Source: Nesterenkonia alkaliphila
GTDB taxonomy: Bacteria; Actinomycetota; Actinomycetes; Actinomycetales; Micrococcaceae
Assembly (NCBI RefSeq): GCF_009758175.1
Contig: NZ_WRPM01000007.1
Coordinates: forward strand, 1 to 64,000
Direction: 5' to 3'
DNA length: 64,000 bases
Shown here: piece by piece, positions 1-64,000 of the stretch
Layout of the letters: every line of letters starts with the position of its first letter
How positions within the stretch are numbered: position 1 is the first letter of the stretch
Position numbers and translations under genes: made by a program
The notes under the pieces: model-generated
The model's input: the letters and a program-made list of their open reading frames with translations, nothing else
Databases searched by the model: none
Told to the model about the DNA's origin: nothing

Positions 1-437
1 CGAAGCCGCATAATCACCCAGCAACTCGGAGAGCCAGTTACACCACTACACGGGACTTGACCTTCCCTCCTCTTCCCCGCCATCTCCAGTGTTCTGCCTT
101 GAGACGTGATCTTGGCCTTGATCACGCGCATCCAGGCGTTCTTTCGACGAGGTTCCGAAAGGGTCGCCTGGGCCTGCATTCGTGCTCCGGTCCGTGTGTT
201 GTCTGACCACGGCAGCAGAGCAGAGAGTGGTTCCCCTTTCCAGTCACAGAACAGGACCACGACGTCGTATTTGGCGGCATGGTGCGGGACGCCGGAGGAG
301 ATAGAACACTTGGGGCCGATCAGTGCGGTAGAGAGCGACTCCAATGGAATCCGGCGCCCGTCAATACTGAACGCTCCACGCTCAGTCCGGACCTTTCCCT
401 CGTAGTTGAGGAGATCGAGCACCTGCCACGCCGCCAT
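1..437 (-). CDS. cas1: CRISPR-associated endonuclease Cas1, N-terminal part (runs off the left edge)
   Basis: Spacer-integrase subunit that works with Cas2 in adaptation. On the minus strand an ATG at 437 opens a frame that stays open to position 1. Its first ~115 residues look like type II Cas1: an N-terminal beta domain with GAFSIDGRRIPLESLS, then IGPKCSISSG, VVVLFCDWKG, PLSALLPWSD and RRKNAWMRVIKAKITSQ. It starts 5 bp after the cas9 stop, the usual cas9-cas1 order. The last ~25 codons before the edge (about 1-75) no longer resemble Cas1, so a frameshift or local divergence is possible. The catalytic Glu/His/Asp region lies outside the window. Confidence 0.82.
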   Translation of the reverse strand, partial: MAAWQVLDLLNYEGKVRTERGAFSIDGRRIPLESLSTALIGPKCSISSGVPHHAAKYDVVVLFCDWKGEPLSALLPWSDNTRTGARMQAQATLSEPRRKNAWMRVIKAKITSQGRTLEMAGKRREGQVPCSGVTGSPSCWVIMRL

Positions 438-441
438 CAGC

Positions 442-3400
442 TCATCCCAGTAACCTCTTGGCTTCTTCCATAGGGGAGAAGCTGTGGGGGAGATGACGGG
501 AGAAGTGGCGGGGTCGGCCTAAAGCATCGCGACGGACAATCTTGACTAGAGGTAGTACCACTCCAGGGTTCACAAGTGTCCGTTCTACTACTTCCCGCAG
601 GAGCGGGTCCGAATTATTGTCCAAGCCCTCAGAACTGAGAAAGAGTGGGCGGAGGCTGATTATTCTGCTCATCTTCAGTCCGGAGACAGTCCACCGATGT
701 TCGGGTGTCGATCGCAGGAATGAAGCGAACTTGTCTTTGCCCTGGGCTGCCATTGAAACGTCGACTTCTATCTCATCACCTGGAGCAATCCAGCCGACTT
801 GTCGAGCAATTCCCGAACTGAGCGCCGCTTCGGTTTTAGTTTGCACGTCCCGCCTGGACATCGACCATTCCGGGACTGCGGCGGTTAGAAGGTCGACCTT
901 AGGGTTGGGCCACATCTTCGCAATTTCGCCTGCAAAAACCCGAAGGATCCCGAGTTCGATGGCCCCTTTCTTGTTTTTCCATGCGTAGATGCGTGCGTGA
1001 TGGACGCTTCCGAGCTCCACGGCCCCACCTCGTACGGGCAGTTGGGCGGAATCGCTTGGGAACGTAAGAATTTCTCCGCCAACCCGCCTGGTCAGGTTGC
1101 CTACTAGCGCCTCGGAAAGGAACTGGGGTGCTTTGGTCCCTTCGAGTTCCTTCTTGACCAGTAAATAGATCTTCGGGTCGACAATACGCTGGACGTCCTT
1201 GGCTGACCACTCGGTATGCAAGGATTTGGACTTCAGTGTACGAACAGTGTCCTCGTGCACCGGACCGACATTTCGGCCAAGCCGCAGAGGGTTGATCACG
1301 GCGATTTCATCGTTTCGGATCGCATCACGGATCACCTCGCCCAGGCGCTGGGCTCGCAGCTTCCACTCTAAGAACGATTGGCGTTCGCCGTAGAGGCGTT
1401 GCCAACCTTTCTCCCACTCCTGCTCACCGACCCAGAAGGCAGTGTTGCGCATGTTGTCACGGATAGCCAGCACCTGACCCACGGCATGGTTCATCAGTGA
1501 AACCACCGCGGCGTCGACCGCGTGATGCCGGAAGTCACCGCGATCCTTGATGTCCTTGCCGCGCAAATGGATCATCGAGTCGATCCCTGAGGCTTTCCGT
1601 GCCGCCGACACCACGGAACCGCGGTACACATTCGCTGTGGGTGCCGCAACGCCCAGCTGCGCAGCAGCATCCGTGAGGAACTTCTGAATCCGCTCGCGCA
1701 GGGCACGCGCCGCATATGCAGTGGACTCCATGCTGCGCTCATCCAGCGGCTCGTCCTCTTCGCCCTGGCGCAGACGCTGAATAGTCTCGCGGTTGATCTT
1801 CCTCTCTGAGGCATTCGCTCCCCGCCCCAGCCATCCTTTGACCCGCGCGATAGCCTCATCCACGCTGACCCCTTCACGCTGGGTTCGAGACGCCCAGGCA
1901 GCGAAAGGCACACGGCCCTTGTCCTGATTGCAACCTCGGCAGACCGCTACTAGGTTGGCCCGGGTCGAGGCACCTCCTCCGGCCCGCGGAACAATGTGGT
2001 CGAGCTCGCAGGACTTCGCGTCGATCGTTGTACCGCAGTAGGCGCATTGCGAGTTCTGGCGTTGCACGTACTCGTGGCGCCGGGCGTCGCGCCGGGTCGG
2101 CTCGTGGGAGAGGACACCCCTCAGCGCCTCGCGGGCCTTCTCTCGGTCGCTAAGGATCTTGCGCTGTTCGCGCCGATACTCCTCCAGGGCAGCCGCGCCC
2201 ATGAAGGCGCTACGAACATGTTCCAGATTGACCTGCTCGGGCAAGCCCCAGTTCTGAACACAACCCAGGAGGAACCGTCGGATGGCGGTGAGATTCTGGT
2301 CCACAGTGGGATGTTCAGTACGCTCGTCCAGTGAAGGTGGAGTCGGTTTCCACGTATCATCCACACCAAAGACGGCCTTGCGAGCCTCATGCAGCCCTTC
2401 ACGGTGCCCAGCCATCCTTGCATTGAGCCGTTTCAAGGATTGAGTGGAGTAGGCAGCCCGGCCGTTCTCCAGTTCGATGCTAGCCAGTTTCTCCAGGGCG
2501 GTCTCGTCCCACTCGGTGACGACGTCATCGAGCCCGGTCTGTGCGAACAGCTCATCCTGCCCGTCAGTGGTGTCGATCAGCCAGGAGACGAATGCTTGGA
2601 TCAGCTCAGCGTCAGCCTCGGCAAACCACTTCTTGATGGGTTTCTTGGCCTTGGCTGGGAGCTGATCGATCCCATACTCCAGCAGGTCTAGGGTTCGGTT
2701 GATCGGGGGGTTGTTCCCGACGACGTCATCCAGTGCGTTGGTCTTCAGCGCCCGTGGCGAGACGTCTAGGCATTCAGCAACATCAGCCCACACCGGAGTT
2801 TCGGTGGGCAGATGACTCTTATGCCAGTTGAGGAGGAGCTTGGTGGCGGCGTCGTACTCTTCATCGGTGAGTTTGCGGAAACCTCGGCCTCCCCGGATGC
2901 CGAGATTGGCCACCGCGGCCCGGATGCGGAACTCCTGGAACTCCAGAGAGGCACGCGGAGCCCGGTAGAACTGCGTCATGCCCGGCAGTTCGTCCTTGCC
3001 CACGTTCTCCTGCGGAACCCGCGGCTTCTCCTGATGGAACACGACGCGGATCAATGAATCCCGGTCGTCCGCTGGGAGGTCCTGGATATCCCAGTACTTC
3101 TCCACCTCAGCCAGCTGGTCCTCTTGCAGGAGCTTGTGCTCAAAGAGCGGGAGCTCGCCGGCGGTCTGGGTCCGACTGTTCTTGGATTTTCGGGGACGAA
3201 TGACGATGGTGGGATCGTTGCCGAGGGCGCCGAGTTGCCCGACCGTGAAATCCTCAGGAAAGTCCCGCCCGAAACGTTCCCGGGCGGCGTCGATGTTCTT
3301 CTTGTGGTTATTGCTCGGCACTGGCAGTTCACAGAATGTGTTCCAGGTCAGCCAGGGGTTGCGCCATCCGCGATGTCGAGCAATGTGGCGTAGTGCCATG

Positions 3401-3792
3401 GAAAGGTCAGCCTTCAGCTGCTCCTGGTCAGTAATCCGGCCTTCCACCAGCCGTGTGCGAGCTTGCCAGGGCTCATAGGTGGCGGGACCGTCGATGATGG
3501 GGTAGCCGAGCTCGCGGAGCTTGTTGTCGAGCTTCTGGAGTCGTTGCTTGCGATACTTTCGCATTCGACGCACTCGGCGGGCCAGCCCAGCTTTGGCCTT
3601 CCTGCTCTCTGGAGATTTCTCCGTGCCAGGCAGGATGCCGCCGTCCATCCGATGGGTGAGGGCCGAGAGCAGCTGAATGGGGAAACCGTCGTCATCCAAC
3701 TCAATGGCAGCGAGGCCTATGCCTCGCTGGCCAACGTCAATTCCGATTCGGTACTTACACGGGCGGTCTTTGGGCTTCTCGACTCTGATCAT
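442..3792 (-). CDS. cas9: Type II-C CRISPR RNA-guided endonuclease Cas9 (1116 aa)
   Basis: RNA-guided double-strand DNA nuclease. Domains in order: RuvC-I with IGIDVGQRGIG (D19); an Arg-rich bridge helix at ~64-92; the REC lobe; RuvC-II with VNLEHVRS (E524); an HNH domain at ~580-625 with CAYC (583/586), LDHIVPR (H599) and a CRGC pair (618/621) that suggests a zinc-supported HNH; RuvC-III with HHAVDAAVV (H757, D760); and a C-terminal PAM-interacting region. All catalytic residues are present. The length fits compact actinobacterial II-C enzymes (~1100 aa). cas1 follows 5 bp downstream. No repeat array or tracrRNA was found in the 102-bp upstream gap, so these probably lie left of the window. 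Neighbouring galK is a housekeeping gene on the same strand. Confidence 0.95.
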   Translation of the reverse strand: MIRVEKPKDRPCKYRIGIDVGQRGIGLAAIELDDDGFPIQLLSALTHRMDGGILPGTEKSPESRKAKAGLARRVRRMRKYRKQRLQKLDNKLRELGYPIIDGPATYEPWQARTRLVEGRITDQEQLKADLSMALRHIARHRGWRNPWLTWNTFCELPVPSNNHKKNIDAARERFGRDFPEDFTVGQLGALGNDPTIVIRPRKSKNSRTQTAGELPLFEHKLLQEDQLAEVEKYWDIQDLPADDRDSLIRVVFHQEKPRVPQENVGKDELPGMTQFYRAPRASLEFQEFRIRAAVANLGIRGGRGFRKLTDEEYDAATKLLLNWHKSHLPTETPVWADVAECLDVSPRALKTNALDDVVGNNPPINRTLDLLEYGIDQLPAKAKKPIKKWFAEADAELIQAFVSWLIDTTDGQDELFAQTGLDDVVTEWDETALEKLASIELENGRAAYSTQSLKRLNARMAGHREGLHEARKAVFGVDDTWKPTPPSLDERTEHPTVDQNLTAIRRFLLGCVQNWGLPEQVNLEHVRSAFMGAAALEEYRREQRKILSDREKAREALRGVLSHEPTRRDARRHEYVQRQNSQCAYCGTTIDAKSCELDHIVPRAGGGASTRANLVAVCRGCNQDKGRVPFAAWASRTQREGVSVDEAIARVKGWLGRGANASERKINRETIQRLRQGEEDEPLDERSMESTAYAARALRERIQKFLTDAAAQLGVAAPTANVYRGSVVSAARKASGIDSMIHLRGKDIKDRGDFRHHAVDAAVVSLMNHAVGQVLAIRDNMRNTAFWVGEQEWEKGWQRLYGERQSFLEWKLRAQRLGEVIRDAIRNDEIAVINPLRLGRNVGPVHEDTVRTLKSKSLHTEWSAKDVQRIVDPKIYLLVKKELEGTKAPQFLSEALVGNLTRRVGGEILTFPSDSAQLPVRGGAVELGSVHHARIYAWKNKKGAIELGILRVFAGEIAKMWPNPKVDLLTAAVPEWSMSRRDVQTKTEAALSSGIARQVGWIAPGDEIEVDVSMAAQGKDKFASFLRSTPEHRWTVSGLKMSRIISLRPLFLSSEGLDNNSDPLLREVVERTLVNPGVVLPLVKIVRRDALGRPRHFSRHLPHSFSPMEEAKRLLG

Positions 3793-3894
3793 TGCGTCCC
3801 CATTGGCCGAAGTCTAAATTTTCGACAACGCTACCTGAAAGCTAGCTGGGAACCTTTGAGTTAAGCTCGAAAGAATGTGACGCCGCTCGCCGGC

Positions 3895-5265
3895 TTACAC
3901 TGCACGTGCAGCGGCGGAGGGGGTGACCTCCAGGAAGCGGATATCGGGAGACAGTCGCGTGCACACGCCCACTACGTCGTTGATCCGTGAGCGGGGCACC
4001 AGGGTCAGCACCGAGCCGCCGAAGCCGCCGCCGATCAGGCGGGCGCCCAGGGCACCGAACTGCACCGCGGCGTCCACCACTTGGTCAGCCAGCCGGAAGC
4101 TGACCTCCGCCTGCTCCTTCATCGAGGTGTGACCGGCAGAGAGAATATCGCCCAGCACCTGCGCAGTATGGGAGACCCCATGCGCCTCAGCGGTGATCAG
4201 GGCATGGATCTTCTCACTGCGCAGCATCTCGCCCAGGGCGTGCTTGAGCCTACGCCGGCAGGCCCCTGGCTCGAGGCCGCCGAAGTCTGCCCCGGCCTCC
4301 ACCGCCTGGTCGAACCGTTCCAGCAGCAGCTCCACATCAGTCTTACGCGGCCTTGCCGGCAGCGCATCACGTAGCCGGTCCACATCCAGCACCGCCACGG
4401 CAGCCTCTGCCTCGGCCCGCCGGGAGCTGAACTGCCCGTCGGTCAGCTCATGCGGCTGGCCGGTGTCGATGGCCAGAAACTGGTAGTCGCGCAGCAGAAA
4501 TGTCAGATCTGTGCGGGTCACCGAGAAGTCCCGGCAGTCCAGGGAGACCAGCTTGTCCTTGGCGGCACGCAGGGAGGCGTTCTGGTCCAGCCCGCCGGTG
4601 CCTGCCCCGACCACCTCCACCTCAGCGCGGATGCAGGCCCGGGCAAGGGTGGCGCGCAGCGCATCGGTCAGCGCCTCATTGAGCTCCTCATCTGGATTCT
4701 CTGCTCCCAGCGGTGTGCCCGTGCCGGCGAAGGCCAGAACAGCCGCGCACTCCAAGGAGGCCGAGGAAGACAGGCCCCCGCCGATCGGCAGCGTGGAGCG
4801 GATCAGCACATCGGCCCCATAGCCAGGCTCCAGGGCCAGGTCCGGAAGCTCCTCACCCACCTGGGCCAGGGACCACAGCACCCCGGAAACATAGCCGGTC
4901 CAGGAAGGGGCGCTCTCCGGCATCGGTGAGTTAGCGGCGTCGGGGATCTCCACCACTCCGGTGTCCAGGTCCGGGTCTAGGGTGCGCAGCCGCAGCATAC
5001 CGTCAGTCCTGGCAGCGGCAGCCACATAGGTGCCATGGCGCAGGGCCACCGGCAGGCAGCGGCCGCCATGGAAGTCGATGTGTTCGCCGTTGAGGTTCGC
5101 CCGCCCGGGGGCGAACCACACCCCCGCGGCATCACGTTCATAGACATGGGCGAAGCGGGTGGTCAGTGCCGCAGCAATCGATTCGGGATCCCCCGGAGCC
5201 AACCAGCGGGCGGAATTTTCACGCATGAGCTCCAATTCTGCCACTGTCTGCTCTTTCCCGCGCAC
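3895..5265 (-). CDS. galK: Galactokinase
   Basis: ATP-dependent phosphorylation of galactose to galactose-1-phosphate, the first committed Leloir step (cytosolic GHMP kinase). Visible signatures are GRANLNGEHIDFHGG (galactokinase motif, usually GRVNxIGEHxDYxxG), the GHMP motif LPIGGGLSSSASLE and a C-terminal LIGGGFGGSVLTL. At 456 aa it is slightly longer than typical. The open frame starts at a GTG (5265); a second GTG at 5244 behind a GGGAAAGAG element, or the ATG at 5226, may be the real start. Transcribed toward cas9. No galT or galE is adjacent. Confidence 0.93.
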   Translation of the reverse strand: MRGKEQTVAELELMRENSARWLAPGDPESIAAALTTRFAHVYERDAAGVWFAPGRANLNGEHIDFHGGRCLPVALRHGTYVAAAARTDGMLRLRTLDPDLDTGVVEIPDAANSPMPESAPSWTGYVSGVLWSLAQVGEELPDLALEPGYGADVLIRSTLPIGGGLSSSASLECAAVLAFAGTGTPLGAENPDEELNEALTDALRATLARACIRAEVEVVGAGTGGLDQNASLRAAKDKLVSLDCRDFSVTRTDLTFLLRDYQFLAIDTGQPHELTDGQFSSRRAEAEAAVAVLDVDRLRDALPARPRKTDVELLLERFDQAVEAGADFGGLEPGACRRRLKHALGEMLRSEKIHALITAEAHGVSHTAQVLGDILSAGHTSMKEQAEVSFRLADQVVDAAVQFGALGARLIGGGFGGSVLTLVPRSRINDVVGVCTRLSPDIRFLEVTPSAAARAV

Positions 5266-5325
5266 AGCTGAATATCACCCCTAGCCAGTTAGCTCATACT
5301 GTGATGGTCTAGTACCGAAAGCACG

Positions 5326-5336
5326 ACGACGCCGCC
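5326..5336 (+). repeat. Intergenic copy of the recurrent 11-mer ACGACGCCGCC
   Basis: One of at least 19 exact copies (both strands) of this word in the window; this one lies between the divergent galK and ohr genes. Other exact copies start at 2845, 10108, 12038, 17626, 20923, 25756, 25920, 27792, 30202, 34601, 35147, 36471, 41896, 46123, 49131, 54205, 57913 and 63452. Function unknown. Confidence 0.6.
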
Positions 5337-5376
5337 CCAGGCATCGTCACCGCAACTACCCAAGGAGGAGCCCACT

Positions 5377-5802
5377 ATGGCCGTAGACGTGAAGTACACC
5401 GCAGAAGCCCTGGCCACCGGCGGCGGCCGGGAAGGCAAGGCCCGCACCGCTGACGGTGCTCTGGACCTGACCATGGCTCCGCCGAAGGAGCTCGGCGGCT
5501 CCGGGGAGGGAATCAATCCCGAGCAGCTCTTTGCCACCGGCTGGGCCGCCTGCTTCCTGGGCGCGACCAAGAAGGTAGCCGGCGACGACTACGACACCAC
5601 CGATGCATCGGTAGGCGTGAAGGTCAGCATCGGCGCCGATGATGACGGCGGGTTCGGCCTGGCCGCCGAGATCGAGGTGGTGCTGCCTAAGCTGGACCAG
5701 GCCGCAGCCGAGGAACTGGCCGAGAAGGCCCATGCCTTCTGCCCCTACTCCAAGGCCACCCGCGGCAATATCGAGGTTAAAGTCACTGCCGCCCAGGACT
5801 GA
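5377..5802 (+). CDS. ohr: Organic hydroperoxide resistance protein (Ohr/OsmC family)
   Basis: Cytosolic thiol peroxidase that reduces organic hydroperoxides with two reactive cysteines. The 141-aa product has the Ohr-type NPEQLFATGWAACFLGA motif (peroxidatic Cys) and the second Cys in AHAFCPYSKATRGN; length is normal. A strong AAGGAGGAG Shine-Dalgarno precedes the ATG. Its last codons (VKVTAAQD-stop) are duplicated at 7421-7452, beyond the following TA module, so the 3' end of this gene borders an insertion. Confidence 0.93.
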   Translation: MAVDVKYTAEALATGGGREGKARTADGALDLTMAPPKELGGSGEGINPEQLFATGWAACFLGATKKVAGDDYDTTDASVGVKVSIGADDDGGFGLAAEIEVVLPKLDQAAAEELAEKAHAFCPYSKATRGNIEVKVTAAQD

Positions 5803-5804
5803 GC
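5779..5804 (+). repeat. Left copy of a 26-bp direct repeat (osmC 3' end)
   Basis: AAAGTCACTGCCGCCCAGGA plus CTGAGC, matching 7427-7452 with a single C/A mismatch. It covers the last codons and stop of ohr. With the right copy it brackets the hairpin and the PIN TA module, like an attL/attR pair or a recombination scar. Confidence 0.7.
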
Positions 5805-5823
5805 TTTCGCGTTCCTGCCGCGG

Positions 5824-5884
5824 AGCACCTGCTTCTCTTCGCCTCGGCCCAATCTGGGCGCAATCCTGAAGAGAAGCAGGTGCT
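5824..5884. terminator. Long perfect hairpin downstream of ohr, probable terminator
   Basis: Perfect 17-bp inverted repeat, AGCACCTGCTTCTCTTC (5824-5840) against its complement at 5868-5884. The 27-nt loop contains a smaller GCCCA/TGGGC stem. T-rich sequence follows. The position after the ohr stop and before the next gene fits a transcription terminator. Confidence 0.7.
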
Positions 5885-5932
5885 TTTGCGTGTTTTGGGA
5901 TTTTCGTTTCTTTCGTTTGTTACCATAGGGGT

Positions 5933-6352
5933 ATGGCAACACCGACGCTCACCCCACGCGATGCTGCTCGTCAGGCAGCGGACTTAGTCCAGTCTGCTCG
6001 CTCACTGGCAATCGACGGGCGCGAAATTCCACTCAGTGATGAGCTCAAAGATGGGCTGCGTGAGTTGCTGCGTCATATTGCGGCAGGTGACGAGGTAGAT
6101 GTTGTCGCACGTCCCGAGTACTTGAGCACGCAACAGGCTGCAGAGATCCTGCGGGTCAGTCGACCAACACTGGTGAAGATGCTTGATGAAGGGCTCATCC
6201 GCTATGAGCGTCCCGGCACACACCGTCGCATTCCCAAGCAGGCGCTAGAGGAATACCTGGTTGCAGAAGCTCAGGCCAGAAAACAGGCTTTGGAGGATTT
6301 GGCAGAAACCTTTGACTCTGAGCTGCCCGATGAGGTTGTGTCCACGCGTTGA
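5933..6352 (+). CDS. Excisionase-type helix-turn-helix antitoxin of a PIN TA pair
   Basis: 139-aa DNA-binding protein. Residues ~62-108 form an excisionase/MerR-like winged helix (STQQAAEILRVSRPTLVKML, then a wing with RYERPGTHRRIP). The C-terminal ~30 residues are acidic/helical, suitable for neutralising a toxin. Its stop overlaps the TTG start of the downstream PIN gene (TTGA), so the two are translationally coupled. HTH-Xis antitoxins paired with PIN toxins are a known actinobacterial arrangement. It probably autoregulates; an AT-richer leader (~5885-5932) precedes it. The module lies between duplicated osmC ends. Confidence 0.8.
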   Translation: MATPTLTPRDAARQAADLVQSARSLAIDGREIPLSDELKDGLRELLRHIAAGDEVDVVARPEYLSTQQAAEILRVSRPTLVKMLDEGLIRYERPGTHRRIPKQALEEYLVAEAQARKQALEDLAETFDSELPDEVVSTR

Positions 6353-7347
6353 GTGCTCCAGTTGTATTGCTGGATGCCAATGTTTTGGTGCCTCAGCGGC
6401 TGAGCAGCTTATTGCTGACTCTGGCAGAGCGCGATCTTTTTCAGCCTCGCTGGTCTGACCGGATTCTCGATGAGGTTGAACGCACCCTGGTCAATAAACT
6501 CGGCTTAGGGGCAGACAAGGTAGCGCGACGGCTTGCCGCCATGCGGCGGGCCTTTCCACGAGCGGCGGTCGTTGGGCTTGAAGATTTCACCGGTGACCCA
6601 CGGTGTCATCCCAAGGATCAGCATGTCTATGCGGCGGCTCAGTGGGCTACTGCCGATCTCTTGGTGACGTTCAACCTTAGCGACTTTCCCGCGGAGTCGA
6701 GCCAGCCTGGCGATGTTCCGGTCCGGCACCCGGATCATTTTCTGCTTCGCCTCTGGGCGGAGCATCAACAGGCTGTGGAATCGGGCATTGAGTACGAAGC
6801 GAAACGTATGCGCCGCCCTCCGATGGACGTGCGGGGCGTCCTTTCAGGGATTGCGCCGATTACTCCCATGACCGCCAATACTCTCCACAACCACTGGGGG
6901 CAGCGTGCTACAACACTTCCCGCCTACGAAGCTGCTGATCCGATGCAGTCCCCCTACGCGGGGTCGATGGGGGAGCCTGACTTCGGCAAACCTGACCATG
7001 TGCTCTATGTATGGTGGACTGCCTTGGCTGACCGGTTCACGAATGCTGCGGCGAAAGAAGTGCTGCACTCGCTGACATGGTTACCGGAAGCCTTCGGAGA
7101 CTACGAGTGGGTCGATGAGATGCTCAGAGGGTATTCCCTGGCGTCCAAGGTTTACTATGCCGTGGACGCTCCGGAGGAAGTTGCATATATGAGGTTCATT
7201 CCGGAGGTTGCACAGTCATCGCGGACCTTTGCCCCAATGGCGGTGCCCAGTGCAGTCTTCGTCACCTTGGTGCGCACCGGCCCCAAACAGTGGATGGTTT
7301 GGGGGTTGGGCGACCACATGCCGTCTCTTCGAGATATCCGAGGTTAG
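6349..7347 (+). CDS. PIN-domain toxin with a long C-terminal extension
   Basis: Putative ribonuclease toxin. Residues ~1-125 are a PIN fold: VVLLDANVLVP (first Asp), ILDEVERTL, an acidic cluster GDPRCHPKDQHVYAAA, and DLLVTFNLSDFP. A TTG start at 6349 overlaps the antitoxin stop. At 332 aa it is more than twice the usual VapC length. The C-terminal ~200 residues match no family I recognise; WGQRATTLPAYEAADPMQ and YVWWTALADRF stand out. It could bind RNA, a partner or the antitoxin. Confidence 0.78.
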   Translation: MSAPVVLLDANVLVPQRLSSLLLTLAERDLFQPRWSDRILDEVERTLVNKLGLGADKVARRLAAMRRAFPRAAVVGLEDFTGDPRCHPKDQHVYAAAQWATADLLVTFNLSDFPAESSQPGDVPVRHPDHFLLRLWAEHQQAVESGIEYEAKRMRRPPMDVRGVLSGIAPITPMTANTLHNHWGQRATTLPAYEAADPMQSPYAGSMGEPDFGKPDHVLYVWWTALADRFTNAAAKEVLHSLTWLPEAFGDYEWVDEMLRGYSLASKVYYAVDAPEEVAYMRFIPEVAQSSRTFAPMAVPSAVFVTLVRTGPKQWMVWGLGDHMPSLRDIRG

Positions 7348-7426
7348 TTAACGGGAATACCGGCACCTCGGTCAGTACTAGGACTGCGTGCAGACGCTAC
7401 TGTTCGAGTTAGCATCATCCGAAATC

Positions 7427-7452
7427 AAAGTCACTGCAGCCCAGGACTGAGC
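7427..7452 (+). repeat. Right copy of the osmC 3'-end direct repeat
   Basis: Repeats 5779-5804 with one mismatch. Read in frame from 7421 it encodes EIKVTAAQD-stop, against EVKVTAAQD-stop in the intact gene, so it is the tail of an osmC allele with no gene body upstream. An AGCCGG/CCGGCT hairpin follows immediately (about 7450-7469). Confidence 0.7.
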
Positions 7453-7510
7453 CGGCTGGGCTCCGGCTGCGCCCCCTGTACCACTTGCTTCAATCTTGAA
7501 AGAATGAAAT

Positions 7511-8764
7511 ATGAGCAATACAGAGGCGCAGCCCAAGGAGCAGGTCTGCATCAACGGCCCCTACACCTTCGACTTCTCCGGAGGTGCGGATGAGGCCGCC
7601 GGCCCGCCTGGCACTGCCCCCGGCGAGGGGCAGCTGAGCCCCGGTATCACCCGGGCCAGCAACGGGGTGCAGCTGCTGGAGCCGCGTGATGTGCCGCTTG
7701 GCGGGCCGCGGGCCATGACGGTGCGCCGGACCCTGCCGCAGCGGGCGCGCTCGCTGGTGGGTGCCTGGTGCTTCCTGGACTTCTACGGACCTGATGACCT
7801 CACCGAGGCCACCCCGATGCGGGTCCCCCGCCACCCGCACACCGGGCTGGCCACCTGCTCCTGGCTGTTCTCAGGCCGGATCGACCACCTGGACTCCGCC
7901 GGGAACTGGGCTACCGTCCGCCCGGGGGAGGTGGCCCTGATGAACGCCGGCCGCGGGATCAGTCACTCCGAATACTCCACCGCTGACACTAAGATCTTGC
8001 ACGGGGCCCAGCTCTGGTACGCCTTCCCGGAGGAGCACCGGTTCGTGGAGCCCAACCTGGAATCCCATCACCCGGAGCCGGTGCGCGGTCAGGGCTGGGA
8101 GGCCAAGGTGTTTCTGGGTGAGCTGCTGGGCTACCGCTCACCGGTGAAGACCTATATCCCGCTCACCGGTGCTGAGATCCGCTTGGAGCCCGGACAGGTC
8201 CTGGACATTGAGATTCCGGCCGGCCACGAGCACGCACTGCTGCCGATCTCCGGGTCTGTGGCGCTCAACGGCTGCCCGGTGCCTGCCGACCATCTGGCGG
8301 TGGTGGACACCGGGGCAACGGTGCTGCGCCTGCAGTCTGATGAGCAGCCGGTGCTCGCCCTGCTGATCGGCGGCGAACCCCTGGGTGAGCAGATTGTGAT
8401 GTGGTGGAACTTCGTGGGTCGATCGCATGAGGAGATTGCCGCCTACCGGCAGGCCTACCAGGCGGAGATGGGCTTTGAGGCCCCGGGTGAGGAGTCCCCG
8501 CTGGCAGAGAAGCTGCAGGGGACGTCGTCGTACTCTGAGGTGCTCACCGAGCAGGCCTCCCAGCCTGACGGCACCCAGGAAGAGGTCGAGGTGGCCCCCG
8601 GCGCCTTGGGCGAACCCATCGGTGGGGCGCTGCGCGATGCGCTGACCGGCAGCCAGTACCGGGACGGCCGGCCCTTCCCGCAGTTCGGCGACTTCCCGCC
8701 CGGCCAGGCCGCACCGCTGCCCGCCCCTGCGCTGCCCAATACCCGGATGAAGCCCCGCGGCTGA
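7511..8764 (+). CDS. Pirin family protein
   Basis: Cupin-fold protein; some pirins are quercetin 2,3-dioxygenases, others have regulatory roles. The N-terminal cupin shows the pirin signature RHPHTGLATCSWLFSG with metal-ligand His residues, then VALMNAGRGISHSE; a second cupin-like half ends near EQIVMWWNFVGRS. The C-terminal ~90 residues are low-complexity, Pro/Gly-rich and probably disordered, making the protein (417 aa) longer than typical pirins. It is preceded by the orphan osmC tail; a weak GAAAGAATG lies before the ATG. Confidence 0.88.
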   Translation: MSNTEAQPKEQVCINGPYTFDFSGGADEAAGPPGTAPGEGQLSPGITRASNGVQLLEPRDVPLGGPRAMTVRRTLPQRARSLVGAWCFLDFYGPDDLTEATPMRVPRHPHTGLATCSWLFSGRIDHLDSAGNWATVRPGEVALMNAGRGISHSEYSTADTKILHGAQLWYAFPEEHRFVEPNLESHHPEPVRGQGWEAKVFLGELLGYRSPVKTYIPLTGAEIRLEPGQVLDIEIPAGHEHALLPISGSVALNGCPVPADHLAVVDTGATVLRLQSDEQPVLALLIGGEPLGEQIVMWWNFVGRSHEEIAAYRQAYQAEMGFEAPGEESPLAEKLQGTSSYSEVLTEQASQPDGTQEEVEVAPGALGEPIGGALRDALTGSQYRDGRPFPQFGDFPPGQAAPLPAPALPNTRMKPRG

Positions 8765-8787
8765 TCATAGAGGTTCAGCGCGACCTG

Positions 8788-9504
8788 TCAGTCCAGGGTG
8801 ACAGTGGTTTGGTGGCCGGCTTGGGTGAAGCCCAGGCTGATGGCCATCCGCAAGGATCCTGGTGATTCGGCGGCGGCCCGCCACTGCGGGACCAGCCCCT
8901 CCACGAATGCCTCCTCCACGGCGACCGCTGCGGCGAACCGGCCCAGGCCCAGGCCGCGGTGGTCCGGTTGGGTGAGCACCCCGATGTGCCCCAGCACATC
9001 CTGCCAGGTGTCTCGGCCGGCTGCGGCCATCACCTCACCGGTGGCCTCTGCCACCACCGCCGCGGTCCACTCAGCCTGCTGAATCCCGGAGAGAGCCACG
9101 TCATCTGCAGGGCAGCGACTGCTCAGCTGACGGATATGCTCCGCCTCGAAGGAGACGGAGACCTTCTCCGAACCCTGGATCTCCGGCGGCTCCTCGCAAT
9201 AGAGCAGATGGGCCTCACCCAGCATGCGGGCCCCACGGTGATGCTCGCTGATGATTCCCAGCAGCCGTGACTCCAGGGCCAGTTCCTCATCAGGGACTCG
9301 GCGCGCGGCGGCGAGAACCTCCGGTGGCCCGTAGAGGGCAGTGCGGCCGAAGAGCTGAACCAAACTGACTGCCGCGGCGTCGTCGTTTCCTGCCTCGATC
9401 CGCTCACCGGGGGTGGCGGCGGCGAGGGCACCGTCCTGAAGCCCCAGGATCCGCGACCAGGCCAGCATGATGATCTGCTCGGTATGGTCGTCAAGTCCCG
9501 TCAT
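8788..9504 (-). CDS. GNAT family N-acetyltransferase
   Basis: 238 aa. The acetyl-CoA binding signature appears as TQPDHRGLGLGRFAAA (V/I-x-x-x-x-R-G-x-G-x-G/A) at about residues 180-195. The preceding beta strands carry DVALSGIQQAEWTAAVV and ATGEVMAA. The N-terminal ~100 residues are a poorly conserved helical region, so the substrate is unknown. Convergent with the pirin gene and divergent from the FMN reductase with only ~50 bp between starts. Confidence 0.8.
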   Translation of the reverse strand: MTGLDDHTEQIIMLAWSRILGLQDGALAAATPGERIEAGNDDAAAVSLVQLFGRTALYGPPEVLAAARRVPDEELALESRLLGIISEHHRGARMLGEAHLLYCEEPPEIQGSEKVSVSFEAEHIRQLSSRCPADDVALSGIQQAEWTAAVVAEATGEVMAAAGRDTWQDVLGHIGVLTQPDHRGLGLGRFAAAVAVEEAFVEGLVPQWRAAAESPGSLRMAISLGFTQAGHQTTVTLD

Positions 9505-9554
9505 GGACCCAGCGTACTCAGCCGGTGCATGGTTCGGGACGTTACGGTAGGAAT

Positions 9555-10094
9555 ATGGTGAAAATCGGGTACATCGTAGGAAGCCTTGCGCAGAACTCCA
9601 TCAACCGGAAGTTGGCGCAGGTGATCGTGGACCAGGCACCGCAGCAGGCGGAGCTGGTGGAGATCAACATCACTGAGCTGCCGCTCTATGACCGGCATAT
9701 GGATGCCGATTTCCCACAGGTGCTGCGCGAGTTCAAGGAGCAGGTAGCTGCGGTGGATGGGCTGCTGATCGTCTCCCCGGAGCACAACCAGTCATTCCCG
9801 GCACCGGTGAAGAACGCGATCGACGTGCTCTCCCGCCCGCCCAAGGAGGGGCAGCTGGCTGGTCTGAAGCTGGGCATTGCCGGCGCCTCGCCGGGGCGCT
9901 TCGGGACCATCAACGGTCAAGCGCAGATGCGGCAGTTCCTACCGCCCCAAGGGGTGAAGCTGATGGGCTCCCCGGTGCTGGCCGTGCAGGTCACCGGCGA
10001 GACATTCCACGAGGATGGCACCGCCGATGAGCAGACCACTGCGCGGGCGAGGAAGTACATTGACGCCTTCACCGAGTTCGTATCAGCCCGCTGA
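9555..10094 (+). CDS. NAD(P)H-dependent FMN reductase (flavodoxin-like fold)
   Basis: 179 aa from the ATG at 9555, chosen because MVKIGYIVGSLAQNSINRKL is the canonical first strand and phosphate loop; an in-frame start ten codons upstream adds only unconserved residues. Other family marks: ELPLYDRHMDADFP and the P-x-x-N loop region SPEHNQSFPAPVKNAIDVLSR, then GASPGRFGTINGQAQMR. The product probably reduces FMN or quinones with NAD(P)H in the cytosol. The promoter must lie in the 50 bp shared with the divergent GNAT gene. Confidence 0.9.
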   Translation: MVKIGYIVGSLAQNSINRKLAQVIVDQAPQQAELVEINITELPLYDRHMDADFPQVLREFKEQVAAVDGLLIVSPEHNQSFPAPVKNAIDVLSRPPKEGQLAGLKLGIAGASPGRFGTINGQAQMRQFLPPQGVKLMGSPVLAVQVTGETFHEDGTADEQTTARARKYIDAFTEFVSAR

Positions 10095-10107
10095 GGGTCA
10101 GCCGAGC

Positions 10108-10118
10108 ACGACGCCGCC
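10108..10118 (+). repeat. Intergenic copy of the recurrent 11-mer
   Basis: Exact ACGACGCCGCC in the gap between the FMN reductase and the AEC transporter. The rest of this ~95-bp gap shows only the downstream ribosome binding site. Confidence 0.5.
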
Positions 10119-10190
10119 GGCGGGCCGGATCTGCCGCGTTTCCTCACCAGGAGGAAGTCCCGCTGACCTGGAGAGAGGACCATTGACTCG

Positions 10191-11132
10191 GTGGGTGGGG
10201 TAGTTCTCGGCTTCAGCATCGTGGCGGTGATCGTTCTGATCGGGGTGGTTATCGCCGTAGTTGCCCGAGACAAAGCGGTGGCCATCCACAAAGGCTTGGT
10301 GCCGCTGGTGTACTACGTCACCAATCCCTGTCTGATGGTGGTGGTAGTGGCCGGCACGGACGTTCGCGTGGTTGCCGGGCTCTACACCCCATTAGCTCTC
10401 GCGATTGCGCTGCTGACGGCACTAGTCTTTGCCCTCATCTGTCTAGTGATGAAGCGTTCTGCCGCCGACACCGCGGTAGGGGCTATGGCCTCCTCCTACG
10501 CCAATGTAGGGAACATCGGTGTACCCGTGGCGATCTATGCCGTGGGCACCACAGCGCCCGTGGTGGCTTTCCTGCTGGCACAACTGCTGGTCCTGGCGCC
10601 GATGTACCTACTCATCTTTGGGGTCATCTCCCGTCGAGCTGCGAAGGACGAGCCAGGCGGCTCTCGGCTGAAGATGATCCTCTCCTCGGTGCTGAACCCT
10701 ACTACTGTGGGAGTAATCCTCGGAGCGGTGATCTCACTGATCGGAGTGAATCTCCCTGCTGTCCTCTGGGAGCCGGTGACGATGGTCGGTGAAGCCTCTA
10801 TCCCGCTGATGCTGATGATCTTCGGGATGGTGCTGGTGCGCAGCCATCCTTTCGCGCAGCGCAGCCGGATACCCGACAGTGTGCTGGCCACTCTCGGCAA
10901 GGTGGTCCTCATGCCCGCGATCGCACTACTCTTGGGCGGACCGGTGGCGGGGCTGGAAGGCACAGACCTGCTCGGGTTGGTAGCTATGGCCGCGCTGCCG
11001 ACCGCACAGAACGTGCTGCTGTTCGGCATGCACTACCGGATGCCTCAGACAGTAGCCAAGGACACAATCTTCGCCAGCTCCATTCTGGCCCTGCCCGTGA
11101 CGATCCTTGCTGCCGCGGTGATAGCTGTCTGA
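10191..11132 (+). CDS. AEC family transporter (auxin efflux carrier-type permease)
   Basis: 313-aa integral membrane protein with about ten hydrophobic segments in two five-helix halves, as in the AEC/malonate-malate permease family. Visible family features are the N-terminal VVLGFSIVAVIVLIGVVIA, SSYANVGNIGVPVAIYAVG in the first half and PLMLMIFGMVL in the second. It starts at a GTG behind GAGAGAGGA. The substrate is probably an organic anion but cannot be read from sequence. It is convergent with the rhamnose repressor gene and a LacI-type palindrome follows its stop, so it may belong to or border the rhamnose regulon. Confidence 0.85.
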   Translation: MGGVVLGFSIVAVIVLIGVVIAVVARDKAVAIHKGLVPLVYYVTNPCLMVVVVAGTDVRVVAGLYTPLALAIALLTALVFALICLVMKRSAADTAVGAMASSYANVGNIGVPVAIYAVGTTAPVVAFLLAQLLVLAPMYLLIFGVISRRAAKDEPGGSRLKMILSSVLNPTTVGVILGAVISLIGVNLPAVLWEPVTMVGEASIPLMLMIFGMVLVRSHPFAQRSRIPDSVLATLGKVVLMPAIALLLGGPVAGLEGTDLLGLVAMAALPTAQNVLLFGMHYRMPQTVAKDTIFASSILALPVTILAAAVIAV

Positions 11133-11134
11133 AA

Positions 11135-11148
11135 TGAAACCGCTTTCA
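11135..11148. promoter_or_regulatory. LacI-family operator-like palindrome TGAAACCGCTTTCA
   Basis: A near-perfect dyad close to the LacI/GalR consensus TGAAAGCGCTTTCA. It sits three bases after the AEC transporter stop, between two convergent genes, which is unusual for an operator. It could be an auxiliary looping site for the adjacent repressor or a chance match. Confidence 0.4.
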
Positions 11149-11191
11149 GGTTCATAACAACCTGGAGCACACCCCCAGGTGGTAGGAGATC

Positions 11192-12196
11192 TTAGGCCTG
11201 AGTCGACTCTCGGATGATCAGCTCGGGCTGGAAGACGGTGTGCTGGACCGGAGAGGCAGGGTCCTCGATGGCGCGCTGCAGCAGCTGGGCGGCGTGCTCT
11301 CCCATCTCGGCTGCGGGCTGGCGGATCGAGGTGATCGGAATCGTGGCATTGGCGGCGAACTCAATATCGTCATAACCGGCCAGCAGGATGTCCTGGGGCA
11401 CCGAGATTCCGGAACGCACCAGCACCTGCAGTACGCCCAGGGCCACCAGGTCGTTGGTGGCGAAGACCGCATCCGGCCGTTGCTTGGCCTCCCGGCTCAG
11501 CAGAGCCTCCGTGGCAGTGCGTCCCGCCGCGGCGTCCATGGCTGAAGTGGCGATGTACTCCACCGCAGCCTCAGCGCACTGGCGCACCCGCTGTTGAGCT
11601 CCGCGCAGCCGGTTCCGGACCTGGCGCAGCCCCTCCGGCCCTCCCACCACGGCAATCCGGGTCGCGCCCTGGGAGATGAGGTGGTCTGCAGCGAGCCAGC
11701 CGCCGCGCTCATCATCCACTGAGACCGAGGACAGTTCATCGGCCCCCGCCTTACGGTCAATGATCACCACCGGGATCCCGTTGCTCTTCAGCTTCCGCAG
11801 CCGCGGCAGCACATTGCCCACGGGGGCGATCAGGATCCCGGCTACCCGCTGCTGCTCGAACAGGTTCAAATACGTGACTTCCCGATCACTCTCCTGGGAG
11901 GAGTTGCCCAGCAGCAGCGGCCTGCCCAGATCCCGAAGATGTTGTTCGGCCCCACCGGCGACGTCGGTGAAGTAGGGGTTGGCGGCGTCGAGCACGATCA
12001 GCCCTACCGCCGGGTTGAACCCGGCGCGCAGCTGCCGGGCGGCGTCGTTGCGGACATAGCCGAGCTCCTCGATAGCCGCATGGACCTTGGCCAAGGTCCG
12101 TTCGGAGACCCGCTGCGGATGGTTCAGCGCGTTGGAGACCGTTGCGGGAGAGACCCCGGCCCGTTCCGCCACATCACGAACTTGAGCCATCGCCAT
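11192..12196 (-). CDS. LacI family repressor of the rhamnose operon
   Basis: Residues ~3-55 form a classic LacI HTH (VRDVAERAGVSPATVSNALN, hinge region following). A periplasmic-binding-protein-like effector domain follows, with VGLIVLDAANPYFTDVAGG, DAVFATNDLVALGVLQ and GYDDIEFA. Start placed at the ATG at 12196 (334 aa); an ATG at 12190 is also possible. Divergent from the rhamnose ABC importer operon, with a LacI-like operator just downstream of that operon's promoter. Inference: represses rha transport and catabolism until a rhamnose-derived inducer binds. Confidence 0.88.
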   Translation of the reverse strand: MAMAQVRDVAERAGVSPATVSNALNHPQRVSERTLAKVHAAIEELGYVRNDAARQLRAGFNPAVGLIVLDAANPYFTDVAGGAEQHLRDLGRPLLLGNSSQESDREVTYLNLFEQQRVAGILIAPVGNVLPRLRKLKSNGIPVVIIDRKAGADELSSVSVDDERGGWLAADHLISQGATRIAVVGGPEGLRQVRNRLRGAQQRVRQCAEAAVEYIATSAMDAAAGRTATEALLSREAKQRPDAVFATNDLVALGVLQVLVRSGISVPQDILLAGYDDIEFAANATIPITSIRQPAAEMGEHAAQLLQRAIEDPASPVQHTVFQPELIIRESTQA

Positions 12197-12242
12197 AGTG
12201 GATAACAATACCGCTGCTTTTCGGGAAGGCGGGCCGGGCGCA

Positions 12243-12297
12243 TTGACAGCTCAGTGACTCAGATCCTATGATCGGTGTCACTTATTGAATCGATTTA
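12243..12297 (+). promoter_or_regulatory. rha operon promoter with LacI-type operator
   Basis: TTGACA (12243-12248) and TATGAT (12267-12272) with an 18-bp spacer form a near-consensus sigma-70-type promoter. A palindrome TGAATCGATTTA with perfect core AATCGATT (12288-12295) lies about 15 bp downstream of the -10, where a bound repressor would block initiation or clearance. The repressor gene is divergent and adjacent. Confidence 0.7.
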
Positions 12298-12359
12298 CAT
12301 CGGAAGTCTGCCGACCTCTGAAGTATCGGTTACCACCATCATTCGTATCTGGAGGGTTC

Positions 12360-13889
12360 ATGGTCGCTGAGCAGACCTCGCCTGTCCTTGAACTCGAGGG
12401 TGTGCGCAAAACCTTCGGCAGTGTGACAGCGCTAGCTGAGGGCACTCTCACCGTGCACCCCGGTTCTGTGCATGCGCTCGTGGGCGAGAACGGCGCGGGG
12501 AAGTCCACGCTGATCAAAATCGTGGCCGGCCTGCATAAGCGGGACGCCGGGACCTTCCGGTTCCGGGGCAAAGAGGCCCAGTTCTCCTCCACCGCCGATG
12601 CCAAAGACGCCGGCATCGCCGTCATCTACCAGGAACCTACGCTGTTCCCTGACCTATCGGTCACGGAGAACATCTTCATGGGCCGGCAGCCGGTGGGCCG
12701 CAGCCGGCGCATCGACAAGCAGGCCATGGTCGATGAGGCCCAGCGCATTTTTGACCGGCTCGGCGTAGACCTGGACCCCCGCCGCCCAGCACAGGGGCTC
12801 TCCATCGCAGACCAGCAGATCATCGAGATCGCCAAAGCTATCTCCCTGGACGCACATCTGCTGATCATGGACGAGCCCACTGCTGCGCTTTCCGGCATGG
12901 AGGTTGAACGGCTCTTCACCGTGACCCGCAGCCTCAGGGATGAGGGGCGCGGCATCGTATTCATCTCCCACCGGTTCGACGAAGTCTTTGACCTGAGCGA
13001 CACCGTTACTGTGATGCGGGACGGCACCTATATCGGCACCGTGAAGACCGAGGAAACAAGTAATGATGAATTGGTCACCATGATGGTCGGGCGGGAAGTC
13101 ACCGAGCTCTTCCCCAAGACTCCCGCTGAGATCGGCGATGTGGTGCTCGAGGTCGAGGACCTCAACCGTACAGGCACCTTCCACAACGTCAGCTTCACCG
13201 TTCGGGCAGGAGAGATAGTGGGCCTGGCCGGCCTGGTCGGGGCAGGCCGCAGTGAGATCGCCCGCGCAGTCTTCGGTGTGGACCCCTACGACTCCGGCAC
13301 AGTGCGGCTCAACGGCAGGACGATCCCCAAGAACCGGCCCACTGCGGCTATCAACGCCGGGATGGCGCTGGTTCCTGAGGATCGCCGGCAACAGGGCCTG
13401 ATCCTGGAGTCCTCGGTGGGGCACAACATTGGAGCTGCCATTCGCAGCCGTCTGCAGAAGCTGGGCCTGATCACGCGGTCAACCGAGAACCGCGCTGCCG
13501 AACCCTGGGCCGGGCGACTGCAGGTCAAGACAGCGGCAATGTCCATGAACGCGGCCACCATGAGCGGAGGCAATCAGCAGAAGGTCGCCATCGCGAAATG
13601 GCTGGCCACCGATCCCAAACTGCTGATCATCGACGAACCCACCCGGGGAATCGACGTCGGGACCAAGTCCGAGGTCCACCGCCTGCTCTCCGAACTGGCC
13701 GGGGAGGGCCTGGCCGTGCTGATGATCTCCTCCGAGCTGCCCGAGGTGCTGGGCATGGCAGACCGGGTGCTGGTGGTCAGCGAGGGCCGGATCAGTGCGG
13801 AACTGGAGCGCAGCGAGGCCACTCCTGAAAAGGTGATGCACGCCGCCACAGCCCGGCACGAGCAAATCCGAGAGGGAGCTTCCGCATGA
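12360..13889 (+). CDS. rhaT: Rhamnose ABC importer, ATP-binding protein (tandem ABC domains)
   Basis: 509-aa ATPase of the CUT2 (ribose/rhamnose) class. The first domain has GENGAGKST (Walker A) and LLIMDEPTAALS (Walker B). The second has the degenerate Walker A GLVGAGRSE usual for this family, MSGGNQQKVAIAKWL (signature) and LIIDEPTRGIDVG. The start is the ATG behind GGAGGGTTC at 12360; upstream in-frame codons overlap the operator. Its stop overlaps the next gene (ATGA). Specificity is inferred from the downstream rhamnose genes. Confidence 0.92.
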   Translation: MVAEQTSPVLELEGVRKTFGSVTALAEGTLTVHPGSVHALVGENGAGKSTLIKIVAGLHKRDAGTFRFRGKEAQFSSTADAKDAGIAVIYQEPTLFPDLSVTENIFMGRQPVGRSRRIDKQAMVDEAQRIFDRLGVDLDPRRPAQGLSIADQQIIEIAKAISLDAHLLIMDEPTAALSGMEVERLFTVTRSLRDEGRGIVFISHRFDEVFDLSDTVTVMRDGTYIGTVKTEETSNDELVTMMVGREVTELFPKTPAEIGDVVLEVEDLNRTGTFHNVSFTVRAGEIVGLAGLVGAGRSEIARAVFGVDPYDSGTVRLNGRTIPKNRPTAAINAGMALVPEDRRQQGLILESSVGHNIGAAIRSRLQKLGLITRSTENRAAEPWAGRLQVKTAAMSMNAATMSGGNQQKVAIAKWLATDPKLLIIDEPTRGIDVGTKSEVHRLLSELAGEGLAVLMISSELPEVLGMADRVLVVSEGRISAELERSEATPEKVMHAATARHEQIREGASA

Positions 13890-14920
13890 GCACCGAGGCG
13901 CTTGCCAAACCCAGTCAGATGAGCGCTACCCAGCGGTTCGTCAGAGACATCTTCGCCTCACGCGAGATGGCCATCGTGCTGGTCATCCTGGCGGTCATCG
14001 CTACGGCTACCAGCCTGAATCAGAACTTTCTCTTCAGCACCCAGGGCTGGCGTGACCTTCTCCTGACACCCTCAATTCTGATGGTGCTGGCCGTCGGCTC
14101 AGCAATCGTGATCGTCACCCGCAACGTGGATCTCTCGGTCGGCTCAACCCTGGCCATCACTGCCTATATGACCGGCCGGCTCTTCATCGACTTCCCCGGC
14201 ATCCCGATCCCGGTGGTGATCCTCATCGGAATTGCCGTGGGTGCGGGACTGGGCCTGATCAACGGCGTACTGGTGGCATTCGGCAAGGTTCCTGCCCTGG
14301 TGGTGACCCTGGGCACCATGTACATCTACCGCGGCGTCGTACTCACATGGGCCGGCAGCGACCGGATCAACGCTTCTGACATGCCCCGTGAGTTCCTGCG
14401 CCTTGGGACCCTGCAGATCGGCACCATCCCGCTGCTGACCATCACCGCGCTGGTGGTGCTGCTCGCCGCCGCCTACTGGTTGGGTTCCACCCGAAGCGGC
14501 CGCGAGATGTACGCCATCGGTTCCAACCCCGAGGCCGCCACCCTCTACGGACTGCCCGCGACCAAGCGAATCATCGTTGCCTTCGTCATCGGTGGAGCTC
14601 TGGCCGGACTGGCCGGAGTCATGTACGCGGCACGCTACGGCACCGTCAGCGCCGGGGCCGGCATGACCTGGGAGCTCAACGCCATCGGCGCGGCCGTGAT
14701 CGGCGGTGTAGCCATCTTCGGCGGCTCCGGTACGGTCTGGGGCGCAGCCTTGGGCGCGATCCTGCTGATGACCATCAACCGCACCCTGCCGATCATCGGC
14801 GTCCCCGACTTCTGGCAGCGGGCCGTGGTCGGCGCGCTGATCATCGGAGCAATTGTCCTGGACAGGTACCTCGCCGCCAGACAGACGCGCAAACTTCAGG
14901 AAGCGAGGGATAAGACGTGA
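13886..14920 (+). CDS. rhaP: Rhamnose ABC importer, permease 1
   Basis: 344-aa membrane protein with about eight to ten hydrophobic helices of the BPD_transp_2 (CUT2) family. Family-typical stretches are GSAIVIVTRNVDLSVGS, ALVVTLGTMYIYRGVVL and AAVIGGVAIFGGSGTVWG. It overlaps the ATPase stop by 4 bp (ATGA) and the second permease by 4 bp (GTGA), implying translational coupling. With the second permease it forms the heterodimeric channel. Confidence 0.92.
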   Translation: MSTEALAKPSQMSATQRFVRDIFASREMAIVLVILAVIATATSLNQNFLFSTQGWRDLLLTPSILMVLAVGSAIVIVTRNVDLSVGSTLAITAYMTGRLFIDFPGIPIPVVILIGIAVGAGLGLINGVLVAFGKVPALVVTLGTMYIYRGVVLTWAGSDRINASDMPREFLRLGTLQIGTIPLLTITALVVLLAAAYWLGSTRSGREMYAIGSNPEAATLYGLPATKRIIVAFVIGGALAGLAGVMYAARYGTVSAGAGMTWELNAIGAAVIGGVAIFGGSGTVWGAALGAILLMTINRTLPIIGVPDFWQRAVVGALIIGAIVLDRYLAARQTRKLQEARDKT

Positions 14921-15993
14921 GCACCGCAACTCGCTCTGAAGAGCACAACCCCGCAGTAGACAAAGTCACGCTGGGAGAAGGCTCGCCACGCAAATACCGG
15001 CACTACCATCGCCCCTGGTGGTTCCGTGCCTTTATGACCACCGAGTTCCTGATCATCGCGCTGTTGGCGCTGGTGTGGATCTGGGCGAACATCTCGGTGG
15101 ACAACTTCTCCGGTCCACTGACTGTGCGCTACCTGCTGATGGACATTGCGCCTCTGATGATGATTGCGCTGCCCATGACGCTGATCATCATCACCGGGCA
15201 GATCGACCTCTCAGTGGCCAGCATCATGGGTCTCTCCTCGGTGGTGGTGGGCATAGCCCACGTGGAGTGGGGGCTCTCACTGCCGGCTGCCGGCGCCCTG
15301 GCCATCCTGGTCGGCATCGGGTGCGGAGCCTTCAACGGATTCTTCGTCGCCTACGTGAACCTGCCCTCGCTGGCAGTGACCATCGGCACCCTGGCGCTGT
15401 TCCGCGGGCTTGCGGTGGGACTGCTCGGCACCACGGCGCTGACCGACTTCGACCCGGAGTGGACCTCCCTGGCCACGGCCTCCATCGGTGAATCCCGGGT
15501 GCCCCTGGTGGTGGTGCCGATCATTGCTCTGATTGTGATCTTCGTGATCCTGCTGCACTTCACCCCCTTCGGCCGTGGTCTCTACGACATCGGCCACAAC
15601 GATCTCACCGCACGGTTCAGCGGCGTGAACGTGGCTCGCTCTCAGATGATCACGTTCATCCTTTCCGGAGCGGTCTCGGCCTTTGCCGGGATCTTCTACA
15701 CGCTGCGGTTCGGCAATTCACGCGGTGACAACGCCATGGGCCTGGAGCTTGAAGTGATTGCCGCTGTCCTGCTCGGCGGTGTACTGATCTTCGGCGGTCG
15801 CGGAGCCCTGCACGGGGTGATCGCCGGTGTGCTGCTCATCGGCGTCATATCCTCCGCGCTGCGGATGGAAGGCGTGACTGTCAACGTCATCAACATCATC
15901 ATCGGTCTGCTGCTGATCGCCTCGGTGATGACACCACAGATTGTCGCGGGCCTCCAACGATGGAGACCCAAAAAGAGAAAGGTAACACCATGA
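14917..15993 (+). CDS. rhaQ: Rhamnose ABC importer, permease 2
   Basis: 358 aa, same fold as the upstream permease, with a ~40-residue cytoplasmic N-terminus. Family marks: PMTLIIITGQIDLSVASIMG, LAVTIGTLALFRGLAVG and AVLLGGVLIFGGRGALHG. GTG start at 14917, overlapping the previous stop. The stop overlaps the receptor gene start. Paired permeases of this type are typical of rhizobial and actinobacterial rhamnose importers. Confidence 0.92.
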   Translation: MSTATRSEEHNPAVDKVTLGEGSPRKYRHYHRPWWFRAFMTTEFLIIALLALVWIWANISVDNFSGPLTVRYLLMDIAPLMMIALPMTLIIITGQIDLSVASIMGLSSVVVGIAHVEWGLSLPAAGALAILVGIGCGAFNGFFVAYVNLPSLAVTIGTLALFRGLAVGLLGTTALTDFDPEWTSLATASIGESRVPLVVVPIIALIVIFVILLHFTPFGRGLYDIGHNDLTARFSGVNVARSQMITFILSGAVSAFAGIFYTLRFGNSRGDNAMGLELEVIAAVLLGGVLIFGGRGALHGVIAGVLLIGVISSALRMEGVTVNVINIIIGLLLIASVMTPQIVAGLQRWRPKKRKVTP

Positions 15994-17039
15994 AGAGGAA
16001 CACCTTCAGCACTCGGGCGGCACTGACCGCCACCGGCATGGCCGCTGCCCTGGTCCTGGCCTCCTGCGGCGGGGACGACAGCGGAAACGGCAACGGCGAG
16101 GACAACGGGGGCGATGCTGAGGGCAGCGACCTGAGCATCACCTTTATCCCTACTGATTTAGGTAATCCCTATTTCGAAGCATCAAATACTGGTGCAGGGG
16201 AGGCTACAGAAGAATTTGGTGCATCGCTTTCTATTGTAGGCCCGCAAGAAGCAACACCAGATGCCCAAGTTGAGCACATCAACACTGCAGCGCAACAGGG
16301 GGAGGATGCGATTGCTATTGCCGCCAACGATGTATCTGCAGTTTGTGGGGCGCTCAACGAGGCCAGGGAGGTCGGGATCCCAGTGGTTACTTACGATTCA
16401 GATACTGATCCTGACTGCCGAGACTTATTTGTAAATCAAGCTAGTGCTGAAGGAATTGCTCGGGGACAGTTGGAATTAGTTTCTGATCAAATTGGAGGAG
16501 AGGGAAGAATCGCTATTTTGTCCGCGACTGCAAACTCTCCTAACCAAAATCAGTGGATTGCACTCATGGAGGAGGAGCTTGAAGCCAATTATCCAGAGAT
16601 CGAGTTGGTGGACATAGTCTATGGTGACGATGACGACCAGCGCTCTTTCGACCAAACCGCAGCCCTCCTGCAGTCCCATTCGGACCTGGATGCTATCGTT
16701 TCGCCGACCACTGTAGGGATTGCGGCAGCGTCTAGATATATTGCTGACTCGCCCTATGCAGGGGAGATAGTCATTACAGGCTTGGGAACGCCTAACCAGA
16801 TGCGTGAATATGTGGAATCTGGCGTAGTCGAGGCTTTCGCGTTGTGGAACCCGGAGGATCTGGGCTACCTCGCCGCCTGGGCCGCCTACGCGGTGGCTAC
16901 TGGTGAGATCGACGGCGAGGAGGGTGACACCTTTGAAGCTGGTCGCCTCGGTGAGTACACCGTGGGTGCAGACGGCGAGATCCTCCTGGGTGATCCCTTC
17001 GTCTTCGACGCCGACAATATCGACGATTTCGATTTCTGA
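15990..17039 (+). CDS. rhaS: Rhamnose ABC importer, substrate-binding lipoprotein (mosaic gene)
   Basis: Extracytoplasmic sugar receptor, 349 aa from the ATG at 15990 behind AAAGAGAAAGG. It has a lipoprotein signal with lipobox LASCGG, an acidic Gly/Asn-rich linker (GNGNGEDNGGD), then a periplasmic-binding fold (ITFIPTDLGNPYFEA, EDAIAIAANDVSAVCGALNEA). Odd feature: about 16142-16840 is clearly AT-richer with different codon choice (e.g. GAA, ATT, GCA), whereas both ends match the operon. This suggests replacement of the ligand-binding core by recombination with a lower-GC relative. The reading frame is intact. Confidence 0.9.
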   Translation: MKRNTFSTRAALTATGMAAALVLASCGGDDSGNGNGEDNGGDAEGSDLSITFIPTDLGNPYFEASNTGAGEATEEFGASLSIVGPQEATPDAQVEHINTAAQQGEDAIAIAANDVSAVCGALNEAREVGIPVVTYDSDTDPDCRDLFVNQASAEGIARGQLELVSDQIGGEGRIAILSATANSPNQNQWIALMEEELEANYPEIELVDIVYGDDDDQRSFDQTAALLQSHSDLDAIVSPTTVGIAAASRYIADSPYAGEIVITGLGTPNQMREYVESGVVEAFALWNPEDLGYLAAWAAYAVATGEIDGEEGDTFEAGRLGEYTVGADGEILLGDPFVFDADNIDDFDF

Positions 17040-17053
17040 TTCATATCAGCGAT

Positions 17054-17088
17054 GGGTGCCCGGCTGCACATCCCGCGGTCGGGCACCC
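17054..17088 (+). terminator. Intra-operon hairpin after rhaS
   Basis: Perfect 9-bp stem GGGTGCCCG/CGGGCACCC with a 17-nt loop in the 92-bp gap between the receptor and mutarotase genes, with no U-tract. The position suggests partial termination or mRNA stabilisation, giving more receptor than downstream enzymes. Confidence 0.5.
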
Positions 17089-17131
17089 AGCCAGCAGAGA
17101 CCACATAGAAGCGACACAGGGCAGAGGCAGT

Positions 17132-17479
17132 ATGCAACGAGTGTGTTTCCAGCTCCAGGTCAGACCTGACCGGCTGGATGAGTACAGGCAGCGGCACCGC
17201 AGCGTGTGGCCAGAGATGCTCAGAGCGCTGAAGCGCTCCGGGTGGCACAACTATTCGCTGTTTCTGCGCGAGGACGGTCTGCTGATCGGCTACCTGGAGA
17301 CGGACTCGCTCGATGCCGCCCAGGCCGCCATGGAGCGCGAGGAGGTCAACGCGCGCTGGCAGGCAGAGATGGCCGAGTACTTTGTGGAGCTCCAAGGTGC
17401 CCGCCCGGACACCGGGTTTGTGCAGCTGGAGGAAGTCTTCCACCTTGAGGATCAACTGGCAGCCCTGGAAGGGAACTAG
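17132..17479 (+). CDS. rhaU: L-rhamnose mutarotase
   Basis: Interconverts alpha and beta anomers of L-rhamnose before isomerisation. The 115-aa length and pattern fit the RhaU/RhaM dimeric alpha-beta barrel family: RVCFQLQVRPDRLDEYRQRH, VWPEMLRALKRSGWHNYSLF and MAEYFVELQ. The conserved His-Tyr region (H-x-x-V-W-P, then W-H-N-Y) is present. The isomerase start follows 7 bp after its stop. Confidence 0.92.
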   Translation: MQRVCFQLQVRPDRLDEYRQRHRSVWPEMLRALKRSGWHNYSLFLREDGLLIGYLETDSLDAAQAAMEREEVNARWQAEMAEYFVELQGARPDTGFVQLEEVFHLEDQLAALEGN

Positions 17480-17486
17480 AGGAGAT

Positions 17487-18647
17487 ATGACAACGTTCGC
17501 AGAGATTGCTCCGCAGCTGGAGCACCAGGCTATTGAGGTTCCCTCCTGGGCTTACGGGAACTCCGGCACCCGGTTCAAGGTATTCGGCTCACCGGGCACT
17601 CCCCGCACGGTGGAAGAGAAGATCGACGACGCCGCCGCCGTCCACCGGTTCACCGGCCTGGCTCCGAAGGTAGCGCTGCACATCCCCTGGGATATGGTCG
17701 ACGACTTCGGTGCACTCACCCGCTATGCCAAAGACGCCGGCATCGAGATCGGCACCATCAACTCCAACACCTTCCAGGACGATGACTACAAGCTCGGCGG
17801 GCTGACCCACCACGACCCCGCCATCAGGCAGAAGGCCGTGGACCACCACCTGGAATGCATCGAGGTCATGGGCGCCACCGGCTCCCGTGACCTGAAGATC
17901 TGGCTGGCTGATGGCTCCAACTACCCCGGTCAAGCCGATATCCGCGCCCGCCAGGCCTGGCTCGCCGAGTCCCTGGCCACCATCCACGCCCAGCTCAGCA
18001 ACGATCAGCGTCTGGTGCTGGAGTACAAGATCTTCGAGCCGGCCTTCTACCACACGGACGTGCCCGACTGGGGCACCGCTCTGGTCCACGTCCAAGCCCT
18101 GGGGGACAATGCCGTGGTCTGCCTGGACACCGGCCATCACGCCCCCAGCACCAATGTGGAGTTCATCGTGGCCCAGCTGCTGCGCCTCGGAAAGCTCGGC
18201 TCCTTCGACTTCAACTCCCGCAACTACGCCGACGACGACCTGATCGTCGGCTCGGCCGACCCCTTCCAGCTGTTCCGCATCCTCTTCGAGGTCATCCGCG
18301 GCGGCGGCTACGGACCGGACTCCGAGGTGGCCTTCATGCTCGACCAGTGCCACAACATCGAGAAGAAGATCCCCGGCCAGATTCGCAGTGTGCTCAACGT
18401 CCAGGAGATGACGGCCCGCGCCCTACTGGTGGACCGTCAGGCCCTTGCCGCAGCCCAGCAGGCCGGGGATGTGCTCGGCGCCCACCAGGTGTTCATGGAC
18501 GCCTTCTACACCGATGTGCGCGCAGACCTGGCTGCCTGGCGGGAATCCCGCGGGCTGCCCGGGGACCCGATGGCAGCCTACGCAGCATCCGGATACCAGG
18601 AAAAGATCGAAGCCGACCGCGTCGGCGGAACCCAGATGAGCTGGTAG
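17487..18647 (+). CDS. rhaI: L-rhamnose isomerase
   Basis: Converts L-rhamnose to L-rhamnulose (TIM barrel, divalent metal). 386 aa from the ATG at 17487, which has an AGGAG just upstream; earlier in-frame codons overlap rhaU and are rejected. Diagnostic segments: ALHIPWDMVDDFG, IGTINSNTFQDDDYKLG, LEYKIFEPAFYHTDVPDWG (metal-ligand Glu and Asp), CLDTGHHAP and FDFNSRNYADDDL. It is of the RhaI (Pseudomonas stutzeri-like) type rather than E. coli RhaA. The gene is high GC, unlike the next one. Confidence 0.93.
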   Translation: MTTFAEIAPQLEHQAIEVPSWAYGNSGTRFKVFGSPGTPRTVEEKIDDAAAVHRFTGLAPKVALHIPWDMVDDFGALTRYAKDAGIEIGTINSNTFQDDDYKLGGLTHHDPAIRQKAVDHHLECIEVMGATGSRDLKIWLADGSNYPGQADIRARQAWLAESLATIHAQLSNDQRLVLEYKIFEPAFYHTDVPDWGTALVHVQALGDNAVVCLDTGHHAPSTNVEFIVAQLLRLGKLGSFDFNSRNYADDDLIVGSADPFQLFRILFEVIRGGGYGPDSEVAFMLDQCHNIEKKIPGQIRSVLNVQEMTARALLVDRQALAAAQQAGDVLGAHQVFMDAFYTDVRADLAAWRESRGLPGDPMAAYAASGYQEKIEADRVGGTQMSW

Positions 18648-18680
18648 GGCGCAAGTTTAGTTAAGGAAGGAACAGAGTCA

Positions 18681-20129
18681 ATGGTCGAGTTAAGTAACGA
18701 TAACAAGGTAGGACGACTCCTTAAGCCAGTATCGCGACGTAAGCCGCGTATCGGGTTGGTTGCAGGTGGCTTGGGTACCTATTGGCCGCAATTTCCCGAC
18801 CTGCTCCCTCAACTTAAAAAATCTTCCCAATATGTTTCTCAGCGTTTTCAACAAATGGATGCTGATGTGACCGATGTTGGATTCATTTCTGATGCAGAGG
18901 AGGGTGCAGCTGCAGCAGAAAAATTGCGGAAGAATGACTGCGATCTCATAGTTCTTTTTCTTACAACTTACCTCACCTCCTCTATGGTCCTTCCGATCGC
19001 TAAACGCTCCGATGCGCCGATTTTAGTGATTGATCTGCAACCATCCCCAAAGATGGACCATGCTCGCTTTGACACAGGTGATTGGTTGGCTTACTGCGGT
19101 CAGTGCCCCGTTCCAGAGGTTGGGAACGTTTTCCGTCGGGCGGGCATCCCGTTCCGTTCAGTGTCGGGTTGGCTAGGTCAGGAGTCTGCTTGGGAGCGAA
19201 TCGAGCAATGGATCAATGCTGCGCATATTCGTGCGGCGTTGCGACACGCGCGACACGGAGTGATGGGACATTTGTACCCGGGCATGCTTGATGTGTCGAC
19301 TGACCTGACGCTTTTGCCCGTCACTTTCGGCTCCCACGTCGAAGTTCTTGAGTTCGATGACCTGAGAGAGCGTGTTGAAGTAGTGCAAGAGGATGAAGTC
19401 AATGAACGTATGGATCAGGCACGTTCCATCTTCACGCTCGATGACTCGGTCGATAATGAGGACTTTGCCTGGGGAGCTCGCATTTCAGTGGCATTAGACC
19501 GACTTGTTGAAGATTTCAATTTGGATTCTCTTGCTTATTATCATCGGGGCCTCAATGGGGAACTCCATGAACGACTCGGAGCGGGGATGATTCTTGGCGC
19601 CTCTCTGTTGACAGGGCGAGGTATCCCCACAACGGGCGAGTTTGAGTTGCGCACTACCGTGGCCCAGCTAGCGACGGAAGTTGTAGGTGCTGGAGGTTCT
19701 TTCTGCGAGATCCAGGCTCTCAATTTTGAAGACAACATTGTTGAAATGGGTCATGACGGTCCGGCGCATCTTGCGGTGTCCAGTAGGGACCCGCTTCTAA
19801 GAGGGCTGGGTGTTTACCACGGAAAGCGTGGATGGGGTGTGAGCGTTGAGTTCGATGTTCAGCACGGCCCAGTGACGCTGCTAGGGCTCGGGCAGGATGA
19901 GGACGGGGCCCTGTCGTTCATTGCATCTGAGGGAAATGTCATCTCTGGGCCTTTGCTGAAGATTGGTAACACCACAAGCAGGGTTGATTTTGGGCGAGAC
20001 CCGGGTGAATGGGTGGATGACTGGGCAGCCACAGGAGTAGGTCATCATTGGTCACTCTCAGTGGGGCATCGAGCAAATGACTATAAAGCAGCTGCGTCTC
20101 TGCTTGATATTGATTTTCGAAGTGTTTAG
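18681..20129 (+). CDS. L-fucose/L-arabinose isomerase-like protein, low-GC insert in the rha operon
   Basis: 482 aa. The N-terminal Rossmann-like half (RIGLVAGGLGTYWPQFPDL, CDLIVLFLTTYLTSSMVLP) and C-terminal half (YHRGLNGELHERLGAGMILG, CEIQALNFEDNIVEMGHDGP) resemble the fucose/arabinose isomerase superfamily. Usual metal-site residues look conserved in the last motif (E...D...GHDGP). A genuine rhamnose isomerase lies immediately upstream, so this may act on a second deoxy-sugar. Base composition drops sharply at both ends (about 18650 and 20140), matching the low-GC core of rhaS. This points to acquisition from the same kind of donor. Confidence 0.8.
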   Translation: MVELSNDNKVGRLLKPVSRRKPRIGLVAGGLGTYWPQFPDLLPQLKKSSQYVSQRFQQMDADVTDVGFISDAEEGAAAAEKLRKNDCDLIVLFLTTYLTSSMVLPIAKRSDAPILVIDLQPSPKMDHARFDTGDWLAYCGQCPVPEVGNVFRRAGIPFRSVSGWLGQESAWERIEQWINAAHIRAALRHARHGVMGHLYPGMLDVSTDLTLLPVTFGSHVEVLEFDDLRERVEVVQEDEVNERMDQARSIFTLDDSVDNEDFAWGARISVALDRLVEDFNLDSLAYYHRGLNGELHERLGAGMILGASLLTGRGIPTTGEFELRTTVAQLATEVVGAGGSFCEIQALNFEDNIVEMGHDGPAHLAVSSRDPLLRGLGVYHGKRGWGVSVEFDVQHGPVTLLGLGQDEDGALSFIASEGNVISGPLLKIGNTTSRVDFGRDPGEWVDDWAATGVGHHWSLSVGHRANDYKAAASLLDIDFRSV

Positions 20130-20141
20130 AGGAGAGACCTA

Positions 20142-22178
20142 ATGACACACCCCACAGTTGAGGCGCTGATCACCCGATCCAACAGGCTCGGCGCTGACCC
20201 CAAGAACACCAACTACGCCGGCGGCAACACCTCCGCCAAGGGCACCGACCGCGACCCGGTCACCGGTCAGGACGTCGAGCTGCTCTGGGTCAAAGGCTCC
20301 GGCGGAGACCTCGGCACACTCAAGCCTGAAGGGCTGGCCGTCCTGCGGCTGGACGGGATGCGCGCCATGGTGGACACCTACCCCGGAGTTGAGCGCGAGG
20401 ACGAGATGGTCGCCGCCTTCGACTACTGCGCCCACGGCAAAGGTGGGGCCGCCCCCTCCATCGACACCGCGATGCACGGTCTGGTCGACGCCGCCCACGT
20501 GGACCACCTCCACCCCGACTCCGGCATTGCCATCGCCTGTGCTGCCGACGGCCCCGAACTGACCCAGAAGATCTTCGGTGACAAAGTGGTCTGGGTGCCC
20601 TGGCGGCGTCCTGGGTTCCAGCTCGGACTGGACATCGCCGAGATCAAAGAGCAGAACCCGCAGGCGGTGGGCTGCATCCTCGGCGGCCACGGCATCACCG
20701 CCTGGGGGGACACCTCAGAAGAGTCCGAGCAGAACTCCCTGTGGATCATCCGCACCGCTTCAAGCTATATCGCCGAGCACTCCAAGCCTGAGCCCTTCGG
20801 CCCCGCCCTCGACGGCTACGGACCCCTGCCCGAGGCTGAGCGCCGGGCCAAGGCGGCCGCCCTGATTCCCACCATCCGCGCTATCGCCAGTACGGACAAG
20901 CCCCAGGTGGGCCACTACAACGACGACGCCGCCGTCCTCGACTTCCTCGCCCACGCCGAGCACCCCCGGCTGGCCGAGCTGGGCACCTCCTGCCCCGACC
21001 ACTTCCTGCGCACCAAGGTCAAGCCCCTGGTGCTCGACCTGCCCGCCGGAGCCTCCGTGGAGGACTCCATCAGCCGGCTCAAGGAACTGCACGAGGCCTA
21101 CCGGAAGGACTACCAGGCCTACTACGACCGGCACGCCGATGCCGACTCCCCGGCCATCCGTGGTGCCGACCCGGCCATCGTGCTCATCCCCGGGGTCGGC
21201 ATGTTCAGCTTCGGCAAGAACAAGCAGACCGCCCGGGTGGCCGGCGAGTTCTACCTCAACGCGATCAACGTGATGCGCGGCGCTGAGGGCCTGTCCACTT
21301 ACACCCCCATCGACGAGCGTGAGAAGTTCCGCATCGAGTACTGGGCGCTGGAAGAGGCCAAGCTGCAGCGCATGCCCAAGCCCAAGGAACTGGCCACCCG
21401 TGTTGCTCTGGTGACCGGGGCGGCCTCGGGCATCGGCAAGGCCATCGCCAAGCGGCTGGCTGCCGAGGGCGCCGTGGTCGCCATCGCTGACCTCAACCTG
21501 GAGAAAGCCCAAGAAGCCGCCGCTGAGATCGGCGGACCGGACAAGGCGATCGGCGTGGCCGTGGACGTCTCCAATGAGAACGCCGTGCAGCAGGCCATCG
21601 ATGAGACCCTGCTGGCCTTCGGCGGGCTGGACATCGTGATCAACAACGCCGGGCTGAGTCTGTCGAAGTCCCTGCTGGAGACCACCGAGGCCGACTGGGA
21701 CTTACAGCACAACGTGATGGCCAAAGGCTCCTTCCTGGTCTCCAAGGCCGCGGCCAAGGTGCTCATCGACCAGCAGCTGGGCGGGGACATCATCTACATC
21801 TCCTCCAAGAACTCCGTCTTCGCCGGGCCCAACAACATCGCCTACTCAGCCACCAAGGCGGACCAGGCCCACCAGGTGCGGCTGCTGGCCGCCGAGCTCG
21901 GCGAGCACCAGATCCGGGTCAACGGCATCAACCCCGACGGCGTGGTGCAGGGCTCCGGGATCTTCGCCTCCGGCTGGGGGGCCCACCGCGCCAAGACCTA
22001 CGGCATCGAGGAGAAGGACCTGGGCAAGTTCTACGCCCAGCGCACCATCCTCAAGCGCGAGGTGCTGCCGGAAAATGTGGCCAATGCCGCCTTCGCACTG
22101 CTCAGCTCTGACCTGTCCCACACCACCGGGCTGCACGTGCCGGTCGATGCCGGCGTGGCCGCCGCCTTCCTGCGCTGA
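20142..22178 (+). CDS. rhaD: Bifunctional rhamnulose-1-phosphate aldolase / L-lactaldehyde dehydrogenase
   Basis: 678 aa in two parts. Residues ~1-400 are a class II aldolase domain (YAGGNTSAKGTD, LGGHGITAWGD) that splits rhamnulose-1-P into DHAP and L-lactaldehyde. Residues ~420-678 are a short-chain dehydrogenase (VTGAASGIGKAIAKRLAAEG, INNAGLSLS, YSATKADQ) that oxidises lactaldehyde to L-lactate. This equals the RhaEW/RhaD fusion known from Bacillus and actinobacteria. The first codons follow the low-GC insert; its stop shares a base with the kinase start (TGATG). Confidence 0.93.
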   Translation: MTHPTVEALITRSNRLGADPKNTNYAGGNTSAKGTDRDPVTGQDVELLWVKGSGGDLGTLKPEGLAVLRLDGMRAMVDTYPGVEREDEMVAAFDYCAHGKGGAAPSIDTAMHGLVDAAHVDHLHPDSGIAIACAADGPELTQKIFGDKVVWVPWRRPGFQLGLDIAEIKEQNPQAVGCILGGHGITAWGDTSEESEQNSLWIIRTASSYIAEHSKPEPFGPALDGYGPLPEAERRAKAAALIPTIRAIASTDKPQVGHYNDDAAVLDFLAHAEHPRLAELGTSCPDHFLRTKVKPLVLDLPAGASVEDSISRLKELHEAYRKDYQAYYDRHADADSPAIRGADPAIVLIPGVGMFSFGKNKQTARVAGEFYLNAINVMRGAEGLSTYTPIDEREKFRIEYWALEEAKLQRMPKPKELATRVALVTGAASGIGKAIAKRLAAEGAVVAIADLNLEKAQEAAAEIGGPDKAIGVAVDVSNENAVQQAIDETLLAFGGLDIVINNAGLSLSKSLLETTEADWDLQHNVMAKGSFLVSKAAAKVLIDQQLGGDIIYISSKNSVFAGPNNIAYSATKADQAHQVRLLAAELGEHQIRVNGINPDGVVQGSGIFASGWGAHRAKTYGIEEKDLGKFYAQRTILKREVLPENVANAAFALLSSDLSHTTGLHVPVDAGVAAAFLR

Positions 22179-23620
22179 TGGCTGCGGTCACCACCTACGC
22201 CGCGGTCGACCTCGGGGCATCCTCCGGCCGGGTGATGCTCGGCCGGATTGGCCCCGACACCCTGGAGCTGACCGAGGTCGCCCGCTTCCCCAACGGCACC
22301 GTCAACCTGCCCGACGGGTTGCACTGGGACATCGTCGGCCTCTACCAGCATGCGCTCAATGGCCTGGCCGAGGCGGTCCGGCAGGCCCGCGAGGAGGGCG
22401 GCCTGGCCTCAGTGGGCATCGACTCCTGGGCTGTGGACTACGGACTCCTCAAGGGCAGCTCACCGGGGCGGATGGCCCTGCTGGGCACCCCCTACCACTA
22501 CCGCGATCAGCGCACCTCCCGCGGCGTCGAGCACACCCATCAGCGAGTCCCGTTCGCCGAGCTCTACCGGCGCAACGGACTGCAGCACCTGCCGTTCAAC
22601 ACCCTCTACCAGCTCGCCGCCGAAGACCTGCTGTGGATGGCCGACAAGCTGCTGCTGATCCCCGACCTGCTTGGCTACTGGCTCACCGGCCAGCAGCTGA
22701 CCGAGGCCACCAACGCCTCCACCACCGGGCTGCTGGATGTACGCACCAAGGCCTGGGACACCGAGCTGATGCACACCCTGGGCCTGTCCCCGGACCTCTT
22801 CGCCCCGGTGGCCCCGCCCGGGACCACCCTGGGCACCACCCGCGGTGAGCTCACCGAGCTGCTGGGTGCCGAGGATCTGCCCATCACCCTGGTCGGTTCC
22901 CACGACACCGCCTCGGCGATCGTCGGTACCCCGCTGTCTACGCCCAATTCCGCCTACATCTCCTGCGGCACTTGGGGACTGGTCGGCCTGGAGCTGGACG
23001 AACCGGTGGTCACCGATGACTCCCGCCGGGCCAACTTCACCAATGAGGGAGGCGTCGACGGTCGCATCCGGTTCCTCACCAACGTAATGGGCACCTGGCT
23101 GCTCTCCGAGACCCTGCGGACCTGGGAGCGCCGTACCGGCCAGGAGCAGAACCTCGCCCAGCTGCTTGCCGCCGCAGCCGAGGTCCCCAAGGAGCGGGTA
23201 TCGGTCTTTGATGTTCAGGACCCGCGGTTCGTGCCGCCCGGGGATATGCCGCAGCGCATCGCCGAGCTCTGCCAGGAGCAACAGAAACCAGTTCCCCAGC
23301 AGCCCGCGGAGATCGTGCGCAGCATCGTGGAATCGCTTGCCGCAGGCTTCGCCGAGGCCCTCGCCCAGGCTGCCCAGCTCGCCGGTCGCAGTGTGGACGT
23401 GGTGCACATGGTTGGCGGAGGGAGCCTGAACGCCCTGCTGTGTCAGGCAACTGCGGACCGTTCAGGGTACCCTGTGATCGCGGGTCCGGTGGAGGCCACC
23501 GCCATTGGCAACCTCCTGATCCAGGCTCGCACTGCCGGCACCATCACCGGCACACTGGAGGAAGTCCGCGAGCTCATCTCGCGGACCCACCATCTGACCA
23601 CTTATCAGCCCCGTGGCTGA
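22178..23620 (+). CDS. rhaB: Rhamnulokinase
   Basis: ATP-dependent phosphorylation of L-rhamnulose at C1 (FGGY kinase, cytosolic). 480 aa with VDLGASSGRVMLG (phosphate-1 loop), GIDSWAVDYGLL, GSHDTASAIVGTP, YISCGTWGLVGLE and the adenosine motif VHMVGGGSLNALLCQATADR. The start overlaps the aldolase stop (TGATG), so it is translationally coupled. High GC, in keeping with the operon backbone. Confidence 0.93.
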   Translation: MAAVTTYAAVDLGASSGRVMLGRIGPDTLELTEVARFPNGTVNLPDGLHWDIVGLYQHALNGLAEAVRQAREEGGLASVGIDSWAVDYGLLKGSSPGRMALLGTPYHYRDQRTSRGVEHTHQRVPFAELYRRNGLQHLPFNTLYQLAAEDLLWMADKLLLIPDLLGYWLTGQQLTEATNASTTGLLDVRTKAWDTELMHTLGLSPDLFAPVAPPGTTLGTTRGELTELLGAEDLPITLVGSHDTASAIVGTPLSTPNSAYISCGTWGLVGLELDEPVVTDDSRRANFTNEGGVDGRIRFLTNVMGTWLLSETLRTWERRTGQEQNLAQLLAAAAEVPKERVSVFDVQDPRFVPPGDMPQRIAELCQEQQKPVPQQPAEIVRSIVESLAAGFAEALAQAAQLAGRSVDVVHMVGGGSLNALLCQATADRSGYPVIAGPVEATAIGNLLIQARTAGTITGTLEEVRELISRTHHLTTYQPRG

Positions 23621-23661
23621 GTCCAGCGACATAGGTGTCGCCCCCGTGACGAGGAGAGTGC

Positions 23662-24951
23662 ATGTTTAACCGCCCTGGCAGCGACAGCAGTGAGAATCAG
23701 GCTCGACGGCGTGTGCAGCGCCGGGTGCCCAAGCCCGCCGATTTGGCGCCTTTGATGCAGTTCAAGAAGTTCGACTTCAATGCCTCACGCCGGCGGCTGG
23801 CCTCGGCACTGACTATTGAAGATCTGCGGAAGATTGCCAAGCGGCGCACCCCTCAGGCCGCCTTCGACTACACCGAGGGTGCGGCCGAGGACGAGCTCTC
23901 CCTGGCCCGGGCACGGCAGGCGTTCAAGGATGTGGAGTTCCATCCAGCGATTCTGCGTGATGTCTCCGAGGTGGACACCAGCTGTGAGGTCTTCGGTGGG
24001 CCTTCTGCCCTGCCCTTCGGCATTGCCCCAACTGGTTTCACCCGGCTGATGCAGACCGAGGGTGAGATCGCCGGCGCTGGTGCGGCAGGCGCGGCAGGCA
24101 TCCCGTTCAGCCTCTCGACCTTGGGCACAACCAGCATTGAGGATGTCCAGGCTGCCAACCCCAATGGCCGGAATTTCTTCCAGCTCTATGTGATGAAGGA
24201 CCGGCAGATCTCCTACGACCTGACCGAGCGGGCGGCAGCAGCAGGGTTCGACACCCTGCTGTTCACCGTGGATACCCCGGTGGCAGGGGCCCGGCTGCGG
24301 GATAAGCGCAACGGGTTCTCCATCCCGCCGGCGCTGACCGTGAAGACCATCGCCAACGCTGTGCCGCGCCCCTGGTGGTGGTACGACTTCCTGACCACTC
24401 CGCCGCTGGAGTTCGCCTCGCTCTCCTCCACCGGAGGCACAGTGGGGGAGTTGCTGGACAAGGCCATGGACCCCTCTATCAACTTCGAGGACCTCAAGAC
24501 CATCCGGGAGCTGTTCCCGGGCAAACTGGTGGTCAAGGGTGTTCAGACTGTGCAGGACGCTAAGAAGCTGGCCGGGCTGGGAGTGGACGGCATCGTGCTC
24601 TCCAACCACGGAGGCCGCCAGCTGGACCGCGCCCCGGTGCCTTTCTACCTGTTGCCCGAGGTGGTCCGCGAGGTGGGGAACGATCTCGAGATCACCCTGG
24701 ACACCGGCATCATGAACGGGGCAGACATCGTGTCCTCCATCGCCCTGGGCGCCAAGTTCACCTTTGTGGGCCGGGCCTACCTCTACGGCCTGATGGCCGG
24801 CGGCCGCCCTGGGGTGGACCGGATGATCCAGATCCTCACCGACCAGATTGTGCGCACAATGAAACTTCTGGAGGTCAGCACGCTGGAGGAGCTGGAGCCC
24901 AGCCACGTCACCCAACTCACCCGCCTGGTGCCACGCAGCACCGGCAGATGA
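23662..24951 (+). CDS. lldD: FMN-dependent L-lactate dehydrogenase (alpha-hydroxy acid oxidase family)
   Basis: Oxidises a 2-hydroxy acid, here probably L-lactate, to pyruvate at the membrane. 429 aa. The family order is visible: [58 protein letters not shown] (catalytic Lys), the active-site [12 protein letters not shown] (His and Arg) and [14 protein letters not shown]. The ~35-residue Arg-rich N-terminal extension is atypical. It is last in the rha run and would complete rhamnose-derived L-lactate use. Its TGA overlaps an ATG at 24948 that begins a truncated copy of the SMP-30 gene. Confidence 0.88.
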
Positions 24952-24997
24952 GCCGGATCACCGTCGAGCGGGCAGGGCACGACGCCGCTGAGGCAGC
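24948..24997 (+). pseudogene. Truncated 5' end of the SMP-30 gene
   Basis: ATG at 24948 overlaps the lldD stop (ATGA) and begins [15 protein letters not shown], close to the MRINIERVGHDAAQ start of the intact SMP-30 gene at 25728. Similarity ends at the vapC stop codon (24998). Read as the former coupled start of SMP-30, now separated from the gene by vapBC. Confidence 0.65.
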
Positions 24998-25423
24998 TCA
25001 GCTCAAACAGTGGACGCGCACCGCGGGATGACGCTCCGCGAGGCCGGCGTCGAAGGTGATCAGAGTGCACTTGCCCGATTGCGCGAAGGCCGCCAAATAA
25101 TCATCTGTCCACAGCTTGGTGCTGAAGTCCGCGTGTCCAGACAGGGCACGCCAAACATCCTCCAGCCCGGTCGGCTCCTCTGCCCACACCACGCGGTCGT
25201 CCTCTTCGAACCTGTCGAGCACCTGCCAAGCCTGGGCCCTGGTGAGCACATCCTTGCCCATCACGGCCTGGTGGGTGAGCAGCCTCAGAACTCCCATCTG
25301 GGTGACCCGACAGAGAGCGCGTTGCTCCTCCTCAGCGTCGAACCACTCCCGGGCCAGTCGGTGATGAGCGTGCCGCTCCACAGCCGCAGCCAGCCACACA
25401 TTGACATCGGGAAGCAGCATCAC
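24998..25423 (-). CDS. vapC: VapC-type PIN ribonuclease toxin
   Basis: 141 aa. PIN-fold acidic residues are visible: MMLLPDVNVWLAAAVE (Asp), E at ~57-58, then WTDDYLAAFAQ and LITFDAGLAE (Asp pair). Length is typical. GTG/ATG start overlaps the vapB stop. Likely an Mg-dependent tRNA or rRNA endonuclease that slows growth when VapB is degraded. The stop codon abuts the truncated SMP-30 5' end. Confidence 0.88.
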   Translation of the reverse strand: MMLLPDVNVWLAAAVERHAHHRLAREWFDAEEEQRALCRVTQMGVLRLLTHQAVMGKDVLTRAQAWQVLDRFEEDDRVVWAEEPTGLEDVWRALSGHADFSTKLWTDDYLAAFAQSGKCTLITFDAGLAERHPAVRVHCLS

Positions 25424-25692
25424 TGCGCCTTGAGGTGATCTGTGGTGAGGTGCTCCGCGTCATCCTGGTCGAGAAGCTCAGCAATCTGCTGGTTGCTCAG
25501 CTCGATCGTAGCCTCGTCCTTCGCCGGCACCAGAGGCAGGCTCACCCGGTGGCGCGGCGCGGGGGAGGAATCTGCGCCCACCTCTTTCTCGACCAGGCGT
25601 ACGAACATCTGCTTGAGAGTCTCCCCGCGCTGTGCAGAGCGGCATTTGGCCTTCCGCATCAGATCATCCGGCAGATCAACTGTTGTGCGCAT
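25420..25692 (-). CDS. vapB: VapB-type antitoxin
   Basis: 90 aa. The N-terminal MRTTVDLPDDLMRKAKCRSA pattern is a ribbon-helix-helix DNA-binding domain; the C-terminal half is acidic (ATIELSNQQIAELLDQDDAE) and would wrap the toxin. It overlaps vapC by 4 bp. An inverted repeat AGCATA-N14-TATGCT directly upstream is the likely autoregulatory operator. Confidence 0.85.
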   Translation of the reverse strand: MRTTVDLPDDLMRKAKCRSAQRGETLKQMFVRLVEKEVGADSSPAPRHRVSLPLVPAKDEATIELSNQQIAELLDQDDAEHLTTDHLKAQ

Positions 25693-25695
25693 AAA

Positions 25696-25721
25696 AGCAT
25701 ATTAGCAGATCGCATTATGCT
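25696..25721. promoter_or_regulatory. Inverted repeat between vapB and SMP-30, probable VapBC operator
   Basis: AGCATA (25696-25701) and TATGCT (25716-25721) are perfect complements separated by 14 bp, in the 35-bp space between divergent starts. No ribosome binding site is visible for the SMP-30 gene here, so its expression may now be weak or leaderless. Confidence 0.55.
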
Positions 25722-25727
25722 GTCGCC

Positions 25728-26603
25728 ATGAGGATCAACATTGAGCGGGTAGGGCACGACGCCGCCCAGCTCGGCGAGGGGCCGGTCTGGGACCCGGCTG
25801 CCCAGGTGCTGTGGTGGGTGGACATCTACGCCGGCCGGCTGCACCGTCACGACCCCACGGGTGGGGATGCGAGCTGGGAAGTCGGTGAAGACCTCGGCTG
25901 TGCGGCACCCAGGTCGGCCGGCGGCGTCGTCATTGCTACCCGCACCGGCTTCCACATCTTTGACCCGGTGACAGGCGAGAAGCGCGCAATCGCCGATCCG
26001 GAGGCGGAGCAGCCTGACACCCGGTTCAATGACGGGGCGGTGGACCCCCGCGGCCGGTTCTGGGCCGGCACCATGAAGGACCGCGGCGACCCCGGACCGG
26101 TGGGGGCGTTCTGGCAGCTGGACCCCGACGGCAGCACGCACCGCGGGCCTGCTGGGTACTCGATCAGCAACGGCCTGGCCTTCTCCCCGGACGGAACCAG
26201 AATCTACTTCTCCGACACCGCCCGGGAAACGATCTGGCAGGCCGAGTACGACCCCGCCACCGGGGAGCACGGCCGGCCCCAGCCGTTCTTCACCACCCGG
26301 AACCTGGCCGGCGCTCCTGACGGCGCCGCGGTCGACGCCGGGGGCTGCTACTGGACCGCGGCCCTGGGCGGCTGGCAGCTGCTGCGCATCACCCCGGAGG
26401 GCAAGCTGGACCGGGCCATCGCCCTGCCCGTGGAGAAGCCCACCAAGCCGGCCTTCGGCGGGACGGACCTGAAGACCCTCTATGTGACCTGCATGGGCGA
26501 GGGCATGGTGGACGACCTAGCCGAACAGCCGCTGGCCGGCACCCTGCTCGCCGTGGACGGCCACGGCGCCCAGGGGCTACCCCAGCCCGCCTTCGCCGGC
26601 TGA
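25728..26603 (+). CDS. SMP-30/gluconolactonase/LRE family protein
   Basis: 291-aa six-bladed beta-propeller, probably a sugar lactone hydrolase. Metal-site residues: E in LGEGPVW, N in RFNDGAVDPRGRFWAGTM, N in SNGLAFSPDG and D in the following strands. The family often works in sugar-acid catabolism, consistent with its likely ancestral coupling to lldD in the rha operon. It lacks an obvious ribosome binding site and is separated from lldD by vapBC. Confidence 0.9.
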   Translation: MRINIERVGHDAAQLGEGPVWDPAAQVLWWVDIYAGRLHRHDPTGGDASWEVGEDLGCAAPRSAGGVVIATRTGFHIFDPVTGEKRAIADPEAEQPDTRFNDGAVDPRGRFWAGTMKDRGDPGPVGAFWQLDPDGSTHRGPAGYSISNGLAFSPDGTRIYFSDTARETIWQAEYDPATGEHGRPQPFFTTRNLAGAPDGAAVDAGGCYWTAALGGWQLLRITPEGKLDRAIALPVEKPTKPAFGGTDLKTLYVTCMGEGMVDDLAEQPLAGTLLAVDGHGAQGLPQPAFAG

Positions 26604-26614
26604 GGCCAGCTGTG

Positions 26615-26648
26615 GACAACAGTATGAACGCATGAATAAACTGTTGTC
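26615..26648. promoter_or_regulatory. Inverted repeat upstream of the Xre/RES pair, probable operator
   Basis: Perfect 9-bp arms GACAACAGT (26615-26623) and ACTGTTGTC (26640-26648) separated by 16 bp in the leader of the antitoxin gene, which is the expected binding site for its own product. Confidence 0.6.
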
Positions 26649-26672
26649 TGCGTAGCCGTAGGAGGTGCAGGC

Positions 26673-27218
26673 GTGTCAGTGACGATAGAGATCCAGGTCC
26701 CGGGGAAATTGGATCCTCGGGAGGCCCGGGCTCTGGCGGAAAGCGCTCTGCGGAAGCGGGCGCAGCTTGATGACTTCGTGCAGTCGGTCGAGCTGAAGCC
26801 GGATCTTGTGCATCCGGCCGTGGCTTGGCATGTGGTGGCCGCTGATCATCGGTGGCGCGAGCTGATGCATAAATACGGAGTATTCACATCAACTGAGATC
26901 GCCCTGTTACGCGGAGCAAACCCTAAGAATCGCTCCGTGGCCACCAATTTGGCTAAACGGGAGAAGCTTCTGAGCTTTATTCGGGGCGGGCGCAAGCTGT
27001 ACCCGAGGTTCCAGTTCAAAGGCTCCTCAGCTCACCCCAGCTGGAAGTCGATCGTGACCCCCTTGCTGGATGCTGGGTGGCAGGATGAGGACATCTTGCT
27101 GTGGATGACCAGCCCCAACGGTTCATTGGAGGGGAAGATCCCTGCCGACCTCCTGAACGCCTCTGATGTAGACCGGGTGATCGCGGATGCCGAAGATGAG
27201 GCGAAGGGTATCTGGTGA
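26673..27218 (+). CDS. Xre/MbcA/ParS-type antitoxin of a RES pair
   Basis: 181 aa, GTG start behind GGAGG. The central region (FTSTEIALLRGANPKNRSVATNLA) resembles the atypical HTH of Xre antitoxins. The C-terminal region (GWQDEDILLWMTSPNGSLEG, then PADLL) matches the toxin-binding domain usual in RES/Xre modules. It overlaps the toxin start (GTGA). Likely binds the upstream inverted repeat. Confidence 0.82.
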   Translation: MSVTIEIQVPGKLDPREARALAESALRKRAQLDDFVQSVELKPDLVHPAVAWHVVAADHRWRELMHKYGVFTSTEIALLRGANPKNRSVATNLAKREKLLSFIRGGRKLYPRFQFKGSSAHPSWKSIVTPLLDAGWQDEDILLWMTSPNGSLEGKIPADLLNASDVDRVIADAEDEAKGIW

Positions 27219-27865
27219 GCTGGCCGGTACCTGGCCCTGACTTCTCTCCGCTGGTCGAGATCATCGAACCGGGAACAGTGCTGTTCCGTGTCCACCGGGA
27301 TAGGTTCCCCGATGGCCGCCGGAACGACGGGACCACCCCAAACCCAGGCTTCGGACGGTCCGCTCGGTTCTCCTTTTTCGGGGACCCTGCGATCCCCGTC
27401 CTGTACGCAGCTCAGACCCCCGAGGCCGCAGTCTATGAAACGATCCTGCACAGTCAAGAACCCGGAAGTGTTGTGGTCCCCGTAGCATGGCGGCACATGG
27501 TGCTCTCAGCGATCGAAGTGCAGGCTCCCATACGCACAGCCGCATTCCACGGCGCGGGGCTGCGTCGGCTCGGACTCTGTGCCAGGCAGATGACTGACAC
27601 GCCGAAAGCCGCCTACCCCTACACCGTGCAGTGGGCAGAAGTAGCCTGGCGCGCGGGACTTGCCGGAGTCAGCTACATGTCCCGCCAGTTCAACTCCGCC
27701 AAAGCGCACTGTCTCTTCGGTGATTGCCTGAACCAGGCCTCATTGATGCCGGTAAAGCACCATCCTGAGGCCCGTCTTTTCCAGACCGAGGACGACGCCG
27801 CCTGGTTGGCCGAACTGGCCCGTGATGTCAGGGTTGTCCTGCGCCGCCCAGACTTCTCTGGTTGA
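27215..27865 (+). CDS. RES-domain NAD+-degrading toxin
   Basis: 216 aa. RES signature elements are present: GTVLFRVHRDRFP with the conserved Arg, ARFSFFGDPAIPVLYAAQTPEAAVYETIL (Tyr/Glu) and the late serine region SYMSRQFN. Known RES toxins are NAD+ phosphorylases that deplete NAD. Translationally coupled to the antitoxin. An exact copy of the recurrent 11-mer lies near its 3' end (27792). Confidence 0.85.
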   Translation: MSWPVPGPDFSPLVEIIEPGTVLFRVHRDRFPDGRRNDGTTPNPGFGRSARFSFFGDPAIPVLYAAQTPEAAVYETILHSQEPGSVVVPVAWRHMVLSAIEVQAPIRTAAFHGAGLRRLGLCARQMTDTPKAAYPYTVQWAEVAWRAGLAGVSYMSRQFNSAKAHCLFGDCLNQASLMPVKHHPEARLFQTEDDAAWLAELARDVRVVLRRPDFSG

Positions 27866-27923
27866 TGCGGCAGTGCTTGATCGAGGCGCCAGCCAGAGAT
27901 GAGCCGCTCGGGACCTCACCAGC

Positions 27924-28523
27924 TCAGATGGTGGCGATGATGCCGACCAGGAACATCATCACGAATCCGAAGAACCAGCCGGTGACGGACCAGATCACTA
28001 CGATCCACCCCAGCACCAGTCCGGCCACCCCGGGGTGCCCCAGGTTCCTGGCTTTGGTGGCCTGCCAGATGGCCAGCGGGCCCAGGATGATCGGCACGGT
28101 GAAGAACCCGATGATCGCCAGGACCAGCGCGGCGGTGTGGTGCCCGCGGGCCTTCTCCTCACGCTGGTAGCGCATCTCCTCGAGCGCATCGGTCCCGGGT
28201 GTGGGGGAGTAGTAGCCGAAGCGGGACGGGGCATAGCCGGTGGCCGGGTAGTCCGCCGGGGCATAGCTGCTCCCGGCCGGCCCAAAGGTGGACCCGTAGC
28301 CGGGCACGCTCCCGTACCCGGGCCCGACCCCGTAGCCGCCCACCTGTGAGGCCGGCCGGCTGTGATCCATCCCAGGTGCGCTGCGGTAGCCTTGCGCATA
28401 CTCGGGCTGCTCACTGGGGCCGCCGTGATCGGAGCCGCGGGAAGCGGCGTCGCGCTCGCCTCGGCTGTTGCCTCCGCTGTACCAGCTGGGGCGGCGCCCC
28501 TGCCCACTGTTCCCGTCCGTCAT
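27924..28523 (-). CDS. DUF4190-type membrane protein with disordered N-terminus
   Basis: 199 aa. The first ~120 residues are Gly/Ser/Tyr/Pro-rich with PGYGS-like repeats and probably disordered. The C-terminal ~75 residues carry two hydrophobic helices (HTAALVLAIIGFFTVPIILG and the WIVVIWSVTGWFFGFVM segment) in the arrangement of DUF4190 proteins. Function unknown. Convergent with the RES toxin. Confidence 0.75.
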   Translation of the reverse strand: MTDGNSGQGRRPSWYSGGNSRGERDAASRGSDHGGPSEQPEYAQGYRSAPGMDHSRPASQVGGYGVGPGYGSVPGYGSTFGPAGSSYAPADYPATGYAPSRFGYYSPTPGTDALEEMRYQREEKARGHHTAALVLAIIGFFTVPIILGPLAIWQATKARNLGHPGVAGLVLGWIVVIWSVTGWFFGFVMMFLVGIIATI

Positions 28524-28588
28524 GCTCCTATTGTCGCCGAGAACCTCGGGAATGTCATAGGTGTACCCGCAGGTGACTCACGACCAGC

Positions 28589-29581
28589 TCAACCCTTACG
28601 GGCGCGGATCTCCTCAATCAGCTGCGGCAGCACCTCGTTGAGGTCGCCCACCACCCCCAGGTCAGCGATCTCGAAGACCGGAGCATCCTCATCCTTGTTG
28701 ATCGCCACAATGGTCCCGGAGGTCTGCATCCCGGCCTTCTGCTGCACCGCCCCGGAGATCCCCACCGAGAGGTAGAGCTGCGGGGAGACGGTCACCCCGG
28801 TCTGGCCCACCTGCGCGGAATGGTCGATCCAGCCGGCGTCAGTGGCCACCCGGGAGGCGCCCAAGGCTGCGTTCAACTCGTCGGCCAGCTCCTCCACCAG
28901 GCTCAGGTCACCCTCCACGCCGCGGCCGAAGGCCACCACAGTCGAGGCCTCGGCCAGGGCCGGGCGCCCAGAGCTGGCCAGCTCCGACTCCTCCAACACC
29001 TGAACAGCGGAGGACGCCGCAACCTCCAGTTCCACCACGTCAGGCTCCTTGGCAGCGGGGACCGGCTGGGAGGCCGTATTCGGCCGCAGCGTAGCGATCA
29101 GCGGACCGGCATTCTCACCCGAGATCTGGGCGGTGGTGTGCCAGGACCCGGCCAGCACGGTCTTGGTGGCCGCCCCGGAGGCGGTGACCCCGGTGGCACC
29201 AGTAATCAGCCCGGCCTGCAGTCTCACCGCGGCGGCGGCCAGAGCATCCACCGAATCAGGGGTGTCGGTGCCCAGGATCAGATCCGGGTCCAGCTCCCCG
29301 GCCGCAGCGGCGATCAGCTCCGCCAGGGCAGGGTCCGGCGGCAGTATCGGCGCAGCCACCGGCTCGGCTCCGGTCAGCACCCCGGCGACCCCCTGCACCG
29401 CCAGGGCAGCAGCACTGGGCTGGCCGGTGCTGGACTGACCGGTGCCGGACCGCCCCGCTGCGGGCAGCGACCCGGTGACCACCACCACCTCGCCCAGGGC
29501 ATCAGCATGGGTGAGCAGCTCAGCCTGGGCGGGCGTCAGCTGCTCCTGCACCCGCTCAAAGAACACCAGAACCTGAGTCAC
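28589..29581 (-). CDS. etfA: Electron transfer flavoprotein subunit alpha
   Basis: 330 aa. The C-terminal FAD-binding region is clear: [60 protein letters not shown] and [20 protein letters not shown]. The N-terminal half is Ala/Gly-rich and less conserved. GTG start overlaps the etfB stop (GTGA). The heterodimer carries electrons from acyl-CoA dehydrogenases to ETF-quinone oxidoreductase. Confidence 0.93.
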
Positions 29582-30375
29582 AGCAGGCCCTCCTTGTCCA
29601 GGAAATCTGCAATCTGCTTACCGGCGGTGCCGTCGTCATGGATCAGCTCACCGGCCGTGCGCTCCGGCCGCGGCTCGGCCTCCACCAGAGAAACCTTGGA
29701 TTCCACACCGTGTGCGGTCAAGCCCAGCTCAGCCAGGCTCAGAGCAGAGACCGGTTTCTTCTTGGCCTTCATCATGTCCCGGAAGTTCGGGTAGCGCGGC
29801 TCATTGGCCTGATCGGTCACCGAGACCACCGCCGGCAGTGGTGCCGCCACCTTCTGCACCCGGTCACCGGAGACCCGCTCCACCTGAAGCTGTTCACCGT
29901 TGAGTACGACGCCGCGGGCCTGGGTCAGTGCCGGAACCCCCAGCCGGGCAGCCAGCTGGGCCGGCACTGCGGAGGACTCACCGTCCTCGGAGGCCATCCC
30001 GGTCAGCACCACAAACTGCTGCGCCCCCCCGGAGACCCGGAGGTGGTTCACCGCTGCGGCCAGGGCGGTGGAGGTGGCGTAGATATCGGCGCCGGCGAGA
30101 GCCTCATCGCAGAGATGCACCCCGTCGTCAGCGCCGATCTGCAAGGCTTTCTTCACTGCTGCCGAGGCACCTGCCGGCCCCATGGTCAGGGCAGTGACCC
30201 GGGCGGCGTCGTCGTAATTCTCCGCGATCTGCAGGGCTGCCTCCAGAGGGTACTCATCCAGTTCGCCCAGGATGCCCTCGCTGCGCTCCAGGCGCCGGTC
30301 GGCCCCGATCCGGCGCTCCAGCTGGGCGTCGGGCACCCATTTGACCAGGGTGATGATGTGCAGTGAACCCGGCAT
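29578..30375 (-). CDS. etfB: Electron transfer flavoprotein subunit beta
   Basis: 265 aa from the ATG at 30375 ([16 protein letters not shown] follows at once); two earlier in-frame starts exist at 30387 and 30402. Family features: [39 protein letters not shown] and [21 protein letters not shown]. Translationally coupled to etfA. Divergent from the glycerate kinase gene. Confidence 0.92.
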
Positions 30376-30515
30376 GATCCCTTTCATAGCACTGATGGAC
30401 ACGTACCGCGGATGATCTCCGACCGCCCTCTATGGTCGCATGAATCCCGCAACAGGGTGTCCGCATTGTGATCGGGACCGCAGAACGAGGCCGCATTTCG
30501 CATAGTCTGCACAGT

Positions 30516-31727
30516 ATGAGGATTGTCTGCGCACCGGATTCGTTCAAAGGCTCGGTGAGTGCCGCCGAAGCCGCAGCAGCGCTGGCCGCCGGGGCCCGCC
30601 AGGTCTGCCCTGATGCTGAGATTGTTCAGCTGCCCTTCGCTGACGGGGGAGAGGGCACGCTGGATGCCCTGCTGGCAGTATGGGGCACCTCCGCCCGGCG
30701 GGTGGACACCGTCGATGCGCTGGGCCGGGAGGCCTCAGCACGCTACGGGCTCTCCCCGGACGGAAGGACCGCGGTCATTGAGGCCGCTGAGGCCAACGGA
30801 CTGCCCCAGGTCTCCGATGCGGAGCTTCAGCCCCTGCGCGCCGATACCTACGGAGTCGGGCTGATCGCCCGGGCGGCGCTGGAGCAGCCGGGCACCTCGA
30901 GGGCGGACAGCATGGGACAGAGCGCTGAGGTGGGACAGGGCGCTGAAGTGGAGCAGGGTGCCGCGGTGGAGGAGATCCTGCTGTGTATCGGCGGCTCGGC
31001 CACCACCGATGGCGGCACCGGGATACTGCGGGCCCTCGGTGCAGAGTTCCTGGATGAGAACGGTTCCCCAGTCCCCGCCGGCGGGCAGGGGCTGGCCAGC
31101 ATCGCCCGGGTGGAACTCGGCGGACTGCACCCCCGGGCCCGTGAGGTCCGCTGGCGGATCGCGGTGGATGTGGACAACCCGCTGACCGGCCCACGCGGTG
31201 CCGCGGCGGTCTTCGGGCCGCAGAAAGGCGCCTCAGAACAGCAGATCCAGCAGCTGGATGCCGGACTGCAGAACCTGGCCCAGGCGCTGGCCGCCGTCAC
31301 CGGGGCACAGCCGGAGGACTACACGGACGCCCAGGGCTTCGGGGCAGCCGGCGGCATCCCGCTCAGCCTGGTCAGCCTGCTCGGTGCGGAGGTGGTCCCC
31401 GGCTCCACAATGGTGGCCGATGCCGTAGGCCTGAAGTCCGCATTGGCGCAGGCCGATCTGGTGCTCACCGGGGAAGGCCGGCTGGACTCCCAATCCCTGG
31501 GCGGGAAGGTGGTGGATGCGGTGGCCTCCCGGGCACCTGAGGGGGCGGGCGTCGTCGTCATCGCCGGGGCAGTGCAGCTGAGCCCGGAGCAGACCCGGGC
31601 CGCCGGAATCACCGCGGCCTTTTCCATCGCCCCCGGGGCGGCCAGCCTGGAACAGCTGCAAGCCGATGCGGCGCAGCTGATTGAACACACCGCCGCCCAG
31701 GTATGCGCGGTTTTTGTCCGGCGGTAA
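30516..31727 (+). CDS. glxK: Glycerate kinase
   Basis: Phosphorylates D-glycerate. 403 aa from the ATG at 30516 (MRIVCAPDSFKGSVSAAEAA is the canonical start). Other marks: PFADGGEGTLDALL, LLCIGGSATTDGGTGIL, GPQKGASEQQI and LTGEGRLDSQSLGGK. Residues ~128-150 contain a short imperfect tandem repeat (GQSAEV, GQGAEV, EQGAAV) inserted before the LLCIGG motif, which related kinases normally lack; it looks like local slippage without frame loss. Confidence 0.92.
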   Translation: MRIVCAPDSFKGSVSAAEAAAALAAGARQVCPDAEIVQLPFADGGEGTLDALLAVWGTSARRVDTVDALGREASARYGLSPDGRTAVIEAAEANGLPQVSDAELQPLRADTYGVGLIARAALEQPGTSRADSMGQSAEVGQGAEVEQGAAVEEILLCIGGSATTDGGTGILRALGAEFLDENGSPVPAGGQGLASIARVELGGLHPRAREVRWRIAVDVDNPLTGPRGAAAVFGPQKGASEQQIQQLDAGLQNLAQALAAVTGAQPEDYTDAQGFGAAGGIPLSLVSLLGAEVVPGSTMVADAVGLKSALAQADLVLTGEGRLDSQSLGGKVVDAVASRAPEGAGVVVIAGAVQLSPEQTRAAGITAAFSIAPGAASLEQLQADAAQLIEHTAAQVCAVFVRR

Positions 31728-31737
31728 GATTATTTCC

Positions 31738-32739
31738 ATGAGTGCCAATCCCGCCGCCGTGCTGCAGGCCCCCGGACAGATCACCATCGAGAACCGCAAG
31801 ATCCCTCAGCCCGGCCCCGGCCAGGTGCAGGTGGCCATCGGCGCGGTGGGCATCTGCGGCTCCGATGTGCACTATTACGAGCACGGCCGGATCGGGGACT
31901 TTGTGCTTGAGGCCCCCATGGTGATCGGCCATGAGTCAGCCGGCACCATCACCGCCCTGGGGCAGGGCGTGGATCCCTCCCGGATGGGCCAGCTGGTGGC
32001 CCTGGAGCCCGGAGTGCCCTGCAAGACCTGCGCCCAGTGCCTGGCCGGGCGGTACAACCTCTGCCCGGATATGCGGTTCTTCGCCACCCCACCGGTGGAC
32101 GGCTCCATCGCCAAATACGTCACCATCGACGCCGCCTTCGCCCACCCCGCTGCAGGGCTCACCGCCGAGCAGGCCGCGATGGCCGAGCCCGTCTCAGTGG
32201 GCGTCTGGGCCTGCCGCAAGGCGTCAGTCACCGTGGGCGACCGGGTGCTGGTCACCGGTGCCGGACCGGTGGGGCTCTTCGCCGCCCAGGTGGCACGGGC
32301 CTACGGAGCATCCTCGGTGACCCTCACCGACCTCTCGCCGTTCCGGCTGGAGGTGGCAGCCCAGCTCGGCTTCGACACCCAACGTGCAGATGAGCCCCTG
32401 GCCACCGACAGCTGCGATGTGCTCCTGGAATGCTCCGGAGCGGCCCCGGCCTTCAAAGCAGGGATGCGGGCCCTGGGCCGGGCCGGTCGGGCCGTGGTGA
32501 TCGGAATGGGCTCTGCGGAGCTCCCGCTGGAAGTCTTCGCCCTGCAGGGCAAGGAGCTCACGGTCCAGGGCGTGTTCCGCTACCGCAACTGCTACCCGGC
32601 AGCCCTGGAGCTGATCGGCACCGGAGCAGTCAAGGTGGCCCCCGTGCTCACCCACCGGTTCACCCTGGAGGAGACCGAGGCGGCACTGACCCTGGCCCGC
32701 CGCGAACCGAACTCCCTGAAACCCGTCGTTGTACCCTGA
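31738..32739 (+). CDS. Zinc-dependent polyol dehydrogenase (sorbitol/xylitol dehydrogenase type)
   Basis: MDR-family NAD(P)-dependent alcohol dehydrogenase, 333 aa from the ATG at 31738. Catalytic zinc ligands: Cys in VGICGSDVHYYEHG and His-Glu in GHESAGTI. Structural zinc Cys run: CKTCAQCLAGRYNLCPDM. Nucleotide fold: VTGAGPVGLFAAQVA. The YEHGRIGDF segment is characteristic of polyol dehydrogenases. It follows glycerate kinase by 10 bp and is probably cotranscribed. Confidence 0.85.
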   Translation: MSANPAAVLQAPGQITIENRKIPQPGPGQVQVAIGAVGICGSDVHYYEHGRIGDFVLEAPMVIGHESAGTITALGQGVDPSRMGQLVALEPGVPCKTCAQCLAGRYNLCPDMRFFATPPVDGSIAKYVTIDAAFAHPAAGLTAEQAAMAEPVSVGVWACRKASVTVGDRVLVTGAGPVGLFAAQVARAYGASSVTLTDLSPFRLEVAAQLGFDTQRADEPLATDSCDVLLECSGAAPAFKAGMRALGRAGRAVVIGMGSAELPLEVFALQGKELTVQGVFRYRNCYPAALELIGTGAVKVAPVLTHRFTLEETEAALTLARREPNSLKPVVVP

Positions 32740-32801
32740 TCTCCCGCCGGGGGCGTAGGGCAATCCGCTGCTGCGAGCAGCCGCGCAGGTAGGCTGAGAC
32801 C

Positions 32802-33956
32802 ATGCCTGCAATATCACCTGACCTGCTGAAGTCCGCCGAGGCCCGGCTGGACGAGATCATCGCCGACATCAAAACTCTGGTTGAGGTTGAGACCCCCTCC
32901 GAGGACAAGGACGCTGTGGCCGAAGGCGCCGCAGTGGTGGCCGATCTGATGTATGACCGGCTCGGGATGGAGCCTGAACCGGTGGTGGTTGGCGATGTCA
33001 CCCACCTGCGGCTGCGTGTAGGTGAGCCCAAGCCCAAAGTTGTGCTGATCACCCACCAGGACACCGTCTGGCCCATCGGCACGGTGGCCCGCAAACCCTT
33101 CAGCAATGACGGCCACGCCCTGCGCGGCCCGGGGACCTTCGATATGCTCACCGGCCTGGCCATGTCCATCCACGCCGCCAAGATCCTCAAGGATCAGGGC
33201 CACACCCTCTACGGGCTGTCCATCCTGGTCACCGGGGATGAGGAGCTGGGCTCCATCACCTCCAAGGAGCTGCTGCTGGAGGAGGCCGCCGAAGCCCGCG
33301 CCGCCTTCGTGATGGAGGGCGCCCTGGACACCTCCCTGAAGGTGGCCCGCAAAGGAACCTCCAACTACACCGTGGCAGTGCACGGCGTGGCCTCCCATGC
33401 CGGGCTGGACCCGGAGAAGGGCGTCAACGCCGGCATCGCACTCGGGCTGCTGCTGCCGGAGATCGCCGCCCTAGGCGAACCCTCCCTGGGCACCACTGTC
33501 ACCCCCACTGTGCTCAAGGGTGGCACCACCACGAACACCGTGCCTGACTATGCCGAGGTGGTGGTCGATGCCCGCGCGGCCACCATCGCCGAGCAGGAGC
33601 GCGTGGACGAGCAGATCCGGGCGCTGACCTCTCCGATGACCGGGGCTCGGATCCAGGTCACCGGCGGGGTCAACCGCCCGCCGATGGAGCGCGAGGCCGC
33701 TCAGATGCTGTACGAGCGGGCCGAGAAGGTGGCTGCTGCCATCGGCATCGAGGAGCTCACCGCCGCCGAGGTGGGCGGAGCCTCTGACGGCAATTTCACC
33801 GCTGCGGCCGGGATCCCCACCCTGGATGGGATGGGTGCCTGCGGGGCCGGAGCCCACGCCGAGCACGAGCACGCCCTGGTGGATTACATCGCCCCGCGCA
33901 CCGCCCTGCTGGCCGGGCTGATCGCCGCCCATCTGGACCGCCCCGCAGCCGGCTGA
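32802..33956 (+). CDS. M20 family metallopeptidase (probable N-acyl-amino acid deacylase)
   Basis: 384 aa, di-zinc hydrolase. ITHQDTVWP (His, Asp), GPGTFDMLTGLAMS (bridging Asp), VTGDEELGS (catalytic Glu), the dimerisation domain with VHGVASHAGLDPEKG and a C-terminal GAHAEHEHALVD (His). This is the carboxypeptidase G2/succinyl-diaminopimelate desuccinylase group. Four bp separate it from a GNAT and an NSAR/OSBS gene follows, suggesting it removes an N-acyl (perhaps succinyl) group from L-amino acids. Confidence 0.88.
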   Translation: MPAISPDLLKSAEARLDEIIADIKTLVEVETPSEDKDAVAEGAAVVADLMYDRLGMEPEPVVVGDVTHLRLRVGEPKPKVVLITHQDTVWPIGTVARKPFSNDGHALRGPGTFDMLTGLAMSIHAAKILKDQGHTLYGLSILVTGDEELGSITSKELLLEEAAEARAAFVMEGALDTSLKVARKGTSNYTVAVHGVASHAGLDPEKGVNAGIALGLLLPEIAALGEPSLGTTVTPTVLKGGTTTNTVPDYAEVVVDARAATIAEQERVDEQIRALTSPMTGARIQVTGGVNRPPMEREAAQMLYERAEKVAAAIGIEELTAAEVGGASDGNFTAAAGIPTLDGMGACGAGAHAEHEHALVDYIAPRTALLAGLIAAHLDRPAAG

Positions 33957-33960
33957 GCCA

Positions 33961-34869
33961 GTGGTCGGTCCGCCTGCTTCCGCCGCTGCTACAGCTGCCG
34001 CATCGGCTGAATGCGAAGTCAGGACCCTGCACAGCGCCGAACAGATGCACCAGGCCGCGGCGCTGCTCGCGTCGATCTGGCTTCCCGACGGGCGGGGCGA
34101 GGCGCCGGTGGAGGCCGGCATGCTGGTGGCCCTGGAGCACGCAGGCAACTATGTGGCCGCCGCCTTCGCCGGGGAACATCTGGGAACCCCGGAGCAGATG
34201 GTCGGTGCCACAGTCGGGTTCCTGGGTGCCCGGGAGTCCCCGGCCGGGCGCTCGCACCTGATGCATTCCCATCTGGCCGGGGTGCTCCCCGGGTTCACCG
34301 GGCGCGGCATCGGAGCAGCGATGAAGCAGCACCAGCGCGCCTGGTGCCTGGAGCGCGGCATTTCCCTGATGGAGTGGACCTTCGATCCGCTCATCGCCCG
34401 CAACGCCCGGTTCAACCTGCATAAGCTCGGGGCCGGGCTGAGCGAGTATCTGCCGGACTTCTACGGCGAGATGCGCGATGGTATCAACGCCGGCCAGGGC
34501 AGCGATCGGGCCTTGGTCAGCTGGAGCCTGCCCGCCCCGCAGCCTGGGCAGGAGCCGGACTGCGCCATTGAGCAGCCACTGGTCCTGCTGCAGATCACCG
34601 ACGACGCCGCCCCGCTCACCCCAGTGCGGGAGGATGATGTGGTTGCCGCGGCAGCAGGGGCCCGGACAGTGGCCCTGCGCATCCCCCAGGACATTGAGGC
34701 GATGCGCGCAGCTGATCCGGGGCTGGCCGCGCAGTGGCGCACCGCGCTGCGGGAGACGATGCACCCGCTGATGAGCGCCGGATGGGTGGTCGCCGGGATC
34801 AGCCGCGAGGGCCAGTATCTGTTGCGGGCCCCTGCCGCCGAGAACCAGTCCCCTGAGAGCCGGGGATAG
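33961..34869 (+). CDS. GNAT acyltransferase, COG3375-like (candidate D-amino acid N-succinyltransferase)
   Basis: 302 aa, GTG start 4 bp after the M20 gene. Acyl-CoA motif in GFTGRGIGAAMKQHQRAWCL. The following EWTFDPLIARNARFNLHKLG and the N-terminal VGFLGARE block are typical of predicted GNATs encoded beside NSAR/OSBS enzymes. In Geobacillus kaustophilus an equivalent trio converts D- to L-amino acids by N-succinylation, racemisation and desuccinylation. The substrate here is inferred from context only. Confidence 0.8.
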   Translation: MVGPPASAAATAAASAECEVRTLHSAEQMHQAAALLASIWLPDGRGEAPVEAGMLVALEHAGNYVAAAFAGEHLGTPEQMVGATVGFLGARESPAGRSHLMHSHLAGVLPGFTGRGIGAAMKQHQRAWCLERGISLMEWTFDPLIARNARFNLHKLGAGLSEYLPDFYGEMRDGINAGQGSDRALVSWSLPAPQPGQEPDCAIEQPLVLLQITDDAAPLTPVREDDVVAAAAGARTVALRIPQDIEAMRAADPGLAAQWRTALRETMHPLMSAGWVVAGISREGQYLLRAPAAENQSPESRG

Positions 34870-34879
34870 GCTGAACTCT

Positions 34880-36037
34880 ATGCTGACCCCCCTGCGCATC
34901 GAGTCGATCACCGTGCGGCGGCTGAGAATGAAGATGCAGTCCGCCTTCACCACCAGCTTCGGCACCCAGACCCACCGGGACCTGCTGCTCGTGGAGGCTC
35001 GCTCCGGGGAACACATCGGCTACGGCGAATGCGTGGCGATGAGCGCGCCCTTCTACTCCGAGGAGGCCACCAGCACCTGCGCAGTGGCCATCGAGGAGTA
35101 CCTCATCCCAGCACTGCAGAACTGGTCCCGGCAGGGAGGAAACCCGGGCGGCGTCGTTCTCATCGACCATCCGGAGCAGATCAGCCAGGCCCTGGCGCCG
35201 ATCAAACGCAATAACATGGCCAAGTCTGCCCTGGAGGGTGCGGTCTGGGACCTATGGGCTCGTCAGCAGGGGTTGAGCCTGGCTGAGGCCTTCGGCGGGA
35301 CCCGCAGGCAGATTGAGGTGGGTCTGAGCATCGGGATCAAGCAGACCGATGCCGAGCTGATCGAGACCGTGGGCGCTGCCGTGGATGCCGGGTATAAGCG
35401 GATCAAAATCAAGATCGCCCCCGGCCGGGACCTGCAGATGCTGCGCGCTGTGCGGACCGAATTCCCGGAGACCCCAATCATGGCGGATGCGAATTCGGCC
35501 TACACCCTGGCTGATACCGAACTGTTCCAGGCCATGGATGAGCTGGATCTGATGATGATCGAGCAGCCGCTGGCCCATGATGACATTGTGGACCACCGCC
35601 AGCTGCAGGCCGCGATCCGCACTCCGGTCTGTCTGGATGAGTCCATCCATTCTGCCGAGGATGCCCGCAAGGCGATCGAGCTAGGCTCGGGAAAGATCAT
35701 CAACATCAAGATCGGCCGGGTGGGCGGGATCACCGAATCTCAGAGGATCGAGGCGCTGTGCCGCGAAAACGGACTACACGCCTGGTGCGGCGGGATGCTG
35801 GAAACCGGTATCGGCCGGGCGCATAATGTGGCGATTGCCTCGCTGTCCGGCTTCACCCTGCCCGGGGACACCGCACCCTCGGCCCGCTACTGGGCCCAGG
35901 ACATCATTGAGCCGGAGGTGGTGATGGAGGCGGGCCTGATCACTGTGCCTGCCGCACCCGGACTGGGGTACGGAGTCGTCCCCGACCGCCTGGATGCCCA
36001 TACCACCCATCTGGTGAGCTACGACCTCACGTCCTGA
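34880..36037 (+). CDS. N-succinylamino acid racemase / o-succinylbenzoate synthase family enzyme
   Basis: 385-aa enolase-superfamily protein of the muconate-lactonising subgroup. Active site visible: RIKIKI (K176, K178), D203 in MADANSAYT, E228 in MMIEQPLAHDD, D253 in CLDESIHS and K277 in INIKIGRVGG. The ~40-residue capping region starts near SAFTTSFGT. No men genes are adjacent, while an M20 deacylase and a GNAT are, so NSAR activity is more likely than menaquinone OSBS. Starts 10 bp after the GNAT. Confidence 0.88.
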   Translation: MLTPLRIESITVRRLRMKMQSAFTTSFGTQTHRDLLLVEARSGEHIGYGECVAMSAPFYSEEATSTCAVAIEEYLIPALQNWSRQGGNPGGVVLIDHPEQISQALAPIKRNNMAKSALEGAVWDLWARQQGLSLAEAFGGTRRQIEVGLSIGIKQTDAELIETVGAAVDAGYKRIKIKIAPGRDLQMLRAVRTEFPETPIMADANSAYTLADTELFQAMDELDLMMIEQPLAHDDIVDHRQLQAAIRTPVCLDESIHSAEDARKAIELGSGKIINIKIGRVGGITESQRIEALCRENGLHAWCGGMLETGIGRAHNVAIASLSGFTLPGDTAPSARYWAQDIIEPEVVMEAGLITVPAAPGLGYGVVPDRLDAHTTHLVSYDLTS

Positions 36038-36039
36038 CT

Positions 36040-36157
36040 GGACAAGGTCTGGCGGCTGGGGCAAGTACCACGACTGCGCGCCCGTAGCGGCGGATGGTCC
36101 CCGCGGTGCCTGCCGCTGCCGGTATTCGGCCCGGCACCAGGCCGCCGGTTCTTGTCC
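36040..36157 (+). ncRNA. Candidate structured RNA or terminator downstream of the racemase
   Basis: Long closing helix GGACAAG-N4-GGCGG (36040-36055) against CCGCC-N4-CTTGTCC (36142-36157), enclosing a GGTGCC/GGCACC stem (36105-36110 with 36133-36138). It starts 3 bp after the racemase stop codon; no T-tract follows. It resembles no RNA family I know. The rest of the gap to 36304 shows nothing further. Confidence 0.35.
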
Positions 36158-36304
36158 CTAGCTGATCTGGGGTTCTGGTGCTTGGCTCAGTAGGCCGCTA
36201 GGGTGTGTGACATGCATCTCGCGTTTTAGTAGTACATGTTGTTATTTCGTTGCGATTCAGTGGAGCTCAGCATGAGGGGCCCGGTTCCGCGGAACGGATA
36301 TCTG

Positions 36305-37075
36305 ATGGTGGCTGAAACAAGACACTCGGCGCGCAGGAAGGCTTGGTCCCTGGCCCCTGCAGCAGCTGTCGGGGTGCTTGCCGTGTTGCTGACTGGGTGT
36401 TCCGGTGATGCGGAGGCGGATTCTCCCCAGCCCACGGTCTTGGACTCGGCGCCATCGGTGGAGGGAACCAACGACGCCGCCTCCACTCCAGAAAACACAG
36501 AGTCAGAGCAGAGTGCCGAGGCGAGTGGGGAGGCTGAGGCTGACGATCCGGAACCGGTTCCGGCCTCTTCGGAGGGCCCGGCCCAGAACTGGCCGGTGCC
36601 TGAGCCTCCGGATGAGATCTACGAACCCACCGAGGAGGGCGCGGAGGCTGCGCTCCATTATTGGTACGAAGCTCGACACTATGCTCGAGTCACTGGCGAC
36701 TTCGTCCCGCTGGAATACGCTTCCGCCCAGGATTGTGCCATTTGTGACCACGAGCGGGAAGTATTTCAAGAGGTCTTCTCCAACGATGGTTGGTACGTTA
36801 GTGCTCCTGATGAGATCGGGGATCTCTATATCCGTCTCGACTCAGAAGTTCTCGCTACTGGAATTCTGGCTCTTCATGAATCGGACTTCGAAACTTACTG
36901 GCATGGAGAACTCTATAGTGAAACTGTTGCTGACTCTGTAGAAGCCTTCGGATTTGCTCTGGTATACGAGGAGGGACGGTGGCTACTAATTGAGACGAAT
37001 TATCTTGGAGAGTATGACCCGGAGCATTCGGAGCAGCAGGACCCTGAAAGTACCGACAGTGGTGAGTCCCCTTGA
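36305..37075 (+). CDS. DUF6318-like lipoprotein
   Basis: 256 aa from the ATG at 36305 (MVAETRHSARRKAW), which gives an Arg/Lys n-region, a hydrophobic helix and the lipobox LLTGC. A ~70-residue acidic Pro/Ser/Glu linker (TPENTESEQSAEASGEAEAD) follows, then a compact domain with HYWYEARHYARVTGDF, a CAIC pair and YLGEYDP. Anchored outside the membrane; function unknown. The 3' half (about 36640-37060) is AT-richer than the 5' half. The stop overlaps the next gene. Confidence 0.75.
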   Translation: MVAETRHSARRKAWSLAPAAAVGVLAVLLTGCSGDAEADSPQPTVLDSAPSVEGTNDAASTPENTESEQSAEASGEAEADDPEPVPASSEGPAQNWPVPEPPDEIYEPTEEGAEAALHYWYEARHYARVTGDFVPLEYASAQDCAICDHEREVFQEVFSNDGWYVSAPDEIGDLYIRLDSEVLATGILALHESDFETYWHGELYSETVADSVEAFGFALVYEEGRWLLIETNYLGEYDPEHSEQQDPESTDSGESP

Positions 37076-38175
37076 GGTTCCACCTCGCAGCTGTCGGTGC
37101 TGCTGTGCAAGTAGGGGCCATGTTGGGCGGAACTCAGGGTGCTGATCCGCCTGATCCGGAACTGGACATTGATGCGAGACATGATGGACATAACGTAGAA
37201 GTTCAACTTGAGGTGCGGCAGCCGGGGAGTGAGACTTCGGAGCGGGTTTGGGTGCCGGGGGAGAGGTCTTCCGGGGGTGACTCGCAGGGCGGTTCACCGG
37301 GCGATGGTGCTGGGAACGGCGATCAGGCGGGATCTGGCAGTTCGCACTACTGCCTGGGCGTTGCGCTGGTGATGGATCCGCAGTGCGCTTCGATGTTTGC
37401 GTTCCTCAGCCAAAACAGTGGCGGGCTGATTGGTTGCGAAACCGGGGTAACACTCGTTACCGGTGGCGGAGCCGCTCCAAACTCAATCTGCGCCGAGGAT
37501 ATCCCTCCGCAGGTGACCGAGGAAGCGCTGGAAGCCGCACTAGAGACCGGGCCCACCTGGGAAGACGTTCTCGCCCAGATTCCAGGGGAGGTGGAACAGG
37601 CTTTCTCCTCGTTGCCTATCAACGGCGGCAGCGTCAGCTTCGAGGAAGAGTTGCGTGGCTTCGGGTATATCAACCGGCACACCAACATCTTCGTAAGCGT
37701 GGAGTCTCAGGAGTTCACCGAGACACTGCTCGGTATACCCGTGGAGATTCGGGTGATCCCGTCTGAGTACCAGTTCGACTACGGTGACGGGACGGTGCGC
37801 ACGACCCACAGTCCCGGGGCGCCGGCGGCTGAGAGTGGGAGCTTTCAGGACCCACGTTCCCTGGTGGATGCTGAGACTTCCACCTCGCATGTCTACACGC
37901 AGACTGGGATCTTCCCGGTGGCAGTGACCACCACCTTCATCGGTGAGTACCGCCTCCCCGGTGGGGCGTGGACTCCCATCAGCGGCACAGCCGCCGTCCC
38001 GGCCAGTCCGGGCGAGGCCGATATCTGGAAGCTGGATCACCGGCAGGTCTCCGGCGAATGCCGGGATACCAGCTACTGGGGCTGCAACGGGCCTGTCGAG
38101 ATCGGCCCCGGGGACCGGCCTCCGGAGATCTTCGCCGACCAGTACGACGAATCGGGAAACTACACCGGGCCCTGA
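37072..38175 (+). CDS. Secreted PKD-like domain protein of unknown function
   Basis: 367 aa, TTG start at 37072 overlapping the lipoprotein stop (TTGA). A weak N-terminal hydrophobic stretch may be a signal. A Gly/Ser-rich stretch follows (SSGGDSQGGSPGDGAG), then a paired-Cys region (HYCLGV, CASMF, GCET). A PKD-type beta domain at ~residues 230-310 carries YQFDYGDGTVRTT and SHVYTQTGIFPVAVTTTF. Coupled to the lipoprotein gene, so the two probably act together at the cell surface. Confidence 0.65.
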   Translation: MRFHLAAVGAAVQVGAMLGGTQGADPPDPELDIDARHDGHNVEVQLEVRQPGSETSERVWVPGERSSGGDSQGGSPGDGAGNGDQAGSGSSHYCLGVALVMDPQCASMFAFLSQNSGGLIGCETGVTLVTGGGAAPNSICAEDIPPQVTEEALEAALETGPTWEDVLAQIPGEVEQAFSSLPINGGSVSFEEELRGFGYINRHTNIFVSVESQEFTETLLGIPVEIRVIPSEYQFDYGDGTVRTTHSPGAPAAESGSFQDPRSLVDAETSTSHVYTQTGIFPVAVTTTFIGEYRLPGGAWTPISGTAAVPASPGEADIWKLDHRQVSGECRDTSYWGCNGPVEIGPGDRPPEIFADQYDESGNYTGP

Positions 38176-38327
38176 GATTCTCAGGAGCCCCTCGCATATC
38201 GCCGGTCTCGGGCGGTCGTTATGAAGTTATCAAGGTGTCAGGCCCCTATCCGCCGCGGCAGAGGGCTTCTGTGGGCAAGCTGGCCCAGCCCACCACCCAT
38301 CATGAGAGTGGTGCGGTGCTCTCGGGT

Positions 38328-39893
38328 TCAGGCAGCACTGCCTGTGGCCCATGCAGGAGGACTCTCCTCTGTGGTGAACCCCGTGGACGGGGAATCTGGT
38401 GATGCCCGTGCTGGCGGATCAGAGTCTGTGTCCACCCCGGGGAGCAGACCGTGGCTTTTGATTTCGTGATGGGTGTGGCAGAGCACCCAGGAGTTGTTGC
38501 CGTCGGTGGCACCACCGCTCTCGTGGGAGGTTTTGTGATCCACTTCTGACAGAGTGGCCGGTTCGGTGCATCCGTGGGCCTGGCATTGGCGGTCTCTGAG
38601 TTGGATCCCGGCGCGCAGGTTCCCGGTGACGAACCTTGCAGTGGATGAGGCGTCCAGTAGGTTTGGGCGGGTGTGGATCTGCTGAACCAGAGCTTGCCGC
38701 GCCAGGTCGCCAGAACCCGGACCTTCGACCAGTCCCTCCAAAGGGTTCTTCCTGCCGAGCTTCACGACGCGTTCCACCTTCGGAGCCCCGTCAGCACCGA
38801 TAGTGGTGCCGGTGAGGTAGTAGGTGTTCCCTGCGGTCGTATCATTGGCGATCCGGCGGGCCTCAGCAGCAGGGAGGACGAACCGGCCATCACTGCTGAG
38901 TCCCGGAGCCTCAGTTTCGCCTACTAGGGTCTGGAGCGGCACGGTGATATTGATAGTGGCCCCTGTCCTTACAGGACGAGTGATTGAACTCCTAGTCTCT
39001 GACGCCGGGGCAGGCCGGGTTGGGTCCTCAGACGCGGAGCCGGCTTGAAGCCAGCTGCAGAGGATATCGGCCATTCGGTTCGACAGGGTTGCCTCTTCCG
39101 TAGCACGGTCACCTGCACTGGAAAGGCTCTCAGCCTCACCATGGTTGACGGGCCCTGGATTCATCGGGTCAGTGGACTTCTGGGCGTGGGACTTCAGGGT
39201 GCGCTGCATAGTCCTAGCAGCGGTATGGAGATTCTCTTCAAGCCGCGCCAGGGTCAGTGTGGGCAGCAGCGCCCGGAGGGTCGACATCCCGTTGTGATGA
39301 TGGGTGACCTGCACATACCGCTGGCTCCTAGCCCGCTCATACCGGCGTTGATGCCCGGCAGGATCAGCTTCAGCCACAAAGTCTCTGACCTGCTGATCGA
39401 GCACATTCTTGTTCTCCCGCGGTGCCACGGAGGCGAAGTGCTTGTCCAATGACGCGGAGAGCTGGTGCTGAGCCTCAGGATTTCCACTGTTGGTCTCAAT
39501 CAGGTCCCCTGCACCGGACACCAGCCTCTGTAGCCGGGTGAAATCAATCCACCCCTCTTGGTAGGCCTCCCATGCCTGGGGCAACCACTTCCCCGCGGTG
39601 TCAGCCACGCTGAACATCCGCCGGACTTCAGCATCAGTGACTCCCAGCACCACTGCAGCCTCGTGGTGAACGGCTTTCACCGCGGCCTTGCGTGTGAAGG
39701 TGTGCGGCAAGGTCTGAGCCTGCACTGCCAGGCGATGGTCCCGGTAGTCCAACAGATGCTGGATCTTCTCTGCCTCTGCCCGCCGGGCCCGCACCTCGGC
39801 CTCCCATGCCTGGCCCAGCTGCGGATGCTCACTAAGGTGCTCGTGGGCATCAGGCAGCACCGGGGGTGGAACGGGTGCTGGGCTTGGGACCAT
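38328..39893 (-). CDS. HNH endonuclease of the DUF222/13E12 repeat family
   Basis: 521 aa. The long helical DUF222 domain spans ~residues 20-420. The C-terminal HNH motif reads RDRQCQAHGCTEPATLSEVDH, then HESGGATDGNNSWVLCHTHH, with paired Cys and catalytic His. These genes occur in many copies in actinobacterial genomes and sometimes move between them, but biological function is largely unknown. Convergent with the PKD-like gene. An AT-rich stretch lies upstream. Confidence 0.9.
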   Translation of the reverse strand: MVPSPAPVPPPVLPDAHEHLSEHPQLGQAWEAEVRARRAEAEKIQHLLDYRDHRLAVQAQTLPHTFTRKAAVKAVHHEAAVVLGVTDAEVRRMFSVADTAGKWLPQAWEAYQEGWIDFTRLQRLVSGAGDLIETNSGNPEAQHQLSASLDKHFASVAPRENKNVLDQQVRDFVAEADPAGHQRRYERARSQRYVQVTHHHNGMSTLRALLPTLTLARLEENLHTAARTMQRTLKSHAQKSTDPMNPGPVNHGEAESLSSAGDRATEEATLSNRMADILCSWLQAGSASEDPTRPAPASETRSSITRPVRTGATINITVPLQTLVGETEAPGLSSDGRFVLPAAEARRIANDTTAGNTYYLTGTTIGADGAPKVERVVKLGRKNPLEGLVEGPGSGDLARQALVQQIHTRPNLLDASSTARFVTGNLRAGIQLRDRQCQAHGCTEPATLSEVDHKTSHESGGATDGNNSWVLCHTHHEIKSHGLLPGVDTDSDPPARASPDSPSTGFTTEESPPAWATGSAA

Positions 39894-40029
39894 GATCCTA
39901 TTCTATCGTGACGCAGGTCACTTTTCTAGACTCGATGCGGATATTTCTACGATTTTTTATGTCGAATCGAAGTAGACGTCGTCGTAGTGTTTTGTTGGTT
40001 CTATGCTATCGGCAGGGTAGGAGGTGCCC

Positions 40030-40137
40030 TTGATCCCGTCAGCGGATCGGGCGAACTGGATGGCTGCGGGCAAGATCGACGAGCTTCATGAAACTCGCGA
40101 AGGCGTGAAGGAGCCTGCCCTCCGCCTGCGTTCATGA
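40030..40137 (+). CDS. Possible 35-aa small protein
   Basis: TTG start preceded 5 nt upstream by a perfect AGGAGG (40019-40024). The product (MIPSADRANWMAAG..., then KIDELHETREGVKEPALRLR) has protein-like composition. It ends before the GntR operator, so it is probably not on the mmsA transcript. No family recognised; it may be a relic. Confidence 0.3.
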   Translation: MIPSADRANWMAAGKIDELHETREGVKEPALRLRS

Positions 40138-40167
40138 CTGCGTTCAGCAGATGCCACATCGACCAAT

Positions 40168-40179
40168 TTGTCTTGACAA
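40168..40179. promoter_or_regulatory. GntR operator TTGTCTTGACAA upstream of mmsA
   Basis: Perfect TTGTC-N2-GACAA dyad. The same TGTC-N2-GACA core occurs upstream of the Zn-alcohol dehydrogenase (41933-41942) and the gntR gene (45523-45532). The site overlaps a possible TTGACA -35 element. Confidence 0.65.
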
Positions 40180-40277
40180 TAGGACAGATGGGGGTGAGAG
40201 TGGTGCATGACACGACGCTGCACCGGATGGGCTCCCATCCCGGGTGCCAGTCTCTATGCAGAGAGGAACACAGGACG

Positions 40278-41780
40278 ATGGCCGTTACTGAGATTACGCA
40301 TTGGATCAATGGTGCTGAGGACGCTGGAAGTGGTTCCCGGCGCCAGGAGGTATACAACCCGGCAACCGGGCAGGTCACTGGGAGCCTGCACCTTGCCGAC
40401 AGCAATGACCTGGAGAAGGCAGTGCAGGCTGCCCGCAAGGCAGCTGACGCCTGGTCCGAGGTGTCGATGTCCAAGCGGATGCAGGTGATGTTCAAGTTCC
40501 GGGAACTGGTCCATGCCCACACCCAGGACCTGGCAGCGCTGATTACTGCTGAGCACGGCAAGGTCCTCTCTGATGCCGCCGGCGAGGTCGGCCGCGGCCT
40601 GGAGGTTGTGGAGTTTGCCTGCGCCCTGCCGCAGACCCTGAAGGGCGAGTACTCTGACCAGTTCTCCACCGGGATTGATGTCTACTCCTTCCGTCAGCCT
40701 CTGGGTGTGGTGGCAGGCATTACCCCCTTCAACTTCCCCGTGATGGTGCCGCTGTGGATGTCTCCGATCGCTATCGCCACCGGTAACGCCTTCATCCTGA
40801 AGCCCTCGGAGCGCGACCCCTCCGCTTCATTGCTGCTGGCGAAGCTCTATAAGGAAGCCGGCCTGCCTGATGGGGTCTTCCAGGTCCTGCACGGGGATAA
40901 GGAGACTGTGGACGGACTGCTGACTCATGAGCAGATCGACGGGATCTCGTTTGTCGGCTCGACCCCGGTGGCCCAGCACATCCACCAGACTGCAACTGCC
41001 CACGGGAAACGCGTCCAGGCCCTGGGCGGGGCAAAGAACCACGCCGTGGTGATGCCCGATGCTGACCTCGATCTGGCCGCTGACCACCTCTCCGCTGCCG
41101 CCTTCGGCTCCGCCGGTGAACGCTGCATGGCCATCTCCGTGGCTGTTGCTGTGGGCGAGGCCGCCGATGATCTGGTGCAGAAGCTCGGCCAGCGTGCCCG
41201 CGACATCAAGGTCGGCGAGGGCACCCAGCCCGATGTCGAAATGGGTCCGCTGATCACCCCGGCCTCCAGGGAGCGCGTCCAGCGCATCGTCACCGAGGCT
41301 GAGCAGGACGGGGCCGCAGTAGTGGTCGATGGCCGCGATCTGGTGGTCGAAGGCAAGGAGGAAGGGTTCTTCGTAGGCCCCACCGTGCTGGATAAGGTCA
41401 AAGAAGAGATGAGCGCCTACCAGGAGGAGATCTTCGGACCGGTGCTGGCTGTGGTCCGGGTGGATTCCCTGGAGGATGCTATCAAGGTCATCAACTCCAA
41501 TCCCTACGGCAACGGCACCGCGATCTTCACCGGGTCCGGCAATGCGGCCCGGACCTTCAAGCGCCAGGTCACCGTGGGCATGGTCGGGGTCAACGTGCCG
41601 ATCCCGGTGCCGGCTGCCCAGCACTCCTTTGGCGGGTGGAAGGACTCACTGTTCGGGGACCACCACATCTACGGTCCGGATGGCGTGCGCTTCTACACCC
41701 GCGGCAAAGTCATCACCGAACGCTGGCCCCACCAGAACGACGTCGTGACAGCCTCGATGAACTTCCCCTCCCACGACTAG
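40278..41780 (+). CDS. mmsA: CoA-acylating methylmalonate-semialdehyde dehydrogenase
   Basis: NAD-dependent oxidation of (methyl)malonate semialdehyde to propionyl-/acetyl-CoA. 500 aa from the ATG at 40278 with AGAGAGGA upstream. ALDH features: ITPFNFPVMVPLWM, FVGSTPVAQHIH, FGSAGERCMAIS (catalytic C283) and the C-terminal KDSLFGDHHIYG segment diagnostic for MmsA. First gene of a GntR-controlled set with a Zn-alcohol dehydrogenase and a GntP permease; a terminator hairpin follows. Confidence 0.92.
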   Translation: MAVTEITHWINGAEDAGSGSRRQEVYNPATGQVTGSLHLADSNDLEKAVQAARKAADAWSEVSMSKRMQVMFKFRELVHAHTQDLAALITAEHGKVLSDAAGEVGRGLEVVEFACALPQTLKGEYSDQFSTGIDVYSFRQPLGVVAGITPFNFPVMVPLWMSPIAIATGNAFILKPSERDPSASLLLAKLYKEAGLPDGVFQVLHGDKETVDGLLTHEQIDGISFVGSTPVAQHIHQTATAHGKRVQALGGAKNHAVVMPDADLDLAADHLSAAAFGSAGERCMAISVAVAVGEAADDLVQKLGQRARDIKVGEGTQPDVEMGPLITPASRERVQRIVTEAEQDGAAVVVDGRDLVVEGKEEGFFVGPTVLDKVKEEMSAYQEEIFGPVLAVVRVDSLEDAIKVINSNPYGNGTAIFTGSGNAARTFKRQVTVGMVGVNVPIPVPAAQHSFGGWKDSLFGDHHIYGPDGVRFYTRGKVITERWPHQNDVVTASMNFPSHD

Positions 41781-41800
41781 GACTAGTACGCCACTGGCAG

Positions 41801-41842
41801 CAAATGTGCCTGCTGAGCCCCCGGGTCCGGCAGGCACATTTG
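41801..41842 (+). terminator. Hairpin terminator after mmsA
   Basis: Perfect 13-bp arms CAAATGTGCCTGC (41801-41813) and GCAGGCACATTTG (41830-41842) with a 16-nt loop, 20 bp past the mmsA stop. Confidence 0.65.
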
Positions 41843-41932
41843 GCGTGCCCACGGGACTGGGCACCGACTTGAGCAGGGGCAGTTAGCGGTGCGCAGGCGG
41901 CGTCGTCCCTGCGTAGCCCACCCTGCAGACTT

Positions 41933-41966
41933 TGTCTTGACATTACAACTAAGAGGCGCATACTGT
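41933..41966 (+). promoter_or_regulatory. Promoter and GntR operator of the alcohol dehydrogenase-permease unit
   Basis: Operator TGTCTTGACA (41933-41942) overlaps the -35 TTGACA (41937-41942). An 18-bp spacer then leads to TACTGT (41961-41966) as the -10. This geometry lets a bound GntR exclude polymerase. An 11-mer copy lies just upstream (41896-41906). Confidence 0.65.
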
Positions 41967-42013
41967 GAGCCTGATTTTGCTGTGATGCATACCACCGCGG
42001 GAAGGACCTCGAA

Positions 42014-43129
42014 ATGCCAGAATCCCCCTCTTTTGTGCTGGAGGCGGCCAACCAGCCGTTGCGCCCCGATACTGTGACCGTCGCAGGCCCCAAAGCCGAA
42101 GAGGTGCTGGTGGAAGTTGCCGCCTGCGGGGTGTGCCACACCGATCTGCATGTGATCAAGGACGAGGTGGCCTTTCCCAAGCCCGCAGTGCTGGGCCATG
42201 AAGTCTCTGGGATCGTCCGCGAAGTGGGTGAGGGTGTCACTCACGTCAAGCCCGGTGACCGGGTGGCCTGCAGCTTCATCATGCCCTGCGGCAGCTGCCG
42301 TCACTGTCAGAAGGGCCTGGAGGACATCTGCGAGAACTTCTTCAACTACAACCGGCTCGCCGGTCAGCTCTACGACGGCACCACTCGGCTCAGCCGCAAT
42401 GGTGAGGACATCGCCATGTACTCGATGGCCGGCCACGCCAGTCACTGCGTAGTGCCCTCCCGGGCGGTCTTCGCGCTGCCCGAAGGGGTCCCGCTGCTGG
42501 AGTCTGCTGTGCTGGGCTGCAGTCTGTTCACCGGTTATGGCGCGGTCAGCACGGTTGCTGGTGTGCAGCCCGGGGAGACGGTAGCAGTGATTGCCGCAGG
42601 CGGGGTGGGGCTGAGCATCATCCACCTGGCCCGAGCAGCTGGGGCAGAGCGAGTGATCGCCATTGACATCGACGACGACAAACTCGCCCTCGCCCGGGAA
42701 CTGGGCGCAACTGACGTGATCAACTCCGCAACTGCTGACCCGGTGGCAGGAGTCACTGAGCTGCTGGGTCACGGTGTCGATGTGGCCTTTGAGGCGCTGG
42801 GCTCGGTGGCCACTGTGAAGCTTGCTGTGGACATACTGGATGACGGTGGCCGGGCAGTGCTGGCCGGCATCGCCCCAGCAGGCCACACCATGGATGTGGA
42901 CATCACCAAGGTAGTCCGCCGGAAGCTGCGGATCTTCGGCTCCTTCGGCGCTCCGGCCTCCACCGCCATGCCTGAGGTGATCAAGCTGGCAGCAGAGGGC
43001 AAAATCAACCTGCAGAAGCTGATCACCCACCGGTTCGCCTTCGAGCAGACTGACGAGGCCTACCGGCTGCTCAACGAGCGCAAGATTCTGGGCCGCGGGC
43101 TCATCGAGACCAACCCCGAACTGGCCTGA
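42014..43129 (+). CDS. Zinc-dependent alcohol dehydrogenase
   Basis: 371-aa MDR enzyme. Catalytic zinc ligands in CGVCHTDLHVI and GHEVSGIV; structural zinc cysteines in CGSCRHCQKGLEDIC; NAD fold VIAAGGVGLSIIHLA followed by an acidic residue (IDIDDDK), suggesting NAD over NADP. It probably oxidises a hydroxy compound imported by the GntP permease 10 bp downstream to the aldehyde used by MmsA. The exact substrate is unknown. Confidence 0.88.
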   Translation: MPESPSFVLEAANQPLRPDTVTVAGPKAEEVLVEVAACGVCHTDLHVIKDEVAFPKPAVLGHEVSGIVREVGEGVTHVKPGDRVACSFIMPCGSCRHCQKGLEDICENFFNYNRLAGQLYDGTTRLSRNGEDIAMYSMAGHASHCVVPSRAVFALPEGVPLLESAVLGCSLFTGYGAVSTVAGVQPGETVAVIAAGGVGLSIIHLARAAGAERVIAIDIDDDKLALARELGATDVINSATADPVAGVTELLGHGVDVAFEALGSVATVKLAVDILDDGGRAVLAGIAPAGHTMDVDITKVVRRKLRIFGSFGAPASTAMPEVIKLAAEGKINLQKLITHRFAFEQTDEAYRLLNERKILGRGLIETNPELA

Positions 43130-43138
43130 GGAGCACGT

Positions 43139-44695
43139 ATGACACTAGGCCTCATCGGAATTGTTCTCTCGCTGGTCCTGCTGATCACCCTGGCCTACCG
43201 GGGTGTGACCATTGTGGTCGCCGCGCCCATCTCGGCGCTGGTGGCCATGATCTTCGCCGGGGCTCCTATCCTGGCCAACTACACCGAAGTGTTCATGCCC
43301 GCATTGGCAGGCTTCATTCAGCAGTACTTCCCGATGTTCCTCACCGGAGCCATCTTCGGGAAGCTGATGACAATGGCCGGCTACGCCAAGGACATTGCCC
43401 AGGTGGTCACGCGCTGGCTGGGCCCCAAGCGCGCCATCTTGGCCACAGTGCTGACCACCGGTCTGCTGACCTACGGCGGCATCAGCCTGTTCGTGGTGGT
43501 CTTCGTGATGTTCCCGCTGACCCGGGAACTCTTCCGCGCGGCCAATATCCCCCGCCGGCTGATCCCTGGAGCCATCGCCCACGGCATGCTGACCTTCACT
43601 ATGACGGCGCTGCCCGGCAGCCCGCAGGTGCAGAACATCATTCCCGGCCAAGCGTTCCAGACCAACACCTTCGCTGCCCCTGGCCTAGGCATCCTGGGCG
43701 GGACCATCATCTTCATCCTGGGCATGCTGTGGTTGGAGTACCGCAAGCGCAAGCTGATGGCGGCCGGCGAGGCATTTGCAGACCCCACTGAGCTGGAGCA
43801 GAAGAACGGCGGCGTGGGCGGTGGAGCCTCTGCGATGAGTGTAGGAGGCGACGACGCCGGCTCCACTCGCACCCGCACCGCAACAGCCACCAAAACCAGA
43901 GGGAGTTCTGGCGGTGGGAGTGCCGCGGCGGGTGGGGACGGTGAGGCCCATGAGAATCCGGAGGTTCCAGGCGACGATGAGGAGCAGCTGACCCCGCCCA
44001 ATCACGTCCTGCCGTTCATCCCGATCCTGCTGGTGTTCATCGTGAACTTCAGCTTCACCATGTACGTGCTGCCCGCTATGAACTGGGACTATCTCGCCGA
44101 GGACCAGTATGGCGGCATCGTGCTGGAGGACCGACTGAGTGCCTGGGCGGTGATCTCCGCGATGGTGGCGGCGATCCTGAGCATCCTGGCGATGAACATC
44201 AAGCACCTGAAATGGTTCGGACAGGGCTTGATCACCGGTGCCAAGAACGCCCTGCTGCCAATCTTCAACACCGCCTCCGAGGTTGGCTATGGAGCGGTGG
44301 TGGCCTCTTTGGCAGCGTTCGTCATCATCCGGGACGGCATATTCGCCCTCAGCGACAATGCGCTGGTGGCATCGGCCATCTCCACCTCCACCATCTCCGG
44401 TGTAACCGGTTCAGCATCCGGAGGAATGACCATTGCACTGAATGCCCTGGGTGAGGATCTGCGGCAGCTGGCCCTGGACCAAGGCATCAGTCTGGAGGCG
44501 ATGCACCGCATTACGGCGATGGCTTCAGGCGGTCTGGACTCGATGCCGCACAATGGGGCGGTCATCACCCTGATCATTGTCTGCGGCATGACCCACCGGG
44601 AGTCCTACAAGGATGTGGGTATCGTCTCGCTGCTGATCCCGGTCTGCGTCACGGCCATGCTGATTCCGGTGGTGCTGGCCTTCGGCAGCTTCTAG
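43139..44695 (+). CDS. GntP family permease with an unusual central loop
   Basis: 518 aa, ~12-13 transmembrane helices; family similarity in GALFGKLMTM-like AIFGKLMTMAGYAKDIA, GGISLFVVVFVMFPL and the C-terminal SGGLDSMPHNGAV. GntP members import gluconate and other hydroxy acids. Residues ~218-288 form a hydrophilic Gly/Ser/Thr-rich stretch (VGGGASAMSVGG, TRTRTATATKTRGSSGGG) between helices, longer than usual. Cotranscribed with the alcohol dehydrogenase. Confidence 0.88.
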   Translation: MTLGLIGIVLSLVLLITLAYRGVTIVVAAPISALVAMIFAGAPILANYTEVFMPALAGFIQQYFPMFLTGAIFGKLMTMAGYAKDIAQVVTRWLGPKRAILATVLTTGLLTYGGISLFVVVFVMFPLTRELFRAANIPRRLIPGAIAHGMLTFTMTALPGSPQVQNIIPGQAFQTNTFAAPGLGILGGTIIFILGMLWLEYRKRKLMAAGEAFADPTELEQKNGGVGGGASAMSVGGDDAGSTRTRTATATKTRGSSGGGSAAAGGDGEAHENPEVPGDDEEQLTPPNHVLPFIPILLVFIVNFSFTMYVLPAMNWDYLAEDQYGGIVLEDRLSAWAVISAMVAAILSILAMNIKHLKWFGQGLITGAKNALLPIFNTASEVGYGAVVASLAAFVIIRDGIFALSDNALVASAISTSTISGVTGSASGGMTIALNALGEDLRQLALDQGISLEAMHRITAMASGGLDSMPHNGAVITLIIVCGMTHRESYKDVGIVSLLIPVCVTAMLIPVVLAFGSF

Positions 44696-44750
44696 GGCCG
44701 CCGCTGGGCGACAATGAGGTCGCTCAGCGGTACACCGAGGGTGAGCGGGC

Positions 44751-45497
44751 TCAGCGGTTCATCAGAGTGGTCTCATAGGAGTACAGGTCCGCCCGGTAGA
44801 CATGGTCGCCGAACTCAATGGCAGTCCCGGAGCTGTCCAGGGCGGTGCGCTGCACGGTGACCAGGGGAGAACCTGGACTGACGCCCAGCAGCTCAGCCTG
44901 ATCGGCCGTGGCCACTGTGGCTCCCACAGTCTGATGGGCCATCTGGAAATCGGTGCCCTGGCGGCGGATCACGTTGTAGAGCCCATCCTGCTCCAAGGAC
45001 TCGCGGGTGAGGGTCCCCACTGAGAGTGGCAGGTAGTTCTCCATGATGCCCAGGCGCTGGCCATCGATGGAGCGGAGCCTGCGGAGGTGGTACACCTCGG
45101 TCTCAGCCGGCAGGCCGAGCCGGTCAGCCACTTCATCCGCACTGACGACGGTTTCAAAGGTCAGCACACTGGTGGTGGGCTGGACCCCTGAGTCCCGAAG
45201 GTCGTTGTAAAGGCTGGAGAGCTTCAGGCTGCGACGTACCCGCGGGCCCACCACCTGGGTGCCGACGCCGCGGCGTCGCACCACCAGACCATCGCGCACC
45301 AGCTTGTCCATGGCCTGCCGCAAGGTCGGCCGGGAGATGTTGTACCGCTTGGCGAGGTCTATCTCATTCTCCAGCTTGGTCTCCGGAGGCAGTCTGCCTT
45401 CCCGGATGGCCTGCTCGAAGGCCTGGGCCACCTGATGGTAAAGAGGCACAGGGGAGCCGCGGTCAATATCGATCTGCAGATCATCCGGCACGGCCAC
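44751..45497 (-). CDS. GntR/HutC family regulator with UTRA domain
   Basis: 248 aa. N-terminal winged helix: PLYHQVAQAFEQAIREGRLP, then RYNISRPTLRQAMDKLVRDG. The UTRA effector domain from ~residue 90 has ETEVYHLRRLRSIDGQRLGI and YSYETTLMNR. Starts at a GTG. HutC-type regulators typically bind short dyads; TGTC-N2-GACA occurs upstream of this gene, mmsA and the alcohol dehydrogenase, so it most likely controls all three and itself. The ligand is presumably the imported hydroxy acid or a derivative. Confidence 0.88.
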   Translation of the reverse strand: MAVPDDLQIDIDRGSPVPLYHQVAQAFEQAIREGRLPPETKLENEIDLAKRYNISRPTLRQAMDKLVRDGLVVRRRGVGTQVVGPRVRRSLKLSSLYNDLRDSGVQPTTSVLTFETVVSADEVADRLGLPAETEVYHLRRLRSIDGQRLGIMENYLPLSVGTLTRESLEQDGLYNVIRRQGTDFQMAHQTVGATVATADQAELLGVSPGSPLVTVQRTALDSSGTAIEFGDHVYRADLYSYETTLMNR

Positions 45498-45522
45498 GCC
45501 TCCTCAGCACCACTTGTCATCT

Positions 45523-45532
45523 TGTCAGGACA
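45523..45532. promoter_or_regulatory. Autoregulatory GntR operator TGTCAGGACA
   Basis: TGTC-N2-GACA dyad 26 bp upstream of the gntR start codon, matching the two sites at 40168-40179 and 41933-41942. Confidence 0.55.
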
Positions 45533-45539
45533 TTGCAGC

Positions 45540-45736
45540 AATTCTGCCACAGTCCTGCCCGGTGCTAGCGGCCACGGCGGCATGCCTGCGAAGGGCAGGC
45601 TGGCCAGGAGGTCAGCTACGACGACGCCGCAGCCCGCCAGCAGCGGGGGAGTAGCCAGAGTGCCCCACCAGTCCTCGGCATGGGTGAACAGGATGAGTCC
45701 CAGCACCACCCGCAGAATCAGCAGCCCAAGTTCCAC
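45540..45736 (-). pseudogene. Relic of a DoxX-like membrane protein
   Basis: On the minus strand from 45736, MELGLLILRVVLGLILFTHA is a good DoxX first helix. It is followed directly by GCGVVVADLLASLPFAG-like fragments of a later helix; the middle is missing and the frame then runs into the gntR promoter. Read as a deleted gene copy. Confidence 0.4.
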
Positions 45737-45885
45737 CGCGGCCTCCTGCTCGTTCCGGACGACTCCCGCCCTGTGCCACGCGAGTTGTGTCCCTGACTCG
45801 CCCGGCTTTCTGGGCCCAGTGATGCCGCCCCGTAAGCCGAGTCCTCACTGGCCGGCGGACCGTCGCTACCCGGTACGCCGGCCAG

Positions 45886-46133
45886 GTTGCTTGGAGCGGG
45901 CGCATAGCCGCGATCTCGTCGCTGTGGAGGGCCTTCTCCACTTCAAGATCGTAGTGGGCCTGGACGTTGCTACAGAAACGCTCGCTCATGCCGAAATAGC
46001 GGGAGAGCCGAACTGCAGTGTGGCTGGGGAGGCGCAAGCCGATACCGGGAGATGCCCCTGGTGTCTCTCGCAATACGTTGTTGGCCCAGGAAGCGGCACC
46101 GACGGGGTTCCGACTGGGCTTGGGCGGCGTCGT
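45886..46133 (-). pseudogene. Degraded higA copy with attached 71-bp repeat
   Basis: The minus strand encodes TAVRLSRYFGMSERF and HYDLEVEKALHSDEIAAMR, nearly the same as the intact HigA at 48449-48742. The N-terminal half is mostly deleted; a short piece (about 46027-46052) matches the region near 48659-48684. The sequence then jumps to a 71-bp block (46063-46133) matching 49071-49141, which lies upstream of the intact higB. higB itself is lost. The flanking 45737-45885 holds nothing I recognise. Confidence 0.75.
46063..46133. repeat. 71-bp repeat, copy 1 (partner at 49071-49141)
   Basis: Ungapped match, about 56 of 71 positions identical by eye, ending in GGGCGGCGTCGT. A shorter third copy of the right end (CGGGGCTCCAACTGGGG, then the 11-mer) is at 57891-57923. 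Confidence 0.7.
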
Positions 46134-46206
46134 GGGGTATTGGCCGGCTGTGCCGCCTCAGCTACTGTGAGGGCTGTAGATGTGATCCACAGTGAGGTGG
46201 AGGGTG

Positions 46207-47190
46207 ATGACTGATCGCAGTGAGCAGACGGTAGGGCGGCCGCTGATGAAGGCTGTGCGGCAAGAGGTCTTCGGTGGCCCTGAGGTGCTGCAGCTGGTGG
46301 AGGTGCCGCGGCCGCAGCCGGGCATCAGCGAGGTGCTGGTCCGGGTACACGCAGCAGGGGTGAACCCCACGGATTGGAAGCACCGGGCGGCCCGGCGGTT
46401 CCTGGGGAACCCTCCGTACACCCTCGGCTGGGATGTCTCCGGGACAGTTGAGGAGATGGGGCTCGGGGTCACCATCCACAAGCCAGGCGACGAGGTCTAC
46501 GGCATGCTGCGCTATCCCCACGGGGCGGGCTCCCATGCCGAATATGTGATCGCCCCGGCACGGGCGTTGGTGCCCAAACCCGCCGGCCTGAACCATGTAC
46601 AGGCCGGCGCGATCCCGCTGGCCGCACTGACTGCATGGCAGTCCCTGGTGGATACGGCCGGTCTCGGCCCAGGAGACCGGGTGCTGATCCATGCAGCCGC
46701 CGGGGGAGTAGGTCACTTGGCAGTCCAGGTGGCCAAAGCCCGGGGTGCCTATGTGATCGGCACAGCCAGTGCGGGCAAGCACGGCTTTGTCCAGGGACTG
46801 GGTGCCGATGAGATGGTGGACTACCGGCACACCGACTTCACCGAAGTGGTCAAAGACGTTGACGTGGTTCTGGACACTATCGGCGGCGACTACCAGCTGC
46901 GCTCATTGGAGTGCCTGCGGCAGGGGGGAACCCTAGTCTCCCTGCTGCCCAAGCCCGCTGAGGGCCTCTACGAGAAGGCCCGCCAGCTCGGCGTACGGGT
47001 GGAGCTCATCCTCGCCGAGGCCGACCGGGCCGGAATGCAGGCCGTCTCTGAGCTGGTGGAGACTGACAAACTGAAGGTCACCATCGCCGACACCTTCCCG
47101 CTCGCGGAAGCAGCACGCGCCCATGAGGCCGGGGAGACCGGGCGCACCACGGGCAAACTGGTACTCACCGTCGCAGCCTGGGGTAAGTAA
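46207..47190 (+). CDS. NADP-dependent quinone oxidoreductase (zinc-free MDR family)
   Basis: 327 aa from the ATG at 46207 behind GGAGGG; an internal ATG (MKAVRQEVFGGPEVL, 46246) is the more classical family start. GVNPTDWKHRA, LGWDVSGTVEEMG, AAAGGVGHLAVQVAKARGAYVIG (NADPH fold), VDVVLDTIGGDYQLRS. No zinc-binding Cys runs, as expected for this branch. Its 3' end overlaps the convergent pRiA4b-like gene by 26 bp. Confidence 0.88.
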   Translation: MTDRSEQTVGRPLMKAVRQEVFGGPEVLQLVEVPRPQPGISEVLVRVHAAGVNPTDWKHRAARRFLGNPPYTLGWDVSGTVEEMGLGVTIHKPGDEVYGMLRYPHGAGSHAEYVIAPARALVPKPAGLNHVQAGAIPLAALTAWQSLVDTAGLGPGDRVLIHAAAGGVGHLAVQVAKARGAYVIGTASAGKHGFVQGLGADEMVDYRHTDFTEVVKDVDVVLDTIGGDYQLRSLECLRQGGTLVSLLPKPAEGLYEKARQLGVRVELILAEADRAGMQAVSELVETDKLKVTIADTFPLAEAARAHEAGETGRTTGKLVLTVAAWGK

Positions 47191-48427
47191 CGGTGATGCC
47201 TTCGGCGGCCAGCAGTTGCCGGACCCGCCCGAGTTTCCGGTCCGTGGAGAAGAGTTCCCACGCCATTGAGAGGCTCTCTTCGCGAAGGAGTGCACGGAAG
47301 GCCCGGAAAGCACCGCGGCCCTCGATTGCGCTCTCTATCCGTTCTCTGAGTTCGAGGTTGGGCATCTGCTGCCGGGCGAATGCAGCCATATCCTCCCAGC
47401 CTTCGTGTGAGTCGAGGGGTTCCAACCAGAGCCATCGGCTGGGGTCCAGGGCGATATCGATGGCGGCGTCCTTGCCCACCAACGCGGGATCAGTGAGACT
47501 TCTGGGATAGGCCTCCCCGGTGTTGCGGTCCACATACGCACCCGTGGCGAGGTCGGGGTCCCCCTCCAGCAGCGAGCTGAGGAGCTCAAGATCGACAGGC
47601 GGGGGCACCTCCTCCAACGGCTCACCGCGCAGATGAGCCAGAAGCAGGTCCGCAAGCTCCTGGTCCCCGGGGAAGCCCCGGACGATCAGCCGGTTGATCA
47701 CAGAAAATGCCGCGTCCGCGGCGTCGTCGTGCGCCTGCTCCAACGCCATCAGTATGCCCTGGCCCACCTGCTGCAGGGCGTGGTCGATCTCCCGCCCGAT
47801 GATTGCCGCCATGAGCGCTTCAGCGTCGGCAGCTGCTGTGGCGCTTCGCAGTTCCGTGGGATCAAGCTGGGGAAGCTGGCGGTGGTCAGGCCACTGGCCG
47901 ATGAGCATCGGGTGGGGGTCGCGCGGGCGGCGAGGGGTACGCCCCTGTCCGTCATCATCCTCCCACCGACGCCCGTACTGATCAGGAATGGTCCTCCACC
48001 CCCAGTACGGTAAGGGAGTTGTGGGCTGTATCCCGAGCGTTTCTAGCGGATCGACTTTCTCCGAACCAACAGTGCAGCGGTGCCTCCAGCCGTCACCGAG
48101 GTCGAACTCGAACTGGAACTCATCCCCGGGATGGACCGTTGCTGCGACCCTGGCCCTAGCAAAGTCAAGAGGGCGAAGCAGAGGCCCGGCCATAGCCCCT
48201 GCTAACCCACGTCCTGTCTCCTCATCGGTGAACACCCGGCCATCAGCCAGAGTGAACACGGACAGGTGCGCCCGGTCCCATCGGGCGAACCCATCATTAA
48301 TGGCGTGGGCCAGATCCTCAAAAGTGTGTGAGGGGCCTACCGCAAAGATCCGTCCGGGCCAGGGCCAGAGGTCCTGGCCGCGCCCACCCAGCAGCTCCAC
48401 AGTGATGGATAACCAGTTCTTTGCCAT
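47165..48427 (-). CDS. pRiA4b ORF-3-like / UPF0158 fusion protein, copy 1
   Basis: 420 aa. Residues ~1-190 match the plasmid pRiA4b ORF-3 family: WPWPGRIFAVGPSHTFEDLA, DEFQFEFDLGDGWRHRC and YWGWRTIPDQYGRRW. A middle helical part follows. The C-terminus resembles UPF0158 (IESAIEGRGAFRAFRALL). Function unknown. A near-identical paralogue lies at 50574-51827; the two bracket higBA and a DUF4143 ATPase. Its last codons overlap the quinone oxidoreductase 3' end. Confidence 0.8.
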   Translation of the reverse strand: MAKNWLSITVELLGGRGQDLWPWPGRIFAVGPSHTFEDLAHAINDGFARWDRAHLSVFTLADGRVFTDEETGRGLAGAMAGPLLRPLDFARARVAATVHPGDEFQFEFDLGDGWRHRCTVGSEKVDPLETLGIQPTTPLPYWGWRTIPDQYGRRWEDDDGQGRTPRRPRDPHPMLIGQWPDHRQLPQLDPTELRSATAAADAEALMAAIIGREIDHALQQVGQGILMALEQAHDDAADAAFSVINRLIVRGFPGDQELADLLLAHLRGEPLEEVPPPVDLELLSSLLEGDPDLATGAYVDRNTGEAYPRSLTDPALVGKDAAIDIALDPSRWLWLEPLDSHEGWEDMAAFARQQMPNLELRERIESAIEGRGAFRAFRALLREESLSMAWELFSTDRKLGRVRQLLAAEGITVTYPRLRR

Positions 48428-48448
48428 ACCCCCATGGTGCCACGGGCG

Positions 48449-48742
48449 TTAGGCTGCTTGGAGCGGGCGGATAGCCTCGATCTGGTCACTGTGGAGGGCC
48501 TTCTCCACTTCAAGATCATAGTGAGACTGAGCGTTGGTCCAGAAGCGCTCACTCATGCTGAAGTACCGGGAGAGCCGAACTGCGGTCGCGGGGGTGATGC
48601 CGCGCTTGCCATGGACGATCGCGTTGATCCGCGCGGGGTCCACTCCAATGTCTTTGGCAAGCCGGTACTGGGAGATGCCCATGGGCTTGAGGAACTCCTC
48701 CAGCAGGATCTCGCCAGGGTGTGCGTGATGGGTCGGGCTCAT
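48449..48742 (-). CDS. higA: HigA-type antitoxin
   Basis: 97 aa, start placed at MSPTHHAHPGEILLEEFL (48742). XRE helix-turn-helix: ISQYRLAKDIGVDPARINAI and TPATAVRLSRYFSMSERFW. The toxin gene precedes the antitoxin gene in transcription order, the usual higBA layout, with 16 bp between them. Likely represses its own promoter. A degraded paralogue lies at 45886-46133. Confidence 0.88.
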   Translation of the reverse strand: MSPTHHAHPGEILLEEFLKPMGISQYRLAKDIGVDPARINAIVHGKRGITPATAVRLSRYFSMSERFWTNAQSHYDLEVEKALHSDQIEAIRPLQAA

Positions 48743-48758
48743 GCGTACGGCTCCTTTC

Positions 48759-49040
48759 TCAGTGGTAGTCGGTGATTTCGACATCTGCGGCCCCTGAGCG
48801 GGTCCATGTAAAACAGATGCGCCATTGCTGGTTAATGCGGATGCTGTGCTGTCCCCTTCTGTCGCCAGTGAGGGCTTCGAGCTGATTGGCCGGTGGGATG
48901 CGCAGGTCGTTGAGATTCTCTGCATACTCGATCATGTCGAGCTTGCGAACCGCGACCTTGAGGATTCGTGGGTCGAGTTTCCTGTGTTTTCCCGTTTTCC
49001 ACACCTGTGCCGTAACAGGGTCTTTGAAGGACCGGATCAC
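48759..49040 (-). CDS. higB: HigB/RelE-family toxin
   Basis: 93 aa of normal length, opening MIRSFKDPVTAQVWKTGKHR. Central ARKLDMIEYA-like helices, then LEALTGDRRGQHSIRINQQW and RICFTWTRSGAADVEITDYH match the ribosome-dependent mRNA interferase family. Upstream (49041-49085) lies a CACTAATAGTG palindrome (49061-49071) flanked by TAGCGC elements, a likely HigA operator. Confidence 0.88.
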   Translation of the reverse strand: MIRSFKDPVTAQVWKTGKHRKLDPRILKVAVRKLDMIEYAENLNDLRIPPANQLEALTGDRRGQHSIRINQQWRICFTWTRSGAADVEITDYH

Positions 49041-49070
49041 GCTTATACTATAGCGCTACGCACTAATAGT

Positions 49071-49141
49071 GTCTAGCGCAATGCCTTGTTGGCCCGGGCA
49101 GAGACGCCGACCGGGCTCAAACTGGGGCTGGGCGGCGTCGT
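49071..49141. repeat. 71-bp repeat, copy 2
   Basis: Matches 46063-46133 without gaps. Here it lies between the higBA promoter and the iteron array of the next gene, and ends in the recurrent 11-mer (49131-49141). Confidence 0.7.
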
Positions 49142-49158
49142 CATATCTCAGGTTATCC

Positions 49159-49250
49159 CTCGAAAGTGTTCGGCAAGTCCCCTCGAAAATGCGCAAAAAC
49201 TTGTCTCGAGATTGTGCACAGAGTAGGCTCGATGTTGTGCACAGGGAAGC
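49159..49250 (+). promoter_or_regulatory. Four 23-bp iterons upstream of the DUF4143 ATPase
   Basis: CTCGA recurs at exactly 49159, 49182, 49205 and 49228, a constant 23-bp period. Each is followed by a related core; units 3 and 4 share TTGTGCACAG, and units 1 and 2 carry diverged versions (AGTGTTCGGC, AATGCGCAAA). The last unit ends 6 bp before the ATG, so a bound protein would block transcription or translation initiation. Likely an operator array, possibly for the downstream product. Confidence 0.75.
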
Positions 49251-49256
49251 GAGAGC

Positions 49257-50537
49257 ATGATGTCGGCACTTACTGCAGAGGTTCCCCGGCGGCTTGAGGA
49301 AGTTGTCCGGGCGCGCCTTCGGGAAACCCCCGTTCTGGTGATCAGTGGGCCTCGTACAGTAGGCAAGAGCACTGTGCTGCGGGCATTGGCACAGCAGCTC
49401 GAAGCCTCGATCTTGGATCTGGACGACCTCGCGACTCGAGAGCTGGTGGAGGATGATCCTGGGTACTTCATGAGCGGGGAGCCGCCTATCCTCGTCGATG
49501 AGTACCAGAGGGTTCCCCAGGTGCTGGCGGCGATCAAAGCGGAGCTTAACAAGGGCCAGTCCCCTGGACAGTATCTGCTCACCGGCTCCACCCGGTACGG
49601 CAGTCTCCCGCAGGTGGCAACTTATCTGACTGGACGAGTACAGACCCTGGACCTCTATCCCCTGTCCCAGGGTGAGATTTCGGGAACTCACGAATCCTTT
49701 CTGGAGACCGCGCTCAGGAATCCTGCTGAGTTGGTAAGCCGTGATCCCTCGCGTACTACTCGTGAGGAGTACACCGAGCGTGTCTGTGCAGGTGGTTTTC
49801 CGGTTGCTCTTCGTTCTCCCTCGGTGACCGCCCGGCGGCGCTGGTACAACGACTTCATCAACCTAGTGGTGACCAAAGACGTGGTGGAACTGACGCGGAT
49901 ACGTCAGCGAGCCCAGCTGCCTCACCTGCTGCGCCGGCTGGCCAGCCAAACCGGCCAGCTGGTGAACATGAGTGAAGTCTCCCAGGATGTGAAACTCGAC
50001 CGGTCTACCGCGGAGCGCTACACCACACTGCTGGAAGCGGTGTTCCTGGTGCATCGGTTGCCTGCCTGGGGTACCACACTGGGATCCCGGATCACCCGGA
50101 ACCCCAAACTGCACATGGTTGACACGGGCGTTGCTGCGCACTTACTGGGCCTGACGCCCCAGAAGCTCGCTGCACGGAATCCTTCTGCGCTCACCGAGTT
50201 TGGGCACCTGCTGGAAACCTTCGCCGTGAATGAGGTGATGAAGCAGGCAACCTGGTCAGAGGAACTCATTGAGCTGGGCCACTTCCATACTCACGATCAT
50301 GATGAAGTGGACTTAGTCCTTGAAACATATGACGGGCGTGTGCTGGGGATCGAGGTCAAGGCGTCAGGCCGGGTGCCCGGCAAAGACTTCTCCGCACTGC
50401 GCATGCTCGGCAGAAAAGCGGGTAGCCGGTTCCTCGGCGGAATCGTGCTCTATCTCGGTTCACGGAGCTACAGCTACGAAGACAATCTGCACGCACTGCC
50501 ATTAGACACCCTCTGGCAACCGGGGCGGCAGCAGTAA
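49257..50537 (+). CDS. ATP-binding protein with AAA_14 and DUF4143 domains
   Basis: 426 aa. Walker A-type VISGPRTVGKSTVLRALA, Walker B-like PPILVDEYQRVP, sensor LLTGSTRYGS, then the DUF4143 part with TARRRWYNDFINLVVTKDV and a late nuclease-like block HDEVDLVLETYDGRVLGIEVKASG, which carries a D-(x)n-E-x-K pattern as in PD-(D/E)xK folds. These ATPases are widespread and variable in copy number; their role is unknown, possibly TA-like or defensive. Embedded between paralogous repeats with higBA. Confidence 0.87.
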   Translation: MMSALTAEVPRRLEEVVRARLRETPVLVISGPRTVGKSTVLRALAQQLEASILDLDDLATRELVEDDPGYFMSGEPPILVDEYQRVPQVLAAIKAELNKGQSPGQYLLTGSTRYGSLPQVATYLTGRVQTLDLYPLSQGEISGTHESFLETALRNPAELVSRDPSRTTREEYTERVCAGGFPVALRSPSVTARRRWYNDFINLVVTKDVVELTRIRQRAQLPHLLRRLASQTGQLVNMSEVSQDVKLDRSTAERYTTLLEAVFLVHRLPAWGTTLGSRITRNPKLHMVDTGVAAHLLGLTPQKLAARNPSALTEFGHLLETFAVNEVMKQATWSEELIELGHFHTHDHDEVDLVLETYDGRVLGIEVKASGRVPGKDFSALRMLGRKAGSRFLGGIVLYLGSRSYSYEDNLHALPLDTLWQPGRQQ

Positions 50538-50573
50538 TCCCGGGATAATCCTGCACTGTACTGTCCAGTCAGT

Positions 50574-51827
50574 TCAGGCGGGGTGAGTGACGGTGATCCC
50601 TTCGGCGGCCAGCAACTGCCGGGCCCGGCCGATTCTCCGGTCTGCGGAGAAGAGTTCCCATGCCTCGGAGAGCCCCTCTTCGCGGAGAAGCGCACGGAAG
50701 GCCCGGAAAGCACCACGGCCCTCGATTGCGCTCTCCATCCGTTCTTTGAGTTCGAGGTTGTGCACCTGCTGCCGAGCAAAAGCAGCCATATCCTCCCAGG
50801 CTTTGCGGGAGTCGATGTGTTCCAACCAGAGCCACCGGCTGGGATCCTGGTCGGTATCGATGGTAGCGTCCTCGCCCACCATTGCAGGATCGGTGAGACT
50901 GCCGGGATAGACCTCCCCGGTGTGGCGGTCCACATAAGCGCCTGAGGAAAGGCCAGGGTCCCCCTCCAGCAGGGAGCTGAGGAGCTCAAGATCCACCGGC
51001 AGCGCCTCCCCCTCCAACGGCACGCCGCGCAGACGGGCTAGAAGCAGGTCCGCAAGCTCCTGGTCTCCGGGGAAGCCCCGGAAGATGAGCCGATTGATCA
51101 CAGAAAAGGTCGCGTCCGCGGCGTCGTCAGGCTTCTGTTCTATCGCCATCAGCATGCCCTGGCCCACCTGCTGCAATGCGTCGTCTATCAACCGGCCGCT
51201 GACTGCCGCCAAGAAGGCCTCAGCGTCGCAAGATGCAGCGGCGCTGCGGAGTTCTTCCGCCTCAAGCTGGGGGAGCTGGCGGTGGTTAGGCCACTGACCG
51301 GTGAGCATCGTGTGGGGCTCGCGCGGACGGCGAGGGGTGCGTCCCTGCCCGTCATCATCCTCCCACCGGCGCCCGTACTGATCAGGGATAGTCCCCCACC
51401 CCCAGTACGGCAGGGGAGTTTTGGGCTGGATCCCGAGTGTCTTCAGCGGATCGACTTTCTCTGAACCAACAGTGCAACGGTGCATCCAGCCGTCACCGAG
51501 GTCGAACTCGAACTGGAACTCATCCCCGGGGCGGACCGTTTCTGCGACCTTCGTCCTAGCAAAGTCAAGGGGGCGGAGCAGAGGTCCGGCCATAGCACCT
51601 GCCAGCTCATTTCCAGTCTTCTCATCGGTGAGCACCTGGCCGTCCATCAGAGTGAACACGGACAGGTGCGCCCGGTCCCATCGGGCAAAACCATCGTTGA
51701 TGGCGTGGGCCAGATCCTCAAAAGTGTGTGAGGGGCCTACCGCAAAAATCCGTCCCGGCCAGGGCCAGAGATCCTGGCCGCGCCCACCCAGCAGCTCCAC
51801 GGTGATCGACAACCAGTTCTTCGCCAT
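50574..51827 (-). CDS. pRiA4b ORF-3-like / UPF0158 fusion protein, copy 2
   Basis: 417 aa from the ATG at 51827 (MAKNWLSITVELLGGRG); longer upstream frames lack support. Very similar to the copy at 47165-48427 over its whole length, in DNA as well as protein. It differs mainly in the middle helical part and at the last residues (ITVTHPA against ITVTYPRLRR). The two form a direct repeat of about 1.25 kb, 2.15 kb apart. Divergent from the SNF2 helicase gene. Confidence 0.8.
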   Translation of the reverse strand: MAKNWLSITVELLGGRGQDLWPWPGRIFAVGPSHTFEDLAHAINDGFARWDRAHLSVFTLMDGQVLTDEKTGNELAGAMAGPLLRPLDFARTKVAETVRPGDEFQFEFDLGDGWMHRCTVGSEKVDPLKTLGIQPKTPLPYWGWGTIPDQYGRRWEDDDGQGRTPRRPREPHTMLTGQWPNHRQLPQLEAEELRSAAASCDAEAFLAAVSGRLIDDALQQVGQGMLMAIEQKPDDAADATFSVINRLIFRGFPGDQELADLLLARLRGVPLEGEALPVDLELLSSLLEGDPGLSSGAYVDRHTGEVYPGSLTDPAMVGEDATIDTDQDPSRWLWLEHIDSRKAWEDMAAFARQQVHNLELKERMESAIEGRGAFRAFRALLREEGLSEAWELFSADRRIGRARQLLAAEGITVTHPA

Positions 51828-51962
51828 GCCCCCATAGTGCCACGGGGGCCAGGGCTGTCCGTGACCAGGTGCTGGCCGGCGGTGTTGGCCTGCGCTGCTT
51901 CCGCCTCCGGTAGGGTATGAGGGTTCTCGACCTGCGCAGCGAGGAATGGAGGGGCGCACAGG

Positions 51963-54900
51963 ATGCTGGTGGTGCACGGCTTCTGGGATCCGCAGCGGCA
52001 TCTCTGCCTGTGGGCGGAAGACTCTGAACTCCCTGTGACTTCCAAGAGCCAGGCTCTGCGGTCCGCGCGCCCACACCCCTTCGCCGCCTCGGCAGAGAAA
52101 CTCTCAGAACTGATCGGTGTACCGGCAGCGCCGGCTCAGGCGGTGCTCCAGCTTCCCTCCACTGCAAAATCACCCCTGGACTCCCCCGAAGTAGTGCGCG
52201 TGACCCCTAGGCGTGCCCTGCAGCGTGACCCCCACCTGCTGCAGTGGACGGTGCCGGTCCTCAGCGTGGATACTCCCGCGGCCCTGGCCTGGCTGACCGC
52301 CTCCAGCAGCGGAACCAGCTACCGTGAAGGTGAGAGCCTCCACTACCTCCAGGAGGTGGCGGAATGGGCCGTCGATCTTGCCCAGAACGGCCGGGTTATC
52401 CCGGGGATTGAACGCCAGGGACAGGAATGGCGGGCATTGTGGCGTCCCCATCTGCACGGGCGTGAAGCGCTGCACGCACATGCCTTGATCAGCGCAATGC
52501 CGCCAGTATGCCGCGCTCAGCCTGACCTGGAGGATCCGGAGCGGCTGTTCTTCGACGCCGTGCAGACACTGACAGATGTTGCCGTCCGGGACCAGCTCGG
52601 TGACAAGAGTCTGGTACCACCCCGCCGCGGCCGCCGGCCCAAGCAGCTCCCAGCGGCTGAATTGTGGCTTGCCGCGCTGACCAGCCAGGATCCCTGGATC
52701 ACTGCCGCCCCTGAAGAACTCACCGACCTGCAGCAAAAGCTGAGCGCCTGGGAATACCCCAACCGGGGACAGGTCACCCCGGCACAGGCCACTTTCCGGC
52801 TCTCCGAGGTCTTGCCGGAAGTCGAGCAGGGAGAAGGTCTGGAGTCCGCTGAGGGGACTGCAGACCCTTCCCAGGAGCACTCCTCCTGGAGGGTAGATTT
52901 CCTCCTGCAGTCCACCGCAGATGCCAGCCTCCTGGTTCCGGCAGAACACGTCTGGGCCGATGACGGTTCCCTGAACCGGTGGCTGAGAGCGCCGCAGGAG
53001 ATTCTCCTGCAGGAGCTTGGACGGGCAAGCAGCATCTATCCACACATTGCTCAGGGGCTGCGCAACGCCCGGCCGGTGGGTCTGGATCTTGACACCGCGG
53101 GTGCCTACGACTTTTTGGAACATGCCGCCCCCAAGCTCGCTGAGGCCGGGTTCGGTGTGCTGCTGCCCAGCTGGTGGGACCAGCGGAAGAAGCTGGGGCT
53201 CAAGCTCTCGGTCTCCACACCCACTGACACGGCCGTGGACAAAGACCCAGCCTTCGGCCGCGACCAGCTCTGTGAGTTCCAATGGAGGCTCGCCGTCGGG
53301 GAAGAGGAACTCACCGAGGAGGAACTCGCCGCGCTGGCTGAGGCCAAAGCTCCATTGGTGCGCCTGCGCGGCCAGTGGGTCCATGCCGATCCTCAGCAGC
53401 TGCAGCGCGGCCTGGAGTTCTTGAAGTCCCAGGGTTCAGGCCGGAAGTCCCTCGGGGAGGTCCTGACACTGGCCGCCGCCCATCCCGAAGACCTGGACAC
53501 GCCCATGGATGTCACCGCCATGGAGGCAGAGGGCTGGCTCGGTGCCTTCCTGCAGGGCAGAGCCGCTGAGGCCATCACGCCGGTGGACCAGCCGGCAGGC
53601 CTGCAGGCTCAGCTGAGACCGTACCAGCAGCGCGGGCTCTCCTGGCTGGTATTTCTCTCCTCGCTGGGACTGGGTGCCTGTCTGGCCGATGACATGGGAC
53701 TGGGCAAAACCATCCAGCTGCTCTCCCTGGAACTCAACGACCGCGAGAGCCGGCCCAAGAGCGGCCCCACCCTGCTGCTGTGCCCGATGTCCCTGGTGGG
53801 GAACTGGCAGCGGGAGGCCGCCCGCTTCGCCCCGCACCTGAGAGTGCAGGCCCACCACGGCTCCGACCGCCCCCGCGGGGAGGAGCTGGCCGAACAGCTG
53901 GAGAGCACCGACCTTCTGGTCACCACCTACGGCACCGCGCTGCGCGACATCGAGGACTTGACTGATATCCAGTGGTCCAGGGTGGTTCTGGATGAGGCCC
54001 AGGCCATCAAGAACAGCCAGTCCCGCACGGCCAAAGCTGTTCGCTGCCTGAAGGCTGAGCATCGGGTGGCGCTGACCGGCACCCCGGTGGAGAACCGGCT
54101 GTCCGAACTGTGGTCGATCATGGAGTTCCTGAACCCAGGGATGCTGGGCTCCCAGGAGCTCTTCCGCAGCCGCTACGGCATTCCGGTGGAGCGGTACGGG
54201 GACGACGACGCCGCCCGCCGGCTGCGTGCCATCACCCGGCCCTATGTGCTCCGCAGGCTGAAGACAGACTCGAGCATCATCGATGACCTGCCGGAGAAGA
54301 TCGAGACCAAACAGTACTGCAGGCTCACCGCCGAGCAGGCCACGCTCTACCAGTCGGTGGTCAGCGACATGATGCAGAAGATCGAAGACAGCACCGGCAT
54401 TGAACGGCGGGGCAACGTATTGGCCGCTATGGCCAAGCTCAAGCAGGTCTGCAACCATCCGGCCCAGCTCCTCCACGACCGCTCTCCGCTTGGGGAGCGC
54501 TCCGGCAAGATCCAGCGGCTGGAGGAGATGCTGGAGGAGATCCTCGCCGAAGGGGACCGGGTGCTGTGCTTTACCCAATACACCGAGTTCGCTCAGATGC
54601 TGCTGCCGCATCTGGCAACAAGGTTCAACACTGATGTCGCCTATCTGCACGGAGGCACCCCCAAGGCCCGCCGGGATGAGATGGTCGCCGAGTTCCAGTC
54701 AGGTGAGGGGCCGCCGGTCTTCCTGCTCTCTCTGAAAGCCGGGGGCACCGGACTGAACCTCACCGCGGCCAACCATGTCATCCACCTGGACCGGTGGTGG
54801 AACCCCGCAGTGGAGAATCAGGCCACCGACCGTGCTTTCCGGATCGGGCAGAAGCGCAGCGTGCAGGTGCATAAGCTGATCTGCACCGGCACCCTGGAGG

Positions 54901-55040
54901 AGAAGATCGACGACATGATCGAGCAGAAGAAAGCACTGGCCAATATGGTCGTCAGCGACGGAGAAGGCTGGCTGACCGAGCTGTCCACCGCTGACCTGCG
55001 AGATCTCTTCACCCTCTCCGAAGGAGCGATCGGTGAGTAG
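51963..55040 (+). CDS. SNF2-family DEAD/DEAH helicase
   Basis: 1025 aa, ATG behind GGAGGGG. The N-terminal ~550 residues include a helicase-associated SNF2_N-like region. Motor domain 1: LADDMGLGKTIQLLSLEL (motif I, ~575), TLLLCPMSLVGNW, VVLDEAQAIKNSQSRTAKAV (motif II, D677) and LTGTPVENRLSELWSIMEF. Motor domain 2: VLCFTQYTEFAQML, LSLKAGGTGLNLTAANHVIH and DRAFRIGQKRSVQVHKLI. Overlaps a SWIM-domain gene by 8 bp, a conserved pairing in actinobacteria. Role inferred as DNA translocation or remodelling, perhaps in repair or defence. Confidence 0.92.
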   Translation: MLVVHGFWDPQRHLCLWAEDSELPVTSKSQALRSARPHPFAASAEKLSELIGVPAAPAQAVLQLPSTAKSPLDSPEVVRVTPRRALQRDPHLLQWTVPVLSVDTPAALAWLTASSSGTSYREGESLHYLQEVAEWAVDLAQNGRVIPGIERQGQEWRALWRPHLHGREALHAHALISAMPPVCRAQPDLEDPERLFFDAVQTLTDVAVRDQLGDKSLVPPRRGRRPKQLPAAELWLAALTSQDPWITAAPEELTDLQQKLSAWEYPNRGQVTPAQATFRLSEVLPEVEQGEGLESAEGTADPSQEHSSWRVDFLLQSTADASLLVPAEHVWADDGSLNRWLRAPQEILLQELGRASSIYPHIAQGLRNARPVGLDLDTAGAYDFLEHAAPKLAEAGFGVLLPSWWDQRKKLGLKLSVSTPTDTAVDKDPAFGRDQLCEFQWRLAVGEEELTEEELAALAEAKAPLVRLRGQWVHADPQQLQRGLEFLKSQGSGRKSLGEVLTLAAAHPEDLDTPMDVTAMEAEGWLGAFLQGRAAEAITPVDQPAGLQAQLRPYQQRGLSWLVFLSSLGLGACLADDMGLGKTIQLLSLELNDRESRPKSGPTLLLCPMSLVGNWQREAARFAPHLRVQAHHGSDRPRGEELAEQLESTDLLVTTYGTALRDIEDLTDIQWSRVVLDEAQAIKNSQSRTAKAVRCLKAEHRVALTGTPVENRLSELWSIMEFLNPGMLGSQELFRSRYGIPVERYGDDDAARRLRAITRPYVLRRLKTDSSIIDDLPEKIETKQYCRLTAEQATLYQSVVSDMMQKIEDSTGIERRGNVLAAMAKLKQVCNHPAQLLHDRSPLGERSGKIQRLEEMLEEILAEGDRVLCFTQYTEFAQMLLPHLATRFNTDVAYLHGGTPKARRDEMVAEFQSGEGPPVFLLSLKAGGTGLNLTAANHVIHLDRWWNPAVENQATDRAFRIGQKRSVQVHKLICTGTLEEKIDDMIEQKKALANMVVSDGEGWLTELSTADLRDLFTLSEGAIGE

Positions 55041-55863
55041 GAGCTCCCGCTGGAACTCAGGATTCCCGCCGCCCTCAAAGCCGCGGGAAGTCATAGACGG
55101 TCTGAAGGTCCGCAGCGCCCGGGGCGCGATCGGCACGTCCTGGTGGTCGCAACGGTTCCTCCACGTGCTGGAGAGCATCGGAGTGGGCACCCGCCTGCAG
55201 CGGGGACGGACCTATGCCCGCAAGGGCCAGGTCATCTCCTTAGCGGTTGAACCCGGTGCGGTCTCTGCCCAGGTGCAGGGCAGCCGCAAGAAGCCCTACC
55301 GGGTACGCATCGGTCTGCAGACCTACGGCAAGGCGCAGTGGGCCGAGCTGGAGCGAGAGCTGGCGGCCAACGCCTGGTACCTGGCCAAGCTGCTGGCCGG
55401 GGAGATGCCTGAGGATGTGGAAGAGGTCTTCACCGCCGCCGGCCTCTCACTGTTTCCCGCCGATGCCCAGGACCTCAGCCTGGACTGCACCTGCCCGGAC
55501 TGGGAGGTGCCCTGCAAACACCTGGCTGCGGTGTTCTACCTGCTGGCGGAATCCTTTGACGAAGACCCTTTCGCGATCCTGGCCTGGCGCGGCCGGGAGC
55601 GAGAGGACCTGCTGATCAACCTTCGGGCCGCCCGGGACAGCGGAACCCCCGCCGCCGATATCGCCGAGCATTCCGGCCCCCCGCTGGAGCAGAGCCTGGA
55701 GAGCTTCTACTCCCTGCAGGCGGAGCTCCCGCAGCGGACCGGATACAGTTCCGCCCCGGATGCGCTGCTGGACCAACTGCCTGAACCGGGCGTGGTAGTA
55801 CGCGGCCGGAGCCTTACCGAGCTGCTCCGAGCCCACTACCAGGAGCTCGAGTCAAGGAGCTGA
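55033..55863 (+). CDS. SWIM zinc-finger protein
   Basis: 276 aa, GTG start at 55033 inside the helicase stop region (GTGAGTAG). The SWIM motif DCTCPDWEVPCKHLAAVFYL (C152, C154, C161, H163) is intact. The N-terminal RGAIGTSWWSQRFLHVLESI resembles proteins encoded with SNF2 helicases. Probably a DNA- or protein-binding partner of the upstream helicase. Confidence 0.87.
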   Translation: MSRSSRWNSGFPPPSKPREVIDGLKVRSARGAIGTSWWSQRFLHVLESIGVGTRLQRGRTYARKGQVISLAVEPGAVSAQVQGSRKKPYRVRIGLQTYGKAQWAELERELAANAWYLAKLLAGEMPEDVEEVFTAAGLSLFPADAQDLSLDCTCPDWEVPCKHLAAVFYLLAESFDEDPFAILAWRGREREDLLINLRAARDSGTPAADIAEHSGPPLEQSLESFYSLQAELPQRTGYSSAPDALLDQLPEPGVVVRGRSLTELLRAHYQELESRS

Positions 55864-55927
55864 TGGGGAGCATTTCCGACCCACATGGGATGCTATTTTG
55901 CCCGAATTGGTAGAGGATTCTGCCGTC

Positions 55928-56788
55928 TTAGCTCACGCGTGCTTTGGGGCGGCCAGGCCTACGCTTCTCCACTCCCGCATCATCCAAGCTCTGGTTGACT
56001 TTCCGGATTGAAAGACCTGTCTCATCTGAGATTTCTCGGATGCTCTTGTTTTCCTGCTGGTAGAGCCATGCCACGTTGCTTTCGATGACACCGCCCTGAT
56101 ACCCCTTGTAGACCTTGCCTCGCGGCTGCACCTTCTCAGAGGCCTCGTTTCCCCACACCGTCCAGTTCGCGCGCGGATAACGGGCAAAGAGCTCTAGGTA
56201 CGGGCCAGGGGAGCACCGCTCGATGAAGTCATACTGCTCGTCGGGCTTACGTGAGTGTTCTCTCTTACGTGTCTCAATCATGTTGACTTGAGAGCGAGCT
56301 GGTGGAAGTGTGCGCATGCTTCCCTTGACTCCGAAGAGGAGGATCTCTGTGACGTTGCGGAAGTAAAAGCCGACTCCTCGCCCATCGGGCCCGCCGTCTT
56401 TGCGTCGTTTGGCCCAGATGACATTGCTGACGTACCGAAACCCCCAGTTTTCCATCACTTTGAGTCCCTCCGGCAGTAGCGCATTGGGTACCCAGAGATA
56501 GAGATGAGCGTTGTTTGCGGTGACACTGTCTACATCAAGGTCACAGATGTTCTCCAGCGTCATGGTGGAGTACCTGTCCAGACGGCGGTGCTCCGGAGCT
56601 ACTTTTCCGGTGCGGTTCTGAAAACGCCACGGCGGGTCAGCCATCACGGTCTGGAACCCACCAGCGATCTGGGGGAGTGGAGCAACATCGTCTTCGGGAC
56701 GCAGCGGTTGTACGGGGGCGACCGCGCTCTTGAACTCCGTGCGCGTTTCACATGGTTCCGCTGTGGGTGCTACTGGTTCTGCAGACAT
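55928..56788 (-). CDS. MT-A70 family adenine-N6 DNA methyltransferase with C-terminal HTH
   Basis: 286 aa from the ATG at 56788; a much longer upstream frame overlaps the divergent nuclease gene and is rejected. Catalytic motif IV VMADPPWRF (DPPW 51-54), then HLYLWVPNALLPEGLKVMENWGF-like and NVTEILLFGVKG blocks of the MT-A70/MunI group. The last ~50 residues read as a resolvase-type HTH (NKSIREISDETGLSIRKVNQ) that could bind its own promoter. Divergent partner of a BglII-like endonuclease. Confidence 0.87.
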   Translation of the reverse strand: MSAEPVAPTAEPCETRTEFKSAVAPVQPLRPEDDVAPLPQIAGGFQTVMADPPWRFQNRTGKVAPEHRRLDRYSTMTLENICDLDVDSVTANNAHLYLWVPNALLPEGLKVMENWGFRYVSNVIWAKRRKDGGPDGRGVGFYFRNVTEILLFGVKGSMRTLPPARSQVNMIETRKREHSRKPDEQYDFIERCSPGPYLELFARYPRANWTVWGNEASEKVQPRGKVYKGYQGGVIESNVAWLYQQENKSIREISDETGLSIRKVNQSLDDAGVEKRRPGRPKARVS

Positions 56789-56982
56789 GGTGTGTTCCTT
56801 CTTTCCCGTTGGTCCTGGGCTGCTCCCTGGACACTCGTATCTGTCTGTGCGGATCTTTAGATCTAACGCTATACGGATCTTTTCTATCAGGTGGGTCAGA
56901 CATGCCCAGTTTCCAGTTGCTCGACAGTCACCCGGTCTGTACCCGCGCGACCTTCCGGTCTCACATGTGATGAGATACACAT
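56789..56982. promoter_or_regulatory. Divergent control region of the R-M system with three RGATCY sites
   Basis: GGATCT (56851-56856), AGATCT (56859-56864) and GGATCT (56875-56880) fall within 30 bp between the methyltransferase and endonuclease genes. CGGATCTTT is repeated directly 24 bp apart. These hexamers are the target type of BstYI/BglII relatives, so methylation or methyltransferase binding here could time expression. Confidence 0.55.
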
Positions 56983-57840
56983 ATGGAGCTGACGGAGAGC
57001 TGGAAAGAGATGTTTCCCGAGAGTGTGCAGGAGAAGTACCTCTTCGCGGAAACGCGCAATGCGGCCCGAATCCTGCGCTACACCTCTCCGGAGGCCTTCG
57101 GCGACCTTGTGTCAGTACTTGAAAACTTCGAGTTGACATTGGAGAAACTGGCGCAACCGGGAGGTAATAAGGGGCCGATCCCCAAAGAGCTCGACGATTC
57201 TTTTCGGCGAAGAGGGTGGCGAGAGGCCAAGTTTGAACAGGATCTCACCACGAGGCTGACCTTGAAAGGCTGGAAAGACGCAGAATCCCCTGAGCTACGT
57301 GAGTCGCAGGTGCGTGAGTCCACCAACAACTATGGCGGGCATTGGGTGGACAACGTCAAAGACCGTGCAGTCGTCGATGTTGAATGGAACCCCAAGGATG
57401 GGAACCTCGATAGAGATTTTGGCAACTATGTCTCCCTATACGAGGGCGGCGTCATCGATGCAGGAGTTTTGCTTGTTCGCGATGGTGGGGATGAATTCAG
57501 GAGTGAGAGTCGTGTCCTCATCGAACGGCTGAAAGCGCTCCAGCTTGGAGAAGAATTTGAGGAGTGGAACAGACGGATTAAGAGGCTGGCCAAAGACCCA
57601 TACGGGACGTCAACTACAGCCAACTTCGTGCAGTTGAAGAACAGAGTGGCTCGCGGAGATGGTCGGGGCTGCCCGATCCTGGGCATCGGCATTCCATGGT
57701 CCATGTTCGCGGTACCTGACAGCGTGGAAGACGAAGCGCAACGGATTGCTGATCGGCTCAGGGTCTCCGGCATAGCCGACCTGAACCAGGGCACTGGGGT
57801 TGTTGGTGTTGAGTTCAGTTCTGAGGGAGATAGCGACTGA
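56983..57840 (+). CDS. BglII/BstYI-like type II restriction endonuclease
   Basis: 285 aa. The active-site block is at residues ~123-165: WVDNVKDRAVVDVEWNPKDG (D132, E134), then NLDRDFGNYVSLYEGGVIDAG. This resembles the D-x(n)-E-x-Q/W core of the BglII family and the EWNPKD segment of BstYI relatives. Recognition is inferred, not proven; an RGATCY-type site fits the three hexamers in its own promoter region. Less GC-rich than its neighbours. Its 3' end is 34 bp from the phosphorylase stop. Confidence 0.75.
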   Translation: MELTESWKEMFPESVQEKYLFAETRNAARILRYTSPEAFGDLVSVLENFELTLEKLAQPGGNKGPIPKELDDSFRRRGWREAKFEQDLTTRLTLKGWKDAESPELRESQVRESTNNYGGHWVDNVKDRAVVDVEWNPKDGNLDRDFGNYVSLYEGGVIDAGVLLVRDGGDEFRSESRVLIERLKALQLGEEFEEWNRRIKRLAKDPYGTSTTANFVQLKNRVARGDGRGCPILGIGIPWSMFAVPDSVEDEAQRIADRLRVSGIADLNQGTGVVGVEFSSEGDSD

Positions 57841-57873
57841 ACTCAAGCTGGGAGAGCCCCCAAAGCTCCGCTC

Positions 57874-60800
57874 TCAGGCAGAAGGGGTAGTCCGGGGCTC
57901 CAACTGGGGTTGGGCGGCGTCGTTGGCCTCCTCCACGTTCTCCCGGGCGGCCGTAGCAGCACGGGGGCGTTCATGCGCCCGGGCATGGTGCTCCAGCCTC
58001 ACCGTCCAGACCTCCCCGGGCTCCATCAGCTTGTGCTTGCCCTCCACGTTGACATCAATGGGCTTCGCCGAGCCCTCAGAGAGGTTCAGGGTGACGTGGT
58101 TGTGGTTGATCCGCACCAGGATGGGCTGGTTGCGGTACCGCATCCGGAAGGTCACCTCAGGCACCTCATCCGGCAGCAGCGGGTGCAGCCAGAGGGCGTC
58201 GGCCCGGGTCTCCACTCCGCCGTAGCAGCGCAGCACCATATCCACCGTCCCGGCCATCGCACCCAGATGGATGCCCTCACGCGTAGTCCCGCCCTGGGTG
58301 TCGGAGAGGTCAGCCTCCAGGGCTTCCTTGAACAGGTTCCAGGAGCCGGCACGGTCATAGCGGGCCGCCACCCAGCCGTGCACCACCCGCGAGAGCGTGG
58401 AGCCGTGCGAGGACCGCGCCAGGTAGTACTCGATGGTGCGGCTGAAGTCCTCCTCGGTGATCTCATAGCCCATATGTGCCAGGGTCTCGAACAGCTCCTC
58501 GGAGCTGAAGAGGTAGCAGAGCATGAGCACATCGGCCTGTTTGGAGAGCTTGTACCGGTTGGTGGCATCGCCCTCGGCCTGCAGGATCAGGTCCAGTCGG
58601 CCGATATTGCCGTACTTGGCCTTATAGCCCTCCCAGTCGAACTCCAGCAGATCCTCGTAGCCCTCGAACTGGCTGATGATCCCGTCCTTGTGGAAGGGCA
58701 CCTGCAGCCGGGCGGAGATATGCTCCCAGTGGTCCAGCTCGTCCTCGAAGATGTCCAGCCACTCACTCAGCGGGTCGTCCCGGGAGTCCAGCTCGCGCAC
58801 CAGACGAGCCGTGTGGCGCAGCATCCAGGAGGTGAGCACATTGGTGTAGGCGTTGTTCCTCAGACCCGAGCCGGGGGTCTCCGGGTAGCCGTCGTGGTAC
58901 TCATCTGGGCCCATCACCCCCTCAATGTGGTACCTCTCCGCTGCGGCGTCATACCGAGTCATGGACACGAAGAAGCGGCTGATCTCCACCAGCATCTCCG
59001 CCCCGTAGTCGGAGAGGAACGTGTAGTCCTGCGTGGCCTCAAAGTACTGCAGCACCGAGTACGCGATGGCCAGGGAGACATGCCGCTGCCGGTGCGAATT
59101 ATCCGGCATCCACATCTGGGACCGCGGGTTCCACAGCTCAGACGGTGTCTCCTCCCGACCGTCAGAACCGGCCTGCCAGGGGAACATCGCCCCGGCGTAG
59201 CCCTCCGCGCGCGCTGCAGCACGGGCCTCGCCCAGCCGGCGGAACCGGTACATCAGGATCCCGCGGGTCAGCTCCGGGCGGCGCAGGGTGAGCATCGGGT
59301 ACATGAACAGCTCATCCCAGAACAGGTGGCCCCGGTAGCCCTCCCCGGAGAGCCCACGGGCCGGCAGTGAGGCGTCCAGGTCGCGCCGGGCGCCGAAAGC
59401 GGTCTGCAGCACATGGAAGGTGTGCAGGTTCAGCGCCAGCTGCTGGCGGGAGTGGCCCGGCCCGATGGAGACGGCGAACCGGTGCCAGATCGCTCCCCAC
59501 ATCTCCTCGTGGTAGGTGAGCATCTGGCGGAAGCCGGTGGCCCGCTGCACCCGCTTCACCGCGTTGTGCCACACCGTGGAGATGGCATGGTCATGAGAGT
59601 TCGACGCCGCCGCGATCTTCTCCAGGATCACCGGCTCCCCCTGTGCCAGGTGCAGTGAGATGTCATGACCGGCCACCAGATCCGATTCCATCACCGGGCG
59701 GCGCATCGGGGCGCTCTGTGTCATCACCCGGGTGCGGGTGGCCACTGCGATTTGCACTTTGGACTGGTTGGTCTGGGTCTCCAGCAGCACGGTCTCACCA
59801 TCGACCTCCCGGGAGTCCACCGGCTCCAGGTGGTTGCCGGCCAACTTACGGTCTGCAGCCACATTCCGGTTGGCCACCCGGCCCTCGATCATCGACCGGA
59901 CATTGACGTTGCCAGACCAGTTCTCCGCCTCGATCTTGACCTCCATGGCCGCCAGGTGCACCCCGGCCAGGGTCTGGAACTGCCGGAAGGTGACCTTGGT
60001 GCGCCGCCCGTGCAGGTCCTGGTAGCGGGCTATCCGGGTGACCAGCCCGCGGCGCATATCCAGCTCCTGGTAGTAGTCGATCAGCTCCGGGGAGCCGGGC
60101 AGCAGCGGGTTGCCGGCCTCCGGGGTGATCTGCACATAGGTCCAGTCCGGGATGTTGACCATATGCTCGGTCTCCACGGTCTTGCCCATGATGTCGGTGT
60201 TCAGCCGGTTGAAGACCCCGGCGATGTAGTTGCCCGGGTAGTGCGTGGCATCAGCAGAGGTGCCCGGATAATTGGCCCGAGTGCCCCAGTACCCGTTGGC
60301 CATATGACAGAGCACCTCACGGGTGGGCTCCTGAAGCGGCTCGAAGGAGTCATAGCTGAGTACCCAGTTGGGGTCATATGGGCGGGTGGTGCGGGTGTGC
60401 AGACGGGCCACCGAAAGATCGGTGACCACAATATCGGCCCCGCCCTCCTTCAGCCGGCGCGGATCGTCCCCCCGGTTCAGCCCCACCACCATGCCGAAGT
60501 CCCCGGCCCGGCCGGCCTGGACCCCGGAGACCGCATCCTCAATGACGATCGCATCCTGCGGCTCCACCTCCAGCTGGGCGGAGGCGTGCAGGAACATCGC
60601 CGGGTCCGGCTTGCCCGGCAGGTTCAGCTGCAGCGCATCGGTACCGTCGACTATGACGTCGAAAGCCTCCAGCAGGTCAGCCCGGCGCAGCACCTCACGG
60701 CCATTGCGCGAGGAGGTCACCAGGGCGGTGGGAATCCCGTCGGCGCGCAGCTGGCTCATCAGCTCCACGGTGGTGGGGAAAACTTCGACGCCGTCCCGGT

Positions 60801-61164
60801 TCAGCACCGCCTCGAAGTACCCCTGTTTGCGGGCGGCCAGACCGTAGATGGTCAGCTGCTCGGGCCCGTCGCCCAGCTGCCCCTCCGGAACCTGTAGCCC
60901 GCGAGCGCGCAGCATGGCGCGCACCCCCTCCTCCCGGGGGCGGCCGTCTACATAGTTGAGGTAGTCCTCCCGGGTGAACTCCGGCTGCGGCGCCCCGGCG
61001 ATTTCAGTCAGGGCGGCGTCGAACAGCTCCTTCCAGGCGGTGGAGTGCACGCTGGCGGTGTCAGTGACCACCCCGTCCATGTCGAAGAGCACGGCGCGGA
61101 AGTGGCGCAGAGCGTGCCGCTTGGCCTCGGCACTGTGGCGGAAGGGGTTTTCGAAGGGATGCAT
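57874..61164 (-). CDS. Fused HAD beta-phosphoglucomutase-like / GH65 disaccharide phosphorylase
   Basis: 1096 aa from the ATG at 61164 (MHPFENPFRHSAEAK). Residues ~20-265 are a HAD phosphatase/mutase: VLFDMDGVVTDTASVH, ALVTSSRNGR, GKPDPAMF, VIEDAVSGVQAGRAG. Residues ~280-1060 are GH65: YWGTRANYPGTSAD, GHLFWDELFMYP and the catalytic block EGVMGPDEYHDGYPETPGSG with its Glu. GH65 enzymes phosphorolyse maltose, trehalose or kojibiose to beta-glucose-1-P, which the HAD domain would isomerise to glucose-6-P. Separate genes in many bacteria, one polypeptide here. The C-terminal NDAAQPQLEPRT tail coincides with a short repeat (57891-57923). Confidence 0.9.
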   Translation of the reverse strand: MHPFENPFRHSAEAKRHALRHFRAVLFDMDGVVTDTASVHSTAWKELFDAALTEIAGAPQPEFTREDYLNYVDGRPREEGVRAMLRARGLQVPEGQLGDGPEQLTIYGLAARKQGYFEAVLNRDGVEVFPTTVELMSQLRADGIPTALVTSSRNGREVLRRADLLEAFDVIVDGTDALQLNLPGKPDPAMFLHASAQLEVEPQDAIVIEDAVSGVQAGRAGDFGMVVGLNRGDDPRRLKEGGADIVVTDLSVARLHTRTTRPYDPNWVLSYDSFEPLQEPTREVLCHMANGYWGTRANYPGTSADATHYPGNYIAGVFNRLNTDIMGKTVETEHMVNIPDWTYVQITPEAGNPLLPGSPELIDYYQELDMRRGLVTRIARYQDLHGRRTKVTFRQFQTLAGVHLAAMEVKIEAENWSGNVNVRSMIEGRVANRNVAADRKLAGNHLEPVDSREVDGETVLLETQTNQSKVQIAVATRTRVMTQSAPMRRPVMESDLVAGHDISLHLAQGEPVILEKIAAASNSHDHAISTVWHNAVKRVQRATGFRQMLTYHEEMWGAIWHRFAVSIGPGHSRQQLALNLHTFHVLQTAFGARRDLDASLPARGLSGEGYRGHLFWDELFMYPMLTLRRPELTRGILMYRFRRLGEARAAARAEGYAGAMFPWQAGSDGREETPSELWNPRSQMWMPDNSHRQRHVSLAIAYSVLQYFEATQDYTFLSDYGAEMLVEISRFFVSMTRYDAAAERYHIEGVMGPDEYHDGYPETPGSGLRNNAYTNVLTSWMLRHTARLVRELDSRDDPLSEWLDIFEDELDHWEHISARLQVPFHKDGIISQFEGYEDLLEFDWEGYKAKYGNIGRLDLILQAEGDATNRYKLSKQADVLMLCYLFSSEELFETLAHMGYEITEEDFSRTIEYYLARSSHGSTLSRVVHGWVAARYDRAGSWNLFKEALEADLSDTQGGTTREGIHLGAMAGTVDMVLRCYGGVETRADALWLHPLLPDEVPEVTFRMRYRNQPILVRINHNHVTLNLSEGSAKPIDVNVEGKHKLMEPGEVWTVRLEHHARAHERPRAATAARENVEEANDAAQPQLEPRTTPSA
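57891..57923. repeat. Third, partial copy of the 46.1/49.1-kb repeat
   Basis: About 28 of 32 positions match 49110-49141, ending in the recurrent 11-mer. It forms the tail codons of the GH65 fusion and lies 50 bp from the end of the restriction gene. Confidence 0.55.
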
Positions 61165-61399
61165 TGCTACCTCACGGTCTTCGCTGGGTCGAGGACTTCG
61201 GGTGGTCAGGTCAAATAGGCGACATGTCGCTGTGCATGCCGCTCCATAGTAGGCCGGGCAGCTGTCATCACCATAAAGAATCGAGGTTTTCGGTTGTGTG
61301 TCATGCCGCACAGTTCCACAGGTCGTGGTTCCTCTCGGGGCGCGTGCAGCGGCTCTGGCCTTCACACCTAATGGTCCACCAGCCCGGTAGTCTGAGTAC

Positions 61400-62380
61400 A
61401 TGCCGCGCCGCTCCAGTGTTGAACTGACCTTCCGTGAGGTCACCGGTACCTCACGGGAATCTACAGTGGCCGCCGGCGTCGTCGTCGACTGGATCGATAA
61501 GACCGCCTATGCCTGCGCCGCCAGCTGGTCCCGGGCACAGTGTGTGACCGCCTATGTGGGCAATATGCACTTCACCGTGCCGGTGCCGCGCGAGACCCCG
61601 GTCACCGTGCAGGCCCGGGTGGTGCACACCGGGCGCACCAGTGTGCATGTGCAGACCCGGGTGCTCATCCAGAAGGAGGAGGGCGGCTGGCAGACCTGCA
61701 CTGAGTGCTTCATGATCTATGTGGCCATCGGGGCTGATGGTGAACCGATGGAGGTGCTGCCCTTTGAGCCCAAGACCGAGCTGCAGGCCCGCCGGGATGT
61801 GGATGCCGCCCGCCGGATGGACTACCGCAAACAGGTCGAGGAGACCATCCAGTCCCTGCCGGAATCCTTCGGCTCCTCCGAGGCGCTGACCCTACGCTTC
61901 CTGGTGCAGACCGATGAGCGCTACCCCGACGGGCGGATCCGCGGCGGGGCGGTGATGAAGTGGATCGATCAGGCCGCTGAGATCTGCGCGGAGCGCTACT
62001 GCGGCTATGACGTGCTCACTGTGCTGTCTGGGGGTGTACGGTTCTACCGCCCCATCACCATCGGAGATCTGGTGGAGGTGGACGCCAGGCTGGTGCTCAC
62101 CGGCTCCAAGTCCATGCACGTGCTGGTCCGGGTGCGTGCCGGAGACCGCTGGGAGCGCCACCCAGAAGTGGTGGCTTACGGGCTGCCGGTGATGGTCTCC
62201 CCAGACGGCACCGGGGCCGCCCGGCGGATTGTGCGCTGGGAGCCGATCAGCGAGGAGGACCACGAAGTCGCCGAGAAGGCCCGCCGGATCAGGGACCTTC
62301 GCAATGCCACTCTGCTGACTCCTTCGCCCTACACAGGGCCTAACGAAGGCGTAGTGGACATGGAGACAGTCGGCCAGTAG
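61400..62380 (+). CDS. Acyl-CoA thioesterase with two hotdog domains
   Basis: 326 aa. Domain 1 (~8-120): AAGVVVDWIDKTAYACAAS, FTVPVPRETPVTVQARVVHTG. Domain 2 (~160-290): RIRGGAVMKWIDQAAEICAE, FYRPITIGDLVEVDARLVLT. Each has the catalytic Asp of YciA/BACH-type enzymes (D in VDWID and KWID). Hydrolyses fatty acyl-CoA; chain length unknown. Divergent from the phosphorylase gene across a 235-bp gap in which I see nothing but presumed promoters. Confidence 0.87.
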   Translation: MPRRSSVELTFREVTGTSRESTVAAGVVVDWIDKTAYACAASWSRAQCVTAYVGNMHFTVPVPRETPVTVQARVVHTGRTSVHVQTRVLIQKEEGGWQTCTECFMIYVAIGADGEPMEVLPFEPKTELQARRDVDAARRMDYRKQVEETIQSLPESFGSSEALTLRFLVQTDERYPDGRIRGGAVMKWIDQAAEICAERYCGYDVLTVLSGGVRFYRPITIGDLVEVDARLVLTGSKSMHVLVRVRAGDRWERHPEVVAYGLPVMVSPDGTGAARRIVRWEPISEEDHEVAEKARRIRDLRNATLLTPSPYTGPNEGVVDMETVGQ

Positions 62381-62398
62381 TCAGGTAGTTTAGTGGCT

Positions 62399-63817
62399 AT
62401 GAGCGATCAGCCAGGTCAGCAGGACCCGAACGGAAACTCGTATAACCGGCCGCCCAGTCAGTCCGCTCCGGGAGCCCCTGCGCAGGGTGCACCGCAGTGG
62501 CAGTACCCCCATGGCGCACCGCATGCTGAGTCCGCTGGCCAGGGTGGGGGTCCCGGCCAGCCGTACCAGCAGGCCTCCCAGCACAGCTATCCGCAGCAGG
62601 GTGGATACCAGCAGGGCCAGCAGCCCGGGTACCCGCAGCAGCCGGGTCACCAGCCCTACCAGCAGCCTGACTATCTTGCCCGTGGCAGCCAGAGCGCAGC
62701 ACCGGCCAAGGCCAAGAAGGGCAAGGCCCCTACTGTCCTCACTGTGCTGGGCGCGATCAGCCTGTTGGCCGGCATCGTTCTGCTGGTAGTCGGCGGCCTG
62801 CTGTTCTGGCGTGTGCTGCCCACTGATGTCCTCGACAGTAGCGGCAATCCAGGCCCGGACGCGATCGGCCATACCGAGGCCGGTGGCTCCTTCACCGCTG
62901 ATCTGGACTCCGGCAGTTCCTACACGTTCTTCGGCGCCTACCCCCGGGGCGGCGGCGGCACCTTCGAAGGTGGGCCCAACATCATCTCACCCTCCGGGGA
63001 GCAGGAGATCGCCAACTGGGCCCAGGTGGAGGCCACGGCGGAGCAGGGCGGCACTATCGCCGAATCAGTCTGGACCTTCACCCCGGAGGAGTCCGGTGAA
63101 TACTCCATCGATACCCCGCCGGCCACCGGTGAGATCACCGTAATCCTGACCGAGGGCGGCGATATGGGCGGGTTCCTCGGTGGGATCCTGGGCGGCGTCG
63201 GCATATTTCTGGTGGGCGGCTTCCTGGCCCTGGTGGGCCTGGTGCTGCTGATCATCGGCATCGTGATGGGCTCCTCGCGCCGCAAGAAGGCCAAACGCTC
63301 CGGCCAGGGCGGCAACAGCAGCCAACCCTATGGCCAGTACCAGCCGCAGCCCCAGCAGTACGGCCAGCAGCCGCAGTACCAGGGCTATCAGCAGCCTGGC
63401 CAGCCACCGCAGCAGCCCCAGTACGGCACCCAGTACGGGGGCCAGCAGGGTACGACGCCGCCTGCTCAGCAGTACGGGGCAGGGGCACCGCATCTCTCCT
63501 CACCTGAGCCTGGTGCTCCTGGTGCTCCTGGTGCCCCGGCACAGCACCAGCCTTACCAGCAGCCTTCGGCTGAGTCCTATCAGCAGTCCACCGCCCCCTC
63601 GGCAGAGTCCGCCCAACAGGCGCCCTCGGCGGAGTCCGCTCAGGGCGGCCAGCCGTGGTCACCCGGCCAGTACCAGCAGCCGGGCCAGCAGGGCCAGCCT
63701 GGGCAGTTCGGCCAGCAGCCTGGCGAACCCGGCCAGCAACCGCAGCCGGACGAGCCCGGCCAGTTCGGCCAGCGGCCCGGCGAACCCGGCCAGCAGCGGC
63801 CCGAGTCCCACCAGTAG
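62399..63817 (+). CDS. Q/P/G-rich membrane protein of unknown function
   Basis: 472 aa from the ATG at 62399 (a GTG at 62393 is also in frame). The N-terminal ~95 residues and C-terminal ~160 residues are low complexity with QQPGQ, GQYQQP and GEPGQ-type repeats. Between them is a hydrophobic helix (APTVLTVLGAISLLAGIVLL), an extracellular beta-rich part with SGSSYTFFGAYPRGGGGTFE, and a second helix segment (IFLVGGFLALVGLVLLIIGI) followed by a basic RRKKAKR stop-transfer. Such architecture is common in actinobacterial envelope proteins. Confidence 0.75.
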   Translation: MSDQPGQQDPNGNSYNRPPSQSAPGAPAQGAPQWQYPHGAPHAESAGQGGGPGQPYQQASQHSYPQQGGYQQGQQPGYPQQPGHQPYQQPDYLARGSQSAAPAKAKKGKAPTVLTVLGAISLLAGIVLLVVGGLLFWRVLPTDVLDSSGNPGPDAIGHTEAGGSFTADLDSGSSYTFFGAYPRGGGGTFEGGPNIISPSGEQEIANWAQVEATAEQGGTIAESVWTFTPEESGEYSIDTPPATGEITVILTEGGDMGGFLGGILGGVGIFLVGGFLALVGLVLLIIGIVMGSSRRKKAKRSGQGGNSSQPYGQYQPQPQQYGQQPQYQGYQQPGQPPQQPQYGTQYGGQQGTTPPAQQYGAGAPHLSSPEPGAPGAPGAPAQHQPYQQPSAESYQQSTAPSAESAQQAPSAESAQGGQPWSPGQYQQPGQQGQPGQFGQQPGEPGQQPQPDEPGQFGQRPGEPGQQRPESHQ

Positions 63818-63870
63818 ATTCCGCTGTGATCCTTGGGGCTCATCCAGGTTGAGTCTCACCGAACCCACGA

Positions 63871-63932
63871 GCGTAGCTGTTTGTCCGGGAAAGGCCCCGA
63901 TTCGGACCGCATAACCGGACAAACAACTACGC
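63871..63932. terminator. Long hairpin after the membrane protein gene
   Basis: 18-bp arms (63871-63888 against 63915-63932, one mismatch; core TTTGTCCGG/CCGGACAAA) enclose a 26-nt loop. Its geometry matches the hairpin at 5824-5884. Probable terminator. Nothing further was recognised to 64000. Confidence 0.6.
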
Positions 63933-64000
63933 CGCAGCGTCTGCGGCCCCGGGGTGCACCCATCTGCCTAGTCATCCCCCAGGCGGATGCTTCCCCTGGT

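Follow-up and report, generated by a model that had tools for sequence, protein, structure and literature searches.

Genes for an AAA_14 ATPase joined to DUF4143 are catalogued as PDC-S01, a single-gene phage defence candidate (PADLOC; PMC12988326). With 29,494 bacterial and 9,986 archaeal detections, it is placed fourth by frequency among all prokaryotic defences (PMC12988326). A further study also treats the DUF4143 family as a known, common candidate (PMC13356809). An archaeal survey describes an AAA ATPase fused to HTH and RecB nuclease domains that is likely to act in defence (PMC4158269), a group that may or may not be DUF4143. In the literature searched, as far as its texts were accessible, we found no functional or antiphage test of PDC-S01 and, with bioRxiv and most subscription papers outside the search, no mention of an operator array at DUF4143/PDC-S01 genes.

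Operator arrays and iterons are known in themselves. In iteron plasmid Rep systems, direct repeats about two helical turns apart lie beside the gene of the protein that binds them. The array described here likewise consists of direct repeats beside a gene, but the encoded protein has no Rep domain by Pfam, and the arrays appear to lie on the promoter. The PF01637-DUF234 ATPases, which we take to be a sister family that likewise combines AAA and winged-helix domains with a nuclease-like C-terminus, also carry promoter-proximal repeats, but these are symmetric or short by eye, and none of 23 loci had a 22–24 bp period. Transcription control of defence genes is familiar from CapW and BrxR, which are separate WYL-domain regulators, whereas here the effector itself would repress.

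The present locus was found in a window of 64,000 nucleotides from Nesterenkonia alkaliphila, which is the whole stretch of DNA analysed. Its protein is the same as PADLOC PDC-S01, matched over the full length, and the operator array is what we add. The earlier note had proposed a new type of gene; as a gene family it was already described, AAA_14-DUF4143 being the defence candidate PDC-S01 of PMC12988326.

The array and its gene in the window

The features of the locus are the following.

49159 to 49181, forward strand: predicted operator unit 1, CTCGAAAGTGTTC core plus spacer (sequence and chance test)
49182 to 49204, forward strand: predicted operator unit 2 (sequence and chance test)
49205 to 49227, forward strand: predicted operator unit 3, containing TTGTGCACAG (sequence and chance test)
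49224 to 49229, forward strand: TAGGCT, -10-like hexamer of an inferred promoter, within the array across the junction of units 3 and 4 (sequence)
49228 to 49250, forward strand: predicted operator unit 4, nearest the start codon, containing TTGTGCACAG (sequence and chance test)
49257 to 50537, forward strand: AAA_14-DUF4143 ATPase, PADLOC PDC-S01, with an AAA domain at about residues 13–141, a winged helix at 218–268 and a PD-(D/E)xK nuclease-like domain at about 338–415 (Pfam, PADLOC, AlphaFold model)

Read directly from the window sequence, CTCGA starts at 49159, 49182, 49205 and 49228, so that the constant spacing reported in the earlier note is exact at 23 bp. The stretch common to units 3 and 4 was also described correctly, as was the 6-bp gap between the end of the array at 49250 and the ATG at 49257. 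The label of four exact iterons fits the spacing but not the sequence, in which 15 of the 23 unit columns vary. Eight columns are invariant (CTCGA, TG at 9–10 and C at 13), whereas 300 dinucleotide shuffles of 49041–49256 averaged 2.93 such columns and never had more than 6, and CTCGA is the only 5-mer occurring four times at one exact period of 15–35 in the 64-kb window. The array was missed by a general repeat search and by Tandem Repeats Finder at minimum score 30. Within its own genome, the tandem-pair pattern with zero mismatches matched at the window array only (three overlapping matches), and with up to two mismatches it matched four further places, about as many as its reversed control (five). 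Chance origin of the arrays was ruled out by the window shuffles together with the family period test and the replication loci given below, and the window array is confirmed as a genuine repeat array.

The window protein scored above the Pfam cut-off for both PF13173 and PF13635, and the PDC-S01 profile PDLC04790 matched residues 7–421 of 426 (E 1.5e-151); the same profile matched 73 of the 73 proteins in alignment A3. Among NCBIfam families, no model matching the protein was found, and the search for sequence relatives in the PDB returned two chance-level matches only (best E 0.48). The AlphaFold model (pLDDT 95.3, pTM 0.94) comprises an AAA domain, a winged helix (helices 218–229 and 238–245, recognition helix 249–261, strand 265–268) and a nuclease-like alpha/beta domain. 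The best solved fold match was 2qen (VIA Z 15.8 over 255 residues, rmsd 4.2), followed by 2fna (Z 14.3 over 247 residues, rmsd 4.1) and further by RPP1 (Z 13.8), CED-4 (Z 13.3) and Avs5 (Z 11.1). These matches, namely 2qen, 2fna, the NLR, CED-4 and Avs, we take to represent the STAND class, and by the model the window protein has a STAND-like arrangement, with an AAA core followed by a winged helix. The archaeal ATPases 2qen and 2fna share this arrangement in the fold comparison, but their aligned ranges stop at residues 297–298, before the nuclease-like domain, with 11–17% identity. Across 73 aligned sequences the ATPase motif residues G31, G36, K37, D81, E82 and R127 are invariant. The C-terminal PD-(D/E)xK pattern claimed from the window alone was borne out, since the putative nuclease residues E350, D352 and K368 are likewise invariant in the 73 sequences (E366 is conserved in at least 90%) and the model places an alpha/beta domain there.

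In the window, a direct repeat of 1267 bp (47180–48446 and 50580–51846, 86.4% identical), which carries pRiA4b ORF-3-like genes by weak Pfam matches, flanks the segment of higBA plus PDC-S01. At 45884–46133 there is a remnant resembling part of higA and the region upstream of higB (86.8% over 136 bp; 79% over 73 bp). An inverted repeat at 49050–49082, with 16-nt arms that are 81% complementary, lies immediately 5' of the divergently oriented gene for a higB-like toxin and is likely the higBA operator, separate from the 23-bp array.

Arrays across the DUF4143 family

To compare the upstream regions of homologues for repeats of about 23 bp, a period test was applied to the best 60-base window upstream at lags 15–35 (21 lags), against 200 dinucleotide shuffles and with a threshold of p ≤ 0.01. 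All sampled family loci were bacterial, and some were near identical (L048 and L091). The first sample held 143 loci (L021–L163), nine of which were left out: L028 as a duplicate of L021, and L023, L045, L065, L066, L068, L102, L155 and L160 for want of a usable Walker A frame. Significant arrays were detected at 107 of the remaining 134, and the best lag was always 22 (32 loci), 23 (72) or 24 (3). Control stretches were significant at 4 of 131 loci further upstream and at 1 of 134 inside the gene, in both cases at scattered lags. The significant loci span Actinomycetota, Pseudomonadota, Verrucomicrobiota, a spirochaete (L086) and a Ruminococcus plasmid (L153).

The result was replicated on previously unused loci of the same 296-genome sample, hand-picked for query start ≤30, query end ≥400, no internal stop and no earlier locus. 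Here 63 of 81 were significant, 56 at 23 and seven at 22. This set combines a first batch (62/79) with L327 (significant at 23) and L326 (not significant); it includes L276, which has an internal stop and no significant array, and L290, one of the first 80, was left out because it had no frame. Among DUF4143 loci of the same genus, 18 in number with three not usable, 13 of 15 had a significant array, with a period of 23 at 12 loci and of 21 at one.

Homologues lacking the repeats had been named in the earlier note as evidence against its reading; they form a minority only, with no significant array at 27 of 134 loci in the first sample, 18 of 81 in the replication and 2 of 15 in the genus, and decay can explain them. 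Among relatives with no significant array, some of them distant, five (L111, L120, L137, L151 and L152) seem by eye to have an inverted repeat instead, which covers the promoter or the start codon.

The same test on PF01637-DUF234 genes (30 loci, seven not usable) gave six significant loci among 23, all at a period of 15 or 16 and none at 22–24. The 22–23 bp ladder is therefore tied to DUF4143 proteins. By eye, L183, L188, L202, L209 and L212 of the sister family have symmetric or 15–16 bp promoter repeats, and these sequences suggest that it perhaps has its own kind of self-operator. Within the DUF4143 set, the period was shared with the nearest protein neighbour in 95 of 106 cases, and one large protein cluster was split 27/27, so that either the host or the protein may set the period. 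The arrays are a trait of the DUF4143 family, present in most members examined.

Unit architecture, apparent promoter position and genomic context

In the 23-bp class, column agreement is 0.80–0.95 at columns 2–17 and 0.69–0.74 at columns 18–23, so the unit can be described as a core of 16–17 bp plus a spacer of about 6 bp. Palindromy of the units was no higher than in shuffles (2.10 vs 2.06), on which ground palindromic dimer sites were rejected. Non-palindromic units are as expected for one protomer per unit.

TANNNT -10-like boxes are concentrated at -13/-12 from the start codon, with 43 there in 106 loci and at most 6 at any other position. This is the place expected for the -10 element of a leaderless promoter. 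The array often lies just upstream of this box or over it, and, judged by the consensus boxes in or beside them, the arrays appear to sit on the gene's own promoter. In the window, TAGGCT is found 33 bases 5' of the ATG at 49257, as against -13/-12 for most TANNNT boxes of the relatives. Where the -10-like box follows the array, an RNA-level repeat is unlikely, but unit 4 of the window would be part of the transcript.

A protein bound to promoter-overlapping sites would block the polymerase, and the array thus reads most naturally as a repressor site. TTGAC was detected in 11 of the 32 loci of the 22-bp class (mononucleotide-shuffle mean 2.2), and in 8 of the 32 a -35/-10 pair brackets one unit, an arrangement that points to steric repression. 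We consider self-repression plausible, on the basis of the array's apparent position on the promoter.

As for their layout, these eight loci (L101, L109, L112, L117, L125, L126, L145 and L146) have the -35/-10 pair woven into the array, with one unit filling the promoter spacer, and the 22-bp period is close to the pitch from -35 to -10.

Direct repeats that replace the -35 element are also the layout of activators such as PhoB and the SARPs. Positive autoregulation, in which the protein on the array would stand in for the -35 and recruit RNA polymerase as those regulators do, agrees with the 23-bp class, where the core of the last unit often starts at -33/-34 and the -10-like box follows directly, at -12/-13. 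We nevertheless regard it as unlikely, given the units held between -35 and -10 in the 22-bp class, unit 4 of the window, which overlaps and then follows its -10-like box, and four loci (L062, L063, L064 and L067) whose TANNNT boxes recur every 23 bases within units, where a bound protein would hinder the polymerase.

When the fetched sequence around 106 loci was scanned with each locus's own profile, 356 matches fell within arrays and 10 elsewhere in 497 kb, with a possible second unit pair at one locus (L095). Transposon ends of the Tn7 type, with arrays at both ends, were rejected, as there was no second array in the 497 kb around the 106 loci, bar the possible pair at L095. The tandem pattern of one related array type was sought in 296 genomes and occurred at 15 places in seven genomes, against none for the reversed control. 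Three of the seven have a full-length DUF4143 match behind the array, one of them containing an internal TGA; in two the array precedes a decayed gene start (L234, a short tblastn match; L236, by eye and with no Pfam match); and in one nothing recognisable follows (L232). In the seventh, three units immediately precede an ORF of the APH family (PF01636) and the surroundings gave no DUF4143 match (L237, G209:C3:260863-260919); this array may be a relic or a promoter capture. Repeats upstream of unrelated genes, the other kind of counter-evidence foreseen in the earlier note, were therefore encountered in one of seven genomes for this one array type, and decay can explain that case.

Within the genus, DUF4143 copy number ranges from 0 to 10, 15 of 30 genomes are positive, and 11 of 47 matches extend over less than two thirds of the domain; such uneven gene content is as expected for defence or selfish genes. 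No syntenic empty site was found in the 29 other congeners searched, where the neighbouring SNF2 gene gave only short matches. The same scatter would suit a mobile-element end or replication iteron, with the protein of a selfish gene using the repeats for transposition or replication, and iteron plasmids also have direct repeats of about 22 bp beside the gene of the binding protein. This explanation is quite improbable in our view, since the other end of the gene is without a matching array in the profile scan and the window protein has no transposase or Rep domain by Pfam.

Protein–DNA covariation and the proposed regulation

The window's own genome encodes seven DUF4143 genes, each with an array directly upstream and with a unit sequence that differs from gene to gene by eye. 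In the period test five of six were significant, L024 reached p 0.02, and L023 was outside the test; the period at L022 is 24 bp. L023 (C74:61856-65353) has lost its AAA domain, and its 23-bp array, seen by eye, is fused directly to the remaining frame. Upstream of the DUF4143 gene of L025 (C52:94125-94160, L168) there are two degenerate window-type units, 23 bp apart and with two mismatches, which adjoin that paralogue's own, different array on its upstream side; they are perhaps a relic of an earlier gene, a sign of cross-talk, or chance.

Covariation between protein and array was analysed at 106 loci (L038 was dropped for length), with units registered without protein data. The top MI-APC pair was recognition-helix residue 254 with base 14 (0.29, s.d. 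0.033). C at base 14 accompanies K/R at residue 254 in 44 of 55 loci and other residues in 8 of 51, and G at base 14 occurs in 8 of 9 loci with D/E and in 10 of 97 with other residues. Opposite this C stands a G, the base that Arg and Lys usually contact. The association persisted among 38 proteins below 60% identity (11/15 vs 1/23; residue 254 first of 118 columns), and among 24 below 50% residue 254 was again first, of 79 columns, for base 14; the 16 proteins below 45% (4/4 vs 1/12) were too few for ranking. At the replication loci, for which register and column had been set in advance, K/R at 254 went with C14 in 11 of 13 cases and other residues in 7 of 50 (p 3.7e-6 for the 62 loci of the first batch). 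The window protein and its array obey the pairing in the registered units, with R254 facing C14 and D248 facing G13.

Under within-cluster permutation (60 permutations, 204 pairs with MI ≥0.25), 248:13 had the highest z (5.9, tied with 65:3; and 7.0). Weighing against recognition by the helix, pairs outside the winged helix were also high (51:12, 65:3, 346:5 and 178:3), and in the sliding-window partial correlation the AAA domain came first (109–123, r 0.162) and the recognition helix second (247–261, 0.153). In sister-pair contrasts residue 254 came only third of 338 for base 14, and residue 248 second for base 13. The top 40 pairs include 11 in the winged helix (5.6 expected), none in the wing region (2.2 expected) and 13 in the nuclease (13.0 expected). 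The covariation is confounded by kinship, which is not fully excluded, and the sequence evidence for recognition of each array by the protein encoded next to it is good but not conclusive. The earlier proposal of a dedicated binding protein, possibly the ATPase, gains support from the paralogue-specific arrays and the replicated helix–base covariation.

A separate host regulator or architectural protein could bind the array instead, and defence regulators encoded apart from their effector are known, namely CapW, BrxR and RptR. Copies in the same genome differ in unit sequence, though, and the bases of the units vary with the recognition helix of the adjacent gene's product, so we judge this option very unlikely; a single shared host regulator in particular is disfavoured because paralogues in one genome have different units. 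Least credible is the array as a cleavage target of the nuclease, for host killing or copy-number limitation: the catalytic residues are conserved and the polypeptide that carries them probably binds the site, but arrays remain intact beside the gene at most loci tested.

The reading we prefer, and hold to be fairly likely, is that the array is the operator of the self-repressing STAND nuclease encoded downstream, with one protomer per unit. The gene's own protein probably reads the array to switch the gene off. One protomer of the STAND-type AAA ATPase, which includes a PD-(D/E)xK nuclease, would dock through its winged helix on each 22–23 bp unit, and the protomers would align head to tail along the direct repeats, covering the promoter and repressing their own gene. 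Such autorepression would keep a potentially harmful nuclease scarce, and release may come through a nucleotide switch or infection. What the sequences show is the array in most family members examined, its constant period, a unit sequence private to each paralogue, the promoter position by consensus and the covariation of recognition helix and unit; from these we infer binding, plausibly cooperative, repression in preference to activation, nucleotide control and a role in defence.

More tentatively, and with some doubt on our part, PDC-S01 may be an immune switch made of a single gene, whose effector acts as its own repressor. STAND nuclease protomers would be kept inactive, head to tail, on a private 22–23 bp ladder at their promoter until infection releases them, so that derepression and nuclease activation would be one event. 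Infection could act through nucleotide exchange, through invading DNA that titrates the protein, or through some trigger from the phage. The ladder of each copy would diverge together with its recognition helix, insulating paralogues from one another. To our knowledge, no effector-repressor STAND nuclease with a private ladder has been described.

Together, a private ladder on most bacterial PDC-S01 genes examined offers a direct handle on a very common defence-candidate family. The ladder predicts a DNA ligand, the spacing of protomers, a recognition code and a means of derepression. The proposed regulation, if true, would give immune control a new layout that unites effector and repressor in a single STAND polypeptide.
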